64,000 nt of DNA. Origin: Prochlorococcus marinus XMU1419 (GTDB lineage: Bacteria > Cyanobacteriota > Cyanobacteriia > PCC-6307 > Cyanobiaceae). The notes under the pieces are model-generated. The model saw only the letters and a list, made by a program, of their open reading frames with translations, searched no databases and was not told the DNA's origin. Location: the NCBI RefSeq assembly GCF_017695955.1, contig NZ_JAAORO010000002.1:124001-188000 (forward strand), given 5' to 3'. A program made the position numbers and the translations under genes. Positions 1-64,000 of the stretch are shown here, piece after piece (position 1 is the stretch's first letter; every line of letters begins with the position of its first letter).

Positions 1-1002
1 TTTTTCAAAGATTGATTCCAAAGATTGATTTATTATATTTACTTGTTTGGCTTCATTCTTAATTATTGTGTTCCTAATAAGAATTATTTCTTGATTTTTT
101 TCTTTGATATTACACTCTTCAAGAAAAACATTTAATTGAGAATTTTCTTTATAGGTTTTTAAATATGAAACAGGTGATTTTTCAAAAAATCTTTTTATAA
201 ATTCTTTTAAAATAGAATTGAATCTCTTATCCCAATATCTACTAATAGTTAAAGTATAAATTTCTTCATTTTGATAATTAATATCTTTTAAAATTGTACA
301 TAAAACTGAATTTTCATATATTAAGGCACCACTCTTAGAATTATTTCTTTTAAGAATGTCGTCTTGATCAAAATCTAAAATATTTCTTATTAAGGGAGAT
401 TGATTTGATCTTATGAAATTAACTATTTTTAATATATTTTGTTTATTAATGTTTTGGAATTCATTAATTAATGTATAGGCATTGGTATTTTGATTTTTAG
501 GTTTATTTAGATCAGAACCATCCCAAAGGATTATCTCTCCTAAAGGTTGAAAGCCTAATTCTCTTGCGTTCGATATGAGGTCAACATTATTTATATCTGA
601 ATTAATTATCCAACTTGAAGTTTTGATTTCTTTTATTGAGATGGATTTTTTTATCAATCCTAAAGTTAATTGTTTATCGGTTAAAGAACACTTGCTTTTA
701 ATCAACTTGGGCTTAGATATTTTTAAGCAAGTCTCTTTTTTGTTTAAAGGAAAAATATTCAAATAACCAATAATTTCGTTTCCATATATAGCAATTATGC
801 ATTTATTTTTATTTTTCTTAAGATTATTCAAGAAGATTTTTAAGTCATCAAAGGTATTGATAATTGCCATCTTTAAAAACCAATTATTCAATTCCTTATT
901 TTTAATATCTATTAAAAGATTAATGTGCCGTATATGGAGTTCTTCAAAAGTTACTTCCATTCCTTTTTTAGATTGAAAAGAATAAGAGGTATCTTTTTTC
1001 AT
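1..1002 (-). CDS. GNAT-like acyltransferase (C-terminus beyond window)
   Basis: An open frame of 334 codons runs from an ATG at 1002 off the left edge, so the C-terminus is not in the window. I see no definite family signature. Residues 60-160 look like a GNAT fold: a hydrophobic strand (CIIAIYGNEIIGYLNIFP), then an ELGFQPLGE stretch like the last helix and strand of GNAT enzymes. The rest is Lys/Asn-rich. The ATG directly abuts the stop codon of the CofE-like gene upstream (1003-1005), so the two are probably co-transcribed. Substrate unknown; the acyltransferase call is an inference from fold-like pattern only. Confidence 0.6.
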   Translation of the reverse strand, partial: MKKDTSYSFQSKKGMEVTFEELHIRHINLLIDIKNKELNNWFLKMAIINTFDDLKIFLNNLKKNKNKCIIAIYGNEIIGYLNIFPLNKKETCLKISKPKLIKSKCSLTDKQLTLGLIKKSISIKEIKTSSWIINSDINNVDLISNARELGFQPLGEIILWDGSDLNKPKNQNTNAYTLINEFQNINKQNILKIVNFIRSNQSPLIRNILDFDQDDILKRNNSKSGALIYENSVLCTILKDINYQNEEIYTLTISRYWDKRFNSILKEFIKRFFEKSPVSYLKTYKENSQLNVFLEECNIKEKNQEIILIRNTIIKNEAKQVNIINQSLESIFEK

Positions 1003-2169
1003 TTACTTTTTTTCTCTTATTAATACTATAGGGGTTTTTTCATCTCCATTGCCAGCTGGATTTGATAATAAGTGTTTTTTGAGTATTTTATTTACCTTTT
1101 TATTTGAACTTGCTAAAACTTTCACACCTCCAAGATCATTAACATCGACAACTGCAACATCTATATTTAGATAGTTCGAGACCTCCTTACAAAATAAATC
1201 CGCATTGAGAGGACCCATAACTATACTCTTGTCGTAAGGTGTAACTGTACCGCTTATATCATCAATGAGGGATGATTCTGAACCAGTTAACCTATAAAAC
1301 ATACCTTTAATCCCAACTAATTTGAAGAGATATCCAACAAATAGTGCAAAGGTTATTCTTGTGACTCCGATTCTATTTATTAATAATTGCATCCCGCAAG
1401 CTGTTGCGAGACTGCTTGTAGGGTGAAAAAAATAACATAAAGCTTTCGAAAATAAACTATATTTTAAATTTTGAGGGGAAATATATCTATTTTGCATAAT
1501 CGCTAGCGGACTCTCACCGATAGTTAAAATATCATTTTCTTCTATAATTCCTTTACAGTATTCAATCACAGTATTTACTGGGTTATCAAAGCAACCAAGT
1601 AAATCAGTTTTAATAGCAAGTGCTTTATATTTATTATTTATTGGAATTTCAAAAACTTCTTTCGGCCTTTGTTTTTGACCATCTAAATTAATTAAGAAAC
1701 AATCCTTATTATTTGAAATACCAAAATGTCCATAGTTCTCCCAATATATTTTTAACCATAGATATTTTATTTTTTTTCTAAAATTATCATTGCTAAATTT
1801 ATATATGATTCTTACAAATAATTCTGAATTTGACTTGATAATTGTTGTTGGCCAGTAATTATTTAAATTCTTAATTTTATTATTTTCATATATGTAAATA
1901 TCTTGTTGATAATTAAAATTTTGGCAATATTCGTTACCTTTACTTTTAAAACAATCTAACTCAAAATTTATATTAGAAACCATAGTCTCTTTAGTTTTAC
2001 TTTTATTAGTTATTTTTAAATCAATAATTAATTCGTTTAAACCATCCTTTTTTTTGATTTTGTAATTTATAGGTACCAGATTTAACTTTGATTTGGGTGA
2101 GTTTTTAATATATAAATCTGAAATAATTAAAAAAATTAAAAGAACTAGGAAGATATTTATTAATATCAT
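1003..2169 (-). CDS. CofE-like (F420-0:gamma-glutamyl ligase-like) membrane-anchored protein
   Basis: A 388-residue protein with one N-terminal membrane segment (residues 1-21), a long linker of about 150 residues, and a C-terminal domain that resembles the F420-0:gamma-glutamyl ligase family (COG1478) in segments such as ALAIKTDLLG, DILTIGESPLAI and DVNDLGGVKVL. In F420 makers this family adds glutamate to the deazaflavin cofactor. Nothing else in the window points to F420 synthesis, so the cyanobacterial role is open; it may ligate amino acids to another acceptor. It lies between the thioredoxin-fold gene (9 bp upstream) and the GNAT-like gene (no gap), which indicates one operon. Confidence 0.7.
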   Translation of the reverse strand: MILINIFLVLLIFLIISDLYIKNSPKSKLNLVPINYKIKKKDGLNELIIDLKITNKSKTKETMVSNINFELDCFKSKGNEYCQNFNYQQDIYIYENNKIKNLNNYWPTTIIKSNSELFVRIIYKFSNDNFRKKIKYLWLKIYWENYGHFGISNNKDCFLINLDGQKQRPKEVFEIPINNKYKALAIKTDLLGCFDNPVNTVIEYCKGIIEENDILTIGESPLAIMQNRYISPQNLKYSLFSKALCYFFHPTSSLATACGMQLLINRIGVTRITFALFVGYLFKLVGIKGMFYRLTGSESSLIDDISGTVTPYDKSIVMGPLNADLFCKEVSNYLNIDVAVVDVNDLGGVKVLASSNKKVNKILKKHLLSNPAGNGDEKTPIVLIREKK

Positions 2170-2178
2170 TTTTTTTAA

Positions 2179-2733
2179 TTAATTTTTGTTTTTATTTTTT
2201 TTTTCTTTTTCAGAAATGATACTGTTGTATTCATTAAAACTTTCTACAGAAAATGTCGTTTCTTCTATATCAATTCCCTTTAGTTCTCCAATAACTTTGT
2301 TTAATTCATCGATATTAATCATTCCATTTTTATCAAATTTAACTTCACCATCACTATTTAAAATAATGGTTTGTGGAATTAATCCGTTCCAATAATAATT
2401 AGGTTCATTTCTAAGATCAGACTTTTCTTTATCCTGTAATTCATCAGTAGTTAGAGCAATGATATCTATATTATTTCTCCATATCAAATCTAAACCGGAT
2501 ATTATCGGAGCCATAGCTTTACTATCCGAGCTGTCGTCAAGATAAAAAAATAAAACTGCAACTCTTTTATTTTTTAATGATTCCTGAAGAGTTGTCTGGG
2601 GAGGAACTATAGCCCCATTACCTGCGTATATTGGGAAAATGTTGCCATCGTAACTATCAGTATCTCTAGAGGCATTTGCTTTAAATGGGCTTAAGAAAAT
2701 TAATGCTATAAGGATCCATTGAATTATTTTCAT
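2179..2733 (-). CDS. Exported thioredoxin-fold protein lacking the CXXC motif
   Basis: A 184-residue protein with an N-terminal signal peptide (hydrophobic residues 5-18, likely cleavage after KANA near residue 22). The body follows a thioredoxin fold: strand RVAVLFFYLD, helix, strand NIDIIALTTDEL, and LIPQTIILNSDGEV with a cis-Pro-like PQT. The position of the CXXC motif after FFYLD holds DSSDSK, so no redox cysteines are present. It probably acts in the thylakoid lumen or periplasm as a binding or assembly factor rather than an oxidoreductase. It is the middle member of the minus-strand cluster with DUF3685 upstream and the CofE-like gene downstream. Confidence 0.65.
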   Translation of the reverse strand: MKIIQWILIALIFLSPFKANASRDTDSYDGNIFPIYAGNGAIVPPQTTLQESLKNKRVAVLFFYLDDSSDSKAMAPIISGLDLIWRNNIDIIALTTDELQDKEKSDLRNEPNYYWNGLIPQTIILNSDGEVKFDKNGMINIDELNKVIGELKGIDIEETTFSVESFNEYNSIISEKEKKNKNKN

Positions 2734-2747
2734 TAAAGTTTAATAAC

Positions 2748-4364
2748 TTACTTTGAACTTGATCTTCCTAATCCTTGAAGGATTCCTTTCCCCACTAAAC
2801 CGATAGCTTTACCAACGACCTTTGTAAGGAAAGTTACGAAAAGATTACCGATATATTTTACAGCAACTTCTAACTGAGGTGCTACGGCATCTCTTATCTC
2901 AACTAACAATGTAACTTGTTTTTGTAGCCATTCTAGATTCTCTAATTCTTTCTCCCTATTTTCATTTTTAAAGTAACGGGTAAATTTTTTATCGATAATA
3001 TCAATATATTCTCTTTTACTCTCATACAAGTAGATAGGCATATAAATGTAGTCATGCCAGCGATTGTAGTTATTAATATTATTTCTAAATCTTTCAAAAT
3101 TTCTTGTCGATTGTAATTCGGGATTTATAAGTACAGTTCTTAATTCAGGCCAAGAAGAACAAATATTAAAGATTTCAGAAGCTAATAAATTACAGTTCCT
3201 TATTGTCCAGTTTGAAATAATATTTTCAAGGATCAAAAACGATTCTGTTTCATATAGAGGGAGTAATTTTCCATCATAGTCAAGAGCTTCATTTTTAATA
3301 ATTGGCTCAATAAACATAATTGATTCATGTGATTCTCTATCTATCTCTTCGCAACTTACTTCATTATAAATAAAATCATTTATTGAAATAGATTCGCCTC
3401 CTTTTTTTAATCGAAAATAGCTGTCTGTGATGTTTGAAATTGTATTAACCTTAAGTTCTTTTATAAGAGAATTTAAATCATCTTTAAAATCTTTCTCCTT
3501 ATAGTTTTCCTTAATATTTTTAACTAAATTATCTAACTCATCTAACATTTTGCAAATTAGTCGTGAAATGAATTCTTTCTTTATCCCAGAGAGAATTATT
3601 GATGAATTATTGAATTCAACCTCTAAGTTAGTTGAGCTATACCTTTCTTTTAGTCTATCTAAAATTAAATTCCATATTTCTGTAGTATTTTTATCTTTAA
3701 TAAATACAGTGTTCTTATTTTCAAGATTAATTTTATTTTCAGTATAAACTGCCTCTGTATAAAGTTCTAGTGAATTACCCCATAAGAAAATTAGAAAAGA
3801 TTTTGCAGTAATAAGTTCTCTTAATCTTCCTTTTAAAATGAATTTATAAAATTCTGGTGTTGAATCAGAGTTGACATATTTGAATATATAGTTAATTTCA
3901 GAATCTATTTGTTTGAGACCTGAAGTTAGAATTTTTTGACTAAAGGAGAGAGGTTTATTTTTGTTAAGCTTAACTTGGGGATTATTTTCAATATCAAATA
4001 CCCTTCCTCCATTTAAAATGGTACCAATAGATTCAAGAACTTTTTCTGCACTGGGATTTAAAAGAAAACCTTCAGCATTTAACGATGGAAAGGTATTTGC
4101 TTCATAAACAAATTCGCCAGAGAGAATTATAAGAAACTTTGACTCATCATATCTTTCTTTTAATTTTAATAATTCTAACCTTATAAGATCTTCTGATTGG
4201 AAATTAAGAACATTCCATATAACTAAATCAGGAGTTTTATCACCTGTTCCATTATTAAAATTAATGTCTAAATTTTGGTCTAGTGATGTTAACTTAAGCG
4301 ATAAAGATTCTGCTATTAAGCTTGGAGCAATAATCAATATCGGTTTTTTTGAAATTAATTCCAA
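2748..4364 (-). CDS. DUF3685 / Ycf55-like protein
   Basis: A 538-residue protein resembling the cyanobacterial and plastid DUF3685/Ycf55 family. The first 110 residues look like a degenerate response-regulator receiver domain (ILIIAPSLIAESLSLKL, then LVIWNVLN, then FLIILSG). The central and C-terminal parts hold the DUF3685 region, with conserved-looking SWPELRTVLINPELQS and RWHDYIYMPIYLYES. The C-terminus is hydrophobic and Gly-rich, perhaps a membrane-associated helix. The function of this family is unknown. It heads the minus-strand cluster that continues with the thioredoxin-fold gene 14 bp downstream. Confidence 0.75.
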   Translation of the reverse strand: MELISKKPILIIAPSLIAESLSLKLTSLDQNLDINFNNGTGDKTPDLVIWNVLNFQSEDLIRLELLKLKERYDESKFLIILSGEFVYEANTFPSLNAEGFLLNPSAEKVLESIGTILNGGRVFDIENNPQVKLNKNKPLSFSQKILTSGLKQIDSEINYIFKYVNSDSTPEFYKFILKGRLRELITAKSFLIFLWGNSLELYTEAVYTENKINLENKNTVFIKDKNTTEIWNLILDRLKERYSSTNLEVEFNNSSIILSGIKKEFISRLICKMLDELDNLVKNIKENYKEKDFKDDLNSLIKELKVNTISNITDSYFRLKKGGESISINDFIYNEVSCEEIDRESHESIMFIEPIIKNEALDYDGKLLPLYETESFLILENIISNWTIRNCNLLASEIFNICSSWPELRTVLINPELQSTRNFERFRNNINNYNRWHDYIYMPIYLYESKREYIDIIDKKFTRYFKNENREKELENLEWLQKQVTLLVEIRDAVAPQLEVAVKYIGNLFVTFLTKVVGKAIGLVGKGILQGLGRSSSK

Positions 4365-4443
4365 GACTAGATTTCTTATCTCTTATACAAAATTAACTAA
4401 CAATTACTGCAAATACCAGCCTTAAATCAATTTTTATACTCTT

Positions 4444-5211
4444 TTAGGCGTAGTAATTTCTGTTTAAATCAAAGTCATTAAATCTCTCTGATGACAATAC
4501 ATTATTCGCCTCGTTGATCGTGAATTTTTTTTCATAAAGAGCTTTACCTACAATTACTCCAAAAAGTCCACAGTTTTCAAATTTTACTAATGATAATAAA
4601 TCAGAAATTGAACCAACACCTCCTGAGGCTATTACTGGAATATCTGTAATTTCAAGTATGCTTTTTATGAATTCTTCATTTGTCCCTTCTAACGTCCCAT
4701 CTGTATTTATATCTGTAACAATAAAACTAGCAATTTTAAATGAAGAAAACTCCTTTACTAGATCTGTGGCGAAAATATTAGATTGCTCAAGCCAACCCCT
4801 TGTACTAACTTTTCCATCTTTTGCATCTATCCCAACAATTATCCTTCCAGGAAATTTATTTGATAAGTCTTTAACTAGCTCTTTATTTTCTATTGCAGAG
4901 GTTCCCATGATAACTTTCTCAATACCATAAGAAAATAATTGCTCTATCCGTTCTTGAGACCTTATCCCCCCACCTATTTGAATTGGTATATTAACTGTTT
5001 TTGCAATCTTTTTTATTGAGTCATCGTTTGTTGGGGATCCAGATTTTGCAGCATCTAAATCAACTATATGAATATATTTTGCCCCTTCGCTTTCCCAAAA
5101 TTTAGCTTGCTCATGAGGCTCTTTGGTGAAGTCTTTTCTTTTATTAAAGTCACCTTTAAAAAGCCTCACACACTTACCATTCATTAAATCAATTGCTGGA
5201 ATTAGGTCCAT
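4444..5211 (-). CDS. hisA: Phosphoribosylformimino-AICAR ribotide isomerase HisA
   Basis: A 255-residue (beta/alpha)8 barrel enzyme of histidine synthesis. It converts ProFAR to PRFAR through an Amadori rearrangement. The expected catalytic acids are visible: D8 in AIDLMNGKCVRL and D129 in VGIDAKDG. Phosphate-binding loops appear as QIGGGIR and IASGGVG. Length matches the family. It is divergent from the CSP41-like gene, with about 90 bp between them. No other his genes lie nearby, so it is a stand-alone gene here, as is common in picocyanobacteria. Confidence 0.97.
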   Translation of the reverse strand: MDLIPAIDLMNGKCVRLFKGDFNKRKDFTKEPHEQAKFWESEGAKYIHIVDLDAAKSGSPTNDDSIKKIAKTVNIPIQIGGGIRSQERIEQLFSYGIEKVIMGTSAIENKELVKDLSNKFPGRIIVGIDAKDGKVSTRGWLEQSNIFATDLVKEFSSFKIASFIVTDINTDGTLEGTNEEFIKSILEITDIPVIASGGVGSISDLLSLVKFENCGLFGVIVGKALYEKKFTINEANNVLSSERFNDFDLNRNYYA

Positions 5212-5303
5212 AGAATCATCCTTTTCATTAATTACTTATTAGTAGTACTATTCAATATGTAATTCTATTTAAGATTACTACTTCAGTTAAATATTTTTTG
5301 AAT

Positions 5304-6224
5304 ATGAAAATTCTTGTAATGGGCGGCACTAGATTTGTTGGTAAGTCTTTGGTTGGAAAGTTATTAAGTAAGAATTATGATATTGATATTTTTACGAGAG
5401 GTAATAAAAGTAATCCTAAAAAAACAAACTTAATTAAGGGTGATAGAAATAATTCAGAAGATATCGTCAAGCTAAGAAATGAAAAGTATGATGTTGTTTT
5501 TGATATTTCTGGACGAGAGTTAGAACAAACCAAACTTCTTATAGAAAATTTAGATAACTCTTTCCAGAGATATATATATGTCAGCTCTGCAGGTGTTTAT
5601 AAAGATAGTTGTGAACTACCCTTATCCGAAGTTGATCCAATTGATCCAGAAAGTAGGCACAAAGGAAAGTTTGAGACAGAAAATTGGTTAAAAAAACAAA
5701 AAATTCCTTTTACAAGTTTTAGACCTACTTATATTTATGGACCAGGAAATTATAATAAAATTGAAAATTGGTTTTTTGAAAGGTTATTTAATAAAAAATC
5801 TATACCAATCCCTGGTGACGGATCTTTAATTACTCAGCTAGGCCATGTTTCGGATCTTACTGATGTAATGATTAGATGCATAAAATTTGAAAATTCCAAA
5901 AATAATATTTACAACTGTTCAGGTGAAAAAGGAGTATCAATCAAGGGTTTAATTTATTTCTGTGCGAAGGTTCTTGGATTAAACCAAAATGAGATTTCTT
6001 TAAGAACATTTGATTATCAAAAATTAGATCCTAAGTCTCGAAAGGGATTTCCAATTAGATTAAATCATTATCAGACTGATATCTCTAAGATAAAACGTGA
6101 TTTAGAGTGGACGCCAACTTTTGATTTACTTAATGGTCTAAAAGATAGTTTTGTGAATGATTTTAATAATAAAAAGAGTGAGGAGTTTGATGAAAATTCA
6201 GATAATATTCTTTTTAATTCTTAA
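5304..6224 (+). CDS. CSP41-like NAD(P)-binding epimerase/dehydratase family protein
   Basis: A 306-residue atypical short-chain dehydrogenase. It begins MKILVMGGTRFVGK with a degenerate Rossmann glycine motif, and contains YIYVSSAGVY, FRPTYIYGPGNY and the QLGHVSDLTD segment. This pattern is typical of the cyanobacterial relatives of the chloroplast RNA-binding proteins CSP41a/b, which act in plastid transcript stability. I chose the ATG at 5304 over the TTG two codons upstream because the glycine-rich strand starts right there. Its last 27 bp overlap the convergent pgsA. An enzymatic role as a sugar epimerase cannot be excluded. Confidence 0.8.
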   Translation: MKILVMGGTRFVGKSLVGKLLSKNYDIDIFTRGNKSNPKKTNLIKGDRNNSEDIVKLRNEKYDVVFDISGRELEQTKLLIENLDNSFQRYIYVSSAGVYKDSCELPLSEVDPIDPESRHKGKFETENWLKKQKIPFTSFRPTYIYGPGNYNKIENWFFERLFNKKSIPIPGDGSLITQLGHVSDLTDVMIRCIKFENSKNNIYNCSGEKGVSIKGLIYFCAKVLGLNQNEISLRTFDYQKLDPKSRKGFPIRLNHYQTDISKIKRDLEWTPTFDLLNGLKDSFVNDFNNKKSEEFDENSDNILFNS

Positions 6225-6737
6225 ATAGCCTAATAAAGTAACAAAAGTCAGGATGAATCCTAACCAATAAAAAATTAAAGCCAAATTATTCAATAAGCTA
6301 ATTTCTAATGGTGTAAAGAATGTAATTACTGAAATAAAAAAGAAAAATGTTTTATATTTTCCTAAAATTGATGCTGGTAAACCGTCTTTTGTAGAGTTCC
6401 TTAGGACAGAGATAATTAATTCTCTAAATAAAATTAATGACAAAGACCAAAAGGGTATAAAATTATTTTTACAAAGGAAGGTCAAAGGAATTAAATAGAA
6501 TACTTTATCGCTTAAGGGATCAAGGATAGCTCCTAATCTGGTTTTAAGATTGAATTTCCTTGCAATTAACCCGTCAAAATAATCAGTTAAACCTCCAATA
6601 ATAATCAATATAAAGACATAAAAAGGCCTGTTAATTTCTAAAAAAAGTATTAATGGAAATACAAGGAAAAGGCGAGATGTAGATAATAAATTGGGAATAT
6701 TCAATGCCAAATTTTTAAGATTTTTTCTTAATACCAA
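6198..6737 (-). CDS. pgsA: CDP-diacylglycerol-glycerol-3-phosphate 3-phosphatidyltransferase
   Basis: A 179-residue integral membrane enzyme that makes phosphatidylglycerol phosphate from CDP-diacylglycerol and glycerol-3-phosphate; phosphatidylglycerol is the only phospholipid of thylakoids. The CDP-alcohol phosphotransferase motif is complete: D52, D55-G56, A59-R60, G69, D73 and D77. Four or more hydrophobic segments are present. The start is a TTG (6735-6737), since there is no ATG and an in-frame stop lies four codons upstream. The 3' end overlaps the convergent CSP41-like gene by 27 bp. Confidence 0.93.
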   Translation of the reverse strand: MVLRKNLKNLALNIPNLLSTSRLFLVFPLILFLEINRPFYVFILIIIGGLTDYFDGLIARKFNLKTRLGAILDPLSDKVFYLIPLTFLCKNNFIPFWSLSLILFRELIISVLRNSTKDGLPASILGKYKTFFFFISVITFFTPLEISLLNNLALIFYWLGFILTFVTLLGYLRIKKNII

Positions 6738-6923
6738 AATTAGTTATTGTATATAAAAAATATATTACACTCTCAACAAGCTTAAATTTTTAGTAAAAAA
6801 CTATAAATGGTTTTTGATGATAGATTCTTAAATTTAATTAAAATCTGAATCCTAAAGATTATAAACTCAACTTCTCTTTATGAATGATGATGTTTTATAT
6901 TAAAAAATTATTCCTTATATCTA

Positions 6924-7535
6924 ATGCAGCCTCATAGCCTAAAGCTATCTCCAGAATCTGATTTGATAAATTCAATTAAAGAATATTCTTTATCGAATAA
7001 TTTATACGGGTATGTTTCTGGAGTGGTCGGTAATCTTAGAACAGTTTGTATTCAATGCCCAGTTAATCAAGAGATAAATAAATTTGAAGGAAATCTAGAG
7101 ATAGTTTCTTTAAACGGACATTTTAATAAAGGAGATGTTCATTTACATTTGAGTTTTGCAGATGAGGGATGCAATGTCTTTGGCGGCCATCTTGAGGAGG
7201 GATGTATTGTAAAAAAAGGTACTGATATATTATTACTTTCTTTTGAACAGAAAATTATTAATATCTCAAATCATGATTTTATCGCTAATGAATCACGTGT
7301 AAAAGCATATATTTTAAAGGATTGTCCTTGGTCTAAAAGAGCAATTAGGTTGCTTAATTCTTTATCTATCCCTCATGAAGTTACTTTAATAGACAATGAT
7401 GAGAGCTTTCAAAAAATAATGGCTCAAAGTAACCATAATACTTTCCCTCAAATATTTTTGGATAATAAATTTATTGGAGGATATGATGAACTTTCAGAAC
7501 AAGCAAAATTGGATAACTTAATTTCATTTAAGTAA
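6924..7535 (+). CDS. DUF296 (PPC/PCC) - glutaredoxin fusion protein
   Basis: A 203-residue two-domain protein. Residues 1-120 form a DUF296/PPC domain, the domain found beside AT-hooks in plant DNA-binding proteins and alone in bacteria; the core GHFNKGDVHLHLSFAD...GGHL lies at about 65-90. Residues 125-203 form a glutaredoxin domain with the active site CPWS (134-137), the cis-Pro loop TFPQIF (P175) and GG at 185-186. The fourth active-site position is Ser rather than Cys, so it should work by a monothiol mechanism or bind glutathione or an Fe-S cluster. It stands alone, with 187 bp of non-coding DNA upstream. Confidence 0.85.
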   Translation: MQPHSLKLSPESDLINSIKEYSLSNNLYGYVSGVVGNLRTVCIQCPVNQEINKFEGNLEIVSLNGHFNKGDVHLHLSFADEGCNVFGGHLEEGCIVKKGTDILLLSFEQKIINISNHDFIANESRVKAYILKDCPWSKRAIRLLNSLSIPHEVTLIDNDESFQKIMAQSNHNTFPQIFLDNKFIGGYDELSEQAKLDNLISFK

Positions 7536-7544
7536 TCTAAATTT

Positions 7545-7733
7545 TTAATTATCACGATTTGTAAGCTTTTCAGCAACTAATTCGTCCTCTAACTGCTTTA
7601 TTAATCTTGATACAAGACTTTGAAATTCTGGTTGACAGCCTTTAAATGCCGCTTTATGTCTTATTGGCTCATTTCTAGTTCTTAAATCAGTAAGCATTAA
7701 TTGTAATGCGTCAATTTTGGGATTTATTTTCAT
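7545..7733 (-). CDS. Conserved small hypothetical protein
   Basis: A 62-residue, charged, mostly helical protein with no membrane segment or known motif. A central RNEPIRHKAAFKGCQPEFQ stretch, with a lone Cys, is its most distinctive part. It starts 26 bp downstream of the SDR gene's neighbourhood on the same strand and converges on the DUF296-glutaredoxin gene. The clean reading frame and compact spacing make it a likely real gene; function unknown. Confidence 0.6.
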   Translation of the reverse strand: MKINPKIDALQLMLTDLRTRNEPIRHKAAFKGCQPEFQSLVSRLIKQLEDELVAEKLTNRDN

Positions 7734-7759
7734 AGTTTTAATTTATATATTTACATCTT

Positions 7760-8419
7760 TTAAATCATTTGCATAGCTTTTTTAAAAGAAATCTTTTTAG
7801 TATCATTCGAACTTGTAATTTCTATTAATTTATTTATGGATTCTTTGTTTTTTAGAGAATCTATACAACATTGCGCAACTAATCTTCTTGGGATTGATCC
7901 ATTAATTTGAGTATCCTCCTTTGAATAATTTATATTTTCTGATTTAATATCTTCATTTTCCTTTAATCCTCCAGGTCTAATAATAGTCCATTCGAAATTT
8001 GAATTTCGTAGAAAGTTTTCACCTAATTTCTTCCAAATAAGAATTAAACCAAACAAGTTTAATGGGTGAAATAACTTTCCAGTACAAAGAGAACTCACTA
8101 AAATTACCCTCTTAATGCCCACTCTTTTGCAACTCTCCAATTGCCTATATACTCCTAATGCATCAACCTTTGCGGGACCGGTTAAATCTATTGATGCTCG
8201 CGCACCAGTAGCAATTACCAAAGCATCAATACCTTTTAATGCTTTATCAAGTTCTTTTTTATTATCTAATGAAACTCTAATTGTTTCCAAACTCTCTAGT
8301 CCTTCTGAAATTTTTGAATTCTTTCTAATAATTTGCTTAACTTTATACCCTTTTTTAACTGCCTCTTCGGAAATTCTATAACCTGTTTTCCCAGATGCAC
8401 CAGTAATTGCTATTTTCAT
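7760..8419 (-). CDS. NAD(P)-binding atypical SDR (NmrA/Tic62-like)
   Basis: A 219-residue Rossmann-fold protein. It starts with MKIAITGASGKTG (the GxxGxxG-like dinucleotide motif) and continues with IDALVIATGARAS, VKRVILVSSLCTG-like strands and WTIIRPGGL. These are features of atypical SDRs such as NmrA, Ycf39 and Tic62, many of which bind NAD(P)H without catalysis. No YxxxK catalytic pair is evident. It sits downstream of nth on the same strand with a 34-bp gap. Likely cytoplasmic or thylakoid-associated; precise role unknown. Confidence 0.8.
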   Translation of the reverse strand: MKIAITGASGKTGYRISEEAVKKGYKVKQIIRKNSKISEGLESLETIRVSLDNKKELDKALKGIDALVIATGARASIDLTGPAKVDALGVYRQLESCKRVGIKRVILVSSLCTGKLFHPLNLFGLILIWKKLGENFLRNSNFEWTIIRPGGLKENEDIKSENINYSKEDTQINGSIPRRLVAQCCIDSLKNKESINKLIEITSSNDTKKISFKKAMQMI

Positions 8420-8453
8420 GATTAAAAACTAATTTAGATATTATATAAATTTC

Positions 8454-9107
8454 TTAAGGCTTTTTACATATAAATTTCTTTTTTCTTTTGGGATAAAGAG
8501 TGCGACATAAATAACATTTTGTTCCATCACAGCCTCTTGCTGTGCAATATTCTCTGCCATAAAAGATTATTTGCAAATGTAAGGTATTCCAATCATTAAC
8601 AGGAAATATTTTTTTTAGGTCTTTTTCTGTTTGAACTACACTATCTCCATTTGATAGACCCCATCTTTGTGCCAACCTGTGTATGTGAGTATCTACTGGG
8701 AATGAGGGAATTTTAAACACTTGTGACATCACAACTGATGCTGTTTTATGACCTACTCCGGGAAGAGATTCAAGCTTCTCAAAAGAATCTGGGACTTCAC
8801 CTTTATGCTTCTCAATCAACAGTTTAGATAGGTTATAGATGTTCTTTGATTTTTGGTTAGATAGACCTAAAAATTTAATGTATTCGTATATGCCATTAAT
8901 ACCTAGCTTCACCATTTTTTCTGGATTATCTGCAACCTTAAATAAGCTTTTTGTTAATTCATTAACTTTCTTATCTGTTGATTGAGCACTTAAAACTACT
9001 GCGATGAGAAGTGTATATGCATTTACATGATCAAGAGGTATTGGAGGCGATGGATAAAGCTTTTTGAGTTCCTTGCGTATTATTTCTGCTCTTTCAGACT
9101 TTTTCAT
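8454..9107 (-). CDS. nth: Endonuclease III (base-excision repair)
   Basis: A 217-residue DNA glycosylase/AP lyase that removes oxidised pyrimidines. The helix-hairpin-helix LPGVGHKTA is at about 115-123 with the catalytic Lys K121, and the catalytic Asp D139 lies in FPVDTHIHRLA. The C-terminal Fe-S region has cysteines at 188, 193, 198, 201 and 214. This is not the C-x6-C-x2-C-x5-C spacing of the E. coli enzyme, so which four bind the 4Fe-4S cluster, if one is bound, is unclear. Length fits the family. Confidence 0.95.
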   Translation of the reverse strand: MKKSERAEIIRKELKKLYPSPPIPLDHVNAYTLLIAVVLSAQSTDKKVNELTKSLFKVADNPEKMVKLGINGIYEYIKFLGLSNQKSKNIYNLSKLLIEKHKGEVPDSFEKLESLPGVGHKTASVVMSQVFKIPSFPVDTHIHRLAQRWGLSNGDSVVQTEKDLKKIFPVNDWNTLHLQIIFYGREYCTARGCDGTKCYLCRTLYPKRKKKFICKKP

Positions 9108-9202
9108 TAAATTTAAAAATTAAATGGTGTATAAAATTATACAAGCGATATTTTTGGTTAATATTTTCTGCTAATTTAATATATTTAAAGAAGAAGAGTT
9201 TT

Positions 9203-10261
9203 GTGAAAAATGATGCATTAATAATTGATGATCTGCATCATAAATATGATAAGCGAGAAAATTCAAATTGGATATTAAATAAAATCAACTTGAGAATTGA
9301 AAATGGCAAACTATTAGGTTTGCTTGGACCTTCTGGTTGCGGAAAAACTACTCTTTTGAGATTAATTGCAGGCTTCGAATATCCCTCTAAAGGAAGAATT
9401 TCTCTAAATAATATCGAAATTTCAAGTAGGAAAAAAATTCTTAGCCCTGAGAGAAGAAACATTGGGATGGTTTTTCAAGATTATGCACTTTTCCCTCACT
9501 TAACCGTTATGGAAAATGTCATGTTTGGTTTGAAAAACAAAAAAGATAAATCTAGAGTTAACTATTTATTAAATATGGTTGGTCTTGATAGTTTTATTGA
9601 GAGGTACCCACATGAATTATCTGGAGGCCAAAAACAAAGACTTGCAATAGCGAGGGCTCTTGCTCCAGATACAAATTTTATTTTATTAGATGAGCCATTT
9701 TGTAGTCTTGATATGCATGTCAAACTTAAATTGAGAAGTGAATTGCCAAATATTCTAAGAGGTTGCAATGCAAGCGGATTGATGGTTACTCACGATCCTC
9801 AAGAAGCTATGTCTATTTGCGATAAAGTTGCAGTTATGAATGATGGTAAAATCCATCAAATTGATACCCCAATTAACCTACTAAATAATCCCAAAACTAT
9901 ATTCGTAAGTAGTTTTATCTTAGGAAATAATATTATTAATCTTAAAAAAACTGGAAATTCATTTATGTCTTGTTTAGGTGAAATAAATAGTTCAGGGTTA
10001 TTTAATAATGCAAATATCAAAATAATGTCAATTTCGCCTAAATTTATTTCAATAAAAAAATCAAGATATGGCAATGCAAATGTAATATCTAAAGAATTTT
10101 TTGGCGAATATCTTATCTATAAAGTATCTATTAATGACAGCATTTTGAGGGTTAGAACTAATATTAATAATCTTCTGAATAACGGAGATAAATGTTCTCT
10201 TTCTATAAGTAAAAATAGTTACTATTTTTTATATCCTGGTGCTTATAAGGTGTATTTATAA
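9203..10261 (+). CDS. Fe(III)-type ABC transporter ATPase (FutC-like)
   Basis: A 352-residue ABC ATPase with Walker A GPSGCGKT (42-49), the signature LSGGQ (139-143), Walker B FILLDEP (159-165) and a C-terminal regulatory region of about 110 residues. This layout matches the iron, polyamine and sulphate importer subfamily. The neighbours, a ferritin and Fur-box-like sites, suggest ferric iron as the substrate, so it may be FutC, working with a permease and binding protein encoded elsewhere. The start is the GTG at 9203, preceded by an AAGAAGA purine run. I see no Fur box directly upstream of this gene. Confidence 0.8.
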   Translation: MKNDALIIDDLHHKYDKRENSNWILNKINLRIENGKLLGLLGPSGCGKTTLLRLIAGFEYPSKGRISLNNIEISSRKKILSPERRNIGMVFQDYALFPHLTVMENVMFGLKNKKDKSRVNYLLNMVGLDSFIERYPHELSGGQKQRLAIARALAPDTNFILLDEPFCSLDMHVKLKLRSELPNILRGCNASGLMVTHDPQEAMSICDKVAVMNDGKIHQIDTPINLLNNPKTIFVSSFILGNNIINLKKTGNSFMSCLGEINSSGLFNNANIKIMSISPKFISIKKSRYGNANVISKEFFGEYLIYKVSINDSILRVRTNINNLLNNGDKCSLSISKNSYYFLYPGAYKVYL

Positions 10262-10401
10262 ACTTTAATTATAGGCAATTACACTTCCCCCCCTTCCAAT
10301 TTGAGCATTTTTTCTTTTTACATTTCTTTTTTTTACTTAAATATATTTTATTAGTTAATAGCAGCTCATAAAAACCGTACTCTAAATTCATTTATAGTAT
10401 T

Positions 10402-10420
10402 GAGATTGATTTTCATTATC
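10402..10420. promoter_or_regulatory. Candidate Fur box upstream of ferritin
   Basis: The 19-mer GAGATTGATTTTCATTATC matches 15 of 19 positions of the E. coli Fur consensus GATAATGATAATCATTATC, with a perfect right half (TCATTATC). It lies 85 bp upstream of the ferritin ATG in a 243-bp intergenic gap that otherwise holds only AT-rich sequence and a C-run. Control by Fur is an inference from the motif and its position. Confidence 0.6.
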
Positions 10421-10504
10421 ATATTATTTTTTTTAATTTAAAGGATTAATTAATTACTAATTTATACAAAATGTTGTATTATTTATATAGTTTCTTTTTG
10501 AGTA

Positions 10505-11059
10505 ATGAACGAAAATAATTTAAAAACAAGGAAATTAATTAATTTTGGTCCATCTGGAAGAGCAATCGCACAACCAATGGACAATAGTTTGTTGGATAAT
10601 ATTTTTGAGCATCTTACAATGGAAAGATATGCAAATGTGCAATATTTTTCTATTTACCTCTGGTTTCAAGAGCGGGATTTAAATGGTTTTGCCTCACATT
10701 TTTTAAGTGAATCACAAGGTGAAATGGAGCACGCTCAAAAATTTGCAGATTACCTAATTGCTAGAGGACAAAGCGTAAAATTAGATGAACTCCCTGCACC
10801 AGTCCAAGCATGGGATTCAATTGAGGATTTAATTTCTTATTCTTTCAATATGGAAGCTGATTTAACTGCATCTCTACAACAACTTTATGCTATTTCAGAA
10901 AGAATTTCAGATACAAGAACCAACGTTTTTTTAGATCCAATTGTTGAGGCTCAAACTAAATCAGAAGATGAATTTGCAAATATACTTGGTAAAGTTAAGT
11001 TTGCATCTAATCAACCTTCCGCAATCTTATTGATAGATAGTGATTTAAAGAAAAAATAA
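10505..11059 (+). CDS. Ferritin
   Basis: A 184-residue ferritin that should form a 24-subunit iron-storage cage. The ferroxidase ligands are recognisable: E40 (FEHLTMERYANVQY), E73 and H76 (QGEMEHAQ), a Glu in SFNMEADLT, and the AQTKSEDEF segment that supplies the later Gln/Glu. The first 25 residues form an extra N-terminal tail. In iron-poor open ocean, ferritin buffers iron for photosystem I and other metalloproteins. A Fur-box-like site lies upstream, and the gene's 3' end overlaps the convergent hypothetical gene by 15 bp. Confidence 0.93.
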   Translation: MNENNLKTRKLINFGPSGRAIAQPMDNSLLDNIFEHLTMERYANVQYFSIYLWFQERDLNGFASHFLSESQGEMEHAQKFADYLIARGQSVKLDELPAPVQAWDSIEDLISYSFNMEADLTASLQQLYAISERISDTRTNVFLDPIVEAQTKSEDEFANILGKVKFASNQPSAILLIDSDLKKK

Positions 11060-11335
11060 ATTACTTTCAAATTTATTTTCATTCAATGCCCTTTTCGTTA
11101 TTTCAACAAGTAAATTAGAAAAGTTTAATTTATCATTGGTTTTTTTATTTAAGAGATGAGCTATTTTAGAAATCTCTTTTACTCTTTTAAAAATATTTTT
11201 GTTTTCAGAAATTAATCTTTCTTTTAATGCTTTATTATGAGTATCCTTGAAGGATTTCCTTATGTTTCTTAGTCTATTATTTAATACATCAACTTCAATT
11301 AACAAGTTGTTCGTTATTGATTGAGATTCATTCAT
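11045..11335 (-). CDS. Hypothetical helical protein downstream of the Crp/Fnr gene
   Basis: A 96-residue, strongly charged and probably all-helical protein (coiled-coil-like pattern RNIRKSFKDTHNKALKERLI and NIFKRVKEISKIAHLL). I use the ATG at 11333-11335. A longer frame to 11377 would overlap the regulator gene and add a hydrophobic run that looks like read-through of the regulator's C-terminus. It lies 4 bp after the Crp/Fnr gene on the same strand, so the two form an operon, and its end overlaps ferritin's. Function unknown; context suggests iron response. Confidence 0.6.
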   Translation of the reverse strand: MNESQSITNNLLIEVDVLNNRLRNIRKSFKDTHNKALKERLISENKNIFKRVKEISKIAHLLNKKTNDKLNFSNLLVEITKRALNENKFESNLFFL

Positions 11336-11339
11336 GTTT

Positions 11340-11927
11340 TTATAGTAGTGATGTTTCAATAAAAGAAGGGGCAACACTTACAGTTTGTGTGCCAATTGGT
11401 GATATTAATAACTCAGCTGATCTTAATTTTGAAATTAATCTTGTTGATGTTACACGTGTTGAGCCAATTAATTCACCTATCCTTTCATGAGTTAGCCTAA
11501 AAGGTAGTTCACACCAATTACCACATCTTCTTCCTAACCGATTTACTAATATTGAAAATAAAGCTTGCAATCTTTGTTCCGCATTTCCTAGATGTCTGAT
11601 TTTAAGGAGTTGCAAAGTCCACTCATTTACTGCATCGAAGCCAATATTATCATCAATATTTGTATTGCTATGAAAAGATAAATCTGTAAGTGCTTCAACA
11701 CAGACACCTTCACTACACAAAAGGTCCGTTCTTAATTGGTCACCTGATTGTAAAAACGCAAGTGTCATCCCTTCAGTTTCTTCGCAAGGGCAATAAACTC
11801 TAGCTATTCCACTTTCAACTTCTAAGCATGTGCCTTTTGGTCTAGATGCAGGGTCAATTAAAACGGATTGCCCAGTTACTACCCTTACTGTTTTAGAAGG
11901 ATATTCTCCATAACCGTGGAAATTCAT
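11340..11927 (-). CDS. Cysteine-rich Crp/Fnr family transcription regulator
   Basis: A 195-residue regulator. The C-terminal helix-turn-helix (LTHERIGELIGSTRVTSTRLISKL, about 145-168) is clearly Crp type. The N-terminal effector domain is short and lacks a recognisable cyclic-nucleotide pocket. Seven cysteines occur at 34, 46, 48, 71, 76, 135 and 139, mostly as close pairs (CPC, CSEGVC, CGNWC). I use the ATG at 11925-11927. A longer TTG start at 11960 would place the coding sequence inside a Fur-box match and is unlikely. It faces away from the zinc-ribbon gene and is next to ferritin. Confidence 0.88.
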   Translation of the reverse strand: MNFHGYGEYPSKTVRVVTGQSVLIDPASRPKGTCLEVESGIARVYCPCEETEGMTLAFLQSGDQLRTDLLCSEGVCVEALTDLSFHSNTNIDDNIGFDAVNEWTLQLLKIRHLGNAEQRLQALFSILVNRLGRRCGNWCELPFRLTHERIGELIGSTRVTSTRLISKLRSAELLISPIGTQTVSVAPSFIETSLL

Positions 11928-11939
11928 TAAATTAAATAT

Positions 11940-11958
11940 GATAATGAGAATTATTATC
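11940..11958. promoter_or_regulatory. Strong Fur-box match at the Crp/Fnr regulator promoter
   Basis: GATAATGAGAATTATTATC matches 17 of 19 positions of the E. coli Fur consensus, and it is a near-perfect inverted repeat. It ends 13 bp before the regulator's ATG, so a bound repressor would block its transcription start. This is the best regulatory-site match in the window. Confidence 0.75.
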
Positions 11959-11984
11959 AATTATGTATTACAAATAGTCTTATT

Positions 11985-12003
11985 GCAATAGATTCTCATT
12001 ATC
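11985..12003. promoter_or_regulatory. Second Fur-like site in the divergent region
   Basis: GCAATAGATTCTCATTATC matches 13 of 19 Fur-consensus positions, with a perfect right half TCATTATC. It lies 27 bp from the strong box and 81 bp upstream of the divergent zinc-ribbon gene, so the pair could control both directions. Weaker than the other two sites. Confidence 0.4.
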
Positions 12004-12083
12004 ATCATCTATACTGAAGCTTTTCTTTACATAATTTTTATGAATATAATTTAGATAGAGTTTCAAAAATTTTTTTATTTTAG

Positions 12084-12272
12084 ATGAGCGCAAATAAGGT
12101 TTGTTTTAATTGTGGAAGTTCTTCATTTGTGTCAGATCGATCATTAGGAGGTAAGATAGTTTGTTCTAAATGTGGTTCTTCTTCATTTAAAAATAGATCC
12201 TCTTCATTTTTAAAAGGGAAATACTTTATTTTTCTTGCTATTGGGATAGCTATTTTTATAATTATTCTTTAG
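12084..12272 (+). CDS. Small zinc-ribbon membrane protein
   Basis: A 62-residue protein with a CxxC-x16-CxxC zinc ribbon (C7, C10, C27, C30), a Ser-rich linker and one C-terminal membrane helix (about 47-62). The ribbon would face the cytoplasm or stroma side of the membrane. The two half-ribbons are near repeats (CFNCGSSSF and CSKCGSSSF). It is divergent from the Crp/Fnr regulator across a region with two Fur-like sites, and overlaps the convergent ABC ATPase gene by 11 bp. It could bind zinc or iron; function unknown. Confidence 0.7.
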   Translation: MSANKVCFNCGSSSFVSDRSLGGKIVCSKCGSSSFKNRSSSFLKGKYFIFLAIGIAIFIIIL

Positions 12273-13053
12273 GTAATCTTTTTATAGTCCAAAATTCATT
12301 TTCTTTAACTACCTCAAGATTAATTCCATATAACTTATTTAGATTTTTATTATTTATAACCTTATTTTGATTTCCCTCGGCAATTACCCTACCACTTTTT
12401 AGCATTATGACCCTATCGTAAATTGGAGTAATCATTGAAATATTATGGGTTACACATAATATTTTGGTGTTTAATTTTGATAATTCATTAATCTTATCAA
12501 TTACAAAAAACTTTGATTTATAATCTAAGTTTGCAGTTGGCTCATCTAAGATTAATATATCTGGTTTTTTGATTAAAGCTCTTGCAATAAGAGAAATTTG
12601 TTTTTCTCCATCTGATAAATATGAAAAATTTTTTTTTGATAAATATGATATATCCATATTTTTCATGATATTTTCCACCTCATGAAGATCTCTTTCAGAT
12701 TTATTTGGTATGTAACAATATCTTCCATATAGTCCACTTAAAATTAAGTCATAAACATGCAGATTTGGATTTATTCTATTTTTAATATCATTATTTACGG
12801 TACTTATTCTTTTTCTCAGTTCCCATAAATTTATAAGTTCACTGCCAAGTATTTTTAGTTTTGATTTTTTAGTTTTAACTGGGTATATGTTTCGATTAAT
12901 TACTTCAATTAAAGATGATTTACCTGAACCATTTGGTCCAATTAATATTACATTCTCTGAATACGATATTTTTAAATTTAAATCCTTAATTACTCTAAAA
13001 CCACCCTTAAAACAATTTATATTTTGTGCCTCAAACCAAAACTTACTAATCAC
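12262..13053 (-). CDS. ABC transporter ATPase (YlmA/ModF-like)
   Basis: A 263-residue soluble ABC ATPase with Walker A GPNGSGKS (39-46), signature-like YLSDGEKQ and Walker B ILILDEPTANLD. The sequence looks like the stand-alone COG1119 group (YlmA/ModF). No permease gene is adjacent; the only neighbour in the same transcript is a 33-residue membrane peptide. It starts at GTG (13051-13053), which overlaps the stop codon of that peptide by one base (TAGTG), pointing to translational coupling. Substrate unknown; the iron-rich context is suggestive only. Confidence 0.8.
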   Translation of the reverse strand: MISKFWFEAQNINCFKGGFRVIKDLNLKISYSENVILIGPNGSGKSSLIEVINRNIYPVKTKKSKLKILGSELINLWELRKRISTVNNDIKNRINPNLHVYDLILSGLYGRYCYIPNKSERDLHEVENIMKNMDISYLSKKNFSYLSDGEKQISLIARALIKKPDILILDEPTANLDYKSKFFVIDKINELSKLNTKILCVTHNISMITPIYDRVIMLKSGRVIAEGNQNKVINNKNLNKLYGINLEVVKENEFWTIKRLPKE

Positions 13054-13154
13054 TAAAACTTATTACTCCAAAATATAATCAATTGAACTGAGCTTAAAAT
13101 AAATATAAGAAGATAAAGCCAATTCAACCATGAAGGTCTATTTACTTTCTTCAT
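13053..13154 (-). CDS. 33-residue membrane peptide coupled to the ABC ATPase
   Basis: An ATG-started frame of 33 codons encodes a Lys/Arg-rich head (MKKVNRPSWLNW) and a single hydrophobic helix (LYLLIFILSSVQLIIFW). It fills the gap between the Rieske oxygenase and ABC ATPase genes, and its TAG overlaps the GTG start of the ATPase. That arrangement supports a real, translated gene. It may be a tiny membrane partner or a leader peptide. Confidence 0.45.
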   Translation of the reverse strand: MKKVNRPSWLNWLYLLIFILSSVQLIIFWSNKF

Positions 13155-13157
13155 AAA

Positions 13158-14480
13158 TTATATTATCAACAGAAAAAATATAAGTGGTGCCGCAAATCTT
13201 AAGAATGTTTTTCTAATAATATGTATATTATTTATAATTTCTAGTTTTTTTATCTCTGGAGGATATTTCAATATAACTTTGTCGTATACATCTAGATTTT
13301 GGGTCTTATTAAAAAGTTTCCATGGTTCATCTTTATCTTCAGACTTCTTATACCATTTCCAAAAATAATTTATTATTCTGTCTTCTCCCAATAATTTTAT
13401 TTCATCTTTACTTATAAATCCCATATTGTGATTATATGTTTGCGTTTTTAAAATCATATAATCCTCATCAAATATCTTATAAAAAATCTTTCTTTGAGTC
13501 TCTTTAAATAACATGAGATTATTAAGAAATTTATTTTTTAAAAATTTTCTGTAATGTCTTACTATTACTCTTGCTTTGTTATCTCCTAGTGGAATATGAT
13601 CTAAAACTTGTAAATATCTAGCTGCTGAAGGATCACCTTTATATATTAATATTCTTCCAGGTGGAATGTATTTTATCCTGATAAATTCTTTTGTAGGGTT
13701 GTTCTTGTAGTAATAAATACTTTCAATGAATTTAGGAGTAACATTAATTTTTTGGTTAAAACTAACTAGTACGTTTTTATTAACATCTTTATCAGGGATT
13801 GTATCGCCGTGAACCCAAAAAAGATGAAGGATATCTAAGTGATTTTCAATTATCCTTGACCAATCACATTTAAAGTCAACTAATACCTCTTCAGATACAT
13901 AATCCTTATCTGAAAAACCATTATCTGATAAATCGTAGTTACTTATAGGTGAATCTTCATTTATATTATTTAAATCTATGTCAGATTTTTTAGAAAAATG
14001 TACAAAAATATATCCATTTCTTTCTAAAGCTTTGTATTGAGATAAGTGAATTCTTTTGGCGTAGTTATCGTAGTTATTATCAACAATGTGACTACATGTT
14101 ATTCTGTCAAGATTTTGACAACTTCCAACAGACGAAAATTTAGCTCCATGATATGGACAGGTTATTACTCCATCTGATAATGATCCTCCAAGAAAGGAAG
14201 CCCCCCTATGTGGACAAATATTTTTTATACATCTAACATCCTCATTCTCATCTTTATAAAGAAGTAGAGGCTCATCATATAATGAAAAATAATAAAGCTT
14301 ATTTTTTTTTAGTTCTTGTGAAGGACAAATTGCATACCAACCAAATAAACCTATTTTTAATTCATTTTGATTTTCTCTAATATCAAACGAGTCAATTTTT
14401 ACTACCGTTCCTTTTTTAAATGGCTTAAGAACGGTATTAAAGTCTTTTGATTTAAAAAAATTAATTTGTCTGTTTTCCAT
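13158..14480 (-). CDS. Rieske non-haem iron oxygenase (pheophorbide a oxygenase-like)
   Basis: A 440-residue oxygenase. The Rieske 2Fe-2S ligands are C89-P-H91 and C108-x2-H111. The mononuclear iron site shows N213-x2-D216-x2-H219-x4-H224 (ENHLDILHLFWVHGD). A hydrophobic C-terminus (FAAPLIFFLLII) probably anchors it in the membrane. The architecture matches the PaO/LLS1/Tic55 group found in plants and cyanobacteria, whose members oxidise chlorophyll breakdown products and other tetrapyrroles. The substrate here is not known. It is followed 3 bp later by the 33-residue peptide and the ABC ATPase, so a common transcript is likely. Confidence 0.88.
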   Translation of the reverse strand: MENRQINFFKSKDFNTVLKPFKKGTVVKIDSFDIRENQNELKIGLFGWYAICPSQELKKNKLYYFSLYDEPLLLYKDENEDVRCIKNICPHRGASFLGGSLSDGVITCPYHGAKFSSVGSCQNLDRITCSHIVDNNYDNYAKRIHLSQYKALERNGYIFVHFSKKSDIDLNNINEDSPISNYDLSDNGFSDKDYVSEEVLVDFKCDWSRIIENHLDILHLFWVHGDTIPDKDVNKNVLVSFNQKINVTPKFIESIYYYKNNPTKEFIRIKYIPPGRILIYKGDPSAARYLQVLDHIPLGDNKARVIVRHYRKFLKNKFLNNLMLFKETQRKIFYKIFDEDYMILKTQTYNHNMGFISKDEIKLLGEDRIINYFWKWYKKSEDKDEPWKLFNKTQNLDVYDKVILKYPPEIKKLEIINNIHIIRKTFLRFAAPLIFFLLII

Positions 14481-14637
14481 AAATTAATTTCTTTTTTAAT
14501 TGACTGTTTATCTTTCGGAACTATAACTCAAGTAAATAATCAATTTCTTATAAAAAGAAAATTCTCTATTATTTGTAGCAATAATTATGTAGTTCTTGAA
14601 AAATATTGAGTCTCTAATGTATTTATGTATCTTTATT

Positions 14638-14832
14638 TCATGTTTTTTGTATCTTTTGTGATTCTTTCAAATTTTTTATGTAATCAATAGCATCATCAAT
14701 ATTTTTGTGGAAGTTGCACTGGCCCAAATAACAACCTATAAATCTCAGGAATTTTCTCTTGCCACCACTAATTTCATACTTATGTATTGTTCCGCCATCT
14801 ATAGGAGCATAAATAAGTTCTGGTAATGCCAT
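14638..14832 (-). CDS. Small conserved hypothetical protein
   Basis: A 64-residue soluble protein with an N-terminal half rich in beta-type residues (IYAPIDGGTIHKYEISGG) and a helical tail. Two Cys occur close together (CYLGQC). No family recognised. It is isolated, with about 155 bp to the Rieske gene and a 377-bp gap on the other side that holds one possible micro-ORF. Confidence 0.55.
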   Translation of the reverse strand: MALPELIYAPIDGGTIHKYEISGGKRKFLRFIGCYLGQCNFHKNIDDAIDYIKNLKESQKIQKT

Positions 14833-15002
14833 ATTTATTAATTTTGTATTAAATGGTTAATAAAACAATAATTCATGTTCTAATACATTTCCATATCTAA
14901 ATCCATATATTTAATAATTAATTTACTTATCTTTGGATAATTATTTATTGAATACCTAAGTGTTATTTGTTATTTATTAAATATTGATATGGATTTTTAA
15001 TT

Positions 15003-15098
15003 ATGCCAAAAGCATTAAGGCGTTTTTTTAAAAAAATACCCAAAAAAATTCAAACTATTAAATACTCATTAAGAGAATTTTTATCTTCCAAAATATGA
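15003..15098 (+). CDS. Possible 31-residue basic peptide
   Basis: An ATG frame of 31 codons encodes MPKALRRFFKKIPKKIQTIK and a short tail: a very basic, amphipathic helix with no membrane span. It lies in the 377-bp gap between 14833 and 15209, which otherwise shows only AT-rich DNA. There is no clear ribosome-binding site. Could be a real small protein or chance. Confidence 0.3.
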   Translation: MPKALRRFFKKIPKKIQTIKYSLREFLSSKI

Positions 15099-15209
15099 AA
15101 TATTTTTTATGTTTAATAAATTTTTAATTTCTATATTTTTAATAAATAATAAAATAAGTCAGTAATGTTAAATTCTAATATATATTAAACTAGCAAATTA
15201 AGAAATATT

Positions 15210-15551
15210 ATGATCAAAAGAATTTTCACAATATTCTTTTTAACTCTAATTCTTCTGTTTAGTAGTCCGGTTTACTCATTAGATACTTCATCTAAAACTC
15301 TTGAAAAGTATACTAAAAAGATTTCTAATAAGTTCACAAGAACTTATTGCAATACAACTAAATTCGGTATTTCTTATGAAGGAGCTTTGTCATTTGCTAT
15401 TGGAGAGACTAATAAGGAATTTAAAAATAATAAACTTAATAGGTTGATAGATTATTCTCTACTTAAAAATTCAATAGTTAATGATTTAGAAAATAATTGT
15501 CAGATTTATGATTTTAATGTTAGTAATTTAGAAAATTTAAAATTATTCTAG
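15210..15551 (+). CDS. Small exported hypothetical protein
   Basis: A 113-residue protein with a clear signal peptide (IFTIFFLTLILLFSSPVYS, cleavage near residue 24) and a mature domain of about 90 residues with two Cys (YCNTTKFGISYE and NNCQIYDFN) that could form a disulphide. No family recognised. It stands alone among other short genes of unknown role and is probably periplasmic or lumenal. Confidence 0.6.
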   Translation: MIKRIFTIFFLTLILLFSSPVYSLDTSSKTLEKYTKKISNKFTRTYCNTTKFGISYEGALSFAIGETNKEFKNNKLNRLIDYSLLKNSIVNDLENNCQIYDFNVSNLENLKLF

Positions 15552-15572
15552 AAGAATATAATTTGTTAAAGT

Positions 15573-15755
15573 CTATTTCTTACCTATCCAATCATTGGGT
15601 TTCTCCATCATCCATTCGAAAACTCCCTTAGCATCAAGGTTTTTTGAGGCATAAATAAACAAAATTGGAAATATTAAAATTACTGCTCCAATTATTACTA
15701 ACTCTATTTTACCAATTCCCATCTCAGTAAATGTTAAGGCAAAACAATTAATCAT
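15573..15755 (-). CDS. Small single-helix membrane protein
   Basis: A 60-residue protein with one strong membrane helix (IELVIIGAVILIFPILFIYAS) and a short soluble tail (DAKGVFEWMMEKPNDWIGKK) with three Trp/Phe residues. An internal Met at position 12 is an alternative start closer to the helix. Convergent to the exported protein gene. It resembles the small subunits common in thylakoid complexes, but I cannot name it. Confidence 0.55.
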   Translation of the reverse strand: MINCFALTFTEMGIGKIELVIIGAVILIFPILFIYASKNLDAKGVFEWMMEKPNDWIGKK

Positions 15756-15929
15756 TACGTATATTTAATCAAAGTTTAGTTGTACTTAATTTACAAAAAA
15801 ACTTCTTATTCTTTAACTTTTTTATAAAAAATCTTAATTTTTTATATCGAAATATATTTGTATAAAGTACCTATTTTTTTTAAGTAAGTTATTTAATAAT
15901 TTTAATAATATGCTTTGTATTTGATAGTT

Positions 15930-16073
15930 ATGAATCATGAAATTATTATTTTCACACCTATTTTTGGAATATTAATTGGATTTATAGTTTTTACATTTTT
16001 TAAAAAAAGAAAGAGATCAGCTAAAAATATTTATAAATTAATAGATGATTTAGAAAAAAAATACATTTATTAA
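15930..16073 (+). CDS. 47-residue single-helix membrane protein
   Basis: An ATG frame of 47 codons with an N-terminal membrane helix (IIIFTPIFGILIGFIVFTFF), followed by a basic patch (KKRKRS) and a charged helical tail. The helix followed by positive residues predicts the C-terminus on the cytoplasmic side. It lies in the gap between two minus-strand genes. No family recognised. Confidence 0.45.
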   Translation: MNHEIIIFTPIFGILIGFIVFTFFKKRKRSAKNIYKLIDDLEKKYIY

Positions 16074-16094
16074 TCTTTTATGAAAGAAAAAAAA

Positions 16095-16391
16095 TTAATC
16101 AAATTCTATACCAACTTCTTCCTTTAAATCTCTTTCCAAATCTGGAAGATGCGGTTCGACCCAATGATCTTTGTTATCAATACCAGCTGCATTTACATAA
16201 TTCATTATGTGTTGATCTACTTGCTTATAAAGATCATGCAAATTTAAATCCATACGAATATCATGAGCAATTTCAGAGACTTGTTTTTCAGTTAAACAAT
16301 GATCTGGATGAAGTAAATCACAGCATGGAATTCTCTTCTCAATCAATTCATTAAGATTGATTTTAATTTCGTAATCTTGATGGACAGTCAT
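16095..16391 (-). CDS. Small conserved hypothetical protein (Cys/His/Asp-rich)
   Basis: A 98-residue acidic soluble protein. Its N-terminal part holds IPCCDLLHPDHC, three Cys and two His within 12 residues, which could bind a metal. The C-terminal half is helical and ends in many acidic residues. No known family. It begins 92 bp from the end of the 51-residue membrane protein gene on the same strand. Confidence 0.6.
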   Translation of the reverse strand: MTVHQDYEIKINLNELIEKRIPCCDLLHPDHCLTEKQVSEIAHDIRMDLNLHDLYKQVDQHIMNYVNAAGIDNKDHWVEPHLPDLERDLKEEVGIEFD

Positions 16392-16482
16392 TGATTTTGT
16401 ATTTTTTATTTAATTCTAATAATGTTTAAGGTTTTGTATATCTTTAGTCAAGAAACAAAGTTCTTTACTGTGGATTTAGTTT

Positions 16483-16638
16483 TTAAATAAATAGATCTTC
16501 CAAATCTTTATATAAGTCGTCAGTCTCTTTTTGGCTTTCTATATATTTATTGTGATCTAGTGAAAGTTCTTTTTTTGAGTTGTAGAAAAGAAATCCAAGG
16601 GCTCCAAAAAGTAAGGCTGTTGGCAAAATCATTTGCAT
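16483..16638 (-). CDS. 51-residue membrane-anchored peptide
   Basis: An ATG frame of 51 codons: a short N-terminal membrane helix (ILPTALLFGALGFLFY), a Ser-Lys-Lys turn and an acidic helical tail (ETDDLYKDLEDLF). It is divergent from the ribbon-helix-helix gene, and the shared upstream interval carries repeated AGTG half-sites. Layout resembles the 47-residue protein nearby (helix, basic turn, acidic tail). Confidence 0.5.
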   Translation of the reverse strand: MQMILPTALLFGALGFLFYNSKKELSLDHNKYIESQKETDDLYKDLEDLFI

Positions 16639-16660
16639 TTAATTGACTTATAATGAATAT

Positions 16661-16689
16661 AGTGCAACACTAATTACAGTCAAGTGCTG
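16661..16689. promoter_or_regulatory. Candidate operator upstream of the RHH-like gene
   Basis: An inverted repeat AGTGCAACACT (16661-16671) is followed by AAGTGCTG (16682-16689). The site ends 18 bp before the ATG of the ribbon-helix-helix-like gene and also faces the divergent 51-residue gene. The same AAGTGCTG octamer recurs just after the gene. Operator function is an inference. Confidence 0.35.
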
Positions 16690-16707
16690 AACTTTTTAAA
16701 TTTTTAA

Positions 16708-17106
16708 ATGCCTACTAAGAAAAAAAGAGTTGGTTTTATTCCTAGAGAAGATGTTTTGAGAATAATTGATAAGCTTAGCATAGAGAACAATTTAAGTAAT
16801 TCAAAAATAATAAGTATTTTAGTGGAAGAAGCACTTTCTATGAGAGGAATATTTAATAAAAAAAATGTTAAAGTAAATCAAGCATATCAAATCCTCAAAA
16901 ATAATTCACCAAACTTATCTAATAAGGCTGCTGACTTTATAGACAATACAAAATCTTCAATTGATAGTAAATTAGGAAATCATTTTAATCCTGATAAATC
17001 AACTCATCTAGATGAAGCAAATCAGGAGGATTTTGACTTGCAAACTTATAAAAAGTTTTTATCATTTCTTAAATTTCAAGAAATGATGGATAAATATAAC
17101 ACTTAA
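16708..17106 (+). CDS. Ribbon-helix-helix-like protein
   Basis: A 132-residue basic-to-acidic protein. The first 45 residues have a ribbon-helix-helix pattern: a short basic strand (KKKRVGFIP) then two helices (EDVLRIIDKLSIENNLS and SKIISILVEEALSMRG). The remaining part is Asn/Asp/Ser-rich and ends in a helix (KKFLSFLKFQEMMDKY). RHH proteins commonly repress their own gene or pair with toxins. No toxin gene is visible next to it, and repeated short motifs lie on both sides. The assignment rests on pattern, not on a database match. Confidence 0.5.
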   Translation: MPTKKKRVGFIPREDVLRIIDKLSIENNLSNSKIISILVEEALSMRGIFNKKNVKVNQAYQILKNNSPNLSNKAADFIDNTKSSIDSKLGNHFNPDKSTHLDEANQEDFDLQTYKKFLSFLKFQEMMDKYNT

Positions 17107-17125
17107 ATAGTGTTGCTAAGTGCTG
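17098..17125. promoter_or_regulatory. Inverted and direct repeats at the 3' end of the RHH-like gene
   Basis: AACACT-TAAAT-AGTGTT is a perfect 6-bp inverted repeat spanning the stop codon, followed by AAGTGCTG (17118-17125), an exact copy of the octamer upstream of the gene. These may be extra binding sites or a weak hairpin at the transcript end. Confidence 0.3.
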
Positions 17126-17233
17126 TACTGTGCGTTAAATTTAGTTTGTATTTACGGGAGATTTACATATTAGAAATTATTTATCGCCATTTCAAAATCC
17201 TAAGTTCAATTTATCCGTAAAATATTTATTGCT

Positions 17234-17548
17234 ATGAATTCATCACCGTCAATTTTATCTGTAAATCTACTCCCTCCAGACAAGTTATATTGTAATTTTA
17301 GTTATTGGAGTTCTTTGTTTTCTCAGGATATGCAAATTTTATGGGATAGAGCTCATGGAGTACCTTTAGAAAAACTGCCAAAAGGAGTTTCTGATATGAT
17401 TTTTCCGTATTTATTACTTGCACTATCAGACTATAAGACTTCTCAAATAAATAAAATGAATGGAATAGGATTAGACAATCTATTAAGTCTCTGGTTCGAT
17501 AAGTATTTATTAAATAAAAATGGTTACTTCGAGCTGATCAGAAAATAA
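17234..17548 (+). CDS. Small conserved hypothetical protein
   Basis: A 104-residue soluble protein with many aromatic residues (YWSSLFSQDMQILWDRAHGVP) and no clear membrane helix or motif. Probably mostly helical. No family recognised. It follows the RHH-like gene after a 127-bp gap on the same strand. Confidence 0.6.
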   Translation: MNSSPSILSVNLLPPDKLYCNFSYWSSLFSQDMQILWDRAHGVPLEKLPKGVSDMIFPYLLLALSDYKTSQINKMNGIGLDNLLSLWFDKYLLNKNGYFELIRK

Positions 17549-17661
17549 TTCTTAAAGTTAGCTTTTTTTAGTATCAAAATTGATTGTCTAAAACTTTTAA
17601 GTGATCCTTTTCGTATCGACACATTAAAAGTATTGCTATAAATATATTAAAAGGTTTGATA

Positions 17662-17754
17662 ATGATTTCTTTAAATTTCTTTTTAGCAAATATGTGTATT
17701 GTTGTTTTGATAATACTTATCAGGAGAGATATAAAATTAAGAAAAGCGAGATAA
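17662..17754 (+). CDS. 30-residue membrane peptide
   Basis: An ATG frame of 30 codons: one hydrophobic helix (FFLANMCIVVLIILI) and a basic C-terminal tail (RRDIKLRKAR). The next ATG begins directly after its stop codon. The pair fills most of the 335-bp gap from 17549 to 17883. Possible real small membrane protein. Confidence 0.35.
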   Translation: MISLNFFLANMCIVVLIILIRRDIKLRKAR

Positions 17755-17826
17755 ATGAAATTTAATTCAAAAACGCTTAGTTTGATATTAAATCTATTAT
17801 TTTGCTTGTTTATATTAATTATTTAA
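17755..17826 (+). CDS. 23-residue hydrophobic peptide
   Basis: An ATG frame of 23 codons that abuts the stop of the preceding 30-codon frame with no gap. A basic start (MKFNSK) leads into a single hydrophobic helix. Very short; listed because two consecutive abutting membrane peptides are unlikely to be wholly accidental. Confidence 0.25.
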   Translation: MKFNSKTLSLILNLLFCLFILII

Positions 17827-17883
17827 ATTTTTAATCTTTAAATTATTAATTTTTCAAAATTTTTCAAAAATTTATATTCAAAT

Positions 17884-18111
17884 TTGGTTGACTTTTATTG
17901 TCAACGCGATGATAATAACAAAAAAAAATTTTTAATTGTGAGCCTCCTTTTAGATACATTTGATGATTTTGTTGACGACCTTCTTTTATCTGATGTGCAT
18001 TTGTTGAAAGCGGAACTTGATTTTCTGCTTATGCAACATTTGTTTAATTCTATAGATTTGAATATTATGTACAAAATTGAAATTAAAAATGACGAATCAA
18101 TAGCTGCTTAA
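17884..18111 (+). CDS. Small acidic hypothetical protein
   Basis: A 75-residue acidic protein with many Leu and Asp (LLLDTFDDFVDDLLLSDVHLLKAELDFLL), probably helical and soluble. The start is a TTG at 17884, as no suitable ATG is present, so the true start is uncertain. No family recognised. Confidence 0.45.
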   Translation: MVDFYCQRDDNNKKKFLIVSLLLDTFDDFVDDLLLSDVHLLKAELDFLLMQHLFNSIDLNIMYKIEIKNDESIAA

Positions 18112-18117
18112 TTTTTT

Positions 18118-18228
18118 ATGAAATATTTTTATGAAAAGTTTTGGGTTCCAGTTTTTGGTTATATTTTATCGAAATTTGTTTTTTTAATAGAAGGTAAAAA
18201 GCAAGACTGTAAAAATAAAAAAAAATAG
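18118..18228 (+). CDS. 36-residue membrane-associated peptide
   Basis: An ATG frame of 36 codons, 6 bp after the previous gene. An aromatic, weakly hydrophobic helix (FWVPVFGYILSKFVFLI) is followed by a very basic tail ending in KNKKK. Possibly co-transcribed with the 75-residue protein. No family recognised. Confidence 0.35.
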   Translation: MKYFYEKFWVPVFGYILSKFVFLIEGKKQDCKNKKK

Positions 18229-18369
18229 ATTAATTACTTTTTTCTTCATAAGGTATTTTTAAATACATAATCTAAGTCAATATATTTTGAAAACAACAAA
18301 AGTAGTGCTTTGAATTTAAGAACATATGCATGGTTGGGATATATAGCAATTGCTTTTTAGCATATTAAA

Positions 18370-18549
18370 ATGAACAAAAATAATTTGTTGAAGCCATATA
18401 CAGTGCATTACCGTGATTTTCAAAATATAAGATTAGAAAATTGTTTTTATGCTGCAGACGCTTACGAGGCTAGAACCCTCGCAATGGAATTTAATAAGTA
18501 TATAAATGAACATCCAAACAGTATTGACCTAATAAGATGCGAAAAATGA
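18370..18549 (+). CDS. Conserved-type small hypothetical protein (59 residues)
   Basis: A 59-residue soluble protein starting at the ATG 18370-18372. It has a two-part pattern: a beta-rich N-terminus (KPYTVHYRDFQNIRLENCFYA) and a helix (DAYEARTLAMEFNKYINEH), then DLIRCEK. This resembles small alpha/beta proteins seen repeatedly in marine picocyanobacteria. Normal codon use and no membrane helix. It converges on urtE with only 35 bp between them. Confidence 0.55.
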   Translation: MNKNNLLKPYTVHYRDFQNIRLENCFYAADAYEARTLAMEFNKYINEHPNSIDLIRCEK

Positions 18550-18584
18550 ATAAAATTTTTAGTAATTTAAAAATAATAATCTAT

Positions 18585-19295
18585 TTAAACACTTAAGAAT
18601 TTATCTATAACTGCTTGACTTAACTCACTAGTATTTCCGCTAGCAACAATACCTCCTCGTTGCATCGCATAATATCTATTGGCTTGCCTTACAAAATGCA
18701 AGTGTTGTTCAACTAATAAAACTCCAATTCCTGTATCTCTAATTATCTGATTGATTGCATTTTCTATGTCTAAAACTATATTTGGCTGGATGCCTTCCGT
18801 TGGTTCATCAAGTAATAGAAGTTTAGGTTTGCCCAGCAATGCTCTTGCGATAGCTAGTTGCTGTTGTTGTCCTCCACTAAGATCTCCGCCTTTCCTTTGT
18901 AGAAAATCTTTTAGGATTGGGAAGAGATCATAAATAAATGGATCTATTTTCTTATTCTTAGATAATCCACCTGGCAGTGACTCCATTCCTAACATAAGAT
19001 TCTCTTCAACTGATAGATATGGAATTATTTCTCTCCCTTGTGGGACGTAAGCCATTCCTTTCCTCGCCCTCTGATGAGGTGCTTTTCTATTTATATTTTC
19101 GCCAATCAAGTAAATATCGCCTTTTTTTTGTCTTAATAAACCAATAAGTGATTTCAATAAAGTTGTTTTGCCAACTCCATTCCTTCCAATCAAACAAACC
19201 ATTTCTCCTGATTGAACATTTAAATCTACATCTCTGAGAATATGACTTTCGCCATAATATGTATTCAATGATTTTATTTCTAGTAAATTTTTCAT
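18585..19295 (-). CDS. urtE: Urea ABC transporter ATPase UrtE
   Basis: A 236-residue ABC ATPase of the LivF type, the last gene of urtABCDE. Walker A GRNGVGKT, signature LSGGQQQ and Walker B LLLLDEPTEG are intact. It would pair with UrtD to drive urea import through the UrtB-UrtC channel. It lies 2 bp after urtD, so co-translation is likely. It directly follows the standard order seen in cyanobacterial urt operons. Confidence 0.95.
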   Translation of the reverse strand: MKNLLEIKSLNTYYGESHILRDVDLNVQSGEMVCLIGRNGVGKTTLLKSLIGLLRQKKGDIYLIGENINRKAPHQRARKGMAYVPQGREIIPYLSVEENLMLGMESLPGGLSKNKKIDPFIYDLFPILKDFLQRKGGDLSGGQQQQLAIARALLGKPKLLLLDEPTEGIQPNIVLDIENAINQIIRDTGIGVLLVEQHLHFVRQANRYYAMQRGGIVASGNTSELSQAVIDKFLSV

Positions 19296-19297
19296 AA

Positions 19298-20047
19298 CTA
19301 ATCCTCAGGCCTTCCTAGATAAACATCAATAACTTTTTGGTCTTTTTGTATAGTTTCCATTGTCCCCTCGCATAATAATGCTCCTTGATTTAATACTGAA
19401 ACATTACTATCAAGTCTTCTTATAAATTCCATATCGTGATCTATTACTACTACAGTATTTTCTCCTGATAATGATTTTAATAAATCAGCTGTAAGATCAG
19501 TTTCTTCATCAGTTAAACCAGCAACAGGTTCATCTACTAACATTAAATCTGGCTTCTGTCCTACTAACATGGCTATCTCAAGCCATTGTTTTTGGCCATG
19601 TGATAAGGATCCTGCTTTAGAATCAACTTTTTGAGCTAAATTAACAATCTTCATGAGACGTTCAATCTCATTAAGCTGCTCATCCTTAATACTTTTGTTT
19701 ATAAGGTTTAAGGGACTTTTAGGAGTTGACACCGATATTTCAAGATTTTCTTTGACTGTTAGATTTTCAAAGATTCTTGGACTTTGGAACTTTCTTCCAA
19801 CTCCAAGTCTGGCTATTTTATGTTCCTTTCTACCCACTAAAGATTTCCCTTTAAATATTACTTCACCTTTTGTTGGCTTAACTTTTCCAGTTATTACATC
19901 AAGAAATGTTGTTTTACCTGCGCCGTTGGGTCCTATAACAGCTCTTAATTCTCCTTTCTTTAAATTTAAATTAAGTTTGTTGAGAGCTAAAAAACCCTCG
20001 AAGCTTACAGTAATATCAATTAAATTTAGAAGATCATTATTATTCAT
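19298..20047 (-). CDS. urtD: Urea ABC transporter ATPase UrtD
   Basis: A 249-residue ABC ATPase of the LivG type. Walker A GPNGAGKT, signature LSHGQKQW (typical of this subfamily) and Walker B LMLVDEPVAG are visible. It overlaps the end of urtC by 8 bp. It is one of two non-identical ATPases of the high-affinity urea importer. Confidence 0.95.
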   Translation of the reverse strand: MNNNDLLNLIDITVSFEGFLALNKLNLNLKKGELRAVIGPNGAGKTTFLDVITGKVKPTKGEVIFKGKSLVGRKEHKIARLGVGRKFQSPRIFENLTVKENLEISVSTPKSPLNLINKSIKDEQLNEIERLMKIVNLAQKVDSKAGSLSHGQKQWLEIAMLVGQKPDLMLVDEPVAGLTDEETDLTADLLKSLSGENTVVVIDHDMEFIRRLDSNVSVLNQGALLCEGTMETIQKDQKVIDVYLGRPED

Positions 20048-21170
20048 TATTTCCCTCCTTATTATTAACTTCTAAACTTGGATAGGTTTCTATCCTCCTT
20101 TTCAAACCAAATCTTTGAAGAAGATTCCTAGGTCCATCTCCTTGAATCCATCCTAAAACTCCTTCTGGCAGAGCTGTTACAACTAAGATAAATAACCCTC
20201 CTTGAATAAACATCCAGCTAGCAGGTAAAGCTTCACTTACTAAACTTTTCGCATAGTTGATGAAAACCGCTCCTAGTATCGCCCCCAATAAAGTTCCTCT
20301 ACCTCCAACAGCAACCCATATAACCATTTCTATAGAAAAGGGAACTGTCATAAATTGAGGTGAAACTATTCCAGACTGAACAGTATATAAAGCTCCTGAA
20401 ATTCCAGCGAGACCTCCAGCAATAGAAAATATTATCGTCTTGAATATAACTGGGTTATATCCTGTAAACCTTACTCTTGGTTCATCATCTCGTATTCCTA
20501 TAAGAATATTTCCAAATCTACCTTTAACTACCCACTTTGCAAAAAACCATGCTGCTATTACTAGTATGGCGGTTATCCAAAAGAATATTCTTTGCATGGA
20601 CTCAGAACCTACCATCTGACCCAATAGTTGTGTAACATCTGTTTTTAATCCATTTGTTCCATTTATAAGTTTTTGTTGCCCATTAAAAAAGTTAAAGAAT
20701 ACAAGGAGAGAAGCTTGAGTAAGTATAGAAAAATAAACTCCTTTGATTCTATTCCTGAAAACAAGAAATCCAATTAAACCTGCAACTAATGCTGGAATTA
20801 TCCAGATAGCGAAGAAGGTAAAAACAGGCGATCTAAACGGTTCCCAGAAAAAAGGTAATTTTTCAACACCATATAAAGCAAAAAATTCAGGAATATTATT
20901 TGGAAATTCTGTGGAGCTGGTTATTTGCAAATACATTGCTGCACAATATCCACCTAGTGCAAAAAATATACCTTGTCCAAGACTTAGTAAACCTGTATAT
21001 CCCCAGATAAGATCAACACCAAGAGCAACTATGGATAAGGATAAATATCTACCTAGAAGATTAAGTCTGAATACAGGGAGCAGAGTTGGTGCTGCAATAA
21101 TTAAGGCTATTAATATTATCCAAAATGATAATACTATTTTTTTATCAAATTTAATTTTACTTAAGGACAT
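20040..21170 (-). CDS. urtC: Urea ABC transporter permease UrtC
   Basis: A 376-residue membrane protein of the LivM permease family with about eight to ten membrane helices. Conserved permease segments include GYTGLLSLGQGIFFALGGY and SIAGGLAGISGALY. It forms the channel together with UrtB. Its ATG overlaps the urtB stop codon by one base (TAATG), indicating translational coupling. Confidence 0.95.
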   Translation of the reverse strand: MSLSKIKFDKKIVLSFWIILIALIIAAPTLLPVFRLNLLGRYLSLSIVALGVDLIWGYTGLLSLGQGIFFALGGYCAAMYLQITSSTEFPNNIPEFFALYGVEKLPFFWEPFRSPVFTFFAIWIIPALVAGLIGFLVFRNRIKGVYFSILTQASLLVFFNFFNGQQKLINGTNGLKTDVTQLLGQMVGSESMQRIFFWITAILVIAAWFFAKWVVKGRFGNILIGIRDDEPRVRFTGYNPVIFKTIIFSIAGGLAGISGALYTVQSGIVSPQFMTVPFSIEMVIWVAVGGRGTLLGAILGAVFINYAKSLVSEALPASWMFIQGGLFILVVTALPEGVLGWIQGDGPRNLLQRFGLKRRIETYPSLEVNNKEGNNE

Positions 21171-22324
21171 TAGTTTTCAACCATCCTTCCTTTTTGAGGA
21201 AATAAACCTGTAGGTTTAAATTGTAAAAATATAACAATTAGTGCAAATATCATTACTCTTGCCATACTTGTTGTCGCAAAAAAGTTGATTGTGTTTGATA
21301 AAGGTAAAGGCATATCTGGCCATATTGATAAGAGCCTTCCAGCTCCAATTAAATCAGTCATTATTCCTATTCCAAATGAAGCAAGTACTGTGCCTAATAA
21401 ATTTCCTACTCCTCCCAGCACTACAACCATAAAACAACCAACTATATAATTTCCGCCAACATTTGGTCCTACAGAACCTAATAGTGATACTGCTACCCCG
21501 GCAACTCCTGCTAAGCCAGATCCAATTCCAAATGTGATTATATCCACTTTTTCAGTAGATATACCAAGGCAATCACTCATTTGTCGGTTCTGAGTAACTG
21601 CTCTTATGCGCATCCCCCAAGCACTTTGATTAAGAAATAATGTTATTGCTATCACAGAAATTAAAGTAATGACAATTATCATTAATCTTGTTTTAGGAAA
21701 TGCGGTGCCAATAATTTCTACTTGACCTCTCATCCATGAGGGAGCTGTTACATCAACATTTCGAGCGCTTGCTCTACTAAGTTTGCTTACAGATGATGAT
21801 ATTACGCTACCTGTCAGGACTCCTGTTAAAGCAGCAAATATCCAAGAACTAAATTTAAAATATTTGAAATTTATTGATTCTTTTATTTTTGAAGAGAATG
21901 TAGTTGGTAAGAATAGACCAATTAACAGACTTATAACAAGACCGGTCCCATAAGCTAAAGGTACACTTCTGACGAATTGTTGAAGAATTAAGCTTACACC
22001 CCAAGTTGCTAGAAGTGTTTCTAGTGGACTTCCATAAAGCTTTCTTATTATAGTTTTTTCCAGTAAAATGCCTACTACGCCACTAACAATAAAAGCAAGG
22101 AAAATTGAAACTAATATGTACGAATTGTAGAAAGGTTTTAATATTGGTAATTTGAAAATTAATTGTGTTACATATGTTGTATAAGCCCCAAGCATCATAA
22201 GTTCTCCATGGGCAAGATTTATTACACCCATAAGACCAAAAACAATTGCAAGACCTAATGCTGCAACAAGTAGCACAGATCCAATTGCAACACCATTAAA
22301 AAGACTATCGAGAAGTAACTCCAA
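21170..22324 (-). CDS. urtB: Urea ABC transporter permease UrtB
   Basis: A 384-residue membrane protein of the LivH permease family; segments such as GVINLAHGELMMLGAY and GLAGVAGVAVSLLGSVGPNVG are typical of UrtB. It pairs with UrtC. It is separated from urtA by 83 bp that contain a perfect 15-bp hairpin, so urtB and the genes after it are probably expressed below urtA level. Confidence 0.95.
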   Translation of the reverse strand: MELLLDSLFNGVAIGSVLLVAALGLAIVFGLMGVINLAHGELMMLGAYTTYVTQLIFKLPILKPFYNSYILVSIFLAFIVSGVVGILLEKTIIRKLYGSPLETLLATWGVSLILQQFVRSVPLAYGTGLVISLLIGLFLPTTFSSKIKESINFKYFKFSSWIFAALTGVLTGSVISSSVSKLSRASARNVDVTAPSWMRGQVEIIGTAFPKTRLMIIVITLISVIAITLFLNQSAWGMRIRAVTQNRQMSDCLGISTEKVDIITFGIGSGLAGVAGVAVSLLGSVGPNVGGNYIVGCFMVVVLGGVGNLLGTVLASFGIGIMTDLIGAGRLLSIWPDMPLPLSNTINFFATTSMARVMIFALIVIFLQFKPTGLFPQKGRMVEN

Positions 22325-22352
22325 TTTAGAAAAAGAAAATATTTGATTATAT

Positions 22353-22386
22353 AAAATAAAAGGAGGTGTTAACCTCCTTTTATTTT
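22353..22386 (-). terminator. Hairpin between urtA and urtB (partial terminator or processing site)
   Basis: A perfect 15-bp stem (22353-22367 with 22372-22386) closes a 4-nt loop. Read on the minus strand, the stem core is AAAAGGAGGT/ACCTCCTTTT and its 3' arm ends in TTTTATTTTA. It lies in the gap downstream of urtA, as expected for an intrinsic terminator that reduces read-through, or a 3' end that stabilises the urtA message. Confidence 0.75.
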
Positions 22387-22407
22387 GAAGTATAGGTTTT
22401 AAATAAA

Positions 22408-23685
22408 TTAAAGCTTATACTTTTCTCCTTTTGAAGGATCTGTCCAATCGCATGCAAATCCTTTTGAACTAGGATGCTTTTGGTTCCATGCTTGAGGAAG
22501 AACAACACCTGTCTCTTCAAGAATTGTAAATCCACCTTCTGAATTAATCTCTCCAATTCTTACTGTTTGAGATAAGTGGTGATTAGGCATTACTTCAACA
22601 GGACCTTGTGGAGCATCAAATTTTTGTCCAACAAGGGCTTCCCTTACTGCGTTGTCGTCGAATGTTCCAGCATCTTCTACTGCCTGCTTCCAAAGATAAA
22701 CCATGTTATAAGCTGATTCTTGAGGATCGGCTACAACACGATCAGCTCCCCATCTTTTTTTGAAACTTTTAGCAAATTTCTTAGATGCAGGAGTATCAAT
22801 TGACATCATGTAGTTCCAAGCGCCGTAATGACCTTCAAGGAACTCGGGACCAATTGTACTAATCTCTTCTTCAGCAATTGAATAGTTCATTACGTAGTAA
22901 CCACTTGAAGGAGTGATACCCGCGTCTTGAATCTGTTTGAAGAATGCAACGTTTTGGTCACCATTAAGTGTATTAATGATTATTCCACCTTCAGGAAGAG
23001 CCTTTTTGATTTTTGAGATAATTGGAGCAACTTCAGTATTTCCTAATGGAAGGTAATCTTCTCCAACAACTTTACCTCCTAACTGTTTTACCTGAGCTTT
23101 AGTGATTGTGTTGGAAGTTCTTGGGAAAACATAATCAGAACCTACAAGGAAGAAATCTCCACCGGCTGCAGGAGAACGCTTATACATGAAATCTGTAGCG
23201 GGTTCTGACTGTTGGTTTGGTGTGGCTCCTGTATAGAAAATGTTATTTGAACATTCTTGAGCTTCATATTGAATTGGGTAGTAAAGGAAAGCATCCTTTG
23301 ATTCATACACAGGTAACATTGCCTTTCTACTAGCAGATGTCCAACCACCAAATACGACAGGAACTCCGTCTTGGTCTATAAGTTTCTTAGATTTTTCAGC
23401 AAAAGTAGGCCAGTCAGATGCACCATCTTCAACTATGTATTCTATTTTGTAGCTTTTACCGCCAACTTTAACACCACCAGCGGCGTTTATCTCTTCAATA
23501 GCCATTTTTTCAGTATCAACAAGGGTTGATTCAGAAATCGCCATTGTTCCAGATAACGAATGCAAAATACCAACGGTTACTGTGTCATCGAAACTTCCGG
23601 AGGTACCGCCTCCACCGCATGAAGTTGCTGTGACAGCAAGTGAGGCAGTAGCTAATCCTGCCAAAATACGCCTTGAAATTCTCAT
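22408..23685 (-). CDS. urtA: Urea ABC transporter substrate-binding lipoprotein UrtA
   Basis: A 425-residue periplasmic binding protein of the Leu/Ile/Val-binding family specific for short-chain amides and urea. The N-terminus is a lipoprotein signal (MRISRRILAGLATASLAVTA, lipobox TSC with Cys23) followed by a Gly-rich linker. The body contains FDDTVTVGILHSLSGTMAIS and GGWTSASRKAMLPVYE, both characteristic of UrtA. It heads the urtABCDE operon. A candidate NtcA site lies about 75 bp upstream, fitting induction under nitrogen limitation. Confidence 0.96.
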   Translation of the reverse strand: MRISRRILAGLATASLAVTATSCGGGGTSGSFDDTVTVGILHSLSGTMAISESTLVDTEKMAIEEINAAGGVKVGGKSYKIEYIVEDGASDWPTFAEKSKKLIDQDGVPVVFGGWTSASRKAMLPVYESKDAFLYYPIQYEAQECSNNIFYTGATPNQQSEPATDFMYKRSPAAGGDFFLVGSDYVFPRTSNTITKAQVKQLGGKVVGEDYLPLGNTEVAPIISKIKKALPEGGIIINTLNGDQNVAFFKQIQDAGITPSSGYYVMNYSIAEEEISTIGPEFLEGHYGAWNYMMSIDTPASKKFAKSFKKRWGADRVVADPQESAYNMVYLWKQAVEDAGTFDDNAVREALVGQKFDAPQGPVEVMPNHHLSQTVRIGEINSEGGFTILEETGVVLPQAWNQKHPSSKGFACDWTDPSKGEKYKL

Positions 23686-23733
23686 GAATTAGGATAAATT
23701 AGGTAATTGACCCTCTTTAGGGGGATAAAATAA

Positions 23734-23775
23734 AAGTTATTAACGAGTGAGGATTCGTTTTGTATCAGTCGTAAC
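23734..23775 (-). promoter_or_regulatory. Candidate NtcA-dependent promoter of urtA
   Basis: On the minus strand GTTACGACTGATAC (23762-23775) fits GT-N10-AC, the relaxed NtcA motif, and differs at one position from GTA-N8-TAC. A TAACTT sequence (23734-23739), a plausible -10 box, follows 22 bp later, the spacing of NtcA-activated promoters. A short CCCT/AGGG hairpin lies in the leader nearer the ATG. NtcA control of urea genes is known in cyanobacteria; this site is a prediction. Confidence 0.5.
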
Positions 23776-23813
23776 TTTTTGTTGAATCCAATATATAAAT
23801 AATGAACAATTTT

Positions 23814-24425
23814 CTAGTTGGGATTGTTGGGTATATGTGACTCTAAAAATTGAGTTATTTCTTCAACTCCTTTGCCGCTACTGAGATTGGTAAAAAACCA
23901 AGGTTTCCCTTTTCTCATAAATTCAGTATCACTTTTCATAATATTTAAATCTGCACCAACCATATCTGCTAAGTCAATTTTGTTTATTAATAATAAATCT
24001 GACCTTGTTATGCCTGGCCCCCCTTTTCTAGGGATTTTGTCTCCGGCAGATACATCAATCACATATATTGATAAATCTACAAGTTCTGGACTAAAACTAG
24101 ATGCTAAATTATCACCTCCACTTTCTACAAAAACAAAATCTAAAGGATTATATTTATTTTCTAAATCTAAAACTGCGTTTTTATTTAAGGAACAATCCTC
24201 TCTTATCGCGGTATGAGGACAACCTCCTGTTTCAACACCAATAATCCTTCCTTCCTCTAAAACTTTTTTATTTATTAAAAAGTTAGCATCTTCTTTGGTA
24301 TAAATATCATTGGTGACAACAGCTATCTCATAATTTTTTTTCAAACTTAAGCATAGAGTCTCTACTAATGCAGTTTTTCCTGAGCCTACAGGACCCGCAA
24401 CTCCCACTCTCAATTTGCTGCTCAT
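23814..24425 (-). CDS. ureG: Urease accessory GTPase UreG
   Basis: A 203-residue GTPase of the SIMIBI class that powers nickel insertion into urease. P-loop GPVGSGKT is at about residues 11-18; the metal-binding CPH motif ([17 protein letters not shown]) and GTPase segments NKIDLAD and VESGGDNL are present. It follows ureF by 3 bp in the ureEFG transcript. The urtA promoter region lies just beyond its stop. Confidence 0.97.
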
Positions 24426-24428
24426 AAA

Positions 24429-25115
24429 TTAATTTCTAAAAAGTTTTGTATAAAGGTCATTATGATTTTGTTGTGCCATAGCTAAACCTACATTGCCAAA
24501 ATAGATGTCATTAATTTCTTTGTCCATAATTTCTTTAGAAACTTTGGAAATTATTGTTAATAAATCTCTCTGAATTAATTGTGCTTTTGTTGAACCAATA
24601 GGAATAATCCTCAATGCTGCACTAAGTTGGTTTGCACTCCATGAGTAGAAAAAATTTTCAACCATTTCTAGCTTGGTAATTTCAAAACAATAACAAGCCC
24701 AACTCCACGCTAATGACCAGGAGCTTTTTTTATTATTTTCATATAGATATTCAAATCCAAATTCTTTGGTTAAATCAAAGAGAGATTTTGCCATTTGAAT
24801 TTGTTGTTCTCTCATTTCGAGAGAGTCCTTTGATGAGAGGATCCATTTATCCAAACTCATTAGCTTTTGCAAATTACCTTTTAAATTTTTGCTTTCCTTT
24901 ATCTCATTGAAAATATCAAAAAATTCTAGTAAAAGTCTTGCATCTAGTCTTATCTGACCAATTTCTAGTTCACTTATTATTAAGTCTTTTACCGAATTTG
25001 AATCTGTTAAATTTTTATTATGAAGAAAACTCTCCATACCCTCCGAATAACAAAATCCTCCAACTGGTAAGTTCGGACTTATTAATAAATATTTTAGTAA
25101 GTGACTTTTACTCAT
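24429..25115 (-). CDS. ureF: Urease accessory protein UreF
   Basis: A 228-residue all-helical protein that joins UreD/UreH and UreG on apo-urease to gate nickel delivery. Family-like features are the N-terminal SPNLPVGGFCYSEGME and the C-terminal AALRIIPIGSTKAQ. I use the ATG at 25113-25115, which overlaps the end of ureE by 8 bp; an ATG four codons earlier is also possible. It is shorter in conserved positions than enterobacterial UreF but aligns by pattern. Confidence 0.92.
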   Translation of the reverse strand: MSKSHLLKYLLISPNLPVGGFCYSEGMESFLHNKNLTDSNSVKDLIISELEIGQIRLDARLLLEFFDIFNEIKESKNLKGNLQKLMSLDKWILSSKDSLEMREQQIQMAKSLFDLTKEFGFEYLYENNKKSSWSLAWSWACYCFEITKLEMVENFFYSWSANQLSAALRIIPIGSTKAQLIQRDLLTIISKVSKEIMDKEINDIYFGNVGLAMAQQNHNDLYTKLFRN

Positions 25116-25557
25116 GACTATGTGCACCTCTTTCCGGAAAAAACTTTTTTTTCGTATTTTTTAAATCAACTTTAAAATTAAGAAGCATATTTTTAATAAC
25201 ATAATCACTTTTTGTTAAAAGAATGCCTTCTTCGATTTCTACTTCCACGTGCCTATTTCCAAGATGATAAGCAGTTTTAATAAGCTCAATTTTAGAATTT
25301 GAACTTATTTCAATTAAATCTTCTGTTTTGGCAATTATCTCTACATAAAAATTGGACTTATTAGTTGAAAGAATATCTCCATCATTTAATTTCCCTTTTC
25401 TAGGTAATTGTAAAATTATTTCTTGATCACAATCGGTTAATCTTTTACCTCTTAAAATTCTTCTTTCATCTGAACTTAAGGTAAGTTTTAAAAATAAACC
25501 TAATTTCGGTTTTTCCTTAATCCAATCAGTTACAACAATTTGTTTATTCATTCTCAT
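25108..25557 (-). CDS. ureE: Urease accessory metallochaperone UreE
   Basis: A nickel-binding chaperone of about 149 residues. The C-terminal domain contains AYHLGNRHVEVEI, the site with the conserved metal-binding His, and the short tail ends GAHSHE with only two His, not the long His-rich tail of some bacteria. I use the ATG at 25555-25557; a TTG at 25563 and an ATG at 25551 are alternatives. It heads the ureEFG operon, divergent from ureD across about 48 bp. Confidence 0.9.
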   Translation of the reverse strand: MRMNKQIVVTDWIKEKPKLGLFLKLTLSSDERRILRGKRLTDCDQEIILQLPRKGKLNDGDILSTNKSNFYVEIIAKTEDLIEISSNSKIELIKTAYHLGNRHVEVEIEEGILLTKSDYVIKNMLLNFKVDLKNTKKKFFPERGAHSHE

Positions 25558-25572
25558 AATCAAAATTTTTGG

Positions 25573-25589
25573 TTACTTTAATTTAGTAA
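25573..25589. promoter_or_regulatory. Inverted repeat in the ureE-ureD divergent region
   Basis: TTACT-TTAATTT-AGTAA is a perfect 5-bp inverted repeat located at the centre of the short interval between the two urease accessory operons. It could be a regulator site shared by both directions. It does not fit the NtcA motif well. Confidence 0.3.
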
Positions 25590-25605
25590 TTAAAGAAAAC
25601 AATTT

Positions 25606-26505
25606 ATGATTAAAACTTCATGGGAAGGTAATTGTTTCTTAAATTTTTTCAATAATAAAGCAAGTTTAGGAAATGTTGATAAAACAATCTTTAAATCTAA
25701 ATCAACTTCTCCTTATAAGTTATTAAAGTCTACTCATGATCAAGAGGGCAGATGCATTTTGCCTGTTCTACATACTGCAGGGGGATTGGTAGGAGGTGAT
25801 TTACTTGATTTTGAGGTTAATCTTGAAAAAAACTCTAAGGTTTTGTTGACGACTTCTTCAGCTCAGAAAGTATATGGATCAGTTGGAAGATCAAAAATCA
25901 ATCCAAAAGGAATTTTTTCAAAGCAAAAGAATCTCATAAATATTCTTGACAATTCTCATTTAGAGTATCTTCCCCAAGAAACAATCATCTTTGCAAATGC
26001 TTTATATGAGCAAACTTTTAAAGTATCTATTTCAGAAACTTCAAGTTTTTTATTTACTGATTTAATAAGACTTGGAAGATCATCTTCTGGAGAATCTATT
26101 GAGAGTGGAGTTTTTAGATCTAAATTAGAAATTATGAGAAATAATGATTTGCTTGATGATTGGGAATATGTTGATCAGATTGAATTATCTAATGCAAGTT
26201 TTGTGGCCAAGTCAGGTATGGATTACATGCCCGTTTTTGGATCCTTAATTTGGATTTGCGAAAAAGATTTTTCCAAGTCAAAAATAAATAATCTTGTCGG
26301 AAATATAAAAAAAATTTTCAATGAAACTAATAATTTATCAATTGGAATCCTTGAAAATGGAATTTCTGTACGTTTCCTAGGGAGTTCTTCTCAAGATGCT
26401 AGAAAATGTTTTTTTTGTATTTGGAAACAAATTAGGTCTGTTTGTGGATTTTGTGAGCCAAAATATCAAGGTGTATGGCCTTTACAAGATTCTATGAATT
26501 ATTAA
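25606..26505 (+). CDS. ureD: Urease accessory protein UreD (UreH)
   Basis: A 299-residue scaffold protein that binds apo-urease first and recruits UreF and UreG. Family segments are [25 protein letters not shown] and [11 protein letters not shown]. It begins the ureDABC transcript, divergent from ureEFG. It is separated from ureA by 50 bp. Confidence 0.94.
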
Positions 26506-26555
26506 TTATGTTCAGAAAGAACCTTTTTTAAGAATTTATAGTTTAATTTTTTATT

Positions 26556-26858
26556 ATGCATCTTTCACCTCAAGAAAAGGATAAATTATTGATTTTTTCT
26601 GCTGCACTCTTAGCTGAAAGAAGGCTTAGTCGAGGTCTTAAGCTTAATTATCCTGAAACAATTGCTTTTTTAAGTTTTCAAGTTCTTGAAGGAGCACGAG
26701 ATGGTAAAAGTGTAAGTCAATTAATGTCAGAGGGAACTACCTGGCTTTCAAAATCACAAGTAATGGAGGGCATTCCTGAAATGGTTGATGAAGTTCAAAT
26801 AGAAGCAGTTTTCCCCGATGGGACTAAATTAGTTACTATTCACAATCCGATTAATTAG
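26556..26858 (+). CDS. ureA: Urease gamma subunit UreA
   Basis: A 100-residue structural subunit of the bacterial (alpha-beta-gamma)3 urease. It starts [23 protein letters not shown], with [11 protein letters not shown] and the C-terminal [12 protein letters not shown] that are diagnostic of the gamma subunit. Two bases separate it from ureB, suggesting coupled translation. Confidence 0.98.
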
Positions 26859-26860
26859 TT

Positions 26861-27181
26861 ATGAGTAATTTAATTCCTGGTGAAATAATTCCTGAACAAG
26901 GTGAAATCGAACTTAATCTTAGTAAGCAAGTTAAAACAGTAACGGTTTCTAATTCTGGAGATAGACCAGTGCAAATTGGATCTCATTATCATTTTTATGA
27001 AGCAAACAAGGCTTTAATTTTTGATAGAAAAATAGCATATGGTATGCGTCTCGATATTCCTGCAGGAACAGCCATTAGATTTGAACCGGGTGATACAACA
27101 GATGTCAAATTAGTGCCATTTGCAGGTTTAAGAAATGCATATGGTTTTAATTCATTAGTTAATGGTTCTTTAAATAGTTAA
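26861..27181 (+). CDS. ureB: Urease beta subunit UreB
   Basis: A 106-residue structural subunit. Key segments are [34 protein letters not shown] and [17 protein letters not shown]. Normal length. It lies between ureA (2 bp) and ureC (4 bp). Together the three subunits hydrolyse urea to ammonia and carbamate in the cytoplasm. Confidence 0.98.
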
Positions 27182-27185
27182 AATT

Positions 27186-28895
27186 ATGTCTTATAAAATT
27201 GATAGAAAAACTTATGCCCAAACTTACGGACCCACTACCGGAGATAGAGTAAGGCTGGCTGATACCGAACTTTTTATAGAAGTAGAAAAGGATTTAACCA
27301 CATACGGAGATGAAGTTAAATTTGGTGGAGGTAAAGTTATTCGAGATGGGATGGGACAGTCTCAAGTAAGAAGAGCTGATGGAGCTGTAGATACCGTAAT
27401 AACTAATGCTTTGATCGTAGATTGGTGGGGAATAATTAAGGCTGATGTGGGTATAAAAGATGGAATGATTTTTGAAATTGGTAAGGCTGGCAATCCTGAT
27501 ATCCAGGATAATGTTGATATTGTTATTGGTGCATCAACAGAAGTAATAGCCGGAGAGGGGCATATTCTTACTGCAGGTTCAATAGATACCCATATTCACT
27601 TTATCTGTCCCCAACAAATTGAGACAGCACTTGCCTCTGGAATTACAACCATGTTAGGAGGAGGAACTGGACCTGCAACTGGCACAAATGCTACTACTTG
27701 TACTCCGGGTTCTTTTCATATTTCTAGAATGCTTCAATCTGCAGAAGCATTTCCCATGAATTTAGGTTTTTTTGGAAAAGGAAACTCAACAAACGAGAGC
27801 AATCTTATTGATCAGGTCGAGGCTGGTGCATGTGGATTGAAGCTTCATGAGGATTGGGGAACCACTCCTTCTACAATAAATTCTTGTCTAAATGTTGCAG
27901 ATAAGTTTGACGTACAAGTATGTATCCATACTGATACTTTGAATGAAGCAGGCTTTGTTGAAGATACCATTAACGCTATTGCAGGAAGAACTATTCATAC
28001 TTTTCATACCGAAGGAGCAGGTGGAGGTCATGCTCCAGACATTATAAAAATCTGTGGAGAAAAAAATGTTCTTCCTAGTAGTACAAATCCAACTAGACCT
28101 TATACAAGGAACACATTAGAAGAACATCTTGACATGTTAATGGTTTGTCATCATTTAGATTCTAAAATCCCAGAAGACATTGCATTTGCTGAATCAAGGA
28201 TCAGAAGAGAGACTATTGCAGCTGAGGATATCTTGCATGATTTAGGTGCCTTTTCAATTATTGCTAGTGATTCTCAAGCTATGGGAAGAGTTGGCGAAGT
28301 AATTACAAGAACTTTTCAAACCGCACATAAAATGAAAGTCCAAAGGGGGCCTCTAACTCAGGATTCTGATAGAAACGATAATTATAGAGTAAAGAGATAT
28401 ATTTCTAAAGTCACAATTAATCCTGCAATAGCTCATGGTATTGATACACATGTTGGGTCTATAGAAAAGGGTAAAATTGCGGATTTGGTACTATGGAAAC
28501 CTTCCTTTTTTGCGGTAAAGCCTGAATTAGTTGTTAAGGGAGGATCTATAGTTTGGTCCCAAATGGGTGATGCAAATGCTTCAATTCCTACTCCAGGTCC
28601 CGTACATGGTCGACCTATGTTTGCAAGTTTCGGCCAATCTCTAATTAGGAGTTCTTTTACCTTTTTAAGTAAAAATTCAATTCAACAAAATATTCCAAAT
28701 AAATTAGGCTTACAAAAGAAATGTATAGCCGTAGAAAATACAAGAAATATCAATAAATCAAACTTAAAACTAAATAGTAAACTACCAAATATTTCAGTTG
28801 ATCCTCAAACTTATGAAGTTTTTTCTGATGGAGAACTTCTTACTTGTGAACCACTTGATGAAGTCCCAATGGCTCAGAGGTATTTTTTGCTTTAG
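27186..28895 (+). CDS. ureC: Urease alpha subunit UreC
   Basis: The 569-residue catalytic subunit with the dinuclear nickel site. Visible ligands are the His pair in [13 protein letters not shown], the carbamylated Lys in [12 protein letters not shown], the His residues of [15 protein letters not shown] and the flap His in MVCHHLDS. Length is standard. Its last four bases overlap the end of the convergent gpgS gene, so urea catabolism and glucosylglycerate synthesis lie back to back. Confidence 0.98.
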
Positions 28896-30118
28896 AAGTT
28901 TTTAATTAATTCTTTTTCATTTATCTTTATGTCTTTTGACCCCGCCAAAGCTAAATCTTCTTGCAGTTTGTTCTCGCAAGATAGAACTCTTGACCAACTT
29001 GGTAATTGAAGTGTCGTAGGACAAGCCAAATAATCTTCCGTAGCAGGTCTTAATAGTTTCGCAAACTTTTGTACTGATAATTCTTCTTCGTGCCTATCGT
29101 ATGGAAGTTGATTAACTGCTGAATCTAATCCAAATTGTTTTACTCGATCTTCTCCAACTCTTTTGTAGAGAACTTCTAAAGTTGCAAGTTGAGTGCTAGT
29201 TAAGGTCTCGGCTTGATGCTCCATGAGACCTCTTAGAACACTTGAAAGTATTTCTGTACACATTTTTTGCAATCCTTCTTTAGAAGAATCTCCAATATTC
29301 TTATGTTTGTGATCAAATAAACCTAGGTCAACCTGGGCTATTTTGGAGGTCCTTACGTTTCTATAAACCTCTGATAATAAACCTATCTCTAAACCCCAAT
29401 CACAGGGTATTCTTAAATTCATAGCAAGGTCTTTAGTAAAAGCAAACTCACCTGCCAAAGGATATCTAAATGATTGAAGATATTGTAAAAACGGACCCTT
29501 ACCAACTAACTGCTCAAGACTTGCTAACAAGGGACCCACGAATAATCTTGTTGCTCTACCTTGCAATTGATTTGTTTCTAGAGATAATCTGCTGTAAAAA
29601 GCTTTTACATATGATATTCCATATGATTCATCCAGAAGTGGAAGGATCATTCTTGAAGGATATAAAGGACTAAAAGTTCTTATATCAGCATCAAAAAGAG
29701 CAACAACTTCTGATTTTCTAGTCGCAACTCCTATTCCTTGCCATACAGCCCATCCTTTACCTGGAGTTCCTAAAAGTTCTAATCCATTTTTTTCTTGGCT
29801 TTTTAATAGCTCAATTACAGAGGGAGAATTAGTCCATTGAACGTGAACTGGGAATGGCATAGAGTCAAAAAAAGATTTTGCTGACTTAACTTGCTCAACA
29901 GTTTTTGCAGAGAGAGCAATAACTAGTTCATTCAAGCCTGTAAGGTTTTTTAAAACTTCTCTTATATCTTTTAATGCTGGACGCTCAAACTCTTCATATA
30001 AACAAGGTATTAAAATGCTAGTTGATCTTCTTTTAAGACTTTTGTTTAATTCTTTAAGTAAATTTCCTGTAACTCCATATTCATGTATTGTTGTGATTAA
30101 ACCTTGTTGAAAGTCCAT
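28892..30118 (-). CDS. gpgS: Glucosyl-3-phosphoglycerate synthase GpgS
   Basis: A 408-residue GT-A fold glycosyltransferase (family GT81). It transfers glucose from a nucleotide sugar to 3-phosphoglycerate, the first step of glucosylglycerate synthesis. The nucleotide-binding DAD motif is at 143-145 ([14 protein letters not shown]), with [15 protein letters not shown] and [13 protein letters not shown] as family segments. It is divergent from the GH13, phosphatase and kinase genes, with 50 bp between them. Glucosylglycerate is a known compatible solute of marine picocyanobacteria. Confidence 0.92.
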
Positions 30119-30140
30119 TTTCTAATTGATGTGCAGAATG

Positions 30141-30150
30141 GTATTAATAC
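30141..30150. promoter_or_regulatory. Palindrome in the gpgS divergent region
   Basis: GTATTAATAC is a perfect 10-bp palindrome inside the 50-bp interval that must hold the promoters of gpgS and of the GH13 operon. It may be a shared operator; it does not match the NtcA spacing. Confidence 0.25.
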
Positions 30151-30168
30151 TTCGATGATTTTTTCAAA

Positions 30169-31929
30169 GTGAAGCAAATTGATTCAGAGAAAAAATTAGA
30201 TAGATTAAAAATTGATAAATTGTTAAAAACAATTTATTCAAATCATACTACAGAAGAAATTAATTTTATTTCAAACCAATTATTGCAGATTTTAGATGAT
30301 TTCTCAGAGAAATCTGCTTATGAAGAAATAAGAGATAAAGAAAGGTGGAATGAATCTCATTCAGTTTTGATAACTTATGCAGATAGTATTTATAAAAATG
30401 GCGAGGCAACATTAATAACTCTTGGAAAGTTGTTAAGTAAACATTTTGGCAGTCTTTCTAAAGTTGTACATATTCTTCCTTTTCTGAAATCCACAAGCGA
30501 TGGAGGTTTCGCAGTCTCAAGTTATGATTCCTTAGAAGAAAAATTTGGTGGTTGGGATGATCTCAAAAGTATTTCTAAAAATCATGATTTGATGGCTGAT
30601 TTAGTACTAAACCATGTTTCATCATCTCATCCATGGGTTCAGCAATTTATTAAATCCCAAGAACCGGGTATATCAAATGTTTTTTCACCGAAACAAAATC
30701 TTGACTGGTCAAATGTAGTTAGGCCTAGAAGCTCCTCTTTGTTTTCTCAAATAAATACTGATGATGGCCCTAAACAAGTTTGGACAACTTTTGGGCCAGA
30801 TCAAATTGATTTGAATTGGCATAATCCTAAAATGACTCTTGAGTTCTTAAATTTAATTACTTCTTATTTATCTAATGGAATTAAATGGTTAAGGCTTGAT
30901 GCCGTAGGTTTTATTTGGAAAGAGTCAGGGACTACGTGCTTACATTTACCTAAAGCACATTCAATTGTGAAACTCCTAAGAGTTCTTTTAAATAATCTTC
31001 TTGATGATGGCGTTTTAATAACAGAAACCAATGTTCCTCAGAAGGAGAATCTATCTTATCTCATTTCTGATGATGAAGCCCACATGGCATATAATTTCCC
31101 ATTACCTCCTCTTCTCCTAGAGGCAATTATTACTTCAAGAGCTGATATTCTAAACTCATGGATTTTTGATTGGCCCATATTACCTGAAGATACTACTTTA
31201 TTTAATTTCACTGCATCGCACGATGGTGTTGGTTTAAGAGCTCTTGAGGGTTTAATGAATGAGCAGAGAATTAAGAATTTATTAATTAATTGTGAGAAAA
31301 GAGGAGGATTAGTAAGTCATAGACGTTTATCAAATGGTGATGATAAACCTTATGAATTGAATATTAGTTGGTGGAGTGCAATGGAAGACTCCAGTAGAGA
31401 TGCTAAAAGATTTCAATATGAGAGATTTATTTTGAGTCAACTATTAGTAATGGCTCTGAAAGGGGTTCCTGCATTTTATTTACCAGCATTACTAGCTTCA
31501 GAAAATGATATCAAAAGTTTTTCTATGACAGGTCAAAGAAGAGATCTAAACAGAGAAAAGTTTAAATCAGAAAATCTTTCAGCTGTTTTAAATAATCCTG
31601 AATCTAATGCTAATAAAAACTTAAAATATCTTCGTAATGCTATGGATGTCCGATCAGAATTAAAGCAATTTCACCCTTGTTCACAAATGAAATGTTTGTC
31701 TAATGGTAGAAGTGATATTGTTGTAATCAAAAGAGGCAAAGGGCCTGAGTCAGTTTTTGCAATCCATAATATGACTGAAAATAAAATTAATTATCAATTG
31801 AATGATAATGATTTACCAAAAATAATTGATAATGATTTCAATACCCATGATTTTTTAACATCCACTAAATACAATTGCAAAAATATTAGTCTTGATCCTT
31901 TTCAAGTAATTTGGCTTAGTGCTTTATAA
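30169..31929 (+). CDS. GH13 sucrose/glucosylglycerate phosphorylase-like enzyme
   Basis: A 586-residue alpha-amylase-superfamily enzyme resembling subfamily GH13_18 (sucrose phosphorylase and relatives). The nucleophile D244 (WLRLDAVGF), acid/base E286 (LITETNVP) and stabiliser D352 (TASHDGVG) are all present, so it should be active. Placement between gpgS and the phosphatase and kinase genes suggests glucosylglycerate phosphorylase activity, giving glucose-1-phosphate and glycerate, rather than sucrose as substrate. The start is a GTG at 30169. It is co-transcribed with the next two genes (gaps of 2 and 4 bp). Confidence 0.85.
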   Translation: MKQIDSEKKLDRLKIDKLLKTIYSNHTTEEINFISNQLLQILDDFSEKSAYEEIRDKERWNESHSVLITYADSIYKNGEATLITLGKLLSKHFGSLSKVVHILPFLKSTSDGGFAVSSYDSLEEKFGGWDDLKSISKNHDLMADLVLNHVSSSHPWVQQFIKSQEPGISNVFSPKQNLDWSNVVRPRSSSLFSQINTDDGPKQVWTTFGPDQIDLNWHNPKMTLEFLNLITSYLSNGIKWLRLDAVGFIWKESGTTCLHLPKAHSIVKLLRVLLNNLLDDGVLITETNVPQKENLSYLISDDEAHMAYNFPLPPLLLEAIITSRADILNSWIFDWPILPEDTTLFNFTASHDGVGLRALEGLMNEQRIKNLLINCEKRGGLVSHRRLSNGDDKPYELNISWWSAMEDSSRDAKRFQYERFILSQLLVMALKGVPAFYLPALLASENDIKSFSMTGQRRDLNREKFKSENLSAVLNNPESNANKNLKYLRNAMDVRSELKQFHPCSQMKCLSNGRSDIVVIKRGKGPESVFAIHNMTENKINYQLNDNDLPKIIDNDFNTHDFLTSTKYNCKNISLDPFQVIWLSAL

Positions 31930-31931
31930 AA

Positions 31932-32729
31932 ATGATAGAAAATTCTTCTATTTGGGTAGTAAGTGATGTAGATGGTACTTTAATGGATCACTCATATGAT
32001 TTATCACCTGCTAAAGAAACTATAAAAAAATTACAAAAATTATCTATTCCCGTAATTCTTTGTACAAGCAAAACTGCTTCTGAAGTAAAAGTTATTAGAA
32101 AGGAACTTAACTTGACGGATCCTTATATTGTTGAGAATGGTGCTGCAATATATGGTGAATCTCTTAAAAGAGTAAATGGAGAAATTATTCTGGGAATAAA
32201 ATACGAATCTCTTGAAGAAATCTTAAATTTTATTTCTAAAGAAATTGATTACAAACTTACTCCTCTTAATAATCTCACTGATCAAGAAGCCACTCAGCTT
32301 ACAGGTTTAGTAGGCAACTCATTGAACTTAATGCGTGATAGACACTGGAGCATGCCTTTTTTAAATCCGCCAAGTTATTTAGAAGAGAAAATTAATATCT
32401 GTTGTAAAAAATTCAATGTTGATATTTTTAAGGGCAATAGAATGAGTCACTTATTATCTACAAAATCGAATAAAGGTAAAGCAATAAATGCTCTTAAAAA
32501 ATATTCAAATGTTCATAATATTGAAATTATAGGTCTAGGCGATTCTCCAAATGATTTGCCTTTACTTTTAAACTCAGATATTAAAATAGTTATACCAGGA
32601 ATAGATGGACCTAACTTAAATTTACTAGATCAATTAAAAGATTTGGAATTTATTCTGGCTTCCGAACCAAATGGATATGGTTGGAAAAATGAAATCAATA
32701 AATTAATAAATAAGCGAGAACTAAATTAG
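31932..32729 (+). CDS. Glucosyl-3-phosphoglycerate phosphatase (MPGP-family HAD)
   Basis: A 265-residue HAD-superfamily phosphatase of the mannosyl-3-phosphoglycerate phosphatase type. Motif I is SDVDGTLMD (D12, D14), motif II ILCTSKTA, and motif IV GLGDSPNDLPLL. A cap domain lies between. In this context it should dephosphorylate glucosyl-3-phosphoglycerate to glucosylglycerate, so it can be called GpgP by function. It sits 2 bp after the GH13 gene. Confidence 0.9.
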   Translation: MIENSSIWVVSDVDGTLMDHSYDLSPAKETIKKLQKLSIPVILCTSKTASEVKVIRKELNLTDPYIVENGAAIYGESLKRVNGEIILGIKYESLEEILNFISKEIDYKLTPLNNLTDQEATQLTGLVGNSLNLMRDRHWSMPFLNPPSYLEEKINICCKKFNVDIFKGNRMSHLLSTKSNKGKAINALKKYSNVHNIEIIGLGDSPNDLPLLLNSDIKIVIPGIDGPNLNLLDQLKDLEFILASEPNGYGWKNEINKLINKRELN

Positions 32730-32733
32730 AAAT

Positions 32734-33678
32734 ATGAAAGATTTAGATATTAATTTTCCTCTTGATAAATTTGAAAAGTTAATTATTGATATTGGTTGGG
32801 ACTCCCTGGATGATTGGATAGATTTTTGCAATAATCATAAAAATAAACTTTTAATTAATAAATTCTGGAATAATAAGGTAAATGATGATTGGATTTGGGG
32901 TTTAGCTTTACCACTTTTATCTCAGGCCTATAAATTTCATAATAATTTCTTTGATCGTAAAATAATTGGGCTCTCAGCTCTCCCCGGAACTGGCAAAACA
33001 ACATTAGGTAATTGGCTTGAAGCAATATCACTAAAATTAAATTTTAAGATAGCTGTTATTTCAATTGACGATTTTTATCTTCCCTCAGATGAAATGAAAT
33101 TAGCAATTAAGAATAATCCTTGGAATGTTTCAAGAGGTTTTCCTGGAAGTCATTCAGTTAACTTAATGTATGAAAAATTATTAAGTTGGAAGAAAAATGG
33201 AGAATTAAACGTTCCTGTTTTTGATAAATCTCTAAGAAATGGCTTAGGGGATAGATCTCATTGGAGATCTGATAAACCTGATCTATTAATTCTTGAGGGA
33301 TGGTTTTTAGGAGTCGAGCCTTTATCTATAGATCTTAATGATCAACAAATAATTAATATGAATTTAAGCACTCATGAATCCTCTTATAGGCTAAAAATAC
33401 AAAGAAATTTAAAAGAATATTTAGATGTTTGGAAATTAATAGATAATATTTGGCAATTAAAGCCTTTGGAGTTTGAATATATGAATATGTGGAAGTCAAA
33501 TCAAGAACAAGAGATGTTTTTACAAAAAGGAAATGCACTCCAAGAAGAAAAATTATCTGATTTCTTAAGAATGCTCAACGTTTCTATTCCTCATAAAAGT
33601 TTTGATGTTTTAAATCCCTATGCATTGTTATTAATAGATCAAGAAAGAAACTTAATTGAAGCTGGATTAAATTTCTAG
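32734..33678 (+). CDS. D-glycerate 3-kinase (GLYK type)
   Basis: A 314-residue P-loop kinase with Walker A ALPGTGKTT (82-90), IDDFYLPS, FPGSHSVNL and LILEGWFLG, all typical of plant and cyanobacterial GLYK. It phosphorylates D-glycerate to 3-phosphoglycerate, a photorespiratory step. Here it follows the glucosylglycerate genes by 4 bp, so it could also recover glycerate released from glucosylglycerate. No further gene follows closely; about 90 bp lie before the DUF1830 gene. Confidence 0.9.
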   Translation: MKDLDINFPLDKFEKLIIDIGWDSLDDWIDFCNNHKNKLLINKFWNNKVNDDWIWGLALPLLSQAYKFHNNFFDRKIIGLSALPGTGKTTLGNWLEAISLKLNFKIAVISIDDFYLPSDEMKLAIKNNPWNVSRGFPGSHSVNLMYEKLLSWKKNGELNVPVFDKSLRNGLGDRSHWRSDKPDLLILEGWFLGVEPLSIDLNDQQIINMNLSTHESSYRLKIQRNLKEYLDVWKLIDNIWQLKPLEFEYMNMWKSNQEQEMFLQKGNALQEEKLSDFLRMLNVSIPHKSFDVLNPYALLLIDQERNLIEAGLNF

Positions 33679-33769
33679 TTATTTTTTAAAAAGTTTTTTA
33701 GTTATTTTTTATACATTATTAGTGGCAACAGATGGTGTTAAATAGTAATTATTTTTTGATTTTTAAGGA

Positions 33770-33997
33770 ATGGTTGAGTTTTCATACAAAAATGAAGGTA
33801 ATAGGATGGTAGTTTTAAGATGCATTGGGCCATCAAACTTTTTTTTGGAGAGAGTTTTGTTTCCTACTGACATACTTACATTTATGGCTCCTGTTGATTC
33901 TAGAGTTGAAATTTGGGGAAATGAATTATATGGCCCTAAGTTAGAAGAAAGAATAAGAGTATCGGCTGATAGTGAAGATTCAACCTTAGTAGCATAA
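33770..33997 (+). CDS. DUF1830 family protein
   Basis: A 75-residue soluble protein matching the cyanobacterial DUF1830 pattern (VVLRCIGPSNFFLERVLFPTDILTFMAP, then VEIWGNELYGPKLEERI). It starts at the ATG 33770 with an AAGGA ribosome-binding site just upstream. Family function is unknown. A longer frame on the opposite strand here is a shadow. Confidence 0.8.
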   Translation: MVEFSYKNEGNRMVVLRCIGPSNFFLERVLFPTDILTFMAPVDSRVEIWGNELYGPKLEERIRVSADSEDSTLVA

Positions 33998-34088
33998 ACG
34001 ACATAAAATTTAATTGTCTTCGAGTCAAAATTTTTTACAAATACCATTTTTTTATTGATATTATCAAACTAGTTTTTAGTTTCTAGTG

Positions 34089-34214
34089 ATGAATTATTTT
34101 TCCTCTTTTGCGATAGGAGGTTTTGTTCCTTCTGCAGCTATTGCTGGAGTTTTACTTTTAGTTGGTTTAGGTGCCTTCTTTTATCTTGGTATAAAAGGTC
34201 CTACAGATTATTGA
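34089..34214 (+). CDS. 41-residue single-helix membrane protein (thylakoid-type)
   Basis: An ATG frame of 41 codons. A Gly/Ala-rich N-terminus is followed by a strong membrane helix (AAIAGVLLLVGLGAFFYLG) and a short tail ending GPTDY. Size and composition resemble low-mass subunits of photosystem, cytochrome b6f or NDH-1 complexes, but I cannot match it to a named one. It lies in a 415-bp gap between DUF1830 and the exported 93-residue protein. Confidence 0.55.
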   Translation: MNYFSSFAIGGFVPSAAIAGVLLLVGLGAFFYLGIKGPTDY

Positions 34215-34276
34215 AGCGGCATTTAATTATTGGTTATTTAAATTTTTTATAGTTTTATTAAATTAAGTATTTCATT

Positions 34277-34411
34277 ATGGATTTAACAACTATTTTATTT
34301 ATTTTGAGTTTGCCATTTGTATTGCTAACAGTATACTTTGGGACAAAAAATGATTTTTACGAAAGTGAAAATTATAAAGGTGATGGTTGTGCCCACGACG
34401 TAAAAAGGTAG
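34277..34411 (+). CDS. 44-residue membrane peptide
   Basis: An ATG frame of 44 codons with an N-terminal membrane helix (LTTILFILSLPFVLLTVYF) and a charged soluble tail (KNDFYESENYKGDGCAHDVKR). It follows the 41-residue protein after 62 bp on the same strand and ends 2 bp before the stop of the convergent gene. The tail's Cys and His could bind a ligand. No family recognised. Confidence 0.45.
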   Translation: MDLTTILFILSLPFVLLTVYFGTKNDFYESENYKGDGCAHDVKR

Positions 34412-34413
34412 AT

Positions 34414-34695
34414 TTATTTAGTCTCGCCGCTAAATATACATGTCCACCTGCTATCAAACTGCCAAACTGGTTTATATATTACATTAGTAATTTTTTCTCC
34501 TGCCTTTTTACAAGTATCCAAATCCTTCATGGGAATTGAGTGTAATGAGGGACTTGTTATTCCACTAACCTCTGGTCTACCCCCTGGTCCTTGTCTGTAA
34601 GTTCCAATTATTAACCAGTAACTGGCTTTTACATAATCTGAGAAAGAGAAAAATGAAAAGAAAAATAATGCTATTAAGATCGAACTCTTCTTCAT
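34414..34695 (-). CDS. Small exported hypothetical protein
   Basis: A 93-residue protein with a signal peptide (KKSSILIALFFFSFFSFSDYVKA) and a mature part of about 70 residues beginning SYWLIIGTYRQGPGG. Two Cys (LDTCKKAG and WTCIFSG) could pair. Similar short exported proteins recur in picocyanobacteria. It is divergent from uppP. No function can be assigned. Confidence 0.6.
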   Translation of the reverse strand: MKKSSILIALFFFSFFSFSDYVKASYWLIIGTYRQGPGGRPEVSGITSPSLHSIPMKDLDTCKKAGEKITNVIYKPVWQFDSRWTCIFSGETK

Positions 34696-34778
34696 TTTTT
34701 TATATTAGCTTTTACTTATTAAATGTAAATTATATTTTTTAAATTGCTATTAATAAAAAAGGTAATTAATATTAGTTT

Positions 34779-35579
34779 TTGGAATATTTAGAATTTATTT
34801 TATATGGCTTAATTCAAGGCTTAACTGAATTTATTCCCGTAAGTAGTACTGCTCATTTAAAGGTTGTATCACTTTTTTTTGGAATTGATGATCCCGGAAC
34901 TTCTACATCTGCAATAATTCAAGTTGGAAGTGTTTTAGCTTTGGTTTGGTATTTTAGGAATGATTTCTTCAAATTAAGAAGTCTATATTCAAGAAAATCT
35001 TTTAATTATTTATCACATCGAAGATTATTAAGGTCAATTTTGTTAGGAACTATCCCAATTATTTTTCTTGGTGGGAGCATAAAACTTTTTTTCCCTTATT
35101 TTTTTGATAGGGTTCTTCGTTCAAATTTTTCAATAGCAATAGTTTCTTTATTAATGAGTATTTTTATGTATTTAGCGGACACATCGAAAAAAGGTTATAT
35201 AAACTTAAAAAACTTTTCTTATTATGATAGTTTTTTGATAGGTCTTTCTCAAGCGTTTGCTATTATTCCAGGCGTCTCAAGATCTGGTATTACAATCTCT
35301 ACTGGTCTAGTATCAGGTTGGGAAAGAGGAGATGCTGCAAAATTCTCTTTTCTTTTAGGTATACCGGCAATCTCTTTTGCAGCTATCGTTGAGTTAATTT
35401 TTTCTTTTAATGAGTTTTCTTCATTGAGATTTATACCGCTTATAGTTGGTCTTTTAACAACATTTTTATCTTCATTATTTGCTATCGATTTTTTATTAAA
35501 GTATTTTTCTACAAATGGTTTGAAATTATTTATTATCTATCGGGTTGTTTTTAGTATTGTCATTCTTATGAATTTATAG
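34779..35579 (+). CDS. uppP: Undecaprenyl-diphosphatase
   Basis: A 266-residue polytopic membrane enzyme that recycles undecaprenyl diphosphate for peptidoglycan and polysaccharide synthesis. Conserved motifs are the N-terminal GLTEFIPVSSTAHL and the later IPGVSRSGITISTGL. The start is a TTG at 34779, with AAAAGG shortly upstream. Single-gene unit. Confidence 0.96.
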   Translation: MEYLEFILYGLIQGLTEFIPVSSTAHLKVVSLFFGIDDPGTSTSAIIQVGSVLALVWYFRNDFFKLRSLYSRKSFNYLSHRRLLRSILLGTIPIIFLGGSIKLFFPYFFDRVLRSNFSIAIVSLLMSIFMYLADTSKKGYINLKNFSYYDSFLIGLSQAFAIIPGVSRSGITISTGLVSGWERGDAAKFSFLLGIPAISFAAIVELIFSFNEFSSLRFIPLIVGLLTTFLSSLFAIDFLLKYFSTNGLKLFIIYRVVFSIVILMNL

Positions 35580-35630
35580 TTGGTTATGAAAAATTTTTCT
35601 ATTATATTAAAGTCTCAAAATTAGCATCAG

Positions 35631-35780
35631 ATGAACATTTTTATCTCATTTCAATTAGGTGAAGTTGAAGTTTCAAACCTTACCATAATGGTGTTAGCCT
35701 TTTTTTCATCTTTTACTTTCATTGCTGTCGGGATAAGCTCATATAAACTTTATAAATCCCTCATAAATGATGATAATTGA
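35631..35780 (+). CDS. 49-residue membrane peptide
   Basis: An ATG frame of 49 codons: a polar N-terminus (MNIFISFQLGEVEVSN), one membrane helix (LTIMVLAFFSSFTFIAVGI) and a basic-polar tail. It ends next to the tRNA-Pro gene on the other strand. No family recognised; possibly a small thylakoid subunit. Confidence 0.45.
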   Translation: MNIFISFQLGEVEVSNLTIMVLAFFSSFTFIAVGISSYKLYKSLINDDN

Positions 35781-35854
35781 TCGGAACGGCGGGATTTGAA
35801 CCCACGACCCCCACTACCCCAAAGTGGTGCGCTACCAAACTGCGCTACGCCCCG
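35781..35854 (-). tRNA. tRNA-Pro (anticodon GGG)
   Basis: A complete 74-nt cloverleaf. The 7-bp acceptor stem (CGGGGCG with CGTTCCG) contains two G-T pairs. The anticodon arm is CCACT-TTGGGGT-AGTGG with anticodon GGG, the T-loop is TTCAAAT, and the discriminator base is A. The 3' CCA is not encoded. It reads proline codons CCC and CCU. Confidence 0.95.
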
Positions 35855-35881
35855 TATTATTACTATAATTATAAGATTGAT

Positions 35882-36610
35882 TTAAATGTTATTCTTTATA
35901 GGTTTGTTATCAGATCTCAATACACATTTATCAACTTCCCAATTAAAGTTTTCCCAAATATAGTCTTTTAATTTATAGTTATTTCCAGGAAATTCTCCTA
36001 ACTTCACTTTTGTAGGTGAAGCAGAACAATATTGCCTACTGCCAGGTAAAGCAAGGTATTGTTGATGATACTCTTCGGCAAAAAAATAAGTATCAATCAT
36101 TTTAATTTCTGTTTCAATTAAACCAAGATTTTTTTTATTTAGTTCTTTTTGATATTGCTTTTTACTCGCTAATATAATTTTTTTATTATTCTCATTTTTA
36201 TAATATATTGAAGACCTATATTGAGTCCCTATGTCATTACCTTGTCTATTTTTTTGTGTAGGGTCATGACATTCCCAAAACATTTTTAATAAATCACTTA
36301 TATCTATTTCATTTTTATTCCAAATAATTCTTACAACTTCTGAATGTCCAGTCAGACCTGAACACACTTCATAATAAGTTGGGTTGACCTTTTCTCCACC
36401 AGCATATCCAACAGAAGTTGTGACAACTCCTGGAAGTTTCCAGAAACATTTTTCAGCTCCCCAGAAGCAACCGCATCCAAATATTATTTCATCTTCTTGA
36501 GGATTAGGATTTTTTTTAATATCTGTCTTTAGTATTTTATGAACTGAATTTAAATCTTTAATTAAACTTTGCTCAGTATTATTCATAATCTTTTTAAGAA
36601 ATTCAAACAT
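35882..36610 (-). CDS. msrA: Peptide-methionine (S)-S-oxide reductase MsrA
   Basis: A 242-residue enzyme that repairs oxidised methionine. The catalytic Cys48 lies in GCFWG (47-51). YYEVCSGLTGHSEVV, DPTQKNRQGNDIGTQYRS and EYHQQYL are typical. An extra N-terminal part of about 40 residues precedes the catalytic domain and could be shortened by using a later Met. It ends 27 bp from the tRNA gene. Confidence 0.95.
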   Translation of the reverse strand: MFEFLKKIMNNTEQSLIKDLNSVHKILKTDIKKNPNPQEDEIIFGCGCFWGAEKCFWKLPGVVTTSVGYAGGEKVNPTYYEVCSGLTGHSEVVRIIWNKNEIDISDLLKMFWECHDPTQKNRQGNDIGTQYRSSIYYKNENNKKIILASKKQYQKELNKKNLGLIETEIKMIDTYFFAEEYHQQYLALPGSRQYCSASPTKVKLGEFPGNNYKLKDYIWENFNWEVDKCVLRSDNKPIKNNI

Positions 36611-36649
36611 GTTTTAAATTTTTACACATCATAAGTTAAGGAATCACGT

Positions 36650-38395
36650 TTAGCTCTTAACAATTTTAGTGGCTAATTCTCTTTCCCAAAGTTTTTTATA
36701 TAGCCCTCTCTTTTTTACTAAATCTTTATGATTACCTTGTTGTACTATTTCTCCTTTATCCATAACTAAAATCCTGTCACAAGTCGCAGCAACAGATAGT
36801 TGGTGACTAATCATCAAAATTGTTTTATTACTTCTTTCTCGCATTTCATCAATTATTTTTGCGGCTGTTTTATTGTCAACACTTGCTAAAGCATCATCAA
36901 GAACGACAATTGGAGAATTTACAAGTAAAGCTCTTCCAAGTGCCGTTCTTTGCCTCTGGCCACCACTTAGTGTAATGCCTCTTTCACCAACAATTGTTTC
37001 AAATTTTAGAGGGAAATTATTGATATCATCAATCATACCAGCCTTTTTGGCACTTTTTTTAACAAGTCCATTAGAAGCTGTTGGTTCTCCAAAACGTAGA
37101 TTTTCTGAGATTGTAGAAGTAAATAAGTATGCTTCTTGCGGTACAATTGCAATACTTTTTCTAAGATCTACTAATTTAATATTTTTTACGTCAATTTCAT
37201 CTAAAAATAATTGTCCGTCGGGGATTTCAATTGTCCTGCCGAGAGACTTTGCTAATGTTGTTTTGCCACAACCAACAGGTCCTACTATTGCAATAAGTTC
37301 TCCTGGATAAATTTTAAAATTTAATCCATTTAGAGAATTGAATTTTGATCCTGGATACTTTATTGTTAAACCTTTTGCTTCTAATAATCCTTTTATCTTT
37401 TTCTTCAAATATTTTGTGTTTAATTTATCTACAATATTAGGATTTTTCTCAAGGATTTCTTCTACGCGATCTAAACTTACCTGGCCTAGTTGAAAAGTGT
37501 TTAAGGTAAAACCTAAGAGAGCAGTTGGGAAAACAAGCCTCTCTACGTAAAGAATTAGAGCTACTAAACCACCTATAGTAATAAATCCACTTTCAAGTTG
37601 AAATGTTCCTAATCCTAATAAGATTAATAAAGAAATTGAAGAAATACCTTGCAGCAAAGGAAATAGAGTACTTGCTGTTCTTGCAAGTTTTATCGCTGAA
37701 TTTTGATAAGCATTATTATAAATATTAAATTCTTGCTTCTCAGCATTTTCTTGAGCATAAATTTTGATTGCGCTTATTCCAGAAAGATCTTCTTGTATAA
37801 GATCGCTAAGTTTGGATAATGATTCTTGCTGAGCTTTTCTTTGTTTGACCATTCTACCCCCAAATAAGCTTACAATTCCAAGGATTAATGGAAAGATCAA
37901 TAATGCAGATATAGTTAAAATTTTATTTATAGAAAACATTGATGGAATTGTAAATGAATAAGCAAGAACTATGTTGCACAAACTTAATACCGTGAAACCC
38001 AAAAGCCTTCTTATGTTTTCAACATCACTCGTGGCTCTAGTGATAATGTCTCCACTTCCTTTCTTTTGTATCCAATCTGGGTCCTGGATAAGTAAGTGAT
38101 CGAATAGTTTCTGACGAAGATTTACCTCAACCTTCCTACCTACTCCGAATACAATTTGCCTTGAAAATAATCTTATTAAACCCATGGATGTTGCCAAAAT
38201 AATTAACAACAAAGATTTAGAAATTACAAAATCTGTGGAGAACCCATTTTGTAATTTATCAATTATATTTTTTACTTCTAAGGGGATTACGACGCTTAAA
38301 ATATTAACTAAAAGTAGTGCTAAAGCACCTAACAAAAATTCTTTTTTGTAAGGTTTCAAGTATTTTATAATTATATTTAACTTTAAATTTTCCAT
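36650..38395 (-). CDS. ABC transporter, permease-ATPase fusion (MsbA/multidrug exporter type)
   Basis: A 581-residue half-transporter. Residues 1-310 form the six-helix exporter domain, followed by an ATPase domain with Walker A GPVGCGKTT, signature LSGGQRQR, Walker B IVVLDDALASVD and the H-loop ISHQLS. Homodimers of this type export lipids, peptides or drugs. Substrate unknown. Note that the Walker B catalytic Glu position reads Asp (LDDALAS), which could reduce ATPase activity. Confidence 0.9.
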   Translation of the reverse strand: MENLKLNIIIKYLKPYKKEFLLGALALLLVNILSVVIPLEVKNIIDKLQNGFSTDFVISKSLLLIILATSMGLIRLFSRQIVFGVGRKVEVNLRQKLFDHLLIQDPDWIQKKGSGDIITRATSDVENIRRLLGFTVLSLCNIVLAYSFTIPSMFSINKILTISALLIFPLILGIVSLFGGRMVKQRKAQQESLSKLSDLIQEDLSGISAIKIYAQENAEKQEFNIYNNAYQNSAIKLARTASTLFPLLQGISSISLLILLGLGTFQLESGFITIGGLVALILYVERLVFPTALLGFTLNTFQLGQVSLDRVEEILEKNPNIVDKLNTKYLKKKIKGLLEAKGLTIKYPGSKFNSLNGLNFKIYPGELIAIVGPVGCGKTTLAKSLGRTIEIPDGQLFLDEIDVKNIKLVDLRKSIAIVPQEAYLFTSTISENLRFGEPTASNGLVKKSAKKAGMIDDINNFPLKFETIVGERGITLSGGQRQRTALGRALLVNSPIVVLDDALASVDNKTAAKIIDEMRERSNKTILMISHQLSVAATCDRILVMDKGEIVQQGNHKDLVKKRGLYKKLWERELATKIVKS

Positions 38396-38475
38396 TTAAT
38401 TTTGCCAATATGATTAAGATAATGTTTCATTTTTAAATATGTGAGCTAATTTTATAAATGATTCAGTATTTATTC

Positions 38476-38772
38476 ATGAGTAACGAACAAACTCATCCAC
38501 TACATGCAACAGACAAGAATATAGTAGATTCTCTTATCGCTAAAGATAAACCAGTAGATCTAGACTTTATTAATTTAGCTAGATTAATAAATCGTTATAC
38601 TAATTTCCCAGGTGAAATTGAAATTAAGGAGGATATAGAAAAGATTTTAAAATTTTGGAAAATCAATAAAAATGATCTTTTTTCAAAAACAAAAATTATT
38701 TGGTCAAAAAGCTTCCGGCCCACTAATACAAATAAAGATTTAGTTGGATCAGGATTTGACACTTCAAATTGA
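38476..38772 (+). CDS. DUF3288 family protein
   Basis: A 98-residue soluble protein matching the cyanobacterial DUF3288 pattern (QTHPLHATDKNIVDSLI, LARLINRYTNFPGEIEIKEDIEKIL). I use the ATG at 38476, which begins MSNEQTHPL as expected for the family; the ATG at 38458 would add a short hydrophobic stretch. Function unknown. It precedes trpD by 31 bp. Confidence 0.75.
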   Translation: MSNEQTHPLHATDKNIVDSLIAKDKPVDLDFINLARLINRYTNFPGEIEIKEDIEKILKFWKINKNDLFSKTKIIWSKSFRPTNTNKDLVGSGFDTSN

Positions 38773-38803
38773 ATTTTTCAACATAGTTTTCTTCAATAAT
38801 TAA

Positions 38804-39853
38804 ATGTCTTCTAAACTATCTAACCCCGATCTTCTTAATATTTTGTTGGAGGGGAAAAACCTTGATGATTTAAACTCTAGATCGTTAATGCAAAGATGGC
38901 TTAATGATGAAATATCTGATGTTCAAACAGGAGCTTTTTTAAGTGCTTTGAGAGCTAAGGGTTGCACTGGTGTTGAATTATCATCTATGGCTGAGGAACT
39001 CTTAAATGTTTGCAAGTTGCCTTTAAAAAGACCAAATTTATATATGGTAGATACTTGTGGTACTGGAGGTGATGGGGCAAATACATTTAATATCTCCACT
39101 GCAGTAGCATTTGTAGCTTCATCTTGTGGTGCAAATATAGCTAAACACGGGAATAAAAGTGCTAGTGGAAAAGTTGGGTCTGCAGATGTTTTAATGAATC
39201 TTGGTTTGAATTTAAATTGTTCATTAGAAAAAGTAATTTCTGCCGTCAGTGAAATTGGAATAACTTTTTTATTTGCACCCGTATGGCATAAATCTTTAAT
39301 AAAGCTTGCACCACTGAGAAAGTCTCTAGGAATTAGAACTGTATTTAATCAACTTGGACCATTGGTAAATCCGTTAAGACCCAATGCGCAAGTACTTGGG
39401 GTTGCATCTGAGGATCTATTGGAGCCAATGGCAAATGCACTTTTAAAAATGGGTATGAACAGAGCAGTAGTAGTCCATGGTCATGGCGGTCTTGACGAGG
39501 CTTCACTTCAAGGAGAGAATAAACTGATATTTGTTGAGAAAGGGGAATTAAGATTTTCAAAAATAAATATTTCAGAATTTAATCATGAAAATATTTCTAA
39601 TGAAAACCTTGTAGTTTCTGATATTAATTCAAGCGAAGAAATATTAAAGTCTGTTTTAGATGGTTCTGGACAAAAGTCGCACAAGGAAGTTGTAGCTTTG
39701 AATACAGCTTTAGTCCTATGGGTATCCAGTATCGAGGATGATTTGCACGAAGGATTTAAAAAAGCATTGCTTTCAATTAGTCAAGGAACTCCTTGGAAAA
39801 AATTTTTGTTGTTGAAAAATTATTTAACCGTTGATGAATCAATTACGAATTAA
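38804..39853 (+). CDS. trpD: Anthranilate phosphoribosyltransferase
   Basis: A 349-residue enzyme of tryptophan synthesis that joins anthranilate to PRPP. The PRPP loop [29 protein letters not shown], and [13 protein letters not shown] are conserved. Its stop overlaps the carA start by one base (TAATG). Amino-acid and pyrimidine/arginine synthesis genes are thus coupled here. Confidence 0.97.
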
Positions 39854-40992
39854 TGATTAATCCATATAAAAAAAATGCAAAATTAGTTTTAAATAATGGA
39901 ATTGTTTTTCCTGGATTTTCTTTTGGCGCCTCTGGTACTGCTGTTGGCGAAATAGTTTTTAATACTGGAATGACAGGATATCAGGAGGTTATTACTGATC
40001 CAAGTTATTATGGACAAATATTAACATTCACTTATCCAGAAATTGGAAATACCGGTATTAATCTTGAAGATTCAGAATCTGATATTACTGTTAAAGGGAT
40101 AATTGTTAGAAATTATTCATCAAATAATAGTAATTGGAGATCACTAAAGAATCTTAATCAATGGTTAGTTGAGAAAAATATAATAGGTCTTTATGGAATT
40201 GATACAAGAGCCCTTGTTAAAGTATTAAGATCTTATGGCTCGATGAATGGAGCTCTTACCTCTGAAGATAAAACTGTAGAAAGTTGTTTAAAAATAATCT
40301 ATGAAACCCCAAAAATGGAGGGATTAAATCTATCAAAGGAAGTTTCCACAAAGCAAGAATATTTTTGGCAAAATACGACAGAAACAGATTTTGACATTAG
40401 ACAAAAACTTTCAGAAAAGCCTAATAAATTAAAAATAGTAGCCATTGATTTTGGAATAAAAAAATCAATTTTAAATCGACTAGTCTCTCATGGTTGTGAA
40501 ATTTTAGTGTTACCTTCTAGCTCTACTTTAGAAGATGTCTTATTTAATAAGCCTGATGGGATATTCTTCTCAAATGGGCCTGGCGATCCTTCTACCGTTA
40601 CTGAGGGCATAGATTTGGCGAGATCACTTATTGAACATGGTGAAATACCTATGTTCGGTATTTGCCTCGGTCATCAAATATTTGGATTGGCCTTGGGTGG
40701 TTCAACTTATAAACTTCCATTCGGACATCGCGGACTAAATCATCCTTGTGGGAATAATAATCAAATTGAGATAACTAGTCAGAATCATGGTTTTGCTATT
40801 GATCCTAATTCTCTTTCAAAAGAAATAGTGAAAATTACTCACTACAATCTTAACGATAATACTGTTGCTGGATTAGAGGTAAATAATAAACCAATATTTA
40901 GTGTTCAATATCATCCAGAAGCAGGACCTGGTCCGCATGATTCAGATTATTTATTTAAAAAATTTGTTTCTCTAATGTTAGATAGATGTTGA
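39853..40992 (+). CDS. carA: Carbamoyl-phosphate synthase small (glutaminase) subunit
   Basis: A 379-residue subunit. The N-terminal part is the carA-specific domain; the C-terminal half is a class I glutamine amidotransferase with nucleophile elbow FGICLGHQ and the His-Glu pair in QYHPEAGPGPHDS. It supplies ammonia to CarB, which is not in this window, for arginine and pyrimidine synthesis. Confidence 0.97.
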   Translation: MINPYKKNAKLVLNNGIVFPGFSFGASGTAVGEIVFNTGMTGYQEVITDPSYYGQILTFTYPEIGNTGINLEDSESDITVKGIIVRNYSSNNSNWRSLKNLNQWLVEKNIIGLYGIDTRALVKVLRSYGSMNGALTSEDKTVESCLKIIYETPKMEGLNLSKEVSTKQEYFWQNTTETDFDIRQKLSEKPNKLKIVAIDFGIKKSILNRLVSHGCEILVLPSSSTLEDVLFNKPDGIFFSNGPGDPSTVTEGIDLARSLIEHGEIPMFGICLGHQIFGLALGGSTYKLPFGHRGLNHPCGNNNQIEITSQNHGFAIDPNSLSKEIVKITHYNLNDNTVAGLEVNNKPIFSVQYHPEAGPGPHDSDYLFKKFVSLMLDRC

Positions 40993-41049
40993 CATATTGT
41001 TTTCTTTTGATTTGATAATTACATTTGATATATTATTTTTGGGAGGAAC

Positions 41050-41418
41050 TTGATCATAGAAGATTTCCAGAAGCTTACGGTTTCTTTAAGAGGAAACCTA
41101 GATATAAAAACAAACATTATTGTTTTTACCTTTAAAGGTCAGCTTGACGCCTTCTCAGAAAAACAATTTAAGTCTTTTATTACTAATAATTTAAAAAATG
41201 AGTTACCATTCGTTATTGATCTTACAAAAATTGATTTTCTAGATTCTTCGGGTCTTGGTGCTCTTGTCCAAACTGCTAAAGAATGTAAAAAGTTGAAGTT
41301 AGGCTTCTCGGTTGTTGGAAACTCGAGAGTCGCTCAAACAATTAAACTTGTACGTTTAGGAGATTTTCTTAACTTAAAGTCTAGTCTTGAAGATGCATTA
41401 ACTTTTTTCAAAAATTGA
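41050..41418 (+). CDS. STAS-domain anti-sigma factor antagonist-like protein
   Basis: A 122-residue single-domain protein of the SpoIIAA/RsbV type. The phospho-acceptor motif is visible as DFLDSSGLGALV, with the Ser-Ser pair in place. Such proteins bind anti-sigma factor kinases or act in partner switching. No matching RsbW-type kinase is adjacent. The start is a TTG at 41050, with a strong GGGAGGA ribosome-binding site. It overlaps mrnC (TTGA). Confidence 0.85.
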   Translation: MIIEDFQKLTVSLRGNLDIKTNIIVFTFKGQLDAFSEKQFKSFITNNLKNELPFVIDLTKIDFLDSSGLGALVQTAKECKKLKLGFSVVGNSRVAQTIKLVRLGDFLNLKSSLEDALTFFKN

Positions 41419-41813
41419 ATTATTGGATTCAAAACTTAGTTCCACATGGCTCACCTGATGAAATTGGTGTCATTCAACTTGCTTGGCTTGGGGATGCGGT
41501 ATGGGAACTTCATCAAAGACTAAGACATGTTCATTTTCCATTAAAATCAAAAGAACTCCATTTATCAGTAGTTAACGAAGTAAAGGCAATATCTCAATCA
41601 AAATCTTTAGATGATATTGAACATTTATTAAATGCAAATGAAATGGATTTAATTAGACGTGCTAGAAATAAAACGAAGAGAAACCCAAAGTCCTCAAACC
41701 CTGTCGTATATTCTAAAGCAACTGGTTTTGAAACTCTTATTGGGTGGCTGTTTCTAAAAGATCCTCAAAGATTATCAACTCTTTTTGATTATCTTGAATT
41801 AAAAATGCAATGA
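41415..41813 (+). CDS. mrnC: Mini-ribonuclease III
   Basis: A 132-residue RNase III catalytic domain without the double-stranded RNA-binding domain. Segments WLGDAVWELHQR, VNEVKAISQSK and YSKATGFETLIGWLFL match Mini-III, which trims 23S rRNA ends. The start is TTG (41415-41417), overlapping the stop of the STAS gene, so translation is probably coupled. Confidence 0.92.
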   Translation: MNYWIQNLVPHGSPDEIGVIQLAWLGDAVWELHQRLRHVHFPLKSKELHLSVVNEVKAISQSKSLDDIEHLLNANEMDLIRRARNKTKRNPKSSNPVVYSKATGFETLIGWLFLKDPQRLSTLFDYLELKMQ

Positions 41814-41817
41814 CTCT

Positions 41818-42828
41818 ATGAAAAATACTTCTAAAAAGAATTTTTCTGAAAAAAATAGCAAACACTTCAACAAAAATTCTTATTCTAATTCTTACTATAA
41901 AGATACAAGTTCATCAAAAAAAAGTAATATTCTTTTAAACAATTCTACTAAAAATGAGAATGTTAACAATTCAAAAAAAATTGATAAACACAAAAATAAC
42001 TTTTTATCTAATAAAAGAATAAAGCCAAAAGATAAAAATAATAAAGAGGCTTCTAATAAAGCCCAGAATATGAATCAAGAACGCTTTAATAAAAAAAATT
42101 TTGATGATTGGATATGGGGGAAACATTCAGTTTATGAAACACTTAATAGTGAAAGAGCTATAAATAGGATTTGGTGTACATCAGAAATCTTTTCTTCAGA
42201 GAAATTCTATATTTTACTGAAGGAACTTAAATCAAAAGGAGTCCTCATTGAAGAAGTTTCATGGAACAGGCTTTCACAATTAACTTTTGGTGCTTCTCAT
42301 CAAGGTGTCGCGTTGCAATTAGCATGCTCTAAAACAATATCCCTAGAAAAGTTAATCTGTTTTTCAAAGCAAAATTCAGCAAATCCAATTATCCTGGCCT
42401 TAGACGGAATTACTGATCCACATAATGTAGGTGCAATCATAAGATCTTCAGAGGCATTTGATTGCAAGGGCATCATCATTCCTCAAAGGAGATCTGCTGG
42501 CTTAACAGGGACAGTCGCCAAGGTAGCTGCAGGCGCTATAGAGCATTTGCCAGTAAGTAGAGTTGTTAATTTAAATAGAGCACTTGATGAGCTAAAGAGA
42601 AATGGTTTTATTGTTATTGGATTATCTGGAGATGGTCATTTATCGATCTCAAAATTTCATGAAAAAAGTCCTATGGTAGTGGTAGTCGGGTCTGAAAATA
42701 AAGGTATTTCTTTGCTTACTCAAAAAAAATGCGATTTTTTATTAAGGATTCCTCTGAAAGGGAAAACATCAAGCTTAAATGCCTCAGTTGCAGCAGCAAT
42801 ATCTCTATTTCACTTGACAAGTAAATAA
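41818..42828 (+). CDS. SpoU-type RNA 2'-O-methyltransferase (RlmB/TrmH family)
   Basis: A 336-residue protein. Residues 1-95 are a low-complexity Lys/Asn/Ser tail, probably disordered and RNA-binding. Residues 97-170 form the substrate-binding domain (WIWGKHSVYETLN), and the rest is the SPOUT methyltransferase domain with DPHNVGAIIRSSEAF, VVVVGSENKGIS and LNASVAAAISLFHL. It probably methylates 23S rRNA (RlmB-like). It lies 4 bp after mrnC, consistent with an rRNA-maturation operon. Confidence 0.9.
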   Translation: MKNTSKKNFSEKNSKHFNKNSYSNSYYKDTSSSKKSNILLNNSTKNENVNNSKKIDKHKNNFLSNKRIKPKDKNNKEASNKAQNMNQERFNKKNFDDWIWGKHSVYETLNSERAINRIWCTSEIFSSEKFYILLKELKSKGVLIEEVSWNRLSQLTFGASHQGVALQLACSKTISLEKLICFSKQNSANPIILALDGITDPHNVGAIIRSSEAFDCKGIIIPQRRSAGLTGTVAKVAAGAIEHLPVSRVVNLNRALDELKRNGFIVIGLSGDGHLSISKFHEKSPMVVVVGSENKGISLLTQKKCDFLLRIPLKGKTSSLNASVAAAISLFHLTSK

Positions 42829-42977
42829 ATTTATTAGTTAAAGTTGAATTTTCTTAGATTTAATTAAAATATCGTTGTTTCAATATATTTATATGATTAA
42901 TGAAAATTTATTGAACTTTTACTACAAAATTGTATAGAATTTGACAAGAATCGAAGGTTTTTAAAACCAACTAAAAA

Positions 42978-43193
42978 TTGATTAGAAATTTTGGAAACAA
43001 ACTCGGCTTAGCTTGGTGGGCTAAAATTGAGACAAATCAACCAAACGTTACGTATTGGTATGGCCCATTTATTACAAAACGTAGTTTAAAGGAAAACATG
43101 TTTTCTTTTATTAAAGATCTGTCAGATGAAGGTTCAACAAATATTAAGCATAGTTTTGTTCGTTGCAAAAAAGAAGAACCTTTAACTATTTGA
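42978..43193 (+). CDS. DUF1816 family protein
   Basis: A 71-residue protein with the DUF1816 pattern (LAWWAKIETNQPNVTYWYGPFITKRSLKE). The start is TTG at 42978. Distantly reminiscent of the small CpcD-like linkers, but no phycobilisome genes are nearby. Function unknown. It precedes gatA by 28 bp. Confidence 0.75.
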   Translation: MIRNFGNKLGLAWWAKIETNQPNVTYWYGPFITKRSLKENMFSFIKDLSDEGSTNIKHSFVRCKKEEPLTI

Positions 43194-43221
43194 TAATAGT
43201 TAATATATACGAAGATAAGAA

Positions 43222-44670
43222 ATGGATTTTAAATCTTTAAGAAAGGAAATTAATAGTAAAAATGCTTCTGTTAAAGAATTAGTAAATGATTTTTTTTCAA
43301 AAATCGATTCTTATGACACCCAAATAAACTCCTACATTTCTACAACAAAAGATAATGCTATTAATCAAGCAAAATATATAGATAAATTAATAGAGAATGA
43401 AGAGATACTTCCACCTCTTGCGGGAATACCAATAGCAATAAAAGATAATATTTGTACTAAAGGAGTTGTAACTACATGTGCAAGCAAAATGCTTGAAAGC
43501 TTTGTCGCTCCATATGAATCCACTGCATCAAGTAAATTATGGTCTTCAGGTGGTATTTGTTTAGGAAAAACAAATTTGGATGAATTTGCAATGGGTAGTT
43601 CAACAGAAACATCTGTCTTTGGCGTTACATCTAATCCTTGGGATATTAATAGAGTTCCAGGAGGAAGTTCAGGAGGGAGTGCTGCTTCAGTTGCGGCTGG
43701 ATTATGTTCAGCTGCTATAGGCTCTGACACTGGAGGATCAATTAGACAGCCAGCTTCTTTTTGTGGTGTTGTTGGACTTAAGCCTACTTATGGAAGAGTA
43801 AGTAGATGGGGACTGATAGCATTTGCTAGCTCTCTTGATCAAATTGGGCCAATTACAAATTCTGTCTCAGATGCTGCTGAAATCCTTTATTCAATATCTG
43901 GAAATGATCCCTTGGATTCAACATGTCTTGATAAACCCGTACCAAATTATTTAACTGATTTAAATAAATCTATAAAGAATTTAAAAATTGGAATCATTAA
44001 AGAATGCTTTGAACATCCTGGTCTTAATAAAGAAGTTAAAGAATCTGTGCTTTCTGGAGTTGAGAGATTTAAGGCTTTAGGAGCCGAAATTATCGAAGTT
44101 GAATGTCCTAGATTTAATGACGGAATTGCAACATATTATGTAATTGCGCCATCAGAGGCATCTGCAAATTTAGCTAGATATGATGGAGTTAAATATGGTT
44201 ACAGATCGAACGAAGGTTCTAATCTTCTAGATATGACTTCCAAAAGCAGAGCTGAGGGATTTGGTGATGAAGTTCAAAGAAGAATTTTGATAGGTACTTA
44301 TGCTTTGTCAGCTGGATATAGCGATGCCTACTATAAAAAAGCTCAAAAAGTTAGGACACTAATTAGAAAGGATTTCGATAATGCTTTTATGAAAGCAGAT
44401 ATTTTATTAACTCCGACTTGTCCCACAACAGCTTTTTTGAAAGGAGATTTTGCAAATGATCCTCTTTCAATGTATTTGTCTGATCTGTTAACTGTTCCTG
44501 CCAATTTAGCTGGACTCCCAGCTATTAGTATTCCTTGTGGTTTTGATAAAAAAGGGTTACCCATTGGTCTTCAACTTATTGGTAATGTGTTGGAAGAGGA
44601 TAAAATATTAAATGCTGCCAATGTTTTTGAAATTGATGCTCAGGTAATAAAGAATAAACCTTTGTTATGA
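43222..44670 (+). CDS. gatA: Aspartyl/glutamyl-tRNA amidotransferase subunit A
   Basis: A 482-residue amidase that releases ammonia from glutamine to convert Glu-tRNA-Gln (and Asp-tRNA-Asn). The Ser-Ser-Lys triad is visible: Lys in [12 protein letters not shown], and the Ser residues in [10 protein letters not shown] and [16 protein letters not shown]. Length and motifs are standard. GatB and GatC are not in this window. Confidence 0.97.
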
Positions 44671-44754
44671 ATTTGTATTAATAATTAATTTGTAATCACA
44701 AACTATAGATCTTTTTGAAATTTTCTCTATCTTATATATATAAATTGATAGGGT

Positions 44755-47700
44755 ATGGGTTTCGTTTCACTTCATAATCATAGTGACTACAGTTTACTTG
44801 ATGGAGCAAGTCAAATTTCTAAAATTGTTGATAGAGCTTCTGATCTTGGGATGGATTCTATTGCTTTGACCGATCATGGCGTAATGTATGGAGTGCTTGA
44901 TTTAGTCAAGAAGTGTAAGGAGAAAGGAATAAAACCAATTATTGGTAATGAAATGTATGTAATTAATGGATCTATTGATGATCCTCAACCTAAAAAAGAA
45001 AAAAGGTATCATTTGGTGGTCTTAGCAAAAAATCATACTGGCTATAAGAATCTCGTAAAGTTAACAACAATTAGCCACTTAAATGGTATGAGAGGCCGAG
45101 GTATTTTTTCTAGACCATGTATTGATAAATTTCTTTTAAATAAATATAAGGATGGTCTTATAGTTTCTACAGCTTGTCTTGGTGGTGAGATACCCCAAGC
45201 CATCTTAAAAGGAAGATTTGACATAGCTGAGGATATAGCCCTTTGGTATAAAAAATTATTTGCAGATGATTTCTATTTAGAAATACAAGATCATGGCTCT
45301 ATTGAGGATAGAATCGTCAACACCGAATTATTAAAAATTGGGAAGAAGCATCAAATTAAAGTCATTGCTACCAATGATGCCCATTACATATCAAATATGG
45401 ATGTTGAAGCACATGATGCTTTGCTTTGTGTATTAACGGGAAAACTTATTAGCGATGAAAAAAGATTGAGATACACAGGAACAGAATATATTAAAAGTGA
45501 AAATGAAATGCTTGAACTTTTTAAAGATCATATTGATGATGAATCAATTAAGGAGGCAGTTAACAATACAGTAGAAATATCTCAAAAAATTGAAGTATTT
45601 GACTTATTTGGAAAATATAGAATGCCAAAATTTCCCCTCAAAGACGAGACAAATTCTTTTTCTCTCCTAACACAATTATCTAATGAAGGTCTATTAAAAA
45701 GACTTAAAAAAAATTCGCTCACAGAAATAGATGACAATTATAAAAAAAGACTATCTTCCGAATTGGAAATTATAAAGGATATGGGTTTCCCAGATTATTT
45801 TTTGGTTGTTTGGGACTATATCAGATTTGCTAGAGAAAGTTCTATCCCAGTTGGCCCAGGTAGAGGATCTGCAGCAGGCTCATTAGTAGCCTACGCTCTT
45901 CAAATCACGAATATAGATCCTGTCGAGCATGGATTATTGTTTGAGAGATTTTTAAATCCTGCAAGAAAGTCTATGCCAGATATTGATACCGACTTTTGTA
46001 TTGATAGGAGAAATGAAGTTATTGATTATGTTACTAATCGATATGGAGAGGATAAGGTTGCCCAAATAATTACTTTTAATAAAATGACTTCTAAGGCAGT
46101 TTTAAAAGATGTTGCAAGGGTTCTAGATATTCCTTATGGAGAGGCCGATAAATTAGCCAAGTTAATTCCAGTTGTAAGAGGGAAACCTTATAAACTTAAA
46201 GAAATGATTGATAAGAATTCGCCTTGCCAAGAGTTTAGGGATAAATATATCAATGATAATAAGGTAAAAAAATGGATTGATTTGGCTTTGAGAATTGAAG
46301 GTACTAATAAAACATATGGGGTCCATGCTGCAGGTGTTGTTATTTCATCAGATCCTCTTGATGAACTTGTACCTCTTCAAAGAAATAATGAAGGACAAAT
46401 AATAACTCAATACTCTATGGATGATATTGAATCACTTGGATTATTGAAAATGGATTTTTTAGGTCTTAAAAATCTTACTATGATTGAAAAGACAGTTTCA
46501 CTGATTAGTCAATCCAGTGGAAAGATAATAAATATTGATAATTTACCTCAAAATGACTCTAAAACATTTGAGCTGATTGGTAGCGGCGATCTTGAAGGTA
46601 TATTTCAACTTGAATCTTCTGGGATGAAGCAAGTTGTAAAGGACTTTAAACCTAACTCTCTTGAAGATATTTCATCGATCTTAGCTCTTTATAGACCTGG
46701 ACCTCTTGATGCTGGCCTCATACCAAAATTCATAAATCGAAAAAATGGGAACGAAAAGGTTGATTACCCTCATCCTTCTATAAAATCAATTCTTACCGAA
46801 ACCTATGGAATTATGGTTTATCAAGAACAAATTATGAAAATTGCGCAAGACTTAGCCGGTTATTCTTTGGGTGATGCGGATTTACTTCGTAGAGCAATGG
46901 GAAAAAAGAAAGTATCAGAGATGGTAAAGCATAGGAATATTTTTGTAGAGGGATCAATGAAGAAGGGTGTAAATGAAAAATTAGCAAATGATCTTTTTGA
47001 TCAAATGGTTTTATTTGCAGAATATTGTTTTAACAAAAGCCACTCAACTGCTTATGGTGCAGTAACTTATCAAACTGCATTTTTAAAAGCTCATTTTCCT
47101 GTTGCATATATGGCGGCACTTTTAAGCGTAAATTCTGGATCTACTGACAAGATGCAAAGATATATTTCTAATTGTTATTCGATGGGTATAGAAGTTATTT
47201 CACCTAGTATTAATTTTTCTGGAATTGATTTTACAATAAAGAATAATCAGATTTTATTTGGCCTTTCTGCAATTAAAAATTTAGGAGATTCTGCTATAAG
47301 AAATATTATTGAAAATCGGAATAATTTTGGAAGTTTTAAATCATTATCAGATTTGTGCGATCGTTTACCTTCTAATGTACTTAACAAAAGAAGCATTGAA
47401 TCTTTAATTCATTGTGGAGCACTTGATGAGTTTTCTAATGACAATAATAGAGCTCAATTATTGTCAGATCTCGAACATGTCATGGAATGGGCCTCTTCAC
47501 GAAATCGAGATAGATTATCCGGGCAGGGAAATCTATTTGATTGCAAAGAAGAATTTTCAAATGTAGCATTTTCAGATTCACAACTAGCTAAGGTTGATGA
47601 TTATTCATTAATTGAAAAGTTAAAGTTAGAAAAGGAGCTTTTAGGCTTTTACTTATCTGATCATCCTTTAAAACATTTAACTAAGCCAGCTAAACTTGTA

Positions 47701-48252
47701 TCCCCAATTAGTATTTCACAGTTAGATGAAACAAAAGATAGAACCAAAGTCTCTTTAGTTGTAATGATCCCTGAGTTGAAGCAAATCACTACGAGAAAAG
47801 GAGATAGGATGGCTATAGTTCAACTTGAAGATCTTTCTGGAAGTTGTGAAGCAATAGTTTTTCCAAAAACCTATGTCAGATTATCAGAATTTCTTTTGAC
47901 TGATATTAGGCTATTGGTCTGGGGAACGATAGACAAAAAAAGTGATAAAACTCAATTAATAATTGATGATTGTAGAGAAATAGATAACCTTAAACTACTT
48001 ATCATTAATCTTGATAGTTCTCAAGCATCAGATGTAAGGGTACAAAATACCTTGAGAGACTGCTTAATTAAATTTAAACCCGATAAAGGTAAATGTGGAA
48101 TCAAGACTCCAGTTTTAGCTGCTGTAAGAAATAAAAATAGTGTTACCTACGTTAAATTTGGTGAACAATTCTGTATTGGAGATATTCAAGGAGCTCGCAA
48201 ATTATTAGAAGATAAATCATTCCAAGTTAATTTGAAATCTTTAGTTTCCTAA
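44755..48252 (+). CDS. dnaE: DNA polymerase III alpha subunit
   Basis: The 1165-residue replicative polymerase. It starts with a PHP domain (SLHNHSDYSLLDG), followed by the polymerase core with acidic residues in MPDIDTDFCIDRR, GVHAAGVVISSDPLDELVPLQ, and a C-terminal OB-fold domain of about residues 1000-1080. The gene is a single uninterrupted frame, with no split intein of the type present in some other cyanobacterial dnaE genes. It ends 1 bp before the convergent PAM68 gene's stop. Confidence 0.98.
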   Translation: MGFVSLHNHSDYSLLDGASQISKIVDRASDLGMDSIALTDHGVMYGVLDLVKKCKEKGIKPIIGNEMYVINGSIDDPQPKKEKRYHLVVLAKNHTGYKNLVKLTTISHLNGMRGRGIFSRPCIDKFLLNKYKDGLIVSTACLGGEIPQAILKGRFDIAEDIALWYKKLFADDFYLEIQDHGSIEDRIVNTELLKIGKKHQIKVIATNDAHYISNMDVEAHDALLCVLTGKLISDEKRLRYTGTEYIKSENEMLELFKDHIDDESIKEAVNNTVEISQKIEVFDLFGKYRMPKFPLKDETNSFSLLTQLSNEGLLKRLKKNSLTEIDDNYKKRLSSELEIIKDMGFPDYFLVVWDYIRFARESSIPVGPGRGSAAGSLVAYALQITNIDPVEHGLLFERFLNPARKSMPDIDTDFCIDRRNEVIDYVTNRYGEDKVAQIITFNKMTSKAVLKDVARVLDIPYGEADKLAKLIPVVRGKPYKLKEMIDKNSPCQEFRDKYINDNKVKKWIDLALRIEGTNKTYGVHAAGVVISSDPLDELVPLQRNNEGQIITQYSMDDIESLGLLKMDFLGLKNLTMIEKTVSLISQSSGKIINIDNLPQNDSKTFELIGSGDLEGIFQLESSGMKQVVKDFKPNSLEDISSILALYRPGPLDAGLIPKFINRKNGNEKVDYPHPSIKSILTETYGIMVYQEQIMKIAQDLAGYSLGDADLLRRAMGKKKVSEMVKHRNIFVEGSMKKGVNEKLANDLFDQMVLFAEYCFNKSHSTAYGAVTYQTAFLKAHFPVAYMAALLSVNSGSTDKMQRYISNCYSMGIEVISPSINFSGIDFTIKNNQILFGLSAIKNLGDSAIRNIIENRNNFGSFKSLSDLCDRLPSNVLNKRSIESLIHCGALDEFSNDNNRAQLLSDLEHVMEWASSRNRDRLSGQGNLFDCKEEFSNVAFSDSQLAKVDDYSLIEKLKLEKELLGFYLSDHPLKHLTKPAKLVSPISISQLDETKDRTKVSLVVMIPELKQITTRKGDRMAIVQLEDLSGSCEAIVFPKTYVRLSEFLLTDIRLLVWGTIDKKSDKTQLIIDDCREIDNLKLLIINLDSSQASDVRVQNTLRDCLIKFKPDKGKCGIKTPVLAAVRNKNSVTYVKFGEQFCIGDIQGARKLLEDKSFQVNLKSLVS

Positions 48253-48253
48253 A

Positions 48254-48703
48254 TTAACTTTTATCCTCATAATTTTGAGTTGCAGGTTTAAAGGCAGCTT
48301 TTGCACGTTGTATATTCATTGGTATATTTTCAATACCAAAAAAAGATCCAGGCTCTTTATCCCAACTAGCTGATAATATTCCAAAACTCAATCCTGCTAG
48401 ACCTAACAAGAAAAACAATGCTGAAATTGCAATGGTTGAGGAAGGAGGTATTTCAGCAATATTTCTTGTAACTATAATGTAGCTAACGACAAAAACAGAC
48501 ATTCCTAATATTGTCGGTATTCCAGCTGTAAAGAATATTCTTCTTGCCATTCTGTCAGCAACATATTTTGGGATGCCACTAGATGATGGATTTGGCTTAC
48601 TTACAGGAATAGATGTTTTTTCTAGATTAGCGAAAGCAGTTGTTTCAGAATAGTTTTTTTTCTTTTTATTTTGTGTCTTTTTTTTTGATTGCTTTTTTTT
48701 CAT
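48254..48703 (-). CDS. PAM68-like photosystem II assembly protein
   Basis: A 149-residue protein with a very basic N-terminus (KKKQSKKKTQNKKKKN), two membrane helices (FFTAGIPTILGMSVFVVSYII and TIAISALFFLLGLAGLSFGIL) and the conserved SWDKEPGSFFGIENI. This is the DUF3464/PAM68 pattern; in plants and cyanobacteria PAM68 assists early photosystem II assembly. It lies 9 bp downstream of rpsO. Confidence 0.88.
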   Translation of the reverse strand: MKKKQSKKKTQNKKKKNYSETTAFANLEKTSIPVSKPNPSSSGIPKYVADRMARRIFFTAGIPTILGMSVFVVSYIIVTRNIAEIPPSSTIAISALFFLLGLAGLSFGILSASWDKEPGSFFGIENIPMNIQRAKAAFKPATQNYEDKS

Positions 48704-48712
48704 TAATTGAGA

Positions 48713-48982
48713 TCATCCTCTGATTCCAATTTTCTTAACTAGTTCTTGATATTTTTGAACGTTTTTGTCTTTTATGTAAGATAGTAATCTTTTCCTTTTA
48801 CCAATCATTTTTAATAATCCTTGCCTTGAAGCGAAATCATGAATGTTTCCTTGAAGATGATCACTTAATTTCGATATTCTTTTAGAAAGCATTGCTACCT
48901 GAACTTCAACTGAACCTGTATCAGTTGGATGCACCTGATGATTTTCAATCAGCTTCTGTTTTTCAGCTGTATCTAATGACAT
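48713..48982 (-). CDS. rpsO: 30S ribosomal protein S15
   Basis: An 89-residue ribosomal protein that binds the central domain of 16S r[52 protein letters not shown] and YIKDKN are family hallmarks. Standard length. Probably co-transcribed with PAM68. Confidence 0.98.
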
Positions 48983-49014
48983 AAAATTTATTTCTTTTTA
49001 TCTATGATACTACG

Positions 49015-49692
49015 TCATCTAGCTATATTACTACTATCCTCATCCAGATAATGCATAGCTAATTTCAATAGTTTTTCAAATGATAAATTATTTTCTTTTT
49101 TACCTAGGAGATCTATTTCTTTAATAATAATTGGCAAAATAGTATTTATTTCTTTGTTTTTGTAACTTAATGATTGAAGGGTTAACTGAAGGTCTTCTAT
49201 CATTTTATTTATCTCAGGATCCTTAATCTCAAATTCATCTTTGTTTTTTTCTTCTTCATGTAATATTTCGCTTTTAAATTTGCTTTTTAATTCTAAAATT
49301 AACCGATCACTCATTTTTTGTCCTATACCAGGTACAGAACAAATTAATTTTTTGTCTTGTGTTTGTATTGCATTTATAACTTCACTAATAGAAAATTTGT
49401 TTAATATCCCAATACCAATTTGAGATCCAACACCTCGAATACTTAAAATTTCAATGAAGAAATTTTTTTGATCCTTTGATGTAAAGCCAAATAATAAATC
49501 TGAATCTTCTTTTTTTATATGCTTTATCCAAAGATTGATGTTTTTAGTAGATATCTGATTTGTTTTTAACTTGAGAAAAAAAGATTCTAGTATTTGTATT
49601 TCGTATCCTAATCCTTGGCAATTTATTAAAACAAAAAATTTTTGATTAGTTTGCCATAAATCAACTAAATCTCCATTTATCCAACTAATCAA
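49015..49692 (-). CDS. ruvA: Holliday junction branch-migration protein RuvA
   Basis: A 225-residue protein that binds four-way junctions and recruits the RuvB motor. The N-terminal OB domain (ISWINGDLVDLW, INCQGLGYEIQI) is followed by helix-hairpin-helix motifs (LSIRGVGSQIGIGILN and ICSVPGIGQKMSDRLILELK) and a C-terminal three-helix domain. It is separated from rpsO by about 30 bp and abuts the upstream glycine-zipper gene. Confidence 0.95.
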   Translation of the reverse strand: MISWINGDLVDLWQTNQKFFVLINCQGLGYEIQILESFFLKLKTNQISTKNINLWIKHIKKEDSDLLFGFTSKDQKNFFIEILSIRGVGSQIGIGILNKFSISEVINAIQTQDKKLICSVPGIGQKMSDRLILELKSKFKSEILHEEEKNKDEFEIKDPEINKMIEDLQLTLQSLSYKNKEINTILPIIIKEIDLLGKKENNLSFEKLLKLAMHYLDEDSSNIAR

Positions 49693-50055
49693 TTAACCAC
49701 CATCCACTTGACATCCAATTAGAGCCCCTGCAGTACCTCCCGCTGGTACGGCCCAAAACCTGTCTTTCCCTCTAGATGAGGATAATGCAATTCCAGCACC
49801 AAGAAGACCCCCTATAACAGAACCTTCACTACAGTCATTATCATCTATTTTTTCAGCTTTGTTTTGACCTCCACAAGGTATTACAACGTCTACCTCATAA
49901 CTTTTTACGTAGCCTGGGTTTGATCTCGTTCCAGGAATGTATTCTTCTCTATATTCAGTTCTTGTACAAGTTACTGATTTTGGGGTTGTTGCATTAACTT
50001 GAGCAATAGGAGAAAAACAAAATAATAAAGCTAAATAGTGAAATTTCATCATCAT
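49693..50055 (-). CDS. Exported glycine-zipper hypothetical protein
   Basis: A 120-residue protein with a signal peptide (cleavage near VNA at about residue 22), a Cys-bearing central part (VTCTRTEYREEY, VVIPCGG), and a Gly-rich C-terminus (SVIGGLLGAGIAL, PAGGTAGALIG) of the glycine-zipper kind found in outer-membrane-associated proteins. It ends directly where ruvA starts. Function unknown. Confidence 0.7.
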   Translation of the reverse strand: MMMKFHYLALLFCFSPIAQVNATTPKSVTCTRTEYREEYIPGTRSNPGYVKSYEVDVVIPCGGQNKAEKIDDNDCSEGSVIGGLLGAGIALSSSRGKDRFWAVPAGGTAGALIGCQVDGG

Positions 50056-50073
50056 TTTTAAACTAATTGTATT

Positions 50074-50964
50074 CTATGTCCTTTTGATTATTTTGGTAGT
50101 AGATATAATAGTTCCTAATAAAACTAGTGAGGCGCCTAATAAAAAATTTATGTTTATTATTTCACTAAAAAACAAAATCCCCCAAATTGAACCAAATAAT
50201 ACTTGTAAATAATTAATTATTGATGCTTCAGAAGCAGGTAAATTCTTTAATCCTATAGTTAAGAAAGTCTGACCTAATTGAGTAAATAAACCAATTCCTA
50301 ATATCCAAACTAATTCACTCCAATTTGGGGTAACCCAATTGATTAATACTATTGGCAATAGAGTTATAAAAGAAACAAGTGGGAAATATTCAATAATTAC
50401 ATAAATATCTTCACTAATTGAAAGTTTCTTAACTGTAACGTAAGCTAATGCAGTGCAGATTGCTCCAAGAAATGCTATCAAAATCGAAATAATTTCAATT
50501 TCAACGTTTATATTTGATAATTGGCTTGGATTCAATATTACTAATATTCCAATCCAGGCAATAATTAATGCAAAAATTATATTACGCTTTATTTTTTCGT
50601 TTATAAATATGACAGCAAATATAGATATAAAAATAGGATATGTGTACTGAATGACTGTAGATATACTAAGAGGCATATTTCTTATCGCATAAAAAATACA
50701 AATTAAAGCTAAAGTTCCTAAAAAACCTCTTAAGATAAGTAGTGGCCTATTTTTGCCCCAAGGATTTATATTTTTTATGTTAATTATAAATAATGTAATT
50801 ATTAAACTTATCAATGATCTAAATAAAACTAATTCATAAATAGGTATCCTTTTATCAATATTTTTTACGCACAAAGTCATCAAACTGAAGAAGAATGAGG
50901 CAAATACCAAATTATACTTTTTTAATGAATTAAGTCTTTTTTCTAATTTTTCGATATTTATCAT
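50074..50964 (-). CDS. EamA/DMT-family permease
   Basis: A 296-residue membrane protein with ten predicted helices in two EamA repeats, ending TLKN-type segments such as LGQTFLTIGLKNLPASEASII, typical of the drug/metabolite transporter superfamily. Substrates of this family include amino acids, nucleotide sugars and small amines; none can be assigned here. It precedes the exported glycine-zipper gene by 18 bp on the same strand. Confidence 0.88.
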   Translation of the reverse strand: MINIEKLEKRLNSLKKYNLVFASFFFSLMTLCVKNIDKRIPIYELVLFRSLISLIITLFIINIKNINPWGKNRPLLILRGFLGTLALICIFYAIRNMPLSISTVIQYTYPIFISIFAVIFINEKIKRNIIFALIIAWIGILVILNPSQLSNINVEIEIISILIAFLGAICTALAYVTVKKLSISEDIYVIIEYFPLVSFITLLPIVLINWVTPNWSELVWILGIGLFTQLGQTFLTIGLKNLPASEASIINYLQVLFGSIWGILFFSEIININFLLGASLVLLGTIISTTKIIKRT

Positions 50965-51059
50965 TTAAAAAAATAATTTTATTGTGAAATTAAGTAGATT
51001 CTTATTTGATTTTGACCTATAACGAATAAATCATTATTTATTTTTCGATAATAATCTCA

Positions 51060-53093
51060 ATGGTTCATTCTATACACCCAAGAACTATTCAAGAGGTTAA
51101 GGAAAAAGCAGATATTGTTGACGTTATATCTGAACATATTGTTCTTAAGAAGAAAGGCAAGGAATTTGTTGGGATTTGCCCTTTTCATGATGATACTAAG
51201 CCATCTATGACGGTATCACCTAGTAAACAATTCTATTATTGTTTTTCTTGTGGTGCTGGTGGTAACTCTATTAAATTTTTAATGGAATTTACTCGTGCAA
51301 ATTTTTCAGATGTTGTACTTTCTCTCGCTAAAAAAAATAATATAAATGTTGAAAATCTCGAGGGTCCCCAATTAGAAGCTTATAAAAAACAATTATCTAG
51401 AAAGGAAGAGCTTTATAAAATATTAAGAGTTACTAAAAATTGGTTTAAGTCTCAATTAAATAATTCTCTTGGTGTTGAAGCTATGAAATATTTAACATCA
51501 AAGAGAAACTTGAGTAACAAGATTATTGATAACTTTGAATTAGGTTTTGCCCCAAATTCATGGAATGATTTATTTGAATATCTATCCAAGGTAGAAAAAT
51601 TTCCTATCAATTTAATATTAGCTTCCGGTCTTGCAATATCTAAAGATAATTCTGACAAGATTTATGATCGTTTTAGAAATAGATTAATTGTTCCAATTCA
51701 TGATATGCAGGGAAGAGTAGTTGCTTTTGGAGGAAGATCTCTTGATGCTCAGGAACCTAAATACCTGAATTCTCCTGAATCAGAGATATTTGAAAAGGGC
51801 AAAATGTTGTTTGCATTTGAAAAAGCTTCTAGCAATATTAGGAAAAGAGATAAAGCTATTATTGTTGAAGGATACTTTGATGTAATTTCTCTTCATGCAA
51901 AAGGTATTAATAATTCTGTAGCTTCCCTTGGTACTGCATTAAATAAGTATCAAATTTCTCAACTTTGTAGATGTACAGATAATAAAAATATAATTTTGAA
52001 TTTTGATTCTGATAATGCAGGAATTTTAGCTACAAAAAGAGTAATTAAAGAAGTCGAGAGTCTATCCATTCATGATCAAATTAATCTTAAGATACTTCAA
52101 CTAAGTGATTTTAAAGATCCTGACGAATATTTAAATAGTCATACTCCTGAAGATTATTTTAATTTGATTGATAATTCATCCTTTTGGATTGATTGGGAGA
52201 TTGATCAGATCTTTAAAGATAAAGATTTAACTAAGTCAGAAATTTTCCAGAGTGTTATTTCTTCATTGGTAAAATTGCTGAGTAAATTACCTCAATCATC
52301 AACCAGGACTCATTACCTACAAAAAGTTTCCGAACGATTAAGTAAGGGTCAAGCCAGGTTAGCTATACAGTTTGAACAAGATTTAAGAAATCAAGTTAAG
52401 GGATTTCGTTGGCATGGTAGATCAAAAAAATTTGAACAACCAAATGAAATTTCTCGTCGTGAGAAAAATGAATCGGAAATAATCTTTTATTATTTGCATT
52501 GTCCTGATCTTAGACTCTTTATTCGTGATGAATTTCTTAAAAGAGAAATTAATGGTTTTAATACTAAATATATTCAAAATTTATGGGAATCTATTTCAAC
52601 AATTGAACAAAATAATTTGGGTTTAAATTATTTAAATGAATTAAAACAAACAAATAATCAAATTCTTCAAAAAGATCTTTCTGCTATTAATCTAATTTCA
52701 CTTTTGCCTGACTACTTAGCTATTAATAATCCGGAATCATCAAATAAAATTAATATTTTTGTTAATCCAAATGAGTTGTACTTAACATTGCTTAGTAATC
52801 CTAAAGACAATTTACTTGGAACTTTATCACTTCTTGAAAAATATAATTCTCTAAAAAGATGTAGACACTTGATCGAATCTTGGGGATCTCAAAGATTAAA
52901 AACCTTAGAAAACTGTATATCCATCTTAATTGATAATTCATCTTCAAGTTCCTCAAATACAAATAAAGAAATAGATGATCTTTTTAAGGATTTAAACTCA
53001 GATGCCATTAAATTTCAGGAATTATATTACTTAGAAAGACAACATATAAATTTTTTAGACAAACAACGTTGTGGCAATTTCATCGCTAGTTAA
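51060..53093 (+). CDS. dnaG: DNA primase
   Basis: A 677-residue primase. The N-terminal CHC2 zinc finger (ICPFHDDTKPSMTVS and YYCFSCGAGG), the RNA polymerase core (NRLIVPIHDMQGRVVAFGGR) and the TOPRIM domain (AIIVEGYFDVISLHAKG, with NFDSDNAG) are in order. The C-terminal part should contact the replicative helicase. It is convergent to the HExxH gene. Confidence 0.97.
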   Translation: MVHSIHPRTIQEVKEKADIVDVISEHIVLKKKGKEFVGICPFHDDTKPSMTVSPSKQFYYCFSCGAGGNSIKFLMEFTRANFSDVVLSLAKKNNINVENLEGPQLEAYKKQLSRKEELYKILRVTKNWFKSQLNNSLGVEAMKYLTSKRNLSNKIIDNFELGFAPNSWNDLFEYLSKVEKFPINLILASGLAISKDNSDKIYDRFRNRLIVPIHDMQGRVVAFGGRSLDAQEPKYLNSPESEIFEKGKMLFAFEKASSNIRKRDKAIIVEGYFDVISLHAKGINNSVASLGTALNKYQISQLCRCTDNKNIILNFDSDNAGILATKRVIKEVESLSIHDQINLKILQLSDFKDPDEYLNSHTPEDYFNLIDNSSFWIDWEIDQIFKDKDLTKSEIFQSVISSLVKLLSKLPQSSTRTHYLQKVSERLSKGQARLAIQFEQDLRNQVKGFRWHGRSKKFEQPNEISRREKNESEIIFYYLHCPDLRLFIRDEFLKREINGFNTKYIQNLWESISTIEQNNLGLNYLNELKQTNNQILQKDLSAINLISLLPDYLAINNPESSNKINIFVNPNELYLTLLSNPKDNLLGTLSLLEKYNSLKRCRHLIESWGSQRLKTLENCISILIDNSSSSSSNTNKEIDDLFKDLNSDAIKFQELYYLERQHINFLDKQRCGNFIAS

Positions 53094-53109
53094 TATAAAA
53101 ATTTTTAAT

Positions 53110-53577
53110 TTATAGGCAGTATTTTTTAATCAAGTTTTTAACTTTTTTGGGTTTATCTTCAAGAACATAAGCTTCTACTTCTTTTGCATAAGTACCAGAA
53201 AAATTTGAACTAGAGAACTCTAATGCTTTTCTTTTACTTTGATGCAATTTGCTTTCTAATTTTTTTATATCCCCTACTATTTTATTGTTATTACATTTTT
53301 GTATAGCATGAGCTGCTTCATGTCTTAATGCTTTTCTTATTGCCAATTCTGTTTTGAAGTTATCTTTGTTTGGTCCATGCTTTTTATTTCTATAATTCGT
53401 TTTCCTTTTTGCATTTTCAGTACATATTATTATTTTATTTTCTTCAAAGTTATGTAGTCCTTTTATTTCTTTGTTTAAAAGGCATTCAATTTTATTTTCT
53501 TCAACTATATAGTTTGCTTTTATTAATAAGTCAAGAATTTCTTTATCTAATTTGCTCAAAAATATTATAAATTCCAT
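53110..53577 (-). CDS. Putative zincin-type metalloprotease (HExxH), third gene of the umuDC operon
   Basis: A 155-residue, Lys/Asn-rich soluble protein. Residues 84-94 (LRHEAAHAIQK) carry the HExxH zinc motif (H86, E87, H90), and a possible third ligand is a Glu in KEVEAYVLED (133-141). Three Cys occur (C32, C52, C95). I recognise no family; the pattern is that of small gluzincin peptidases such as the SprT or IrrE/ImmA groups. It starts 10 bp after umuC on the same strand, so it should be expressed with umuD and umuC in the DNA-damage response. Confidence 0.65.
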   Translation of the reverse strand: MEFIIFLSKLDKEILDLLIKANYIVEENKIECLLNKEIKGLHNFEENKIIICTENAKRKTNYRNKKHGPNKDNFKTELAIRKALRHEAAHAIQKCNNNKIVGDIKKLESKLHQSKRKALEFSSSNFSGTYAKEVEAYVLEDKPKKVKNLIKKYCL

Positions 53578-53587
53578 TTAATTTTGT

Positions 53588-54874
53588 TTACTTCACTATA
53601 GTTGGGATTTTTTCTATATCAGTTGTAGATGAGCGACTTAAGAAATTCTTGTTCATAGTCCAACTTTGTGCTTTTTTTGTAATAGCCCATGTAATTGCAT
53701 TGTTATTAAATCTTTTATTTAATAAATCAATAGTTCTCATTAGATTTGCTGATTTTTTCAGGTCTTTCTGAGACTTGTAATTGATAACTGATTGCTGTAA
53801 GTATTCGCTATTAGTTAAATCCTGCATTAAAACACCAGCTTTTGAAAATTTATATTCGGGATTATAAATTTCTTTAGATAATTCAACTACTATTTTTAAA
53901 ATGCTATTTGTGTCGTCTGTTGCATTTGTAAGCTTTCTATGAGCACTTCTTTGATAATTTTGATTTGAATATTTACTGGTTCTGGCAAATACTCTAATAT
54001 CGGATGATTGCAAATTCTGACTTCTCATTTTTTCAGATGCTTTTATTGCGTGAGTCGCCAGTGCTTGAGTTAAGTCTTCTAATTTTGTGACAGGAGTACC
54101 GAAACTCCTGCTCACCTGAATTTCTTTTTTTGATTTCTTGTTTTTTTCTATGGGCAGGCATCTATGGCCTTTCAGTTCTAATTGCAGTCTTTTCCCTACG
54201 ATGCCTAATTTCTTAATGATTTCATTTTCTTCCATATCTCTTAGTTCTCTGGCATTTTTAATACCTTTACTTTGCAACCAATTAGAGGTTTGTTTCCCGA
54301 CTCCCCATATCTTATCTATACTAATTCTTTTTAAATAATTATTCTCATTTTCGGTTCTAGCTAAATCAAATATTCCAGCTGAATAATCAATATTTTTAGC
54401 TAGTTTATTAGCAATTTTTGCTCTTACTTTATTTTCTCCTATTCCTACTGTTATGGTAATCCCTAGATTCTGATATATTAATGATCTTATGCTTCTTGCC
54501 CAAGGATATAGATTTTCATCATTAGGTCTAGAAATTGAGACGAATGCTTCGTCAATAGAATAAATTTCTATCTGTTCACAGTAATTTTTCAGTAAATTCA
54601 TTAGTCTTCTACTCATATCCCCATAAAGCGAGTAGTTTGAGCTTAAGACTGCTACATCTAATTTATTTAGTCTTTCTTTGACCTTAAAATACGGAGTTCC
54701 CATTTTAATTTTTAAAGCTCGCGCTTCAGGGCTTCTTGCAATGATACATCCGTCATTATTAGATAAAATTACTACTGGTTTATTTCTCAAATGAGGATTA
54801 ATATTTTGTTCACATGATGCGTAAAAATTATTAGCATCTATAAGAGCTATTGCATCAATATTTGAAATTTTCAT
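53588..54874 (-). CDS. umuC: Error-prone DNA polymerase V subunit UmuC
   Basis: A 428-residue Y-family polymerase for translesion synthesis. The palm acidic residues are visible: D13 in ALIDANNFYASCE and the Asp-Glu pair in YSIDEAFVSI. GITVTVGIGENKVRAKIA, KIWGVGKQT (helix-hairpin-helix) and the little-finger domain follow. The start overlaps umuD's stop by 4 bp (ATGA). It shows no truncation. Confidence 0.95.
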   Translation of the reverse strand: MKISNIDAIALIDANNFYASCEQNINPHLRNKPVVILSNNDGCIIARSPEARALKIKMGTPYFKVKERLNKLDVAVLSSNYSLYGDMSRRLMNLLKNYCEQIEIYSIDEAFVSISRPNDENLYPWARSIRSLIYQNLGITITVGIGENKVRAKIANKLAKNIDYSAGIFDLARTENENNYLKRISIDKIWGVGKQTSNWLQSKGIKNARELRDMEENEIIKKLGIVGKRLQLELKGHRCLPIEKNKKSKKEIQVSRSFGTPVTKLEDLTQALATHAIKASEKMRSQNLQSSDIRVFARTSKYSNQNYQRSAHRKLTNATDDTNSILKIVVELSKEIYNPEYKFSKAGVLMQDLTNSEYLQQSVINYKSQKDLKKSANLMRTIDLLNKRFNNNAITWAITKKAQSWTMNKNFLSRSSTTDIEKIPTIVK

Positions 54875-55287
54875 AAATAGCTATGTATTGAATAAATAAC
54901 AACTCCCCATATCTGTACATCAATATGGTTTTTAAATCTAAAATCAGGATAATTATGATTTTCTGCTTTTAAATATAATTCATTATTTTTTATAGATAAT
55001 CTTTTTATTGTAAATTCTCCGTCTATCATTGCAATGATGATATTCCCTGGCCTGGCTGTTAAGCTCTTGTCTACTATTATTAAATCTTTATCTTTAATTC
55101 CTGCATTTATCATTGAGTCACCTTTAACTCTAAGAAAAAAAGTGCTAAACGGATTAGATATTAAATGTTCGTTTAAATCAATATTTTCTTCTGTATAGTC
55201 ATCTGCAGGAGAAGGAAACCCTGCTGATACCGAATCAGTTAATAAGGGGATTTTAAATTTTTTAATAGTTGAATCAAAGGAATCCAA
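54871..55287 (-). CDS. umuD: SOS protein UmuD (self-cleaving S24 peptidase)
   Basis: A 138-residue LexA-like protein without a DNA-binding domain. The cleavage site A22-G23 lies in SAGFPSPADDY, the nucleophile is S58 (GDSMI) and the general base is K95 (FTIKRL). After RecA-stimulated self-cleavage, UmuD' should join UmuC as polymerase V. The start is a TTG at 55287. A near-consensus LexA box sits 12 bp upstream. Confidence 0.95.
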   Translation of the reverse strand: MDSFDSTIKKFKIPLLTDSVSAGFPSPADDYTEENIDLNEHLISNPFSTFFLRVKGDSMINAGIKDKDLIIVDKSLTARPGNIIIAMIDGEFTIKRLSIKNNELYLKAENHNYPDFRFKNHIDVQIWGVVIYSIHSYL

Positions 55288-55299
55288 GGTTAAATTAAT

Positions 55300-55313
55300 A
55301 GTATATATGTACT
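55300..55313. promoter_or_regulatory. Candidate LexA (SOS) box upstream of umuD
   Basis: AGTATATATGTACT matches the cyanobacterial LexA consensus RGTACNNNDGTWCB at every specified position but one (T for C at position 5). It lies 12 bp before the umuD start, where a bound repressor would block the operon's promoter. Motif and gene function agree, so I rate this as likely. Confidence 0.7.
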
Positions 55314-55385
55314 ATATAGCAAAAACTCAAAAAATAGTTAGTTATTAAACTTTTATAGATTAATTTTAGATTGAATCTAATCTTT

Positions 55386-55802
55386 TTAAGAACGATGATA
55401 AGGGGAGTTGTTAGATATAGAAATAGCTCTATAGATTTGCTCGATTAGGATTAATCTGGCTAATTCATGAGGAAAAGTTAAAGGAGATAGGCTTAGTACA
55501 AGATCTGATTTTTCTTTTATATCTGAACTAACTCCATCAGTATCACCGATTAAGAAATTAATTTTTTTATTTTTAAAATTCAAGAGTAAGGAACATAGTT
55601 CAACTGAATTAAACTGTTTCCCTTCTTCACTTAGGCAGATAATAATATTGTTATTGGATCTAAGATTATTTAAATTAAAAGTCTTTAACTCATTAATGAC
55701 AAGTTCAGGCATTCTTTTTTTGTATTGATTAATTCCATCTCTAATCCAAAGTTTCTTTATTTTGCCAATAGCATAAATTGCTAATCTATTACTCTGAAGC
55801 AT
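55386..55802 (-). CDS. rlmH: 23S rRNA pseudouridine-1915 N3-methyltransferase RlmH
   Basis: A 138-residue SPOUT-fold methyltransferase that modifies helix 69 of 23S rRNA. The trefoil-knot segments [12 protein letters not shown] and [24 protein letters not shown] and the C-terminal NSPYHR are characteristic. It lies 19 bp downstream of the Asn-rich gene on the same strand. Confidence 0.96.
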
Positions 55803-55821
55803 AAGTAAATATTAAAAATAA

Positions 55822-56154
55822 TTATTCATCAAGAAGATAATTAAATTCATCATATAGTTCCTCTTCGGTTGTTAATTTCTTGGATAAATTATGTTTTTTA
55901 GAATTCATATTAATTTGATTAATCTCACTTTCTCTTAGTGAGTTATTAATATTAGAAGTCTCTTCTAAAGATTCTGAATTATCAATTAACGAATAAAAAA
56001 TTTTATTGGGATCTTCTGAATTTTGTGGATTGGGGATTAAATTATCATTATTAGTTATATTTGTGTAATTATTTATATTTTTACTTTCGTTATTTAAATT
56101 TTTCTTTTTTTTTAATTTATTGAGTTTATCTAAATTTTTTTTTGATAAGCTCAT
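55822..56154 (-). CDS. Asn-rich low-complexity hypothetical protein
   Basis: A 110-residue protein, basic at the N-terminus (KKNLDKLNKLKKKK), Asn/Ser-rich and probably disordered in the middle, and acidic at the end (TEEELYDEFNYLLDE). No known domain. It is divergent from rsmA with 56 bp between them and is likely co-transcribed with rlmH. Probably real but of unknown role. Confidence 0.55.
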   Translation of the reverse strand: MSLSKKNLDKLNKLKKKKNLNNESKNINNYTNITNNDNLIPNPQNSEDPNKIFYSLIDNSESLEETSNINNSLRESEINQINMNSKKHNLSKKLTTEEELYDEFNYLLDE

Positions 56155-56210
56155 GATATAAAGTATTAAATAAATTCATATTTAATTTAAACATATTATT
56201 TATCTTTTAG

Positions 56211-57035
56211 ATGAATTCTAAAAACTATCATCAAAAAAAAAGATTTGGACAACACTGGTTGGTAAATAAAAAAATATTAGAAAAAATTAAAGAAATTGCT
56301 GTTCTTAATGAAAATGACTTTATTTTAGAAATTGGTCCTGGCAAAGGAGCTTTAACGTCTAAGTTGTTAAATTCAGAAATTAAAAAATTACATGCAATTG
56401 AATTAGATAAAGATTTAATAAATTTATTAAATGATAAATTCAATAATAATGATAAGTTTTCGCTGCAGCAGGGAGATATTCTTTCTGTAAATTTAGATTC
56501 GATTAATAAGAAGATTACAAAAGTGATTGCAAATATTCCTTACAATATAACTGGACCAATATTGGATATTTTCATAGGTCGATTGGGCATTATAAGAAAC
56601 TATAATTACGAAAAAATAATATTTTTGATGCAGAAAGACGTTGTAGATAGGATTTTGTCAAAAGAAGGTAGTCCCAATGCTGGGGCGCTTAGTATAAGGA
56701 TGCAACTATTATCAAAAATAAAAAGAATATGTGATGTTCCGCCTTCATCATTTAGTCCGCCTCCAAAAGTTTTTTCTTCTTTAGTAGTTTTCGAACCAAT
56801 TAAAAATGATTTAAGATTAGAAATTAGCCTAGAAAAATATATAGATAAACTTCTTCGGATTTCATTTAATTCAAGAAGAAAAATGCTTAGAAATACTCTT
56901 AATTCAATACTTTCAAATGAAGAGATAAATGAATTATCTGAATCTTCAAAAGTTTGTTTTAATTTAAGACCACAAGATATTTCAATTGACCAATGGATTA
57001 AGCTTGCAGAAAATTGTATTAAAATTAAAAAATAA
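56211..57035 (+). CDS. rsmA: 16S rRNA dimethyladenosine transferase RsmA (KsgA)
   Basis: A 274-residue methyltransferase that dimethylates A1518 and A1519 of 16S rRNA. It begins with [11 protein letters not shown], followed by the SAM motif [12 protein letters not shown], the catalytic NIPYNITGP and the [13 protein letters not shown] segment. It is followed by ispE after 12 bp, the usual cyanobacterial order. Confidence 0.97.
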
Positions 57036-57047
57036 AAATTTAAGTAT

Positions 57048-57983
57048 ATGCAAGATTCAGCTAAAACGAAAATTAATATAAAATCTCCTGCCAAAATAAA
57101 TTTGCACCTTGAAGTTATTGGTAAAAGAGAGGACGGATTTCATGAGTTAGCAATGATTATGCAAAATATCGATCTTTCTGATTATTTAGAATTTGAAATT
57201 AATAATGAAGGTTTAATTAAACTTGAGTCTGATTGTAATGATTTAAGCTTATCTGATGATAACTTAATTGTTAAATCGGCAAATCTATTAAGGAAAAAAT
57301 CAAATACAAATTACGGTGCAAATGTATTTTTAAGAAAAAATATTCCAATTGGCGCAGGATTAGCTGGTGGATCCAGTAATGCAGCAGCAACATTAATTGG
57401 TCTTAATAAATTATGGGATTTGAACTTTGATCAAGAAACATTATGTTCATTAGCATCAACTTTAGGATCTGATATTCCCTTTTTTATAAATGGTGGTATT
57501 CAATTATGTTTTGGAAGAGGAGAAATTTTGGAGAAATTAGATTCAAACTTTGAATATGGAGTAATTCTTATAAAAAATCGAGATGTATCAGTATCTACAG
57601 CTGAAACTTATAAAAAATATAGTAATAGATTTTGTGATCAATATCTTACTGATAGAGAAATGATTGAGAACATAAGAGAAAATTTAAGAGATAATGGTTT
57701 AAACAACTTAAATTTTAATAATCAACATTTATCTATTAAAAATGATTTGCAGTTAGTTGTTGAAAATGAAAATGATTCTGTAAAGCAGGCATTATATTTA
57801 CTTTCTAAATTAAAAAATTGTCTCACATTTTCAATGAGTGGATCAGGACCTACATGCTTTGCACTCTTTAAAGATATAGAGATTGCTAAAAAAGAATTAA
57901 CTACTAATTATAAATTATTTAGAAATAAAGGTTACGATTCGTGGGTTTGCACTTTCCTTGAAAAGGGAATAACATTCATTTAA
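57048..57983 (+). CDS. ispE: 4-diphosphocytidyl-2-C-methyl-D-erythritol kinase
   Basis: A 311-residue GHMP kinase of the MEP isoprenoid pathway, which feeds chlorophyll phytol, carotenoid and quinone synthesis. SPAKINLHLEV, the ATP-binding GAGLAGGSSNAAATL, the Asp in LGSDIPFF and the C-terminal FSMSGSGPTCFAL are all present. Standard length. Confidence 0.97.
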   Translation: MQDSAKTKINIKSPAKINLHLEVIGKREDGFHELAMIMQNIDLSDYLEFEINNEGLIKLESDCNDLSLSDDNLIVKSANLLRKKSNTNYGANVFLRKNIPIGAGLAGGSSNAAATLIGLNKLWDLNFDQETLCSLASTLGSDIPFFINGGIQLCFGRGEILEKLDSNFEYGVILIKNRDVSVSTAETYKKYSNRFCDQYLTDREMIENIRENLRDNGLNNLNFNNQHLSIKNDLQLVVENENDSVKQALYLLSKLKNCLTFSMSGSGPTCFALFKDIEIAKKELTTNYKLFRNKGYDSWVCTFLEKGITFI

Positions 57984-58006
57984 ATTTTTTTATACAAAAA
58001 TTTATT

Positions 58007-58309
58007 GTGGCTGATAATAGTAATGAGAATATTGAAAAAAACATTCCCGAAAAAGGACCGTTAAACTTTATTGTAGGATCTTTTACAAGTTTTTTATTAT
58101 TTATATTTTTTTATTTTTTAAGTAATAAAATTGCAATTTATTTTTCATTACATAAACCATCTAATTCTTCTGAAATAGTCCAAAATATTTCTTCTAGTAT
58201 TAATACCTTAATAATTGGATTATCATTTTTGCTGACTTTTTCTTTTGCTTTTATAGGTATAGGACTTTTTATTGTATTTATTCGCAGTTTTTTTCTGAAG
58301 AACAGTTAA
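58007..58309 (+). CDS. DUF3082-like two-helix membrane protein
   Basis: A 100-residue protein with a charged N-terminus (ENIEKNIPEKGPLNFIVGSF) and two membrane regions (LLFIFFYFLSNKIAIYFSLH and LIIGLSFLLTFSFAFIGIGLFIVFIRSFF). The pattern fits the cyanobacterial DUF3082 family, whose function is unknown. The start is GTG at 58007. It lies between ispE and pdhB on the same strand. Confidence 0.7.
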   Translation: MADNSNENIEKNIPEKGPLNFIVGSFTSFLLFIFFYFLSNKIAIYFSLHKPSNSSEIVQNISSSINTLIIGLSFLLTFSFAFIGIGLFIVFIRSFFLKNS

Positions 58310-58343
58310 ATTGCCAATATTATTGGGTAAATACTTTCTTTGA

Positions 58344-58439
58344 ATGTCTTTACATGATCTGGGACTTTTAATACTTTTGCTTTCACCAGGAATGATTTTG
58401 TCAGTATTACTACTTATTACCTTTGCTGAAGGAGGTTAA
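58344..58439 (+). CDS. 31-residue hydrophobic membrane peptide
   Basis: An ATG frame of 31 codons between the DUF3082-like gene and pdhB. The peptide starts MSLHDLG and is a single membrane helix (LLILLLSPGMILSVLLLITF) with the tail AEGG. It resembles small thylakoid subunits such as PetL or PsbM in size but matches none I know. Spacing (34 bp upstream, 49 bp downstream) fits a small gene in the transcript. Confidence 0.5.
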   Translation: MSLHDLGLLILLLSPGMILSVLLLITFAEGG

Positions 58440-58488
58440 ATTAATCAAAGTGGTAGGATTGTATATGTGATTAATTAGGTAATTAATT

Positions 58489-59472
58489 GTGGCTGGAACA
58501 TTATTATTTAATGCTTTGAAAGAGGCAATTGATGAAGAAATGGCAAATGATGTAAATGTTTGCGTTATGGGTGAAGATGTCGGTCAATATGGAGGATCCT
58601 ATAAGGTAACTAAGGATTTATATGAAAAATATGGAGAGTTAAGAGTATTAGATACTCCAATTGCAGAGAATAGTTTTACAGGTATGGCTGTGGGTGCAGC
58701 AATGACTGGGTTAAGACCAATAGTAGAGGGAATGAATATGGGGTTTTTGCTTTTAGCTTTTAATCAGATATCAAATAATATGGGTATGCTTAGATATACA
58801 AGCGGAGGAAATTATAAAATACCAGCAGTTGTTAGAGGACCTGGAGGAGTTGGTCGTCAACTTGGTGCTGAACACAGTCAAAGACTTGAAGCATATTTTC
58901 ATGCTGTTCCCGGTATAAAGATTGTGGCATGCAGCACCCCTACAAATGCTAAAGGTTTAATGAAAGCCGCTATAAGAGATGATAATCCGGTTTTGTTTTT
59001 CGAACATGTTCTTCTGTACAACTTGTCTGAAGAATTACCTGATGGCGACTATACTTGCGCTTTAGATCAGGCTGACGTTGTAAAAGATGGTAAAGATATT
59101 ACTTTATTGACTTATTCAAGAATGAGACATCACTGCCTTAAAGCTGTTGAAGAATTAGAAAAAAAAGGAATAGATGTTGAGTTAATCGATTTAATAAGTT
59201 TAAAACCATTTGATATGGAAACCATCTCAAAATCAATAAGAAAAACAAATAAAGTAATTATTGTTGAAGAATGTATGAAGACTGGTGGTATTGGTGCAGA
59301 ATTAATTGCCTTGATAACAGAAGAGTGTTTCGATGATCTTGACGCCCGACCAATTAGATTATCTAGTCAAGATATTCCAACTCCGTATAATGGAAATCTA
59401 GAGAATTTGACAATAATCCAACCACATCAAATAGTTGAAAAAGTTGAAGATTTATTTAGTGGGAGTATATAG
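58489..59472 (+). CDS. pdhB: Pyruvate dehydrogenase E1 beta subunit
   Basis: A 327-residue thiamine-diphosphate enzyme subunit that, with PdhA, decarboxylates pyruvate to acetyl-CoA. [52 protein letters not shown] and the C-terminal domain ([14 protein letters not shown]-like) are conserved. The start is a GTG. It is followed 3 bp later by secD, the usual cyanobacterial order. Confidence 0.96.
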
Positions 59473-59475
59473 GCA

Positions 59476-60945
59476 ATGAAAAAAAGGCAAGGCTGGCTTT
59501 TTTTTATAATATTTCTAATTACGTTATCTGTTTATCTATTAATAAATTATCCCTTACAGTTGGGATTGGACTTAAAAGGGGGTTCTCAACTTACACTACA
59601 AATAATAAAAGAGGAAGGTAAGGTGACGAAGGAAGAACTTGAAGCTGTAAATTCGGTTATAGATAGACGTGTAAACAATTTGGGGGTTTCAGAGTCTAAC
59701 TTGCAAACCCTTGGTGGAGATCAATTGATTCTAGAATTACCTGGAGAACAAAATCCATTAGTAGCTTCAAGAGTTTTAGGTAAGACTGCTTTATTAGAAT
59801 TTAGGACTCAAAAAGAAGGAACATCTACAGAATTAAAAACCTTGCAACTTAAGAGATTGTATATTAAGGAATTAATTGAACAATATTCCTCTTCAGAAAA
59901 AAGTCAATATGATGAAAATTTCTTAAAGATTATTCAAGATGATCTTAAAGAGATAGAGCAAGAATTAAATTACTCATCTACTAGTGTTGATTTATATGAA
60001 AAATTAATTGAAATTAAAAAGTATGTTGATAAAGAAATTACAAATTTATTTATTAAAACAGATTTATCTGGTAAAGATCTTATTAACGCAGGAAGGAGAC
60101 AAGAACAAACTAATAGTAATTGGGAAGTTTTATTAACTTTTAGTAATTCAGGAGGTGAAAAGTTTGCAGAAATTACTAAGTCAATTGCTGGCACTAATAA
60201 ACTATTGGCAATCATTCTTGATGGCGAATCAATAAGTGAAGCTAGTGTTGGCAATCAGTTTGCTAATACTGGGATCACAGGTGGAGCAGCAACAATAAGC
60301 GGTAATTTTAGTGCTGAAAATGCTAGGGAATTAGAAGTTCAACTTAAAGGAGGTTCATTGCCATTGCCAATTGAAATAGTAGAGACTAATAGTATAGGAG
60401 CTTTGTTGGGATCTAAAAATATTTTAAAAAGTCTTTATGCAGCTATTAGCGGATTAATTTTTGTTGGTATATTTATGATTTTTAATTATAGAATTCTGGG
60501 TTTTGTTTCAGTTCTTTCTTTAGTACTTTATGGTTTCTTTAACTTAGCCCTATATTCGTTAATTCCTGTGACTTTGACTTTACCTGGAATATCTGGACTT
60601 ATACTTAGTATTGGTATGGCTGTTGATGCAAATATTTTAATTTTTGAGAGAATCAGAGAAGAATTATATGACGGTAATACTCTTACAAGATCTATTGATA
60701 GCGGTTTTCAAAGAGCTAATTCATCCATAGTTGATGGTCATATTACTACTCTTCTAAGTTGTTTTGTATTGTTTTTATTAGGAACAAATTTTGTTAAAGG
60801 TTTTGCGGCAACATTAGGTATAGGAGTTTTAATAAGCTTGTTTACCTCATTAAATTGTTCTAAAACTATTTTGCGATTTTTTACAACATATCAATCTTTA
60901 AGACAAAAAAATCTCTATCTACCCAATAATAATTTTTCAAATTAA
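59476..60945 (+). CDS. secD: Protein-export membrane protein SecD
   Basis: A 489-residue polytopic protein that uses proton-motive force to pull secreted proteins through SecYEG. LGLDLKGGSQLTLQI, VNNLGVSESNLQTLG, IISGLILSIGMAVDANILIFERIREEL and FTSLNCSKTILRF are typical. Its large lumenal/periplasmic domain lies between helix 1 and helices 2-6. It directly precedes secF by 23 bp. Confidence 0.97.
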   Translation: MKKRQGWLFFIIFLITLSVYLLINYPLQLGLDLKGGSQLTLQIIKEEGKVTKEELEAVNSVIDRRVNNLGVSESNLQTLGGDQLILELPGEQNPLVASRVLGKTALLEFRTQKEGTSTELKTLQLKRLYIKELIEQYSSSEKSQYDENFLKIIQDDLKEIEQELNYSSTSVDLYEKLIEIKKYVDKEITNLFIKTDLSGKDLINAGRRQEQTNSNWEVLLTFSNSGGEKFAEITKSIAGTNKLLAIILDGESISEASVGNQFANTGITGGAATISGNFSAENARELEVQLKGGSLPLPIEIVETNSIGALLGSKNILKSLYAAISGLIFVGIFMIFNYRILGFVSVLSLVLYGFFNLALYSLIPVTLTLPGISGLILSIGMAVDANILIFERIREELYDGNTLTRSIDSGFQRANSSIVDGHITTLLSCFVLFLLGTNFVKGFAATLGIGVLISLFTSLNCSKTILRFFTTYQSLRQKNLYLPNNNFSN

Positions 60946-60968
60946 ATTTTTAATTTCTAATTTTTTCC

Positions 60969-61880
60969 ATGAAATACAATCTTGAACTAATAAAAAATAA
61001 AAGAAAGATAATTATTTTTTCAGTTGTTCTTATTTTGTTGAGTCTTTTAGGGATTTTATATTCAACTTTTAATACTTCTTATAAGAAACCTATAAATTTA
61101 GGGATGGATTTTGTTGGTGGAAATGAATTAAGAATTGAGAGAGTTTGTGAAGAAGAATGTTCTGATATTTCTCCTGATTCAGTTTTAAAAAATTTAAGAG
61201 AGATCTCAAAAAATAAAAAAGTTTTAAATAATATTAAATTACAATTCCAAAATAATAATAAATTAATTTCAATAAGAACACCTTATTTGAGTATCGAAGA
61301 ATCAAATAATCTTATTACTAATCTTGATAATATTATTGGTCCTCTAAATTATGAGAGTAAGGATTCAAGATTAATAGGTCCAAAGCTTGGGAAAAGATTG
61401 CTTACTAATTGTGTTACTTCATTGTTAGTTTCTTTATTTGCAATATCTTTATATATAACTATTAGATTTGATAAAAAATATGCATTATATGCATTATTAG
61501 CTTTATTCCATGATTTATTAATTGTTTTCGGTATATTCTCTTGGTTGGGTATTATATTTTCTGTCGAGGTTAATAGTTTATTTGCTGTGTCCTTATTAAC
61601 TATTGCTGGTTATTCTGTAAATGATACTGTCGTTATTTTTGATAGAATTCGTGAGAATTTAAAATCAATGGAAGACTATAACAAAACTATTCAACTATCA
61701 GTAAACGAATCATTTAGGAGAACAACGTTTACCAGTATTACAACCCTTATCCCTTTAATAAGTATAATATTTTTTGGTTCGTACTCGCTATTTTGGTTTT
61801 CTTTGGCCTTATCATTAGGTATTATAGTTGGAAGTTATTCAAGTATTTTACTTGCCCCATGTTTGTTACTTAAAGACTGA
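60969..61880 (+). CDS. secF: Protein-export membrane protein SecF
   Basis: A 303-residue six-helix partner of SecD. LGMDFVGGNELRIE, the domain with LIGPKLGKRLL and ALFHDLLIVFGIFS, and SVNDTVVIFDRIREN are characteristic. The signature glycines and the D in the RND-type proton path segment are present. It is followed 18 bp later by a small membrane protein gene. Confidence 0.97.
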   Translation: MKYNLELIKNKRKIIIFSVVLILLSLLGILYSTFNTSYKKPINLGMDFVGGNELRIERVCEEECSDISPDSVLKNLREISKNKKVLNNIKLQFQNNNKLISIRTPYLSIEESNNLITNLDNIIGPLNYESKDSRLIGPKLGKRLLTNCVTSLLVSLFAISLYITIRFDKKYALYALLALFHDLLIVFGIFSWLGIIFSVEVNSLFAVSLLTIAGYSVNDTVVIFDRIRENLKSMEDYNKTIQLSVNESFRRTTFTSITTLIPLISIIFFGSYSLFWFSLALSLGIIVGSYSSILLAPCLLLKD

Positions 61881-61898
61881 GTTTAAGTTTCTAGTTTT

Positions 61899-62081
61899 AT
61901 GAAATTTAATTATTATTTGATAATTTTATTTTCGTTAGTGGTGATAGATCTTTCTACTGAGTTAAGAATATTATTTGATCATTTTACTTTTAGTTCACTA
62001 AATTTTGCTTTAGGTAAACATCCTTTAGCTTTCTTTATACTTTTTTCCTACCCATATTTATACAAAAAATTAACAAAGTAG
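61899..62081 (+). CDS. Small membrane protein downstream of secF
   Basis: A 60-residue protein with two hydrophobic stretches (YYLIILFSLVVIDLS and PLAFFILFSYPYLY). It probably belongs to the pdhB-secD-secF transcript. Its start ATG lies 18 bp after the secF stop. No family recognised. It converges on the AI-2E permease gene with a 3-bp gap. Confidence 0.55.
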   Translation: MKFNYYLIILFSLVVIDLSTELRILFDHFTFSSLNFALGKHPLAFFILFSYPYLYKKLTK

Positions 62082-62084
62082 TTT

Positions 62085-63128
62085 TTAAATATCTTTAAAT
62101 GATTCTTTGATTAAAACCTGTATTACTACAGCTAATGGAAGAGATAGTATTAAGCCTAATGGACCAAAAATGAAGGTAAACCCAAATTGTGATATTAATG
62201 TCAACCCTGGAAGTAAGTTTGCTTTTTTCTTCATTATAGATGGCATTATTATATAACTTTCAATATTTTGAATGATTACATAAGCTCCTAAAACGGCCAG
62301 TGGTTTCCAAAAATTATCTAGTAGTGCAATTGAGATTGGAAATATACCACTAATAACTGGACCTATATTTGGAATTATATTAAGAACCATTGCTATTAAA
62401 GCATTTGAGACAACATATTTGACATCTAATATGGATAAAACTATTAATGATAATAGACCTACTGATAATGAGCTTATCACCATAGAAAAGGTCCAATTTG
62501 CTAATGCAATATTGCATTTTTCTAGAATATTTCTAAATTTGTTGCGATAATTTTTTGGAATTAATAAAAGTATATTTTCTTTATATTGTTTTGGTTCAAT
62601 AGAAATCATCAAACTCACTGCTAATACGAATATTAATTTCAAAAGACCTGAACCCAGATTTCCAGCTATATTTATTAAATTCTTAAAACTTTCTTGAATA
62701 GCTTTTGCTATCGTTGAGGCATCTGGAATAGCAACTATATTATTTATAAGGTTGAAAATGTCTATAACATTTTCTGATTGTTCTCCATAAAAAAAACTAT
62801 TAAATTTATTCAGATTTGTATTTATCAATATATTTATTTTTGATAAGCCATTTGGAATATCAACCAGAATTTCATTGAATTCTTTTATAAATGGAGGCAA
62901 TACAAGAATGAAAATAGTAAATACTATTACCGATATAACAGTTAAGACAAGACACAAAGAAAACCATCGGGGAATTTTCAAACCCTTTTGAATTTGATTA
63001 CATAAATTACATACGATATTTGAAATTACTAAAGAACAAATAATTAAGAGTAGAAAATCTCTCAAAGTCCAAATTATTAACGAAGTGATTAAAATTACTA
63101 CTAACTTGAAATATGATGAACTATTCAA
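62085..63128 (-). CDS. AI-2E (PerM/TqsA-like) family membrane transporter
   Basis: A 347-residue membrane protein with about eight helices and the typical pattern IWTLRDFLLLI near the N-terminus, PNIGPVISGIFPISIALL and IQNIESYIIMPSIMKKKANLLPG. Members export autoinducer-2, polyamines or act as Na+/H+ transporters; the substrate here is unknown. It follows psb28 by 13 bp on the same strand. Confidence 0.9.
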   Translation of the reverse strand: MNSSSYFKLVVILITSLIIWTLRDFLLLIICSLVISNIVCNLCNQIQKGLKIPRWFSLCLVLTVISVIVFTIFILVLPPFIKEFNEILVDIPNGLSKINILINTNLNKFNSFFYGEQSENVIDIFNLINNIVAIPDASTIAKAIQESFKNLINIAGNLGSGLLKLIFVLAVSLMISIEPKQYKENILLLIPKNYRNKFRNILEKCNIALANWTFSMVISSLSVGLLSLIVLSILDVKYVVSNALIAMVLNIIPNIGPVISGIFPISIALLDNFWKPLAVLGAYVIIQNIESYIIMPSIMKKKANLLPGLTLISQFGFTFIFGPLGLILSLPLAVVIQVLIKESFKDI

Positions 63129-63141
63129 TTTTCAATATATT

Positions 63142-63495
63142 CTACTTCTTCTCAGAATATCCTAATCCATTTGATTTGGCATAACTATTTGCAAATCTCA
63201 TAAATCTGTCAAAGTCTGATGTGTTCTTCCAAATATAAACTGCTTCTAAAAATATGGGTTCTCCATCAACAAACTTTACTTTAACTTCCCTAGTAAGTAT
63301 CTCACCTTCAGAATCAATCATACGCATACCCGTGATTTCACCGTCTGTAATTGAAGACAATGCCTGAGGTTTTTCGAACAAAAATAATGCTTGGCCGGTA
63401 GTACCATCTTTACTCCTAGTCAATCTTATTTCAGGTACTACTGGTTCATTAGTTCCTTCATAAAATTGTATTTTTGCGGTTTTATTTGCTGTCAT
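63142..63495 (-). CDS. psb28: Photosystem II assembly factor Psb28
   Basis: A 117-residue soluble protein that binds the cytoplasmic side of CP47 in photosystem II assembly intermediates. [43 protein letters not shown] and [16 protein letters not shown] match the family. Normal length. It lies between mnmH (60 bp upstream) and the AI-2E permease on the same strand. Confidence 0.97.
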
Positions 63496-63555
63496 AATAT
63501 TCGGTTAATAATTTTTTATACTAAGAAATTTTTTTCGCATTCGTTTGTAATTATT

Positions 63556-64000
63556 TTATAAAACATTATTTATTAACTCTAAGATCCTTTCGTCATATTT
63601 TTTGTCTGTTAAATCTATTAACTCTATATTTTTTTTGCCAACCTTTTCATATTCATAACATTTATCGTAATAATCCAGAACTGATTTGCAAACTAAGTCC
63701 CATTTCTCAGTATTAATTGATTCAAGAGCTATTTTTGTTCTTTGCGGTCCTAATCTTTTTTTTATTCTTAATACAGATTCTTGGAGTTCCTCTTTCTTAA
63801 AAACACTATACGTATTTATTAACTCATCTAACCTATTAGATTCGCTCCTTATAATTTCAATCCTCCTAGAATTTTTCATCTGATTGAAAAATTCATGAGG
63901 GATTTTGCATTTTCCTATATTAGCACTTTCAGCTTCTACAAAAATATTATTAGAGTATTTAAAAGAATTTAATTTTTCTGCAATTTTATTTTCAAATTGT
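63556..64000 (-). CDS. mnmH: tRNA 2-selenouridine synthase MnmH, C-terminal part
   Basis: The last 148 residues of a longer protein whose N-terminus lies beyond the right edge; the frame has no stop to base 64000. The motif FVEAESANIGKCKIP followed by a P-LRSxN-like helical domain (RSESNRLDELINTYS and LDYYDKCYEYEKV) matches the C-terminal region of YbbB/SelU (MnmH). This enzyme replaces sulphur by selenium in the wobble uridine of some tRNAs, via a geranylated intermediate. The rhodanese and P-loop parts are outside the window. Confidence 0.85.
   Translation of the reverse strand, partial: QFENKIAEKLNSFKYSNNIFVEAESANIGKCKIPHEFFNQMKNSRRIEIIRSESNRLDELINTYSVFKKEELQESVLRIKKRLGPQRTKIALESINTEKWDLVCKSVLDYYDKCYEYEKVGKKNIELIDLTDKKYDERILELINNVL

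Follow-up and report, generated by a model that had tools for sequence, protein, structure and literature searches.

Why should a small protein with an HExxH motif be encoded directly behind the two subunits of DNA polymerase V? The question was raised by a 64,000-nucleotide stretch of DNA, analysed as a whole and called the window here. Its source is a high-light Prochlorococcus, and the nearest named genome in our scan was Prochlorococcus marinus MIT 9302 (95%). A sequence-only reading of the window had described a minus-strand run of umuD, umuC and the HExxH gene behind a LexA box with one mismatch, 12 bp ahead of umuD. The ORF coordinates bore out this layout: umuD and umuC overlap by 4 bp, the stop codon of umuC is followed after 10 bp by the ATG of the HExxH gene, and the box was found where it had been placed. 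The features are as follows.

51060-53093, convergent to the HExxH gene: dnaG, name assigned from sequence
53110-53577, minus strand: HExxH gene, third in the run, ATG start, 155 amino acids, most likely a mini-zincin
53170-53181, minus strand: E133-x-E-A136, with E133 as proposed third zinc ligand (homologue alignment; model helix 130-139)
53308-53322, minus strand: HExxH motif, residues 86-90, kept in 215/215 distinct homologues
53588-54874, minus strand: umuC, Pol V catalytic subunit (Pfam/NCBIfam)
54871-55287, minus strand: umuD, autoproteolytic Pol V subunit, TTG start (Pfam/NCBIfam)
55300-55313, minus strand: LexA box AGTACATATATACT, ending 12 bp before the TTG of umuD
55386-55802, minus strand: rlmH, neighbor on the umuD side, name assigned from sequence

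UmuD was confirmed by Peptidase_S24 of Pfam (4.9e-34) and by NF007621 of NCBIfam (163 bits with a cut-off of 110). UmuC showed the Pfam domains IMS (2.4e-39), IMS_C and DUF4113, and scored 333 bits with the NCBIfam UmuC model, below the cut-off of 431. Both proteins are typical subunits of Pol V. A search of 53050-55450 revealed no terminator-like site, and promoter-like matches in this interval were at the level of shuffled sequence (14 versus 13.0, sd 4.0). The HExxH gene is under purifying selection with a median dN/dS of 0.18 as compared to 0.14 for umuC (13 genomes, 78 pairs each). We have high confidence in the gene, its place in the run and the fold class described below.

The LexA box AGTACATATATACT deviates at one position from RGTACNNNDGTWCB. 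A single match of this kind is weak evidence because similar matches are not rare in the genome, which contains 144 with at most one mismatch to AGTACNNNDGTWCB and 280 to a reversed control pattern. The box was taken as real because of its conservation across umuD loci. In the window and 20 further loci, picked for spread from 80 umuC-linked rows, about 140 bp upstream of umuD were scanned with start codons estimated by alignment. In 21/21 loci there was a box that deviated at one position at most, and eight of the boxes were perfect. Thus the site seen in the window is kept as expected for a member of the LexA regulon. Among mononucleotide shuffles of the same upstream stretches 0.1% reached zero mismatches and 4.8% one mismatch. 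Two similar sites, both with one mismatch, also stand in front of lexA in the same genome. In two earlier studies umuC and umuD are predicted LexA targets in 13 cyanobacterial genomes including several Prochlorococcus (PMC3091678), TAGTACA-N2-TGTACTA is given upstream of recA, umuC, umuD and lexA, and the high expression of umuC is said to last longer under UV (PMC2921402). The third gene does not appear in those LexA and UV passages of PMC3091678 and PMC2921402.

Linkage of the HExxH gene to umuC proved common across genomes, though not absolute. Among 60 relatives, the genome of the window included, 25 carry the protein and all 25 belong to the same genus; it was absent from 23 genomes of other families of the class (0/23) and from four genomes of the same genus that are at least 92% complete (G002, G003, G024 and G033). 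umuC lies beside the gene in 24 of the 25 loci, and in the remaining one the gene itself ends at the contig end. Of 300 genomes drawn more widely from the family, 111 had a match to profile A1, which was built from nine host rows and one phage row, and 264 had umuC. For the linkage count we used 100 strong homologues (E <= 3.8e-30) and left weaker rows aside. A same-strand umuC adjoins 85 of the 100, the window included; 80 of these have gaps of 8-364 bp and five were added by later inspection. G100 was counted as linked although its umuC consists of two oppositely oriented pieces. Thirteen strong copies are located away from umuC, and two are truncated by contig ends (G242, G175). The neighborhood of umuC and dnaG exists independently of the HExxH gene, since dnaG was found within the fetched stretch at 15 of 20 umuC loci without an adjoining HExxH gene.

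The unlinked copies stand behind rplT, near mqo/lepA or in a sugar-transferase neighborhood, and a shorter paralogue is located near secG and groL (neighbors named by eye). In a tree of 56 proteins, with an arbitrary root and some inner forks unsettled, the umuC-linked copies and those at rplT and mqo formed one clade (96/89). The position of the rplT and mqo copies in this clade suggests that their ancestor was linked to umuC and that they were relocated later; linkage to umuC is probably the older state here. LexA boxes were looked for at eleven of the unlinked strong copies (L095-L104 and L106, with G087 and G073 left out) and also at L107 and L110. None of the eleven had a box better than shuffles; the best site in the scan had two mismatches (L096) and was matched by 53% of shuffles. 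Coupling of the gene and umuC in presence and absence is uninformative because umuC is nearly universal (187/197 near-complete genomes). Inspection by eye for loss of the UmuC clamp-binding motif revealed no clear pattern in gene-bearing genomes, and a plasmid search gave no match to the protein.

The HExxH protein had no significant match in Pfam or NCBIfam. PHROG 16003, a functionally unannotated phage family, matches it at 1.6e-11 over residues 11-154; the linkage to host Pol V is not part of PHROG 16003. The HExxH protein and its homologues from cyanobacteria and cyanophages form a family for which neither Pfam nor NCBIfam has a model. The sequence-only reading had pointed to LRHEAAHAIQK and a later Glu-rich segment; both are present in the 155-residue protein, the latter as the Glu-containing KEVEAYVLEDKP, and loss of the HExxH motif in homologues, which would have spoken against a peptidase, did not occur. 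The motif was invariant in the 215 distinct homologues examined, which were left from 219 distinct proteins after four had been dropped by length. The ExEA-type motif began with Glu in 211/215 and with Asp in 2/215, two proteins being outside the search pattern; a Cys five residues past the second His was found in 214/215 and a C-terminal aromatic residue or Arg followed by Cys in 213/215. These counts are partly selected for because the set was collected by similarity. Invariant in both alignments A2 and A3 are C32, G40, C52, H86, E87, H90, C95, E140 and C154, among them four conserved cysteines. H112, though frequent among close relatives (A1), lacks conservation in A2, A3 and A4, and no conserved third His follows HExxH in the wide alignments A3 and A4.

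AlphaFold models were obtained for the window protein (pLDDT 88.7, pTM 0.87) and for the phage protein L296 (pLDDT 92.9, pTM 0.88). HExxH is located within model helix 72-95, in agreement with the active-site helix of clan MA(E), and E133 within helix 130-139. Foldseek gave no match in the PDB at E <= 0.001. In the structural comparison the top neighbor was IrrE for both models, 3dti from Deinococcus for the host model (Z 7.1, rmsd 2.1, 79 residues) and 3dte for the phage model (Z 6.5, rmsd 2.3, 77 residues); the tool itself rates Z values below 8 as middling. The predicted fold is thus zincin-like, as suspected from the motif, with IrrE/PprI as its top structural neighbor at middling Z. The next neighbors were mostly zincins, i.e. 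lethal-factor metalloprotease domains, PprI, ArdC and the mini-zincin 3e11. In the host-model list the mini-zincin types 3e11 and 4jiu had Z 5.6 and 4.3, and Wss1 (5ln5) stood further down with Z 4.3 and rmsd 3.6 over 83. From the lethal-factor rows we claim neither kinship nor toxicity; with an rmsd near 4 and 8-15% identity they share the zincin arrangement only. In a comparison with predicted structures of viral proteins, the two models matched best, with E down to 6.6e-6 and 6.2e-7, to uncharacterised proteins, several of them from cyanophages, e.g. S-CBP42, Syn5 and ACG-2014f. Sequence profile searches of the PDB were of no help: one listed PriS primase alone, with E 0.17 at best, and another had no match.

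Weak Pfam matches of family members pointed in the same direction. M76 (ATP23/XRCC6BP1) matched 12/49 members (best 0.0061) and 7/24 (best 0.00091), with the lowest E of 0.00052 on the distant relative L093. The match spans the region up to and including HExxH, and the scores stayed below the PF09768 cut-off of 25.2 bits (20.3 for L093, 16.8 for phage L296); the window protein itself did not match PF09768. SprT-like profiles matched 7/24 members (best 0.011) and 3/49 (best 0.046), and WLM 4/49 (best 0.0094). DUF4344 and DUF6782 also matched weakly, and all weak rows shown with bits were below their cut-offs. A match to Gar1/Naf1 (3/49, best E 0.00078, better than M76 in that set) was dismissed as noise because this is not a peptidase family and did not recur in the 24-member set. 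As the leading structural rows agree in kind and the weak Pfam matches point the same way, the HExxH protein, judged from the models, is most likely a minimal single-domain Glu-zincin. Mini-Glu-zincins are a recognised minimal form according to PMC3890501.

How does the family compare with known zincins? With IrrE/PprI and ImmA (M78, DUF955/PF06114) it has in common HExxH, a conserved later Glu, a predicted zincin core (at middling Z) and a DNA-damage context. It differs from them as a 155-residue single domain with four conserved cysteines and without a match to PF06114, either of the window protein (E <= 10) or in 73 member scans from A3 and A4 (E <= 1). It also lacks the HTH and GAF-like domains of IrrE. 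M76 and our family both have a Cys five residues past the second His and an ExxA motif, and M76 ATP23 is an enzyme of eukaryotic organelles. SprT/SPRTN and Wss1/WLM are alike in HExxH, zincin-like fold and link to DNA damage, but they differ by a conserved third His, and their profiles scored weakly on our family. Membership in SprT/SPRTN (PF10263) and WLM/Wss1 (PF08325) was rejected for lack of the conserved third ligand and because of weak scores, below cut-off in the rows shown with bits; the window sequence reads HEAAHAIQKCN, whereas the WLM/Wss1 motif is of the HExxHxxGxxH type. The mini-zincins (Acel_2062 3e11; abylysin/selecase type) are minimal single-domain zincins and structural neighbors as well, with an Asp as third ligand in Acel_2062. 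We know of no linkage of mini-zincins to a polymerase or a clamp.

The phage relatives have a different neighborhood. A single phage isolate, Synechococcus phage DSL-LC02, matched the window protein. Its gene order is gp45 (DNA polymerase processivity factor, the T4-type sliding clamp), HExxH gene and an AAA ATPase, the probable clamp loader. In this genome the HExxH gene is annotated as a serine hydroxymethyltransferase. With the DSL-LC02 protein as query 51 isolate records matched. In S-SRM01 (two records) the gene stands directly behind a gp45 match annotated as "DNA polymerase", and in SynMITS9220M01 the order is gp45, denV, HExxH gene. The other 47 of the 51 records are distant homologues, 45 from ACG-2014f and two from S-CBP42. 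For either phage a single record was inspected, and in both the gene is located away from gp45. Altogether, the gene occupies the gp45 junction in just 4 of 2299 gp45-matching records, with denV intervening in one; the same junction holds speD in S-RSM4 and is empty in ACG-2014a.

Contigs of uncultured cyanobacterial viruses gave a more uniform result. A scan seeded by the DSL-LC02 protein found 37 loci and a scan with profile A3 found 347 relatives, from which we took the best 80; a scan with profile A1 confirmed no relative. The two sets amount to 116 distinct viral loci with 64 distinct proteins, many of the contigs being near-identical. gp45 lies within 200 bp upstream in 62 of the 63 testable distinct proteins, a figure that applies to the closest relatives because of the restriction to the best 80 of 347. 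No gp45 was seen at L063, and L295, where the locus is cut, was left out. A possible stop-start overlap (TG or TA before the start codon) was observed in 34 of 36 printed gp45 junctions, L056 (gap 145) and L061 (non-ATG) being doubtful. No viral locus examined contained a match to umuC. The linkage of the viral homologues to gp45 is suggestive only because the distant isolate homologues are located elsewhere and because the junction also takes the unrelated speD and denV. It hints at the replication machinery rather than at the SOS response alone. That Pol V operates with the sliding clamp is established knowledge (cf. PMC8147279 and PMC4045847), and the clamp is thus a common denominator of the host and phage contexts. 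The two replication-linked neighborhoods, Pol V in the host and the sliding clamp in the phage, suggestively share a theme.

Taken together we tentatively favor the view, to which we give somewhat less than an even chance, that the HExxH protein is a peptidase induced along with Pol V in the SOS response, and that its substrate is a protein associated with the polymerase or the clamp at the replication machinery. Cleavage of LexA after DNA damage would result in production of the peptidase together with Pol V from a presumed common transcript. The enzyme would be a cytoplasmic zinc peptidase, a Glu-zincin with a single domain, in which H86, H90 and probably E133 would hold the zinc ion and E87 would be the catalytic base. 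By cutting a polymerase- or clamp-associated protein it may cause Pol V to be installed at the clamp or removed from it. The phage relatives would be produced together with the clamp of the phage and would act on the corresponding machinery while the phage replicates. A broader proposal is a replisome metallopeptidase common to hosts and viruses, which, controlled by the SOS response, would cleave a protein bound to the clamp so as to terminate or license synthesis by Pol V, and which T4-like cyanophages would couple translationally to their own clamp, thereby remodelling or taking over replication. This we consider unlikely.

The main rival holds that the link is one of co-regulation only, i.e. 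that a stress housekeeping peptidase borrows the SOS promoter of umuDC, while the phage spot collects auxiliary genes, with no specific relation to polymerase or clamp. It would account for the lack of LexA boxes at the rplT, mqo/lepA and secG-groL copies, for speD and denV at the same phage junction, for the distant phage homologues away from gp45 and for the many distant cyanobacterial relatives, several of them exported-looking. Yet two independent neighborhoods, Pol V and sliding clamp, share a theme, nearly all testable distinct viral-contig proteins, which are the closest relatives, follow gp45 (62/63), and the tree places the copies at rplT and mqo among the umuC-linked ones, where linkage is probably older. 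We regard this explanation as not probable, but as one that has to be taken seriously.

The sequence-only reading had suggested that the protein cuts DNA-bound proteins or a regulator; neither target was supported. A DNA-protein crosslink protease like SprT/SPRTN or Wss1, digesting DNA-trapped proteins to let Pol V pass, would fit the zincin-like fold, the presumed SOS co-regulation, the weak SprT-like and WLM profile matches and the presence of Wss1 among the host-model neighbors (5ln5, Z 4.3). Yet a conserved third His past HExxH is missing from the wide alignments, and 155 residues leave no space for an extra DNA-binding domain, which makes this function quite unlikely. Still less probable is a switch like IrrE/PprI or ImmA that responds to damage by cleaving a repressor or a toxin-like regulator. 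Although IrrE/PprI heads the structural lists of both models and Aravind et al. (PMC3765255) pointed out DUF955 zincin peptidases next to translesion genes of the SOS response, the 73 member scans gave no IrrE/ImmA match in Pfam, the protein has no space for HTH or sensor domains, and in the host loci the gene adjoins umuC and dnaG rather than a gene for a regulator. Lastly, the protein might bind polymerase or clamp as a zinc or cysteine scaffold without catalysis. Such a scaffold would agree with the four cysteines C32, C52, C95 and C154 and the small size, but it would not need the catalytic Glu of HExxH, which is kept in 215/215; we consider it highly improbable.

Pol V is controlled by UmuD autoproteolysis, RecA and ClpXP. 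If the favored polymerase- or clamp-directed peptidase activity is real, a dedicated metallopeptidase in the Pol V operon would be an extra layer of control over mutagenesis in Prochlorococcus, which is among the most abundant photosynthetic organisms. The coupling of the family to phage sliding clamps offers a concrete and testable class of targets, and a replication-associated gene would be common to a host and its viruses. Our data may extend the association of peptidases with SOS polymerases proposed by Aravind et al. to Pol V and to a different, unnamed family, with the phage sliding clamp as an addition. In the literature searched, which covered subscription papers in part, the HExxH gene was not found described.

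Finally, when 290 genomes of the class were scanned with profile A3, relatives turned up in 62. Most cytoplasmic host and phage members have in common an M-[ED]-F-[LI] start followed by hydrophobic residues, which was not seen in the exported-looking distant relatives. By eye, several inspected distant relatives start with signal-peptide-like or lipobox-like sequences, and the genome of the window has a second relative with such a start at C3:25940-26305.

Further LexA-like sites were found on contig C1 of the window's own genome:

C1:318568-318581 (locus L164:1806-2082), the 14-mer AGTACATATATACT, identical to the LexA box of umuD, 14 bp before an 82-aa ORF
C1:321598-321611 (locus L165:1587-1841), the LexA-like site AGTAAATATGTACT, lying at the 5' end inside an ORF of 84 aa when this is read from TTG

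Judged by the sequence preceding it, the 82-aa ORF is a candidate further LexA target. A later ATG start in the 84-aa ORF would put AGTAAATATGTACT upstream of a smaller gene.

The same genome carries a second, distant relative of the HExxH gene that follows umuD-umuC (L365, C3:24500-27800; match at C3:25940-26305). With its motif HExxHxxQxC and a lipobox-like N-terminus (LISC), the encoded protein is probably an exported lipoprotein paralogue. In addition, we observed a broad cyanobacterial family without a name (L354, L356, L359-L361, L363 and L364), in which HExxH is followed by a Cys at a distance of five residues and, further along, by an E-rich motif. The N-termini of several members resemble signal peptides, and the only member scanned against Pfam, L356, gave no match above the cut-off.

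In T4-like cyanophages the gene content at the junction of gp45, the sliding clamp gene, and gp44 was variable:

S-RSM4 (L377:4157-4492), speD
SynMITS9220M01 (L092:4401-5390), denV and the HExxH gene
ACG-2014a (L378:4160), empty

The homologue in cyanophage DSL-LC02 (WJZ48381.1; L026:5001-5411), a zincin-like protein of 136 aa, bears the name serine hydroxymethyltransferase in its record, apparently through misannotation.

Finally, in one same-family genome (G100, L366:3-1007) umuC adjoins the HExxH gene as two pieces in opposite orientations; either the gene is broken or the contig was misassembled here.
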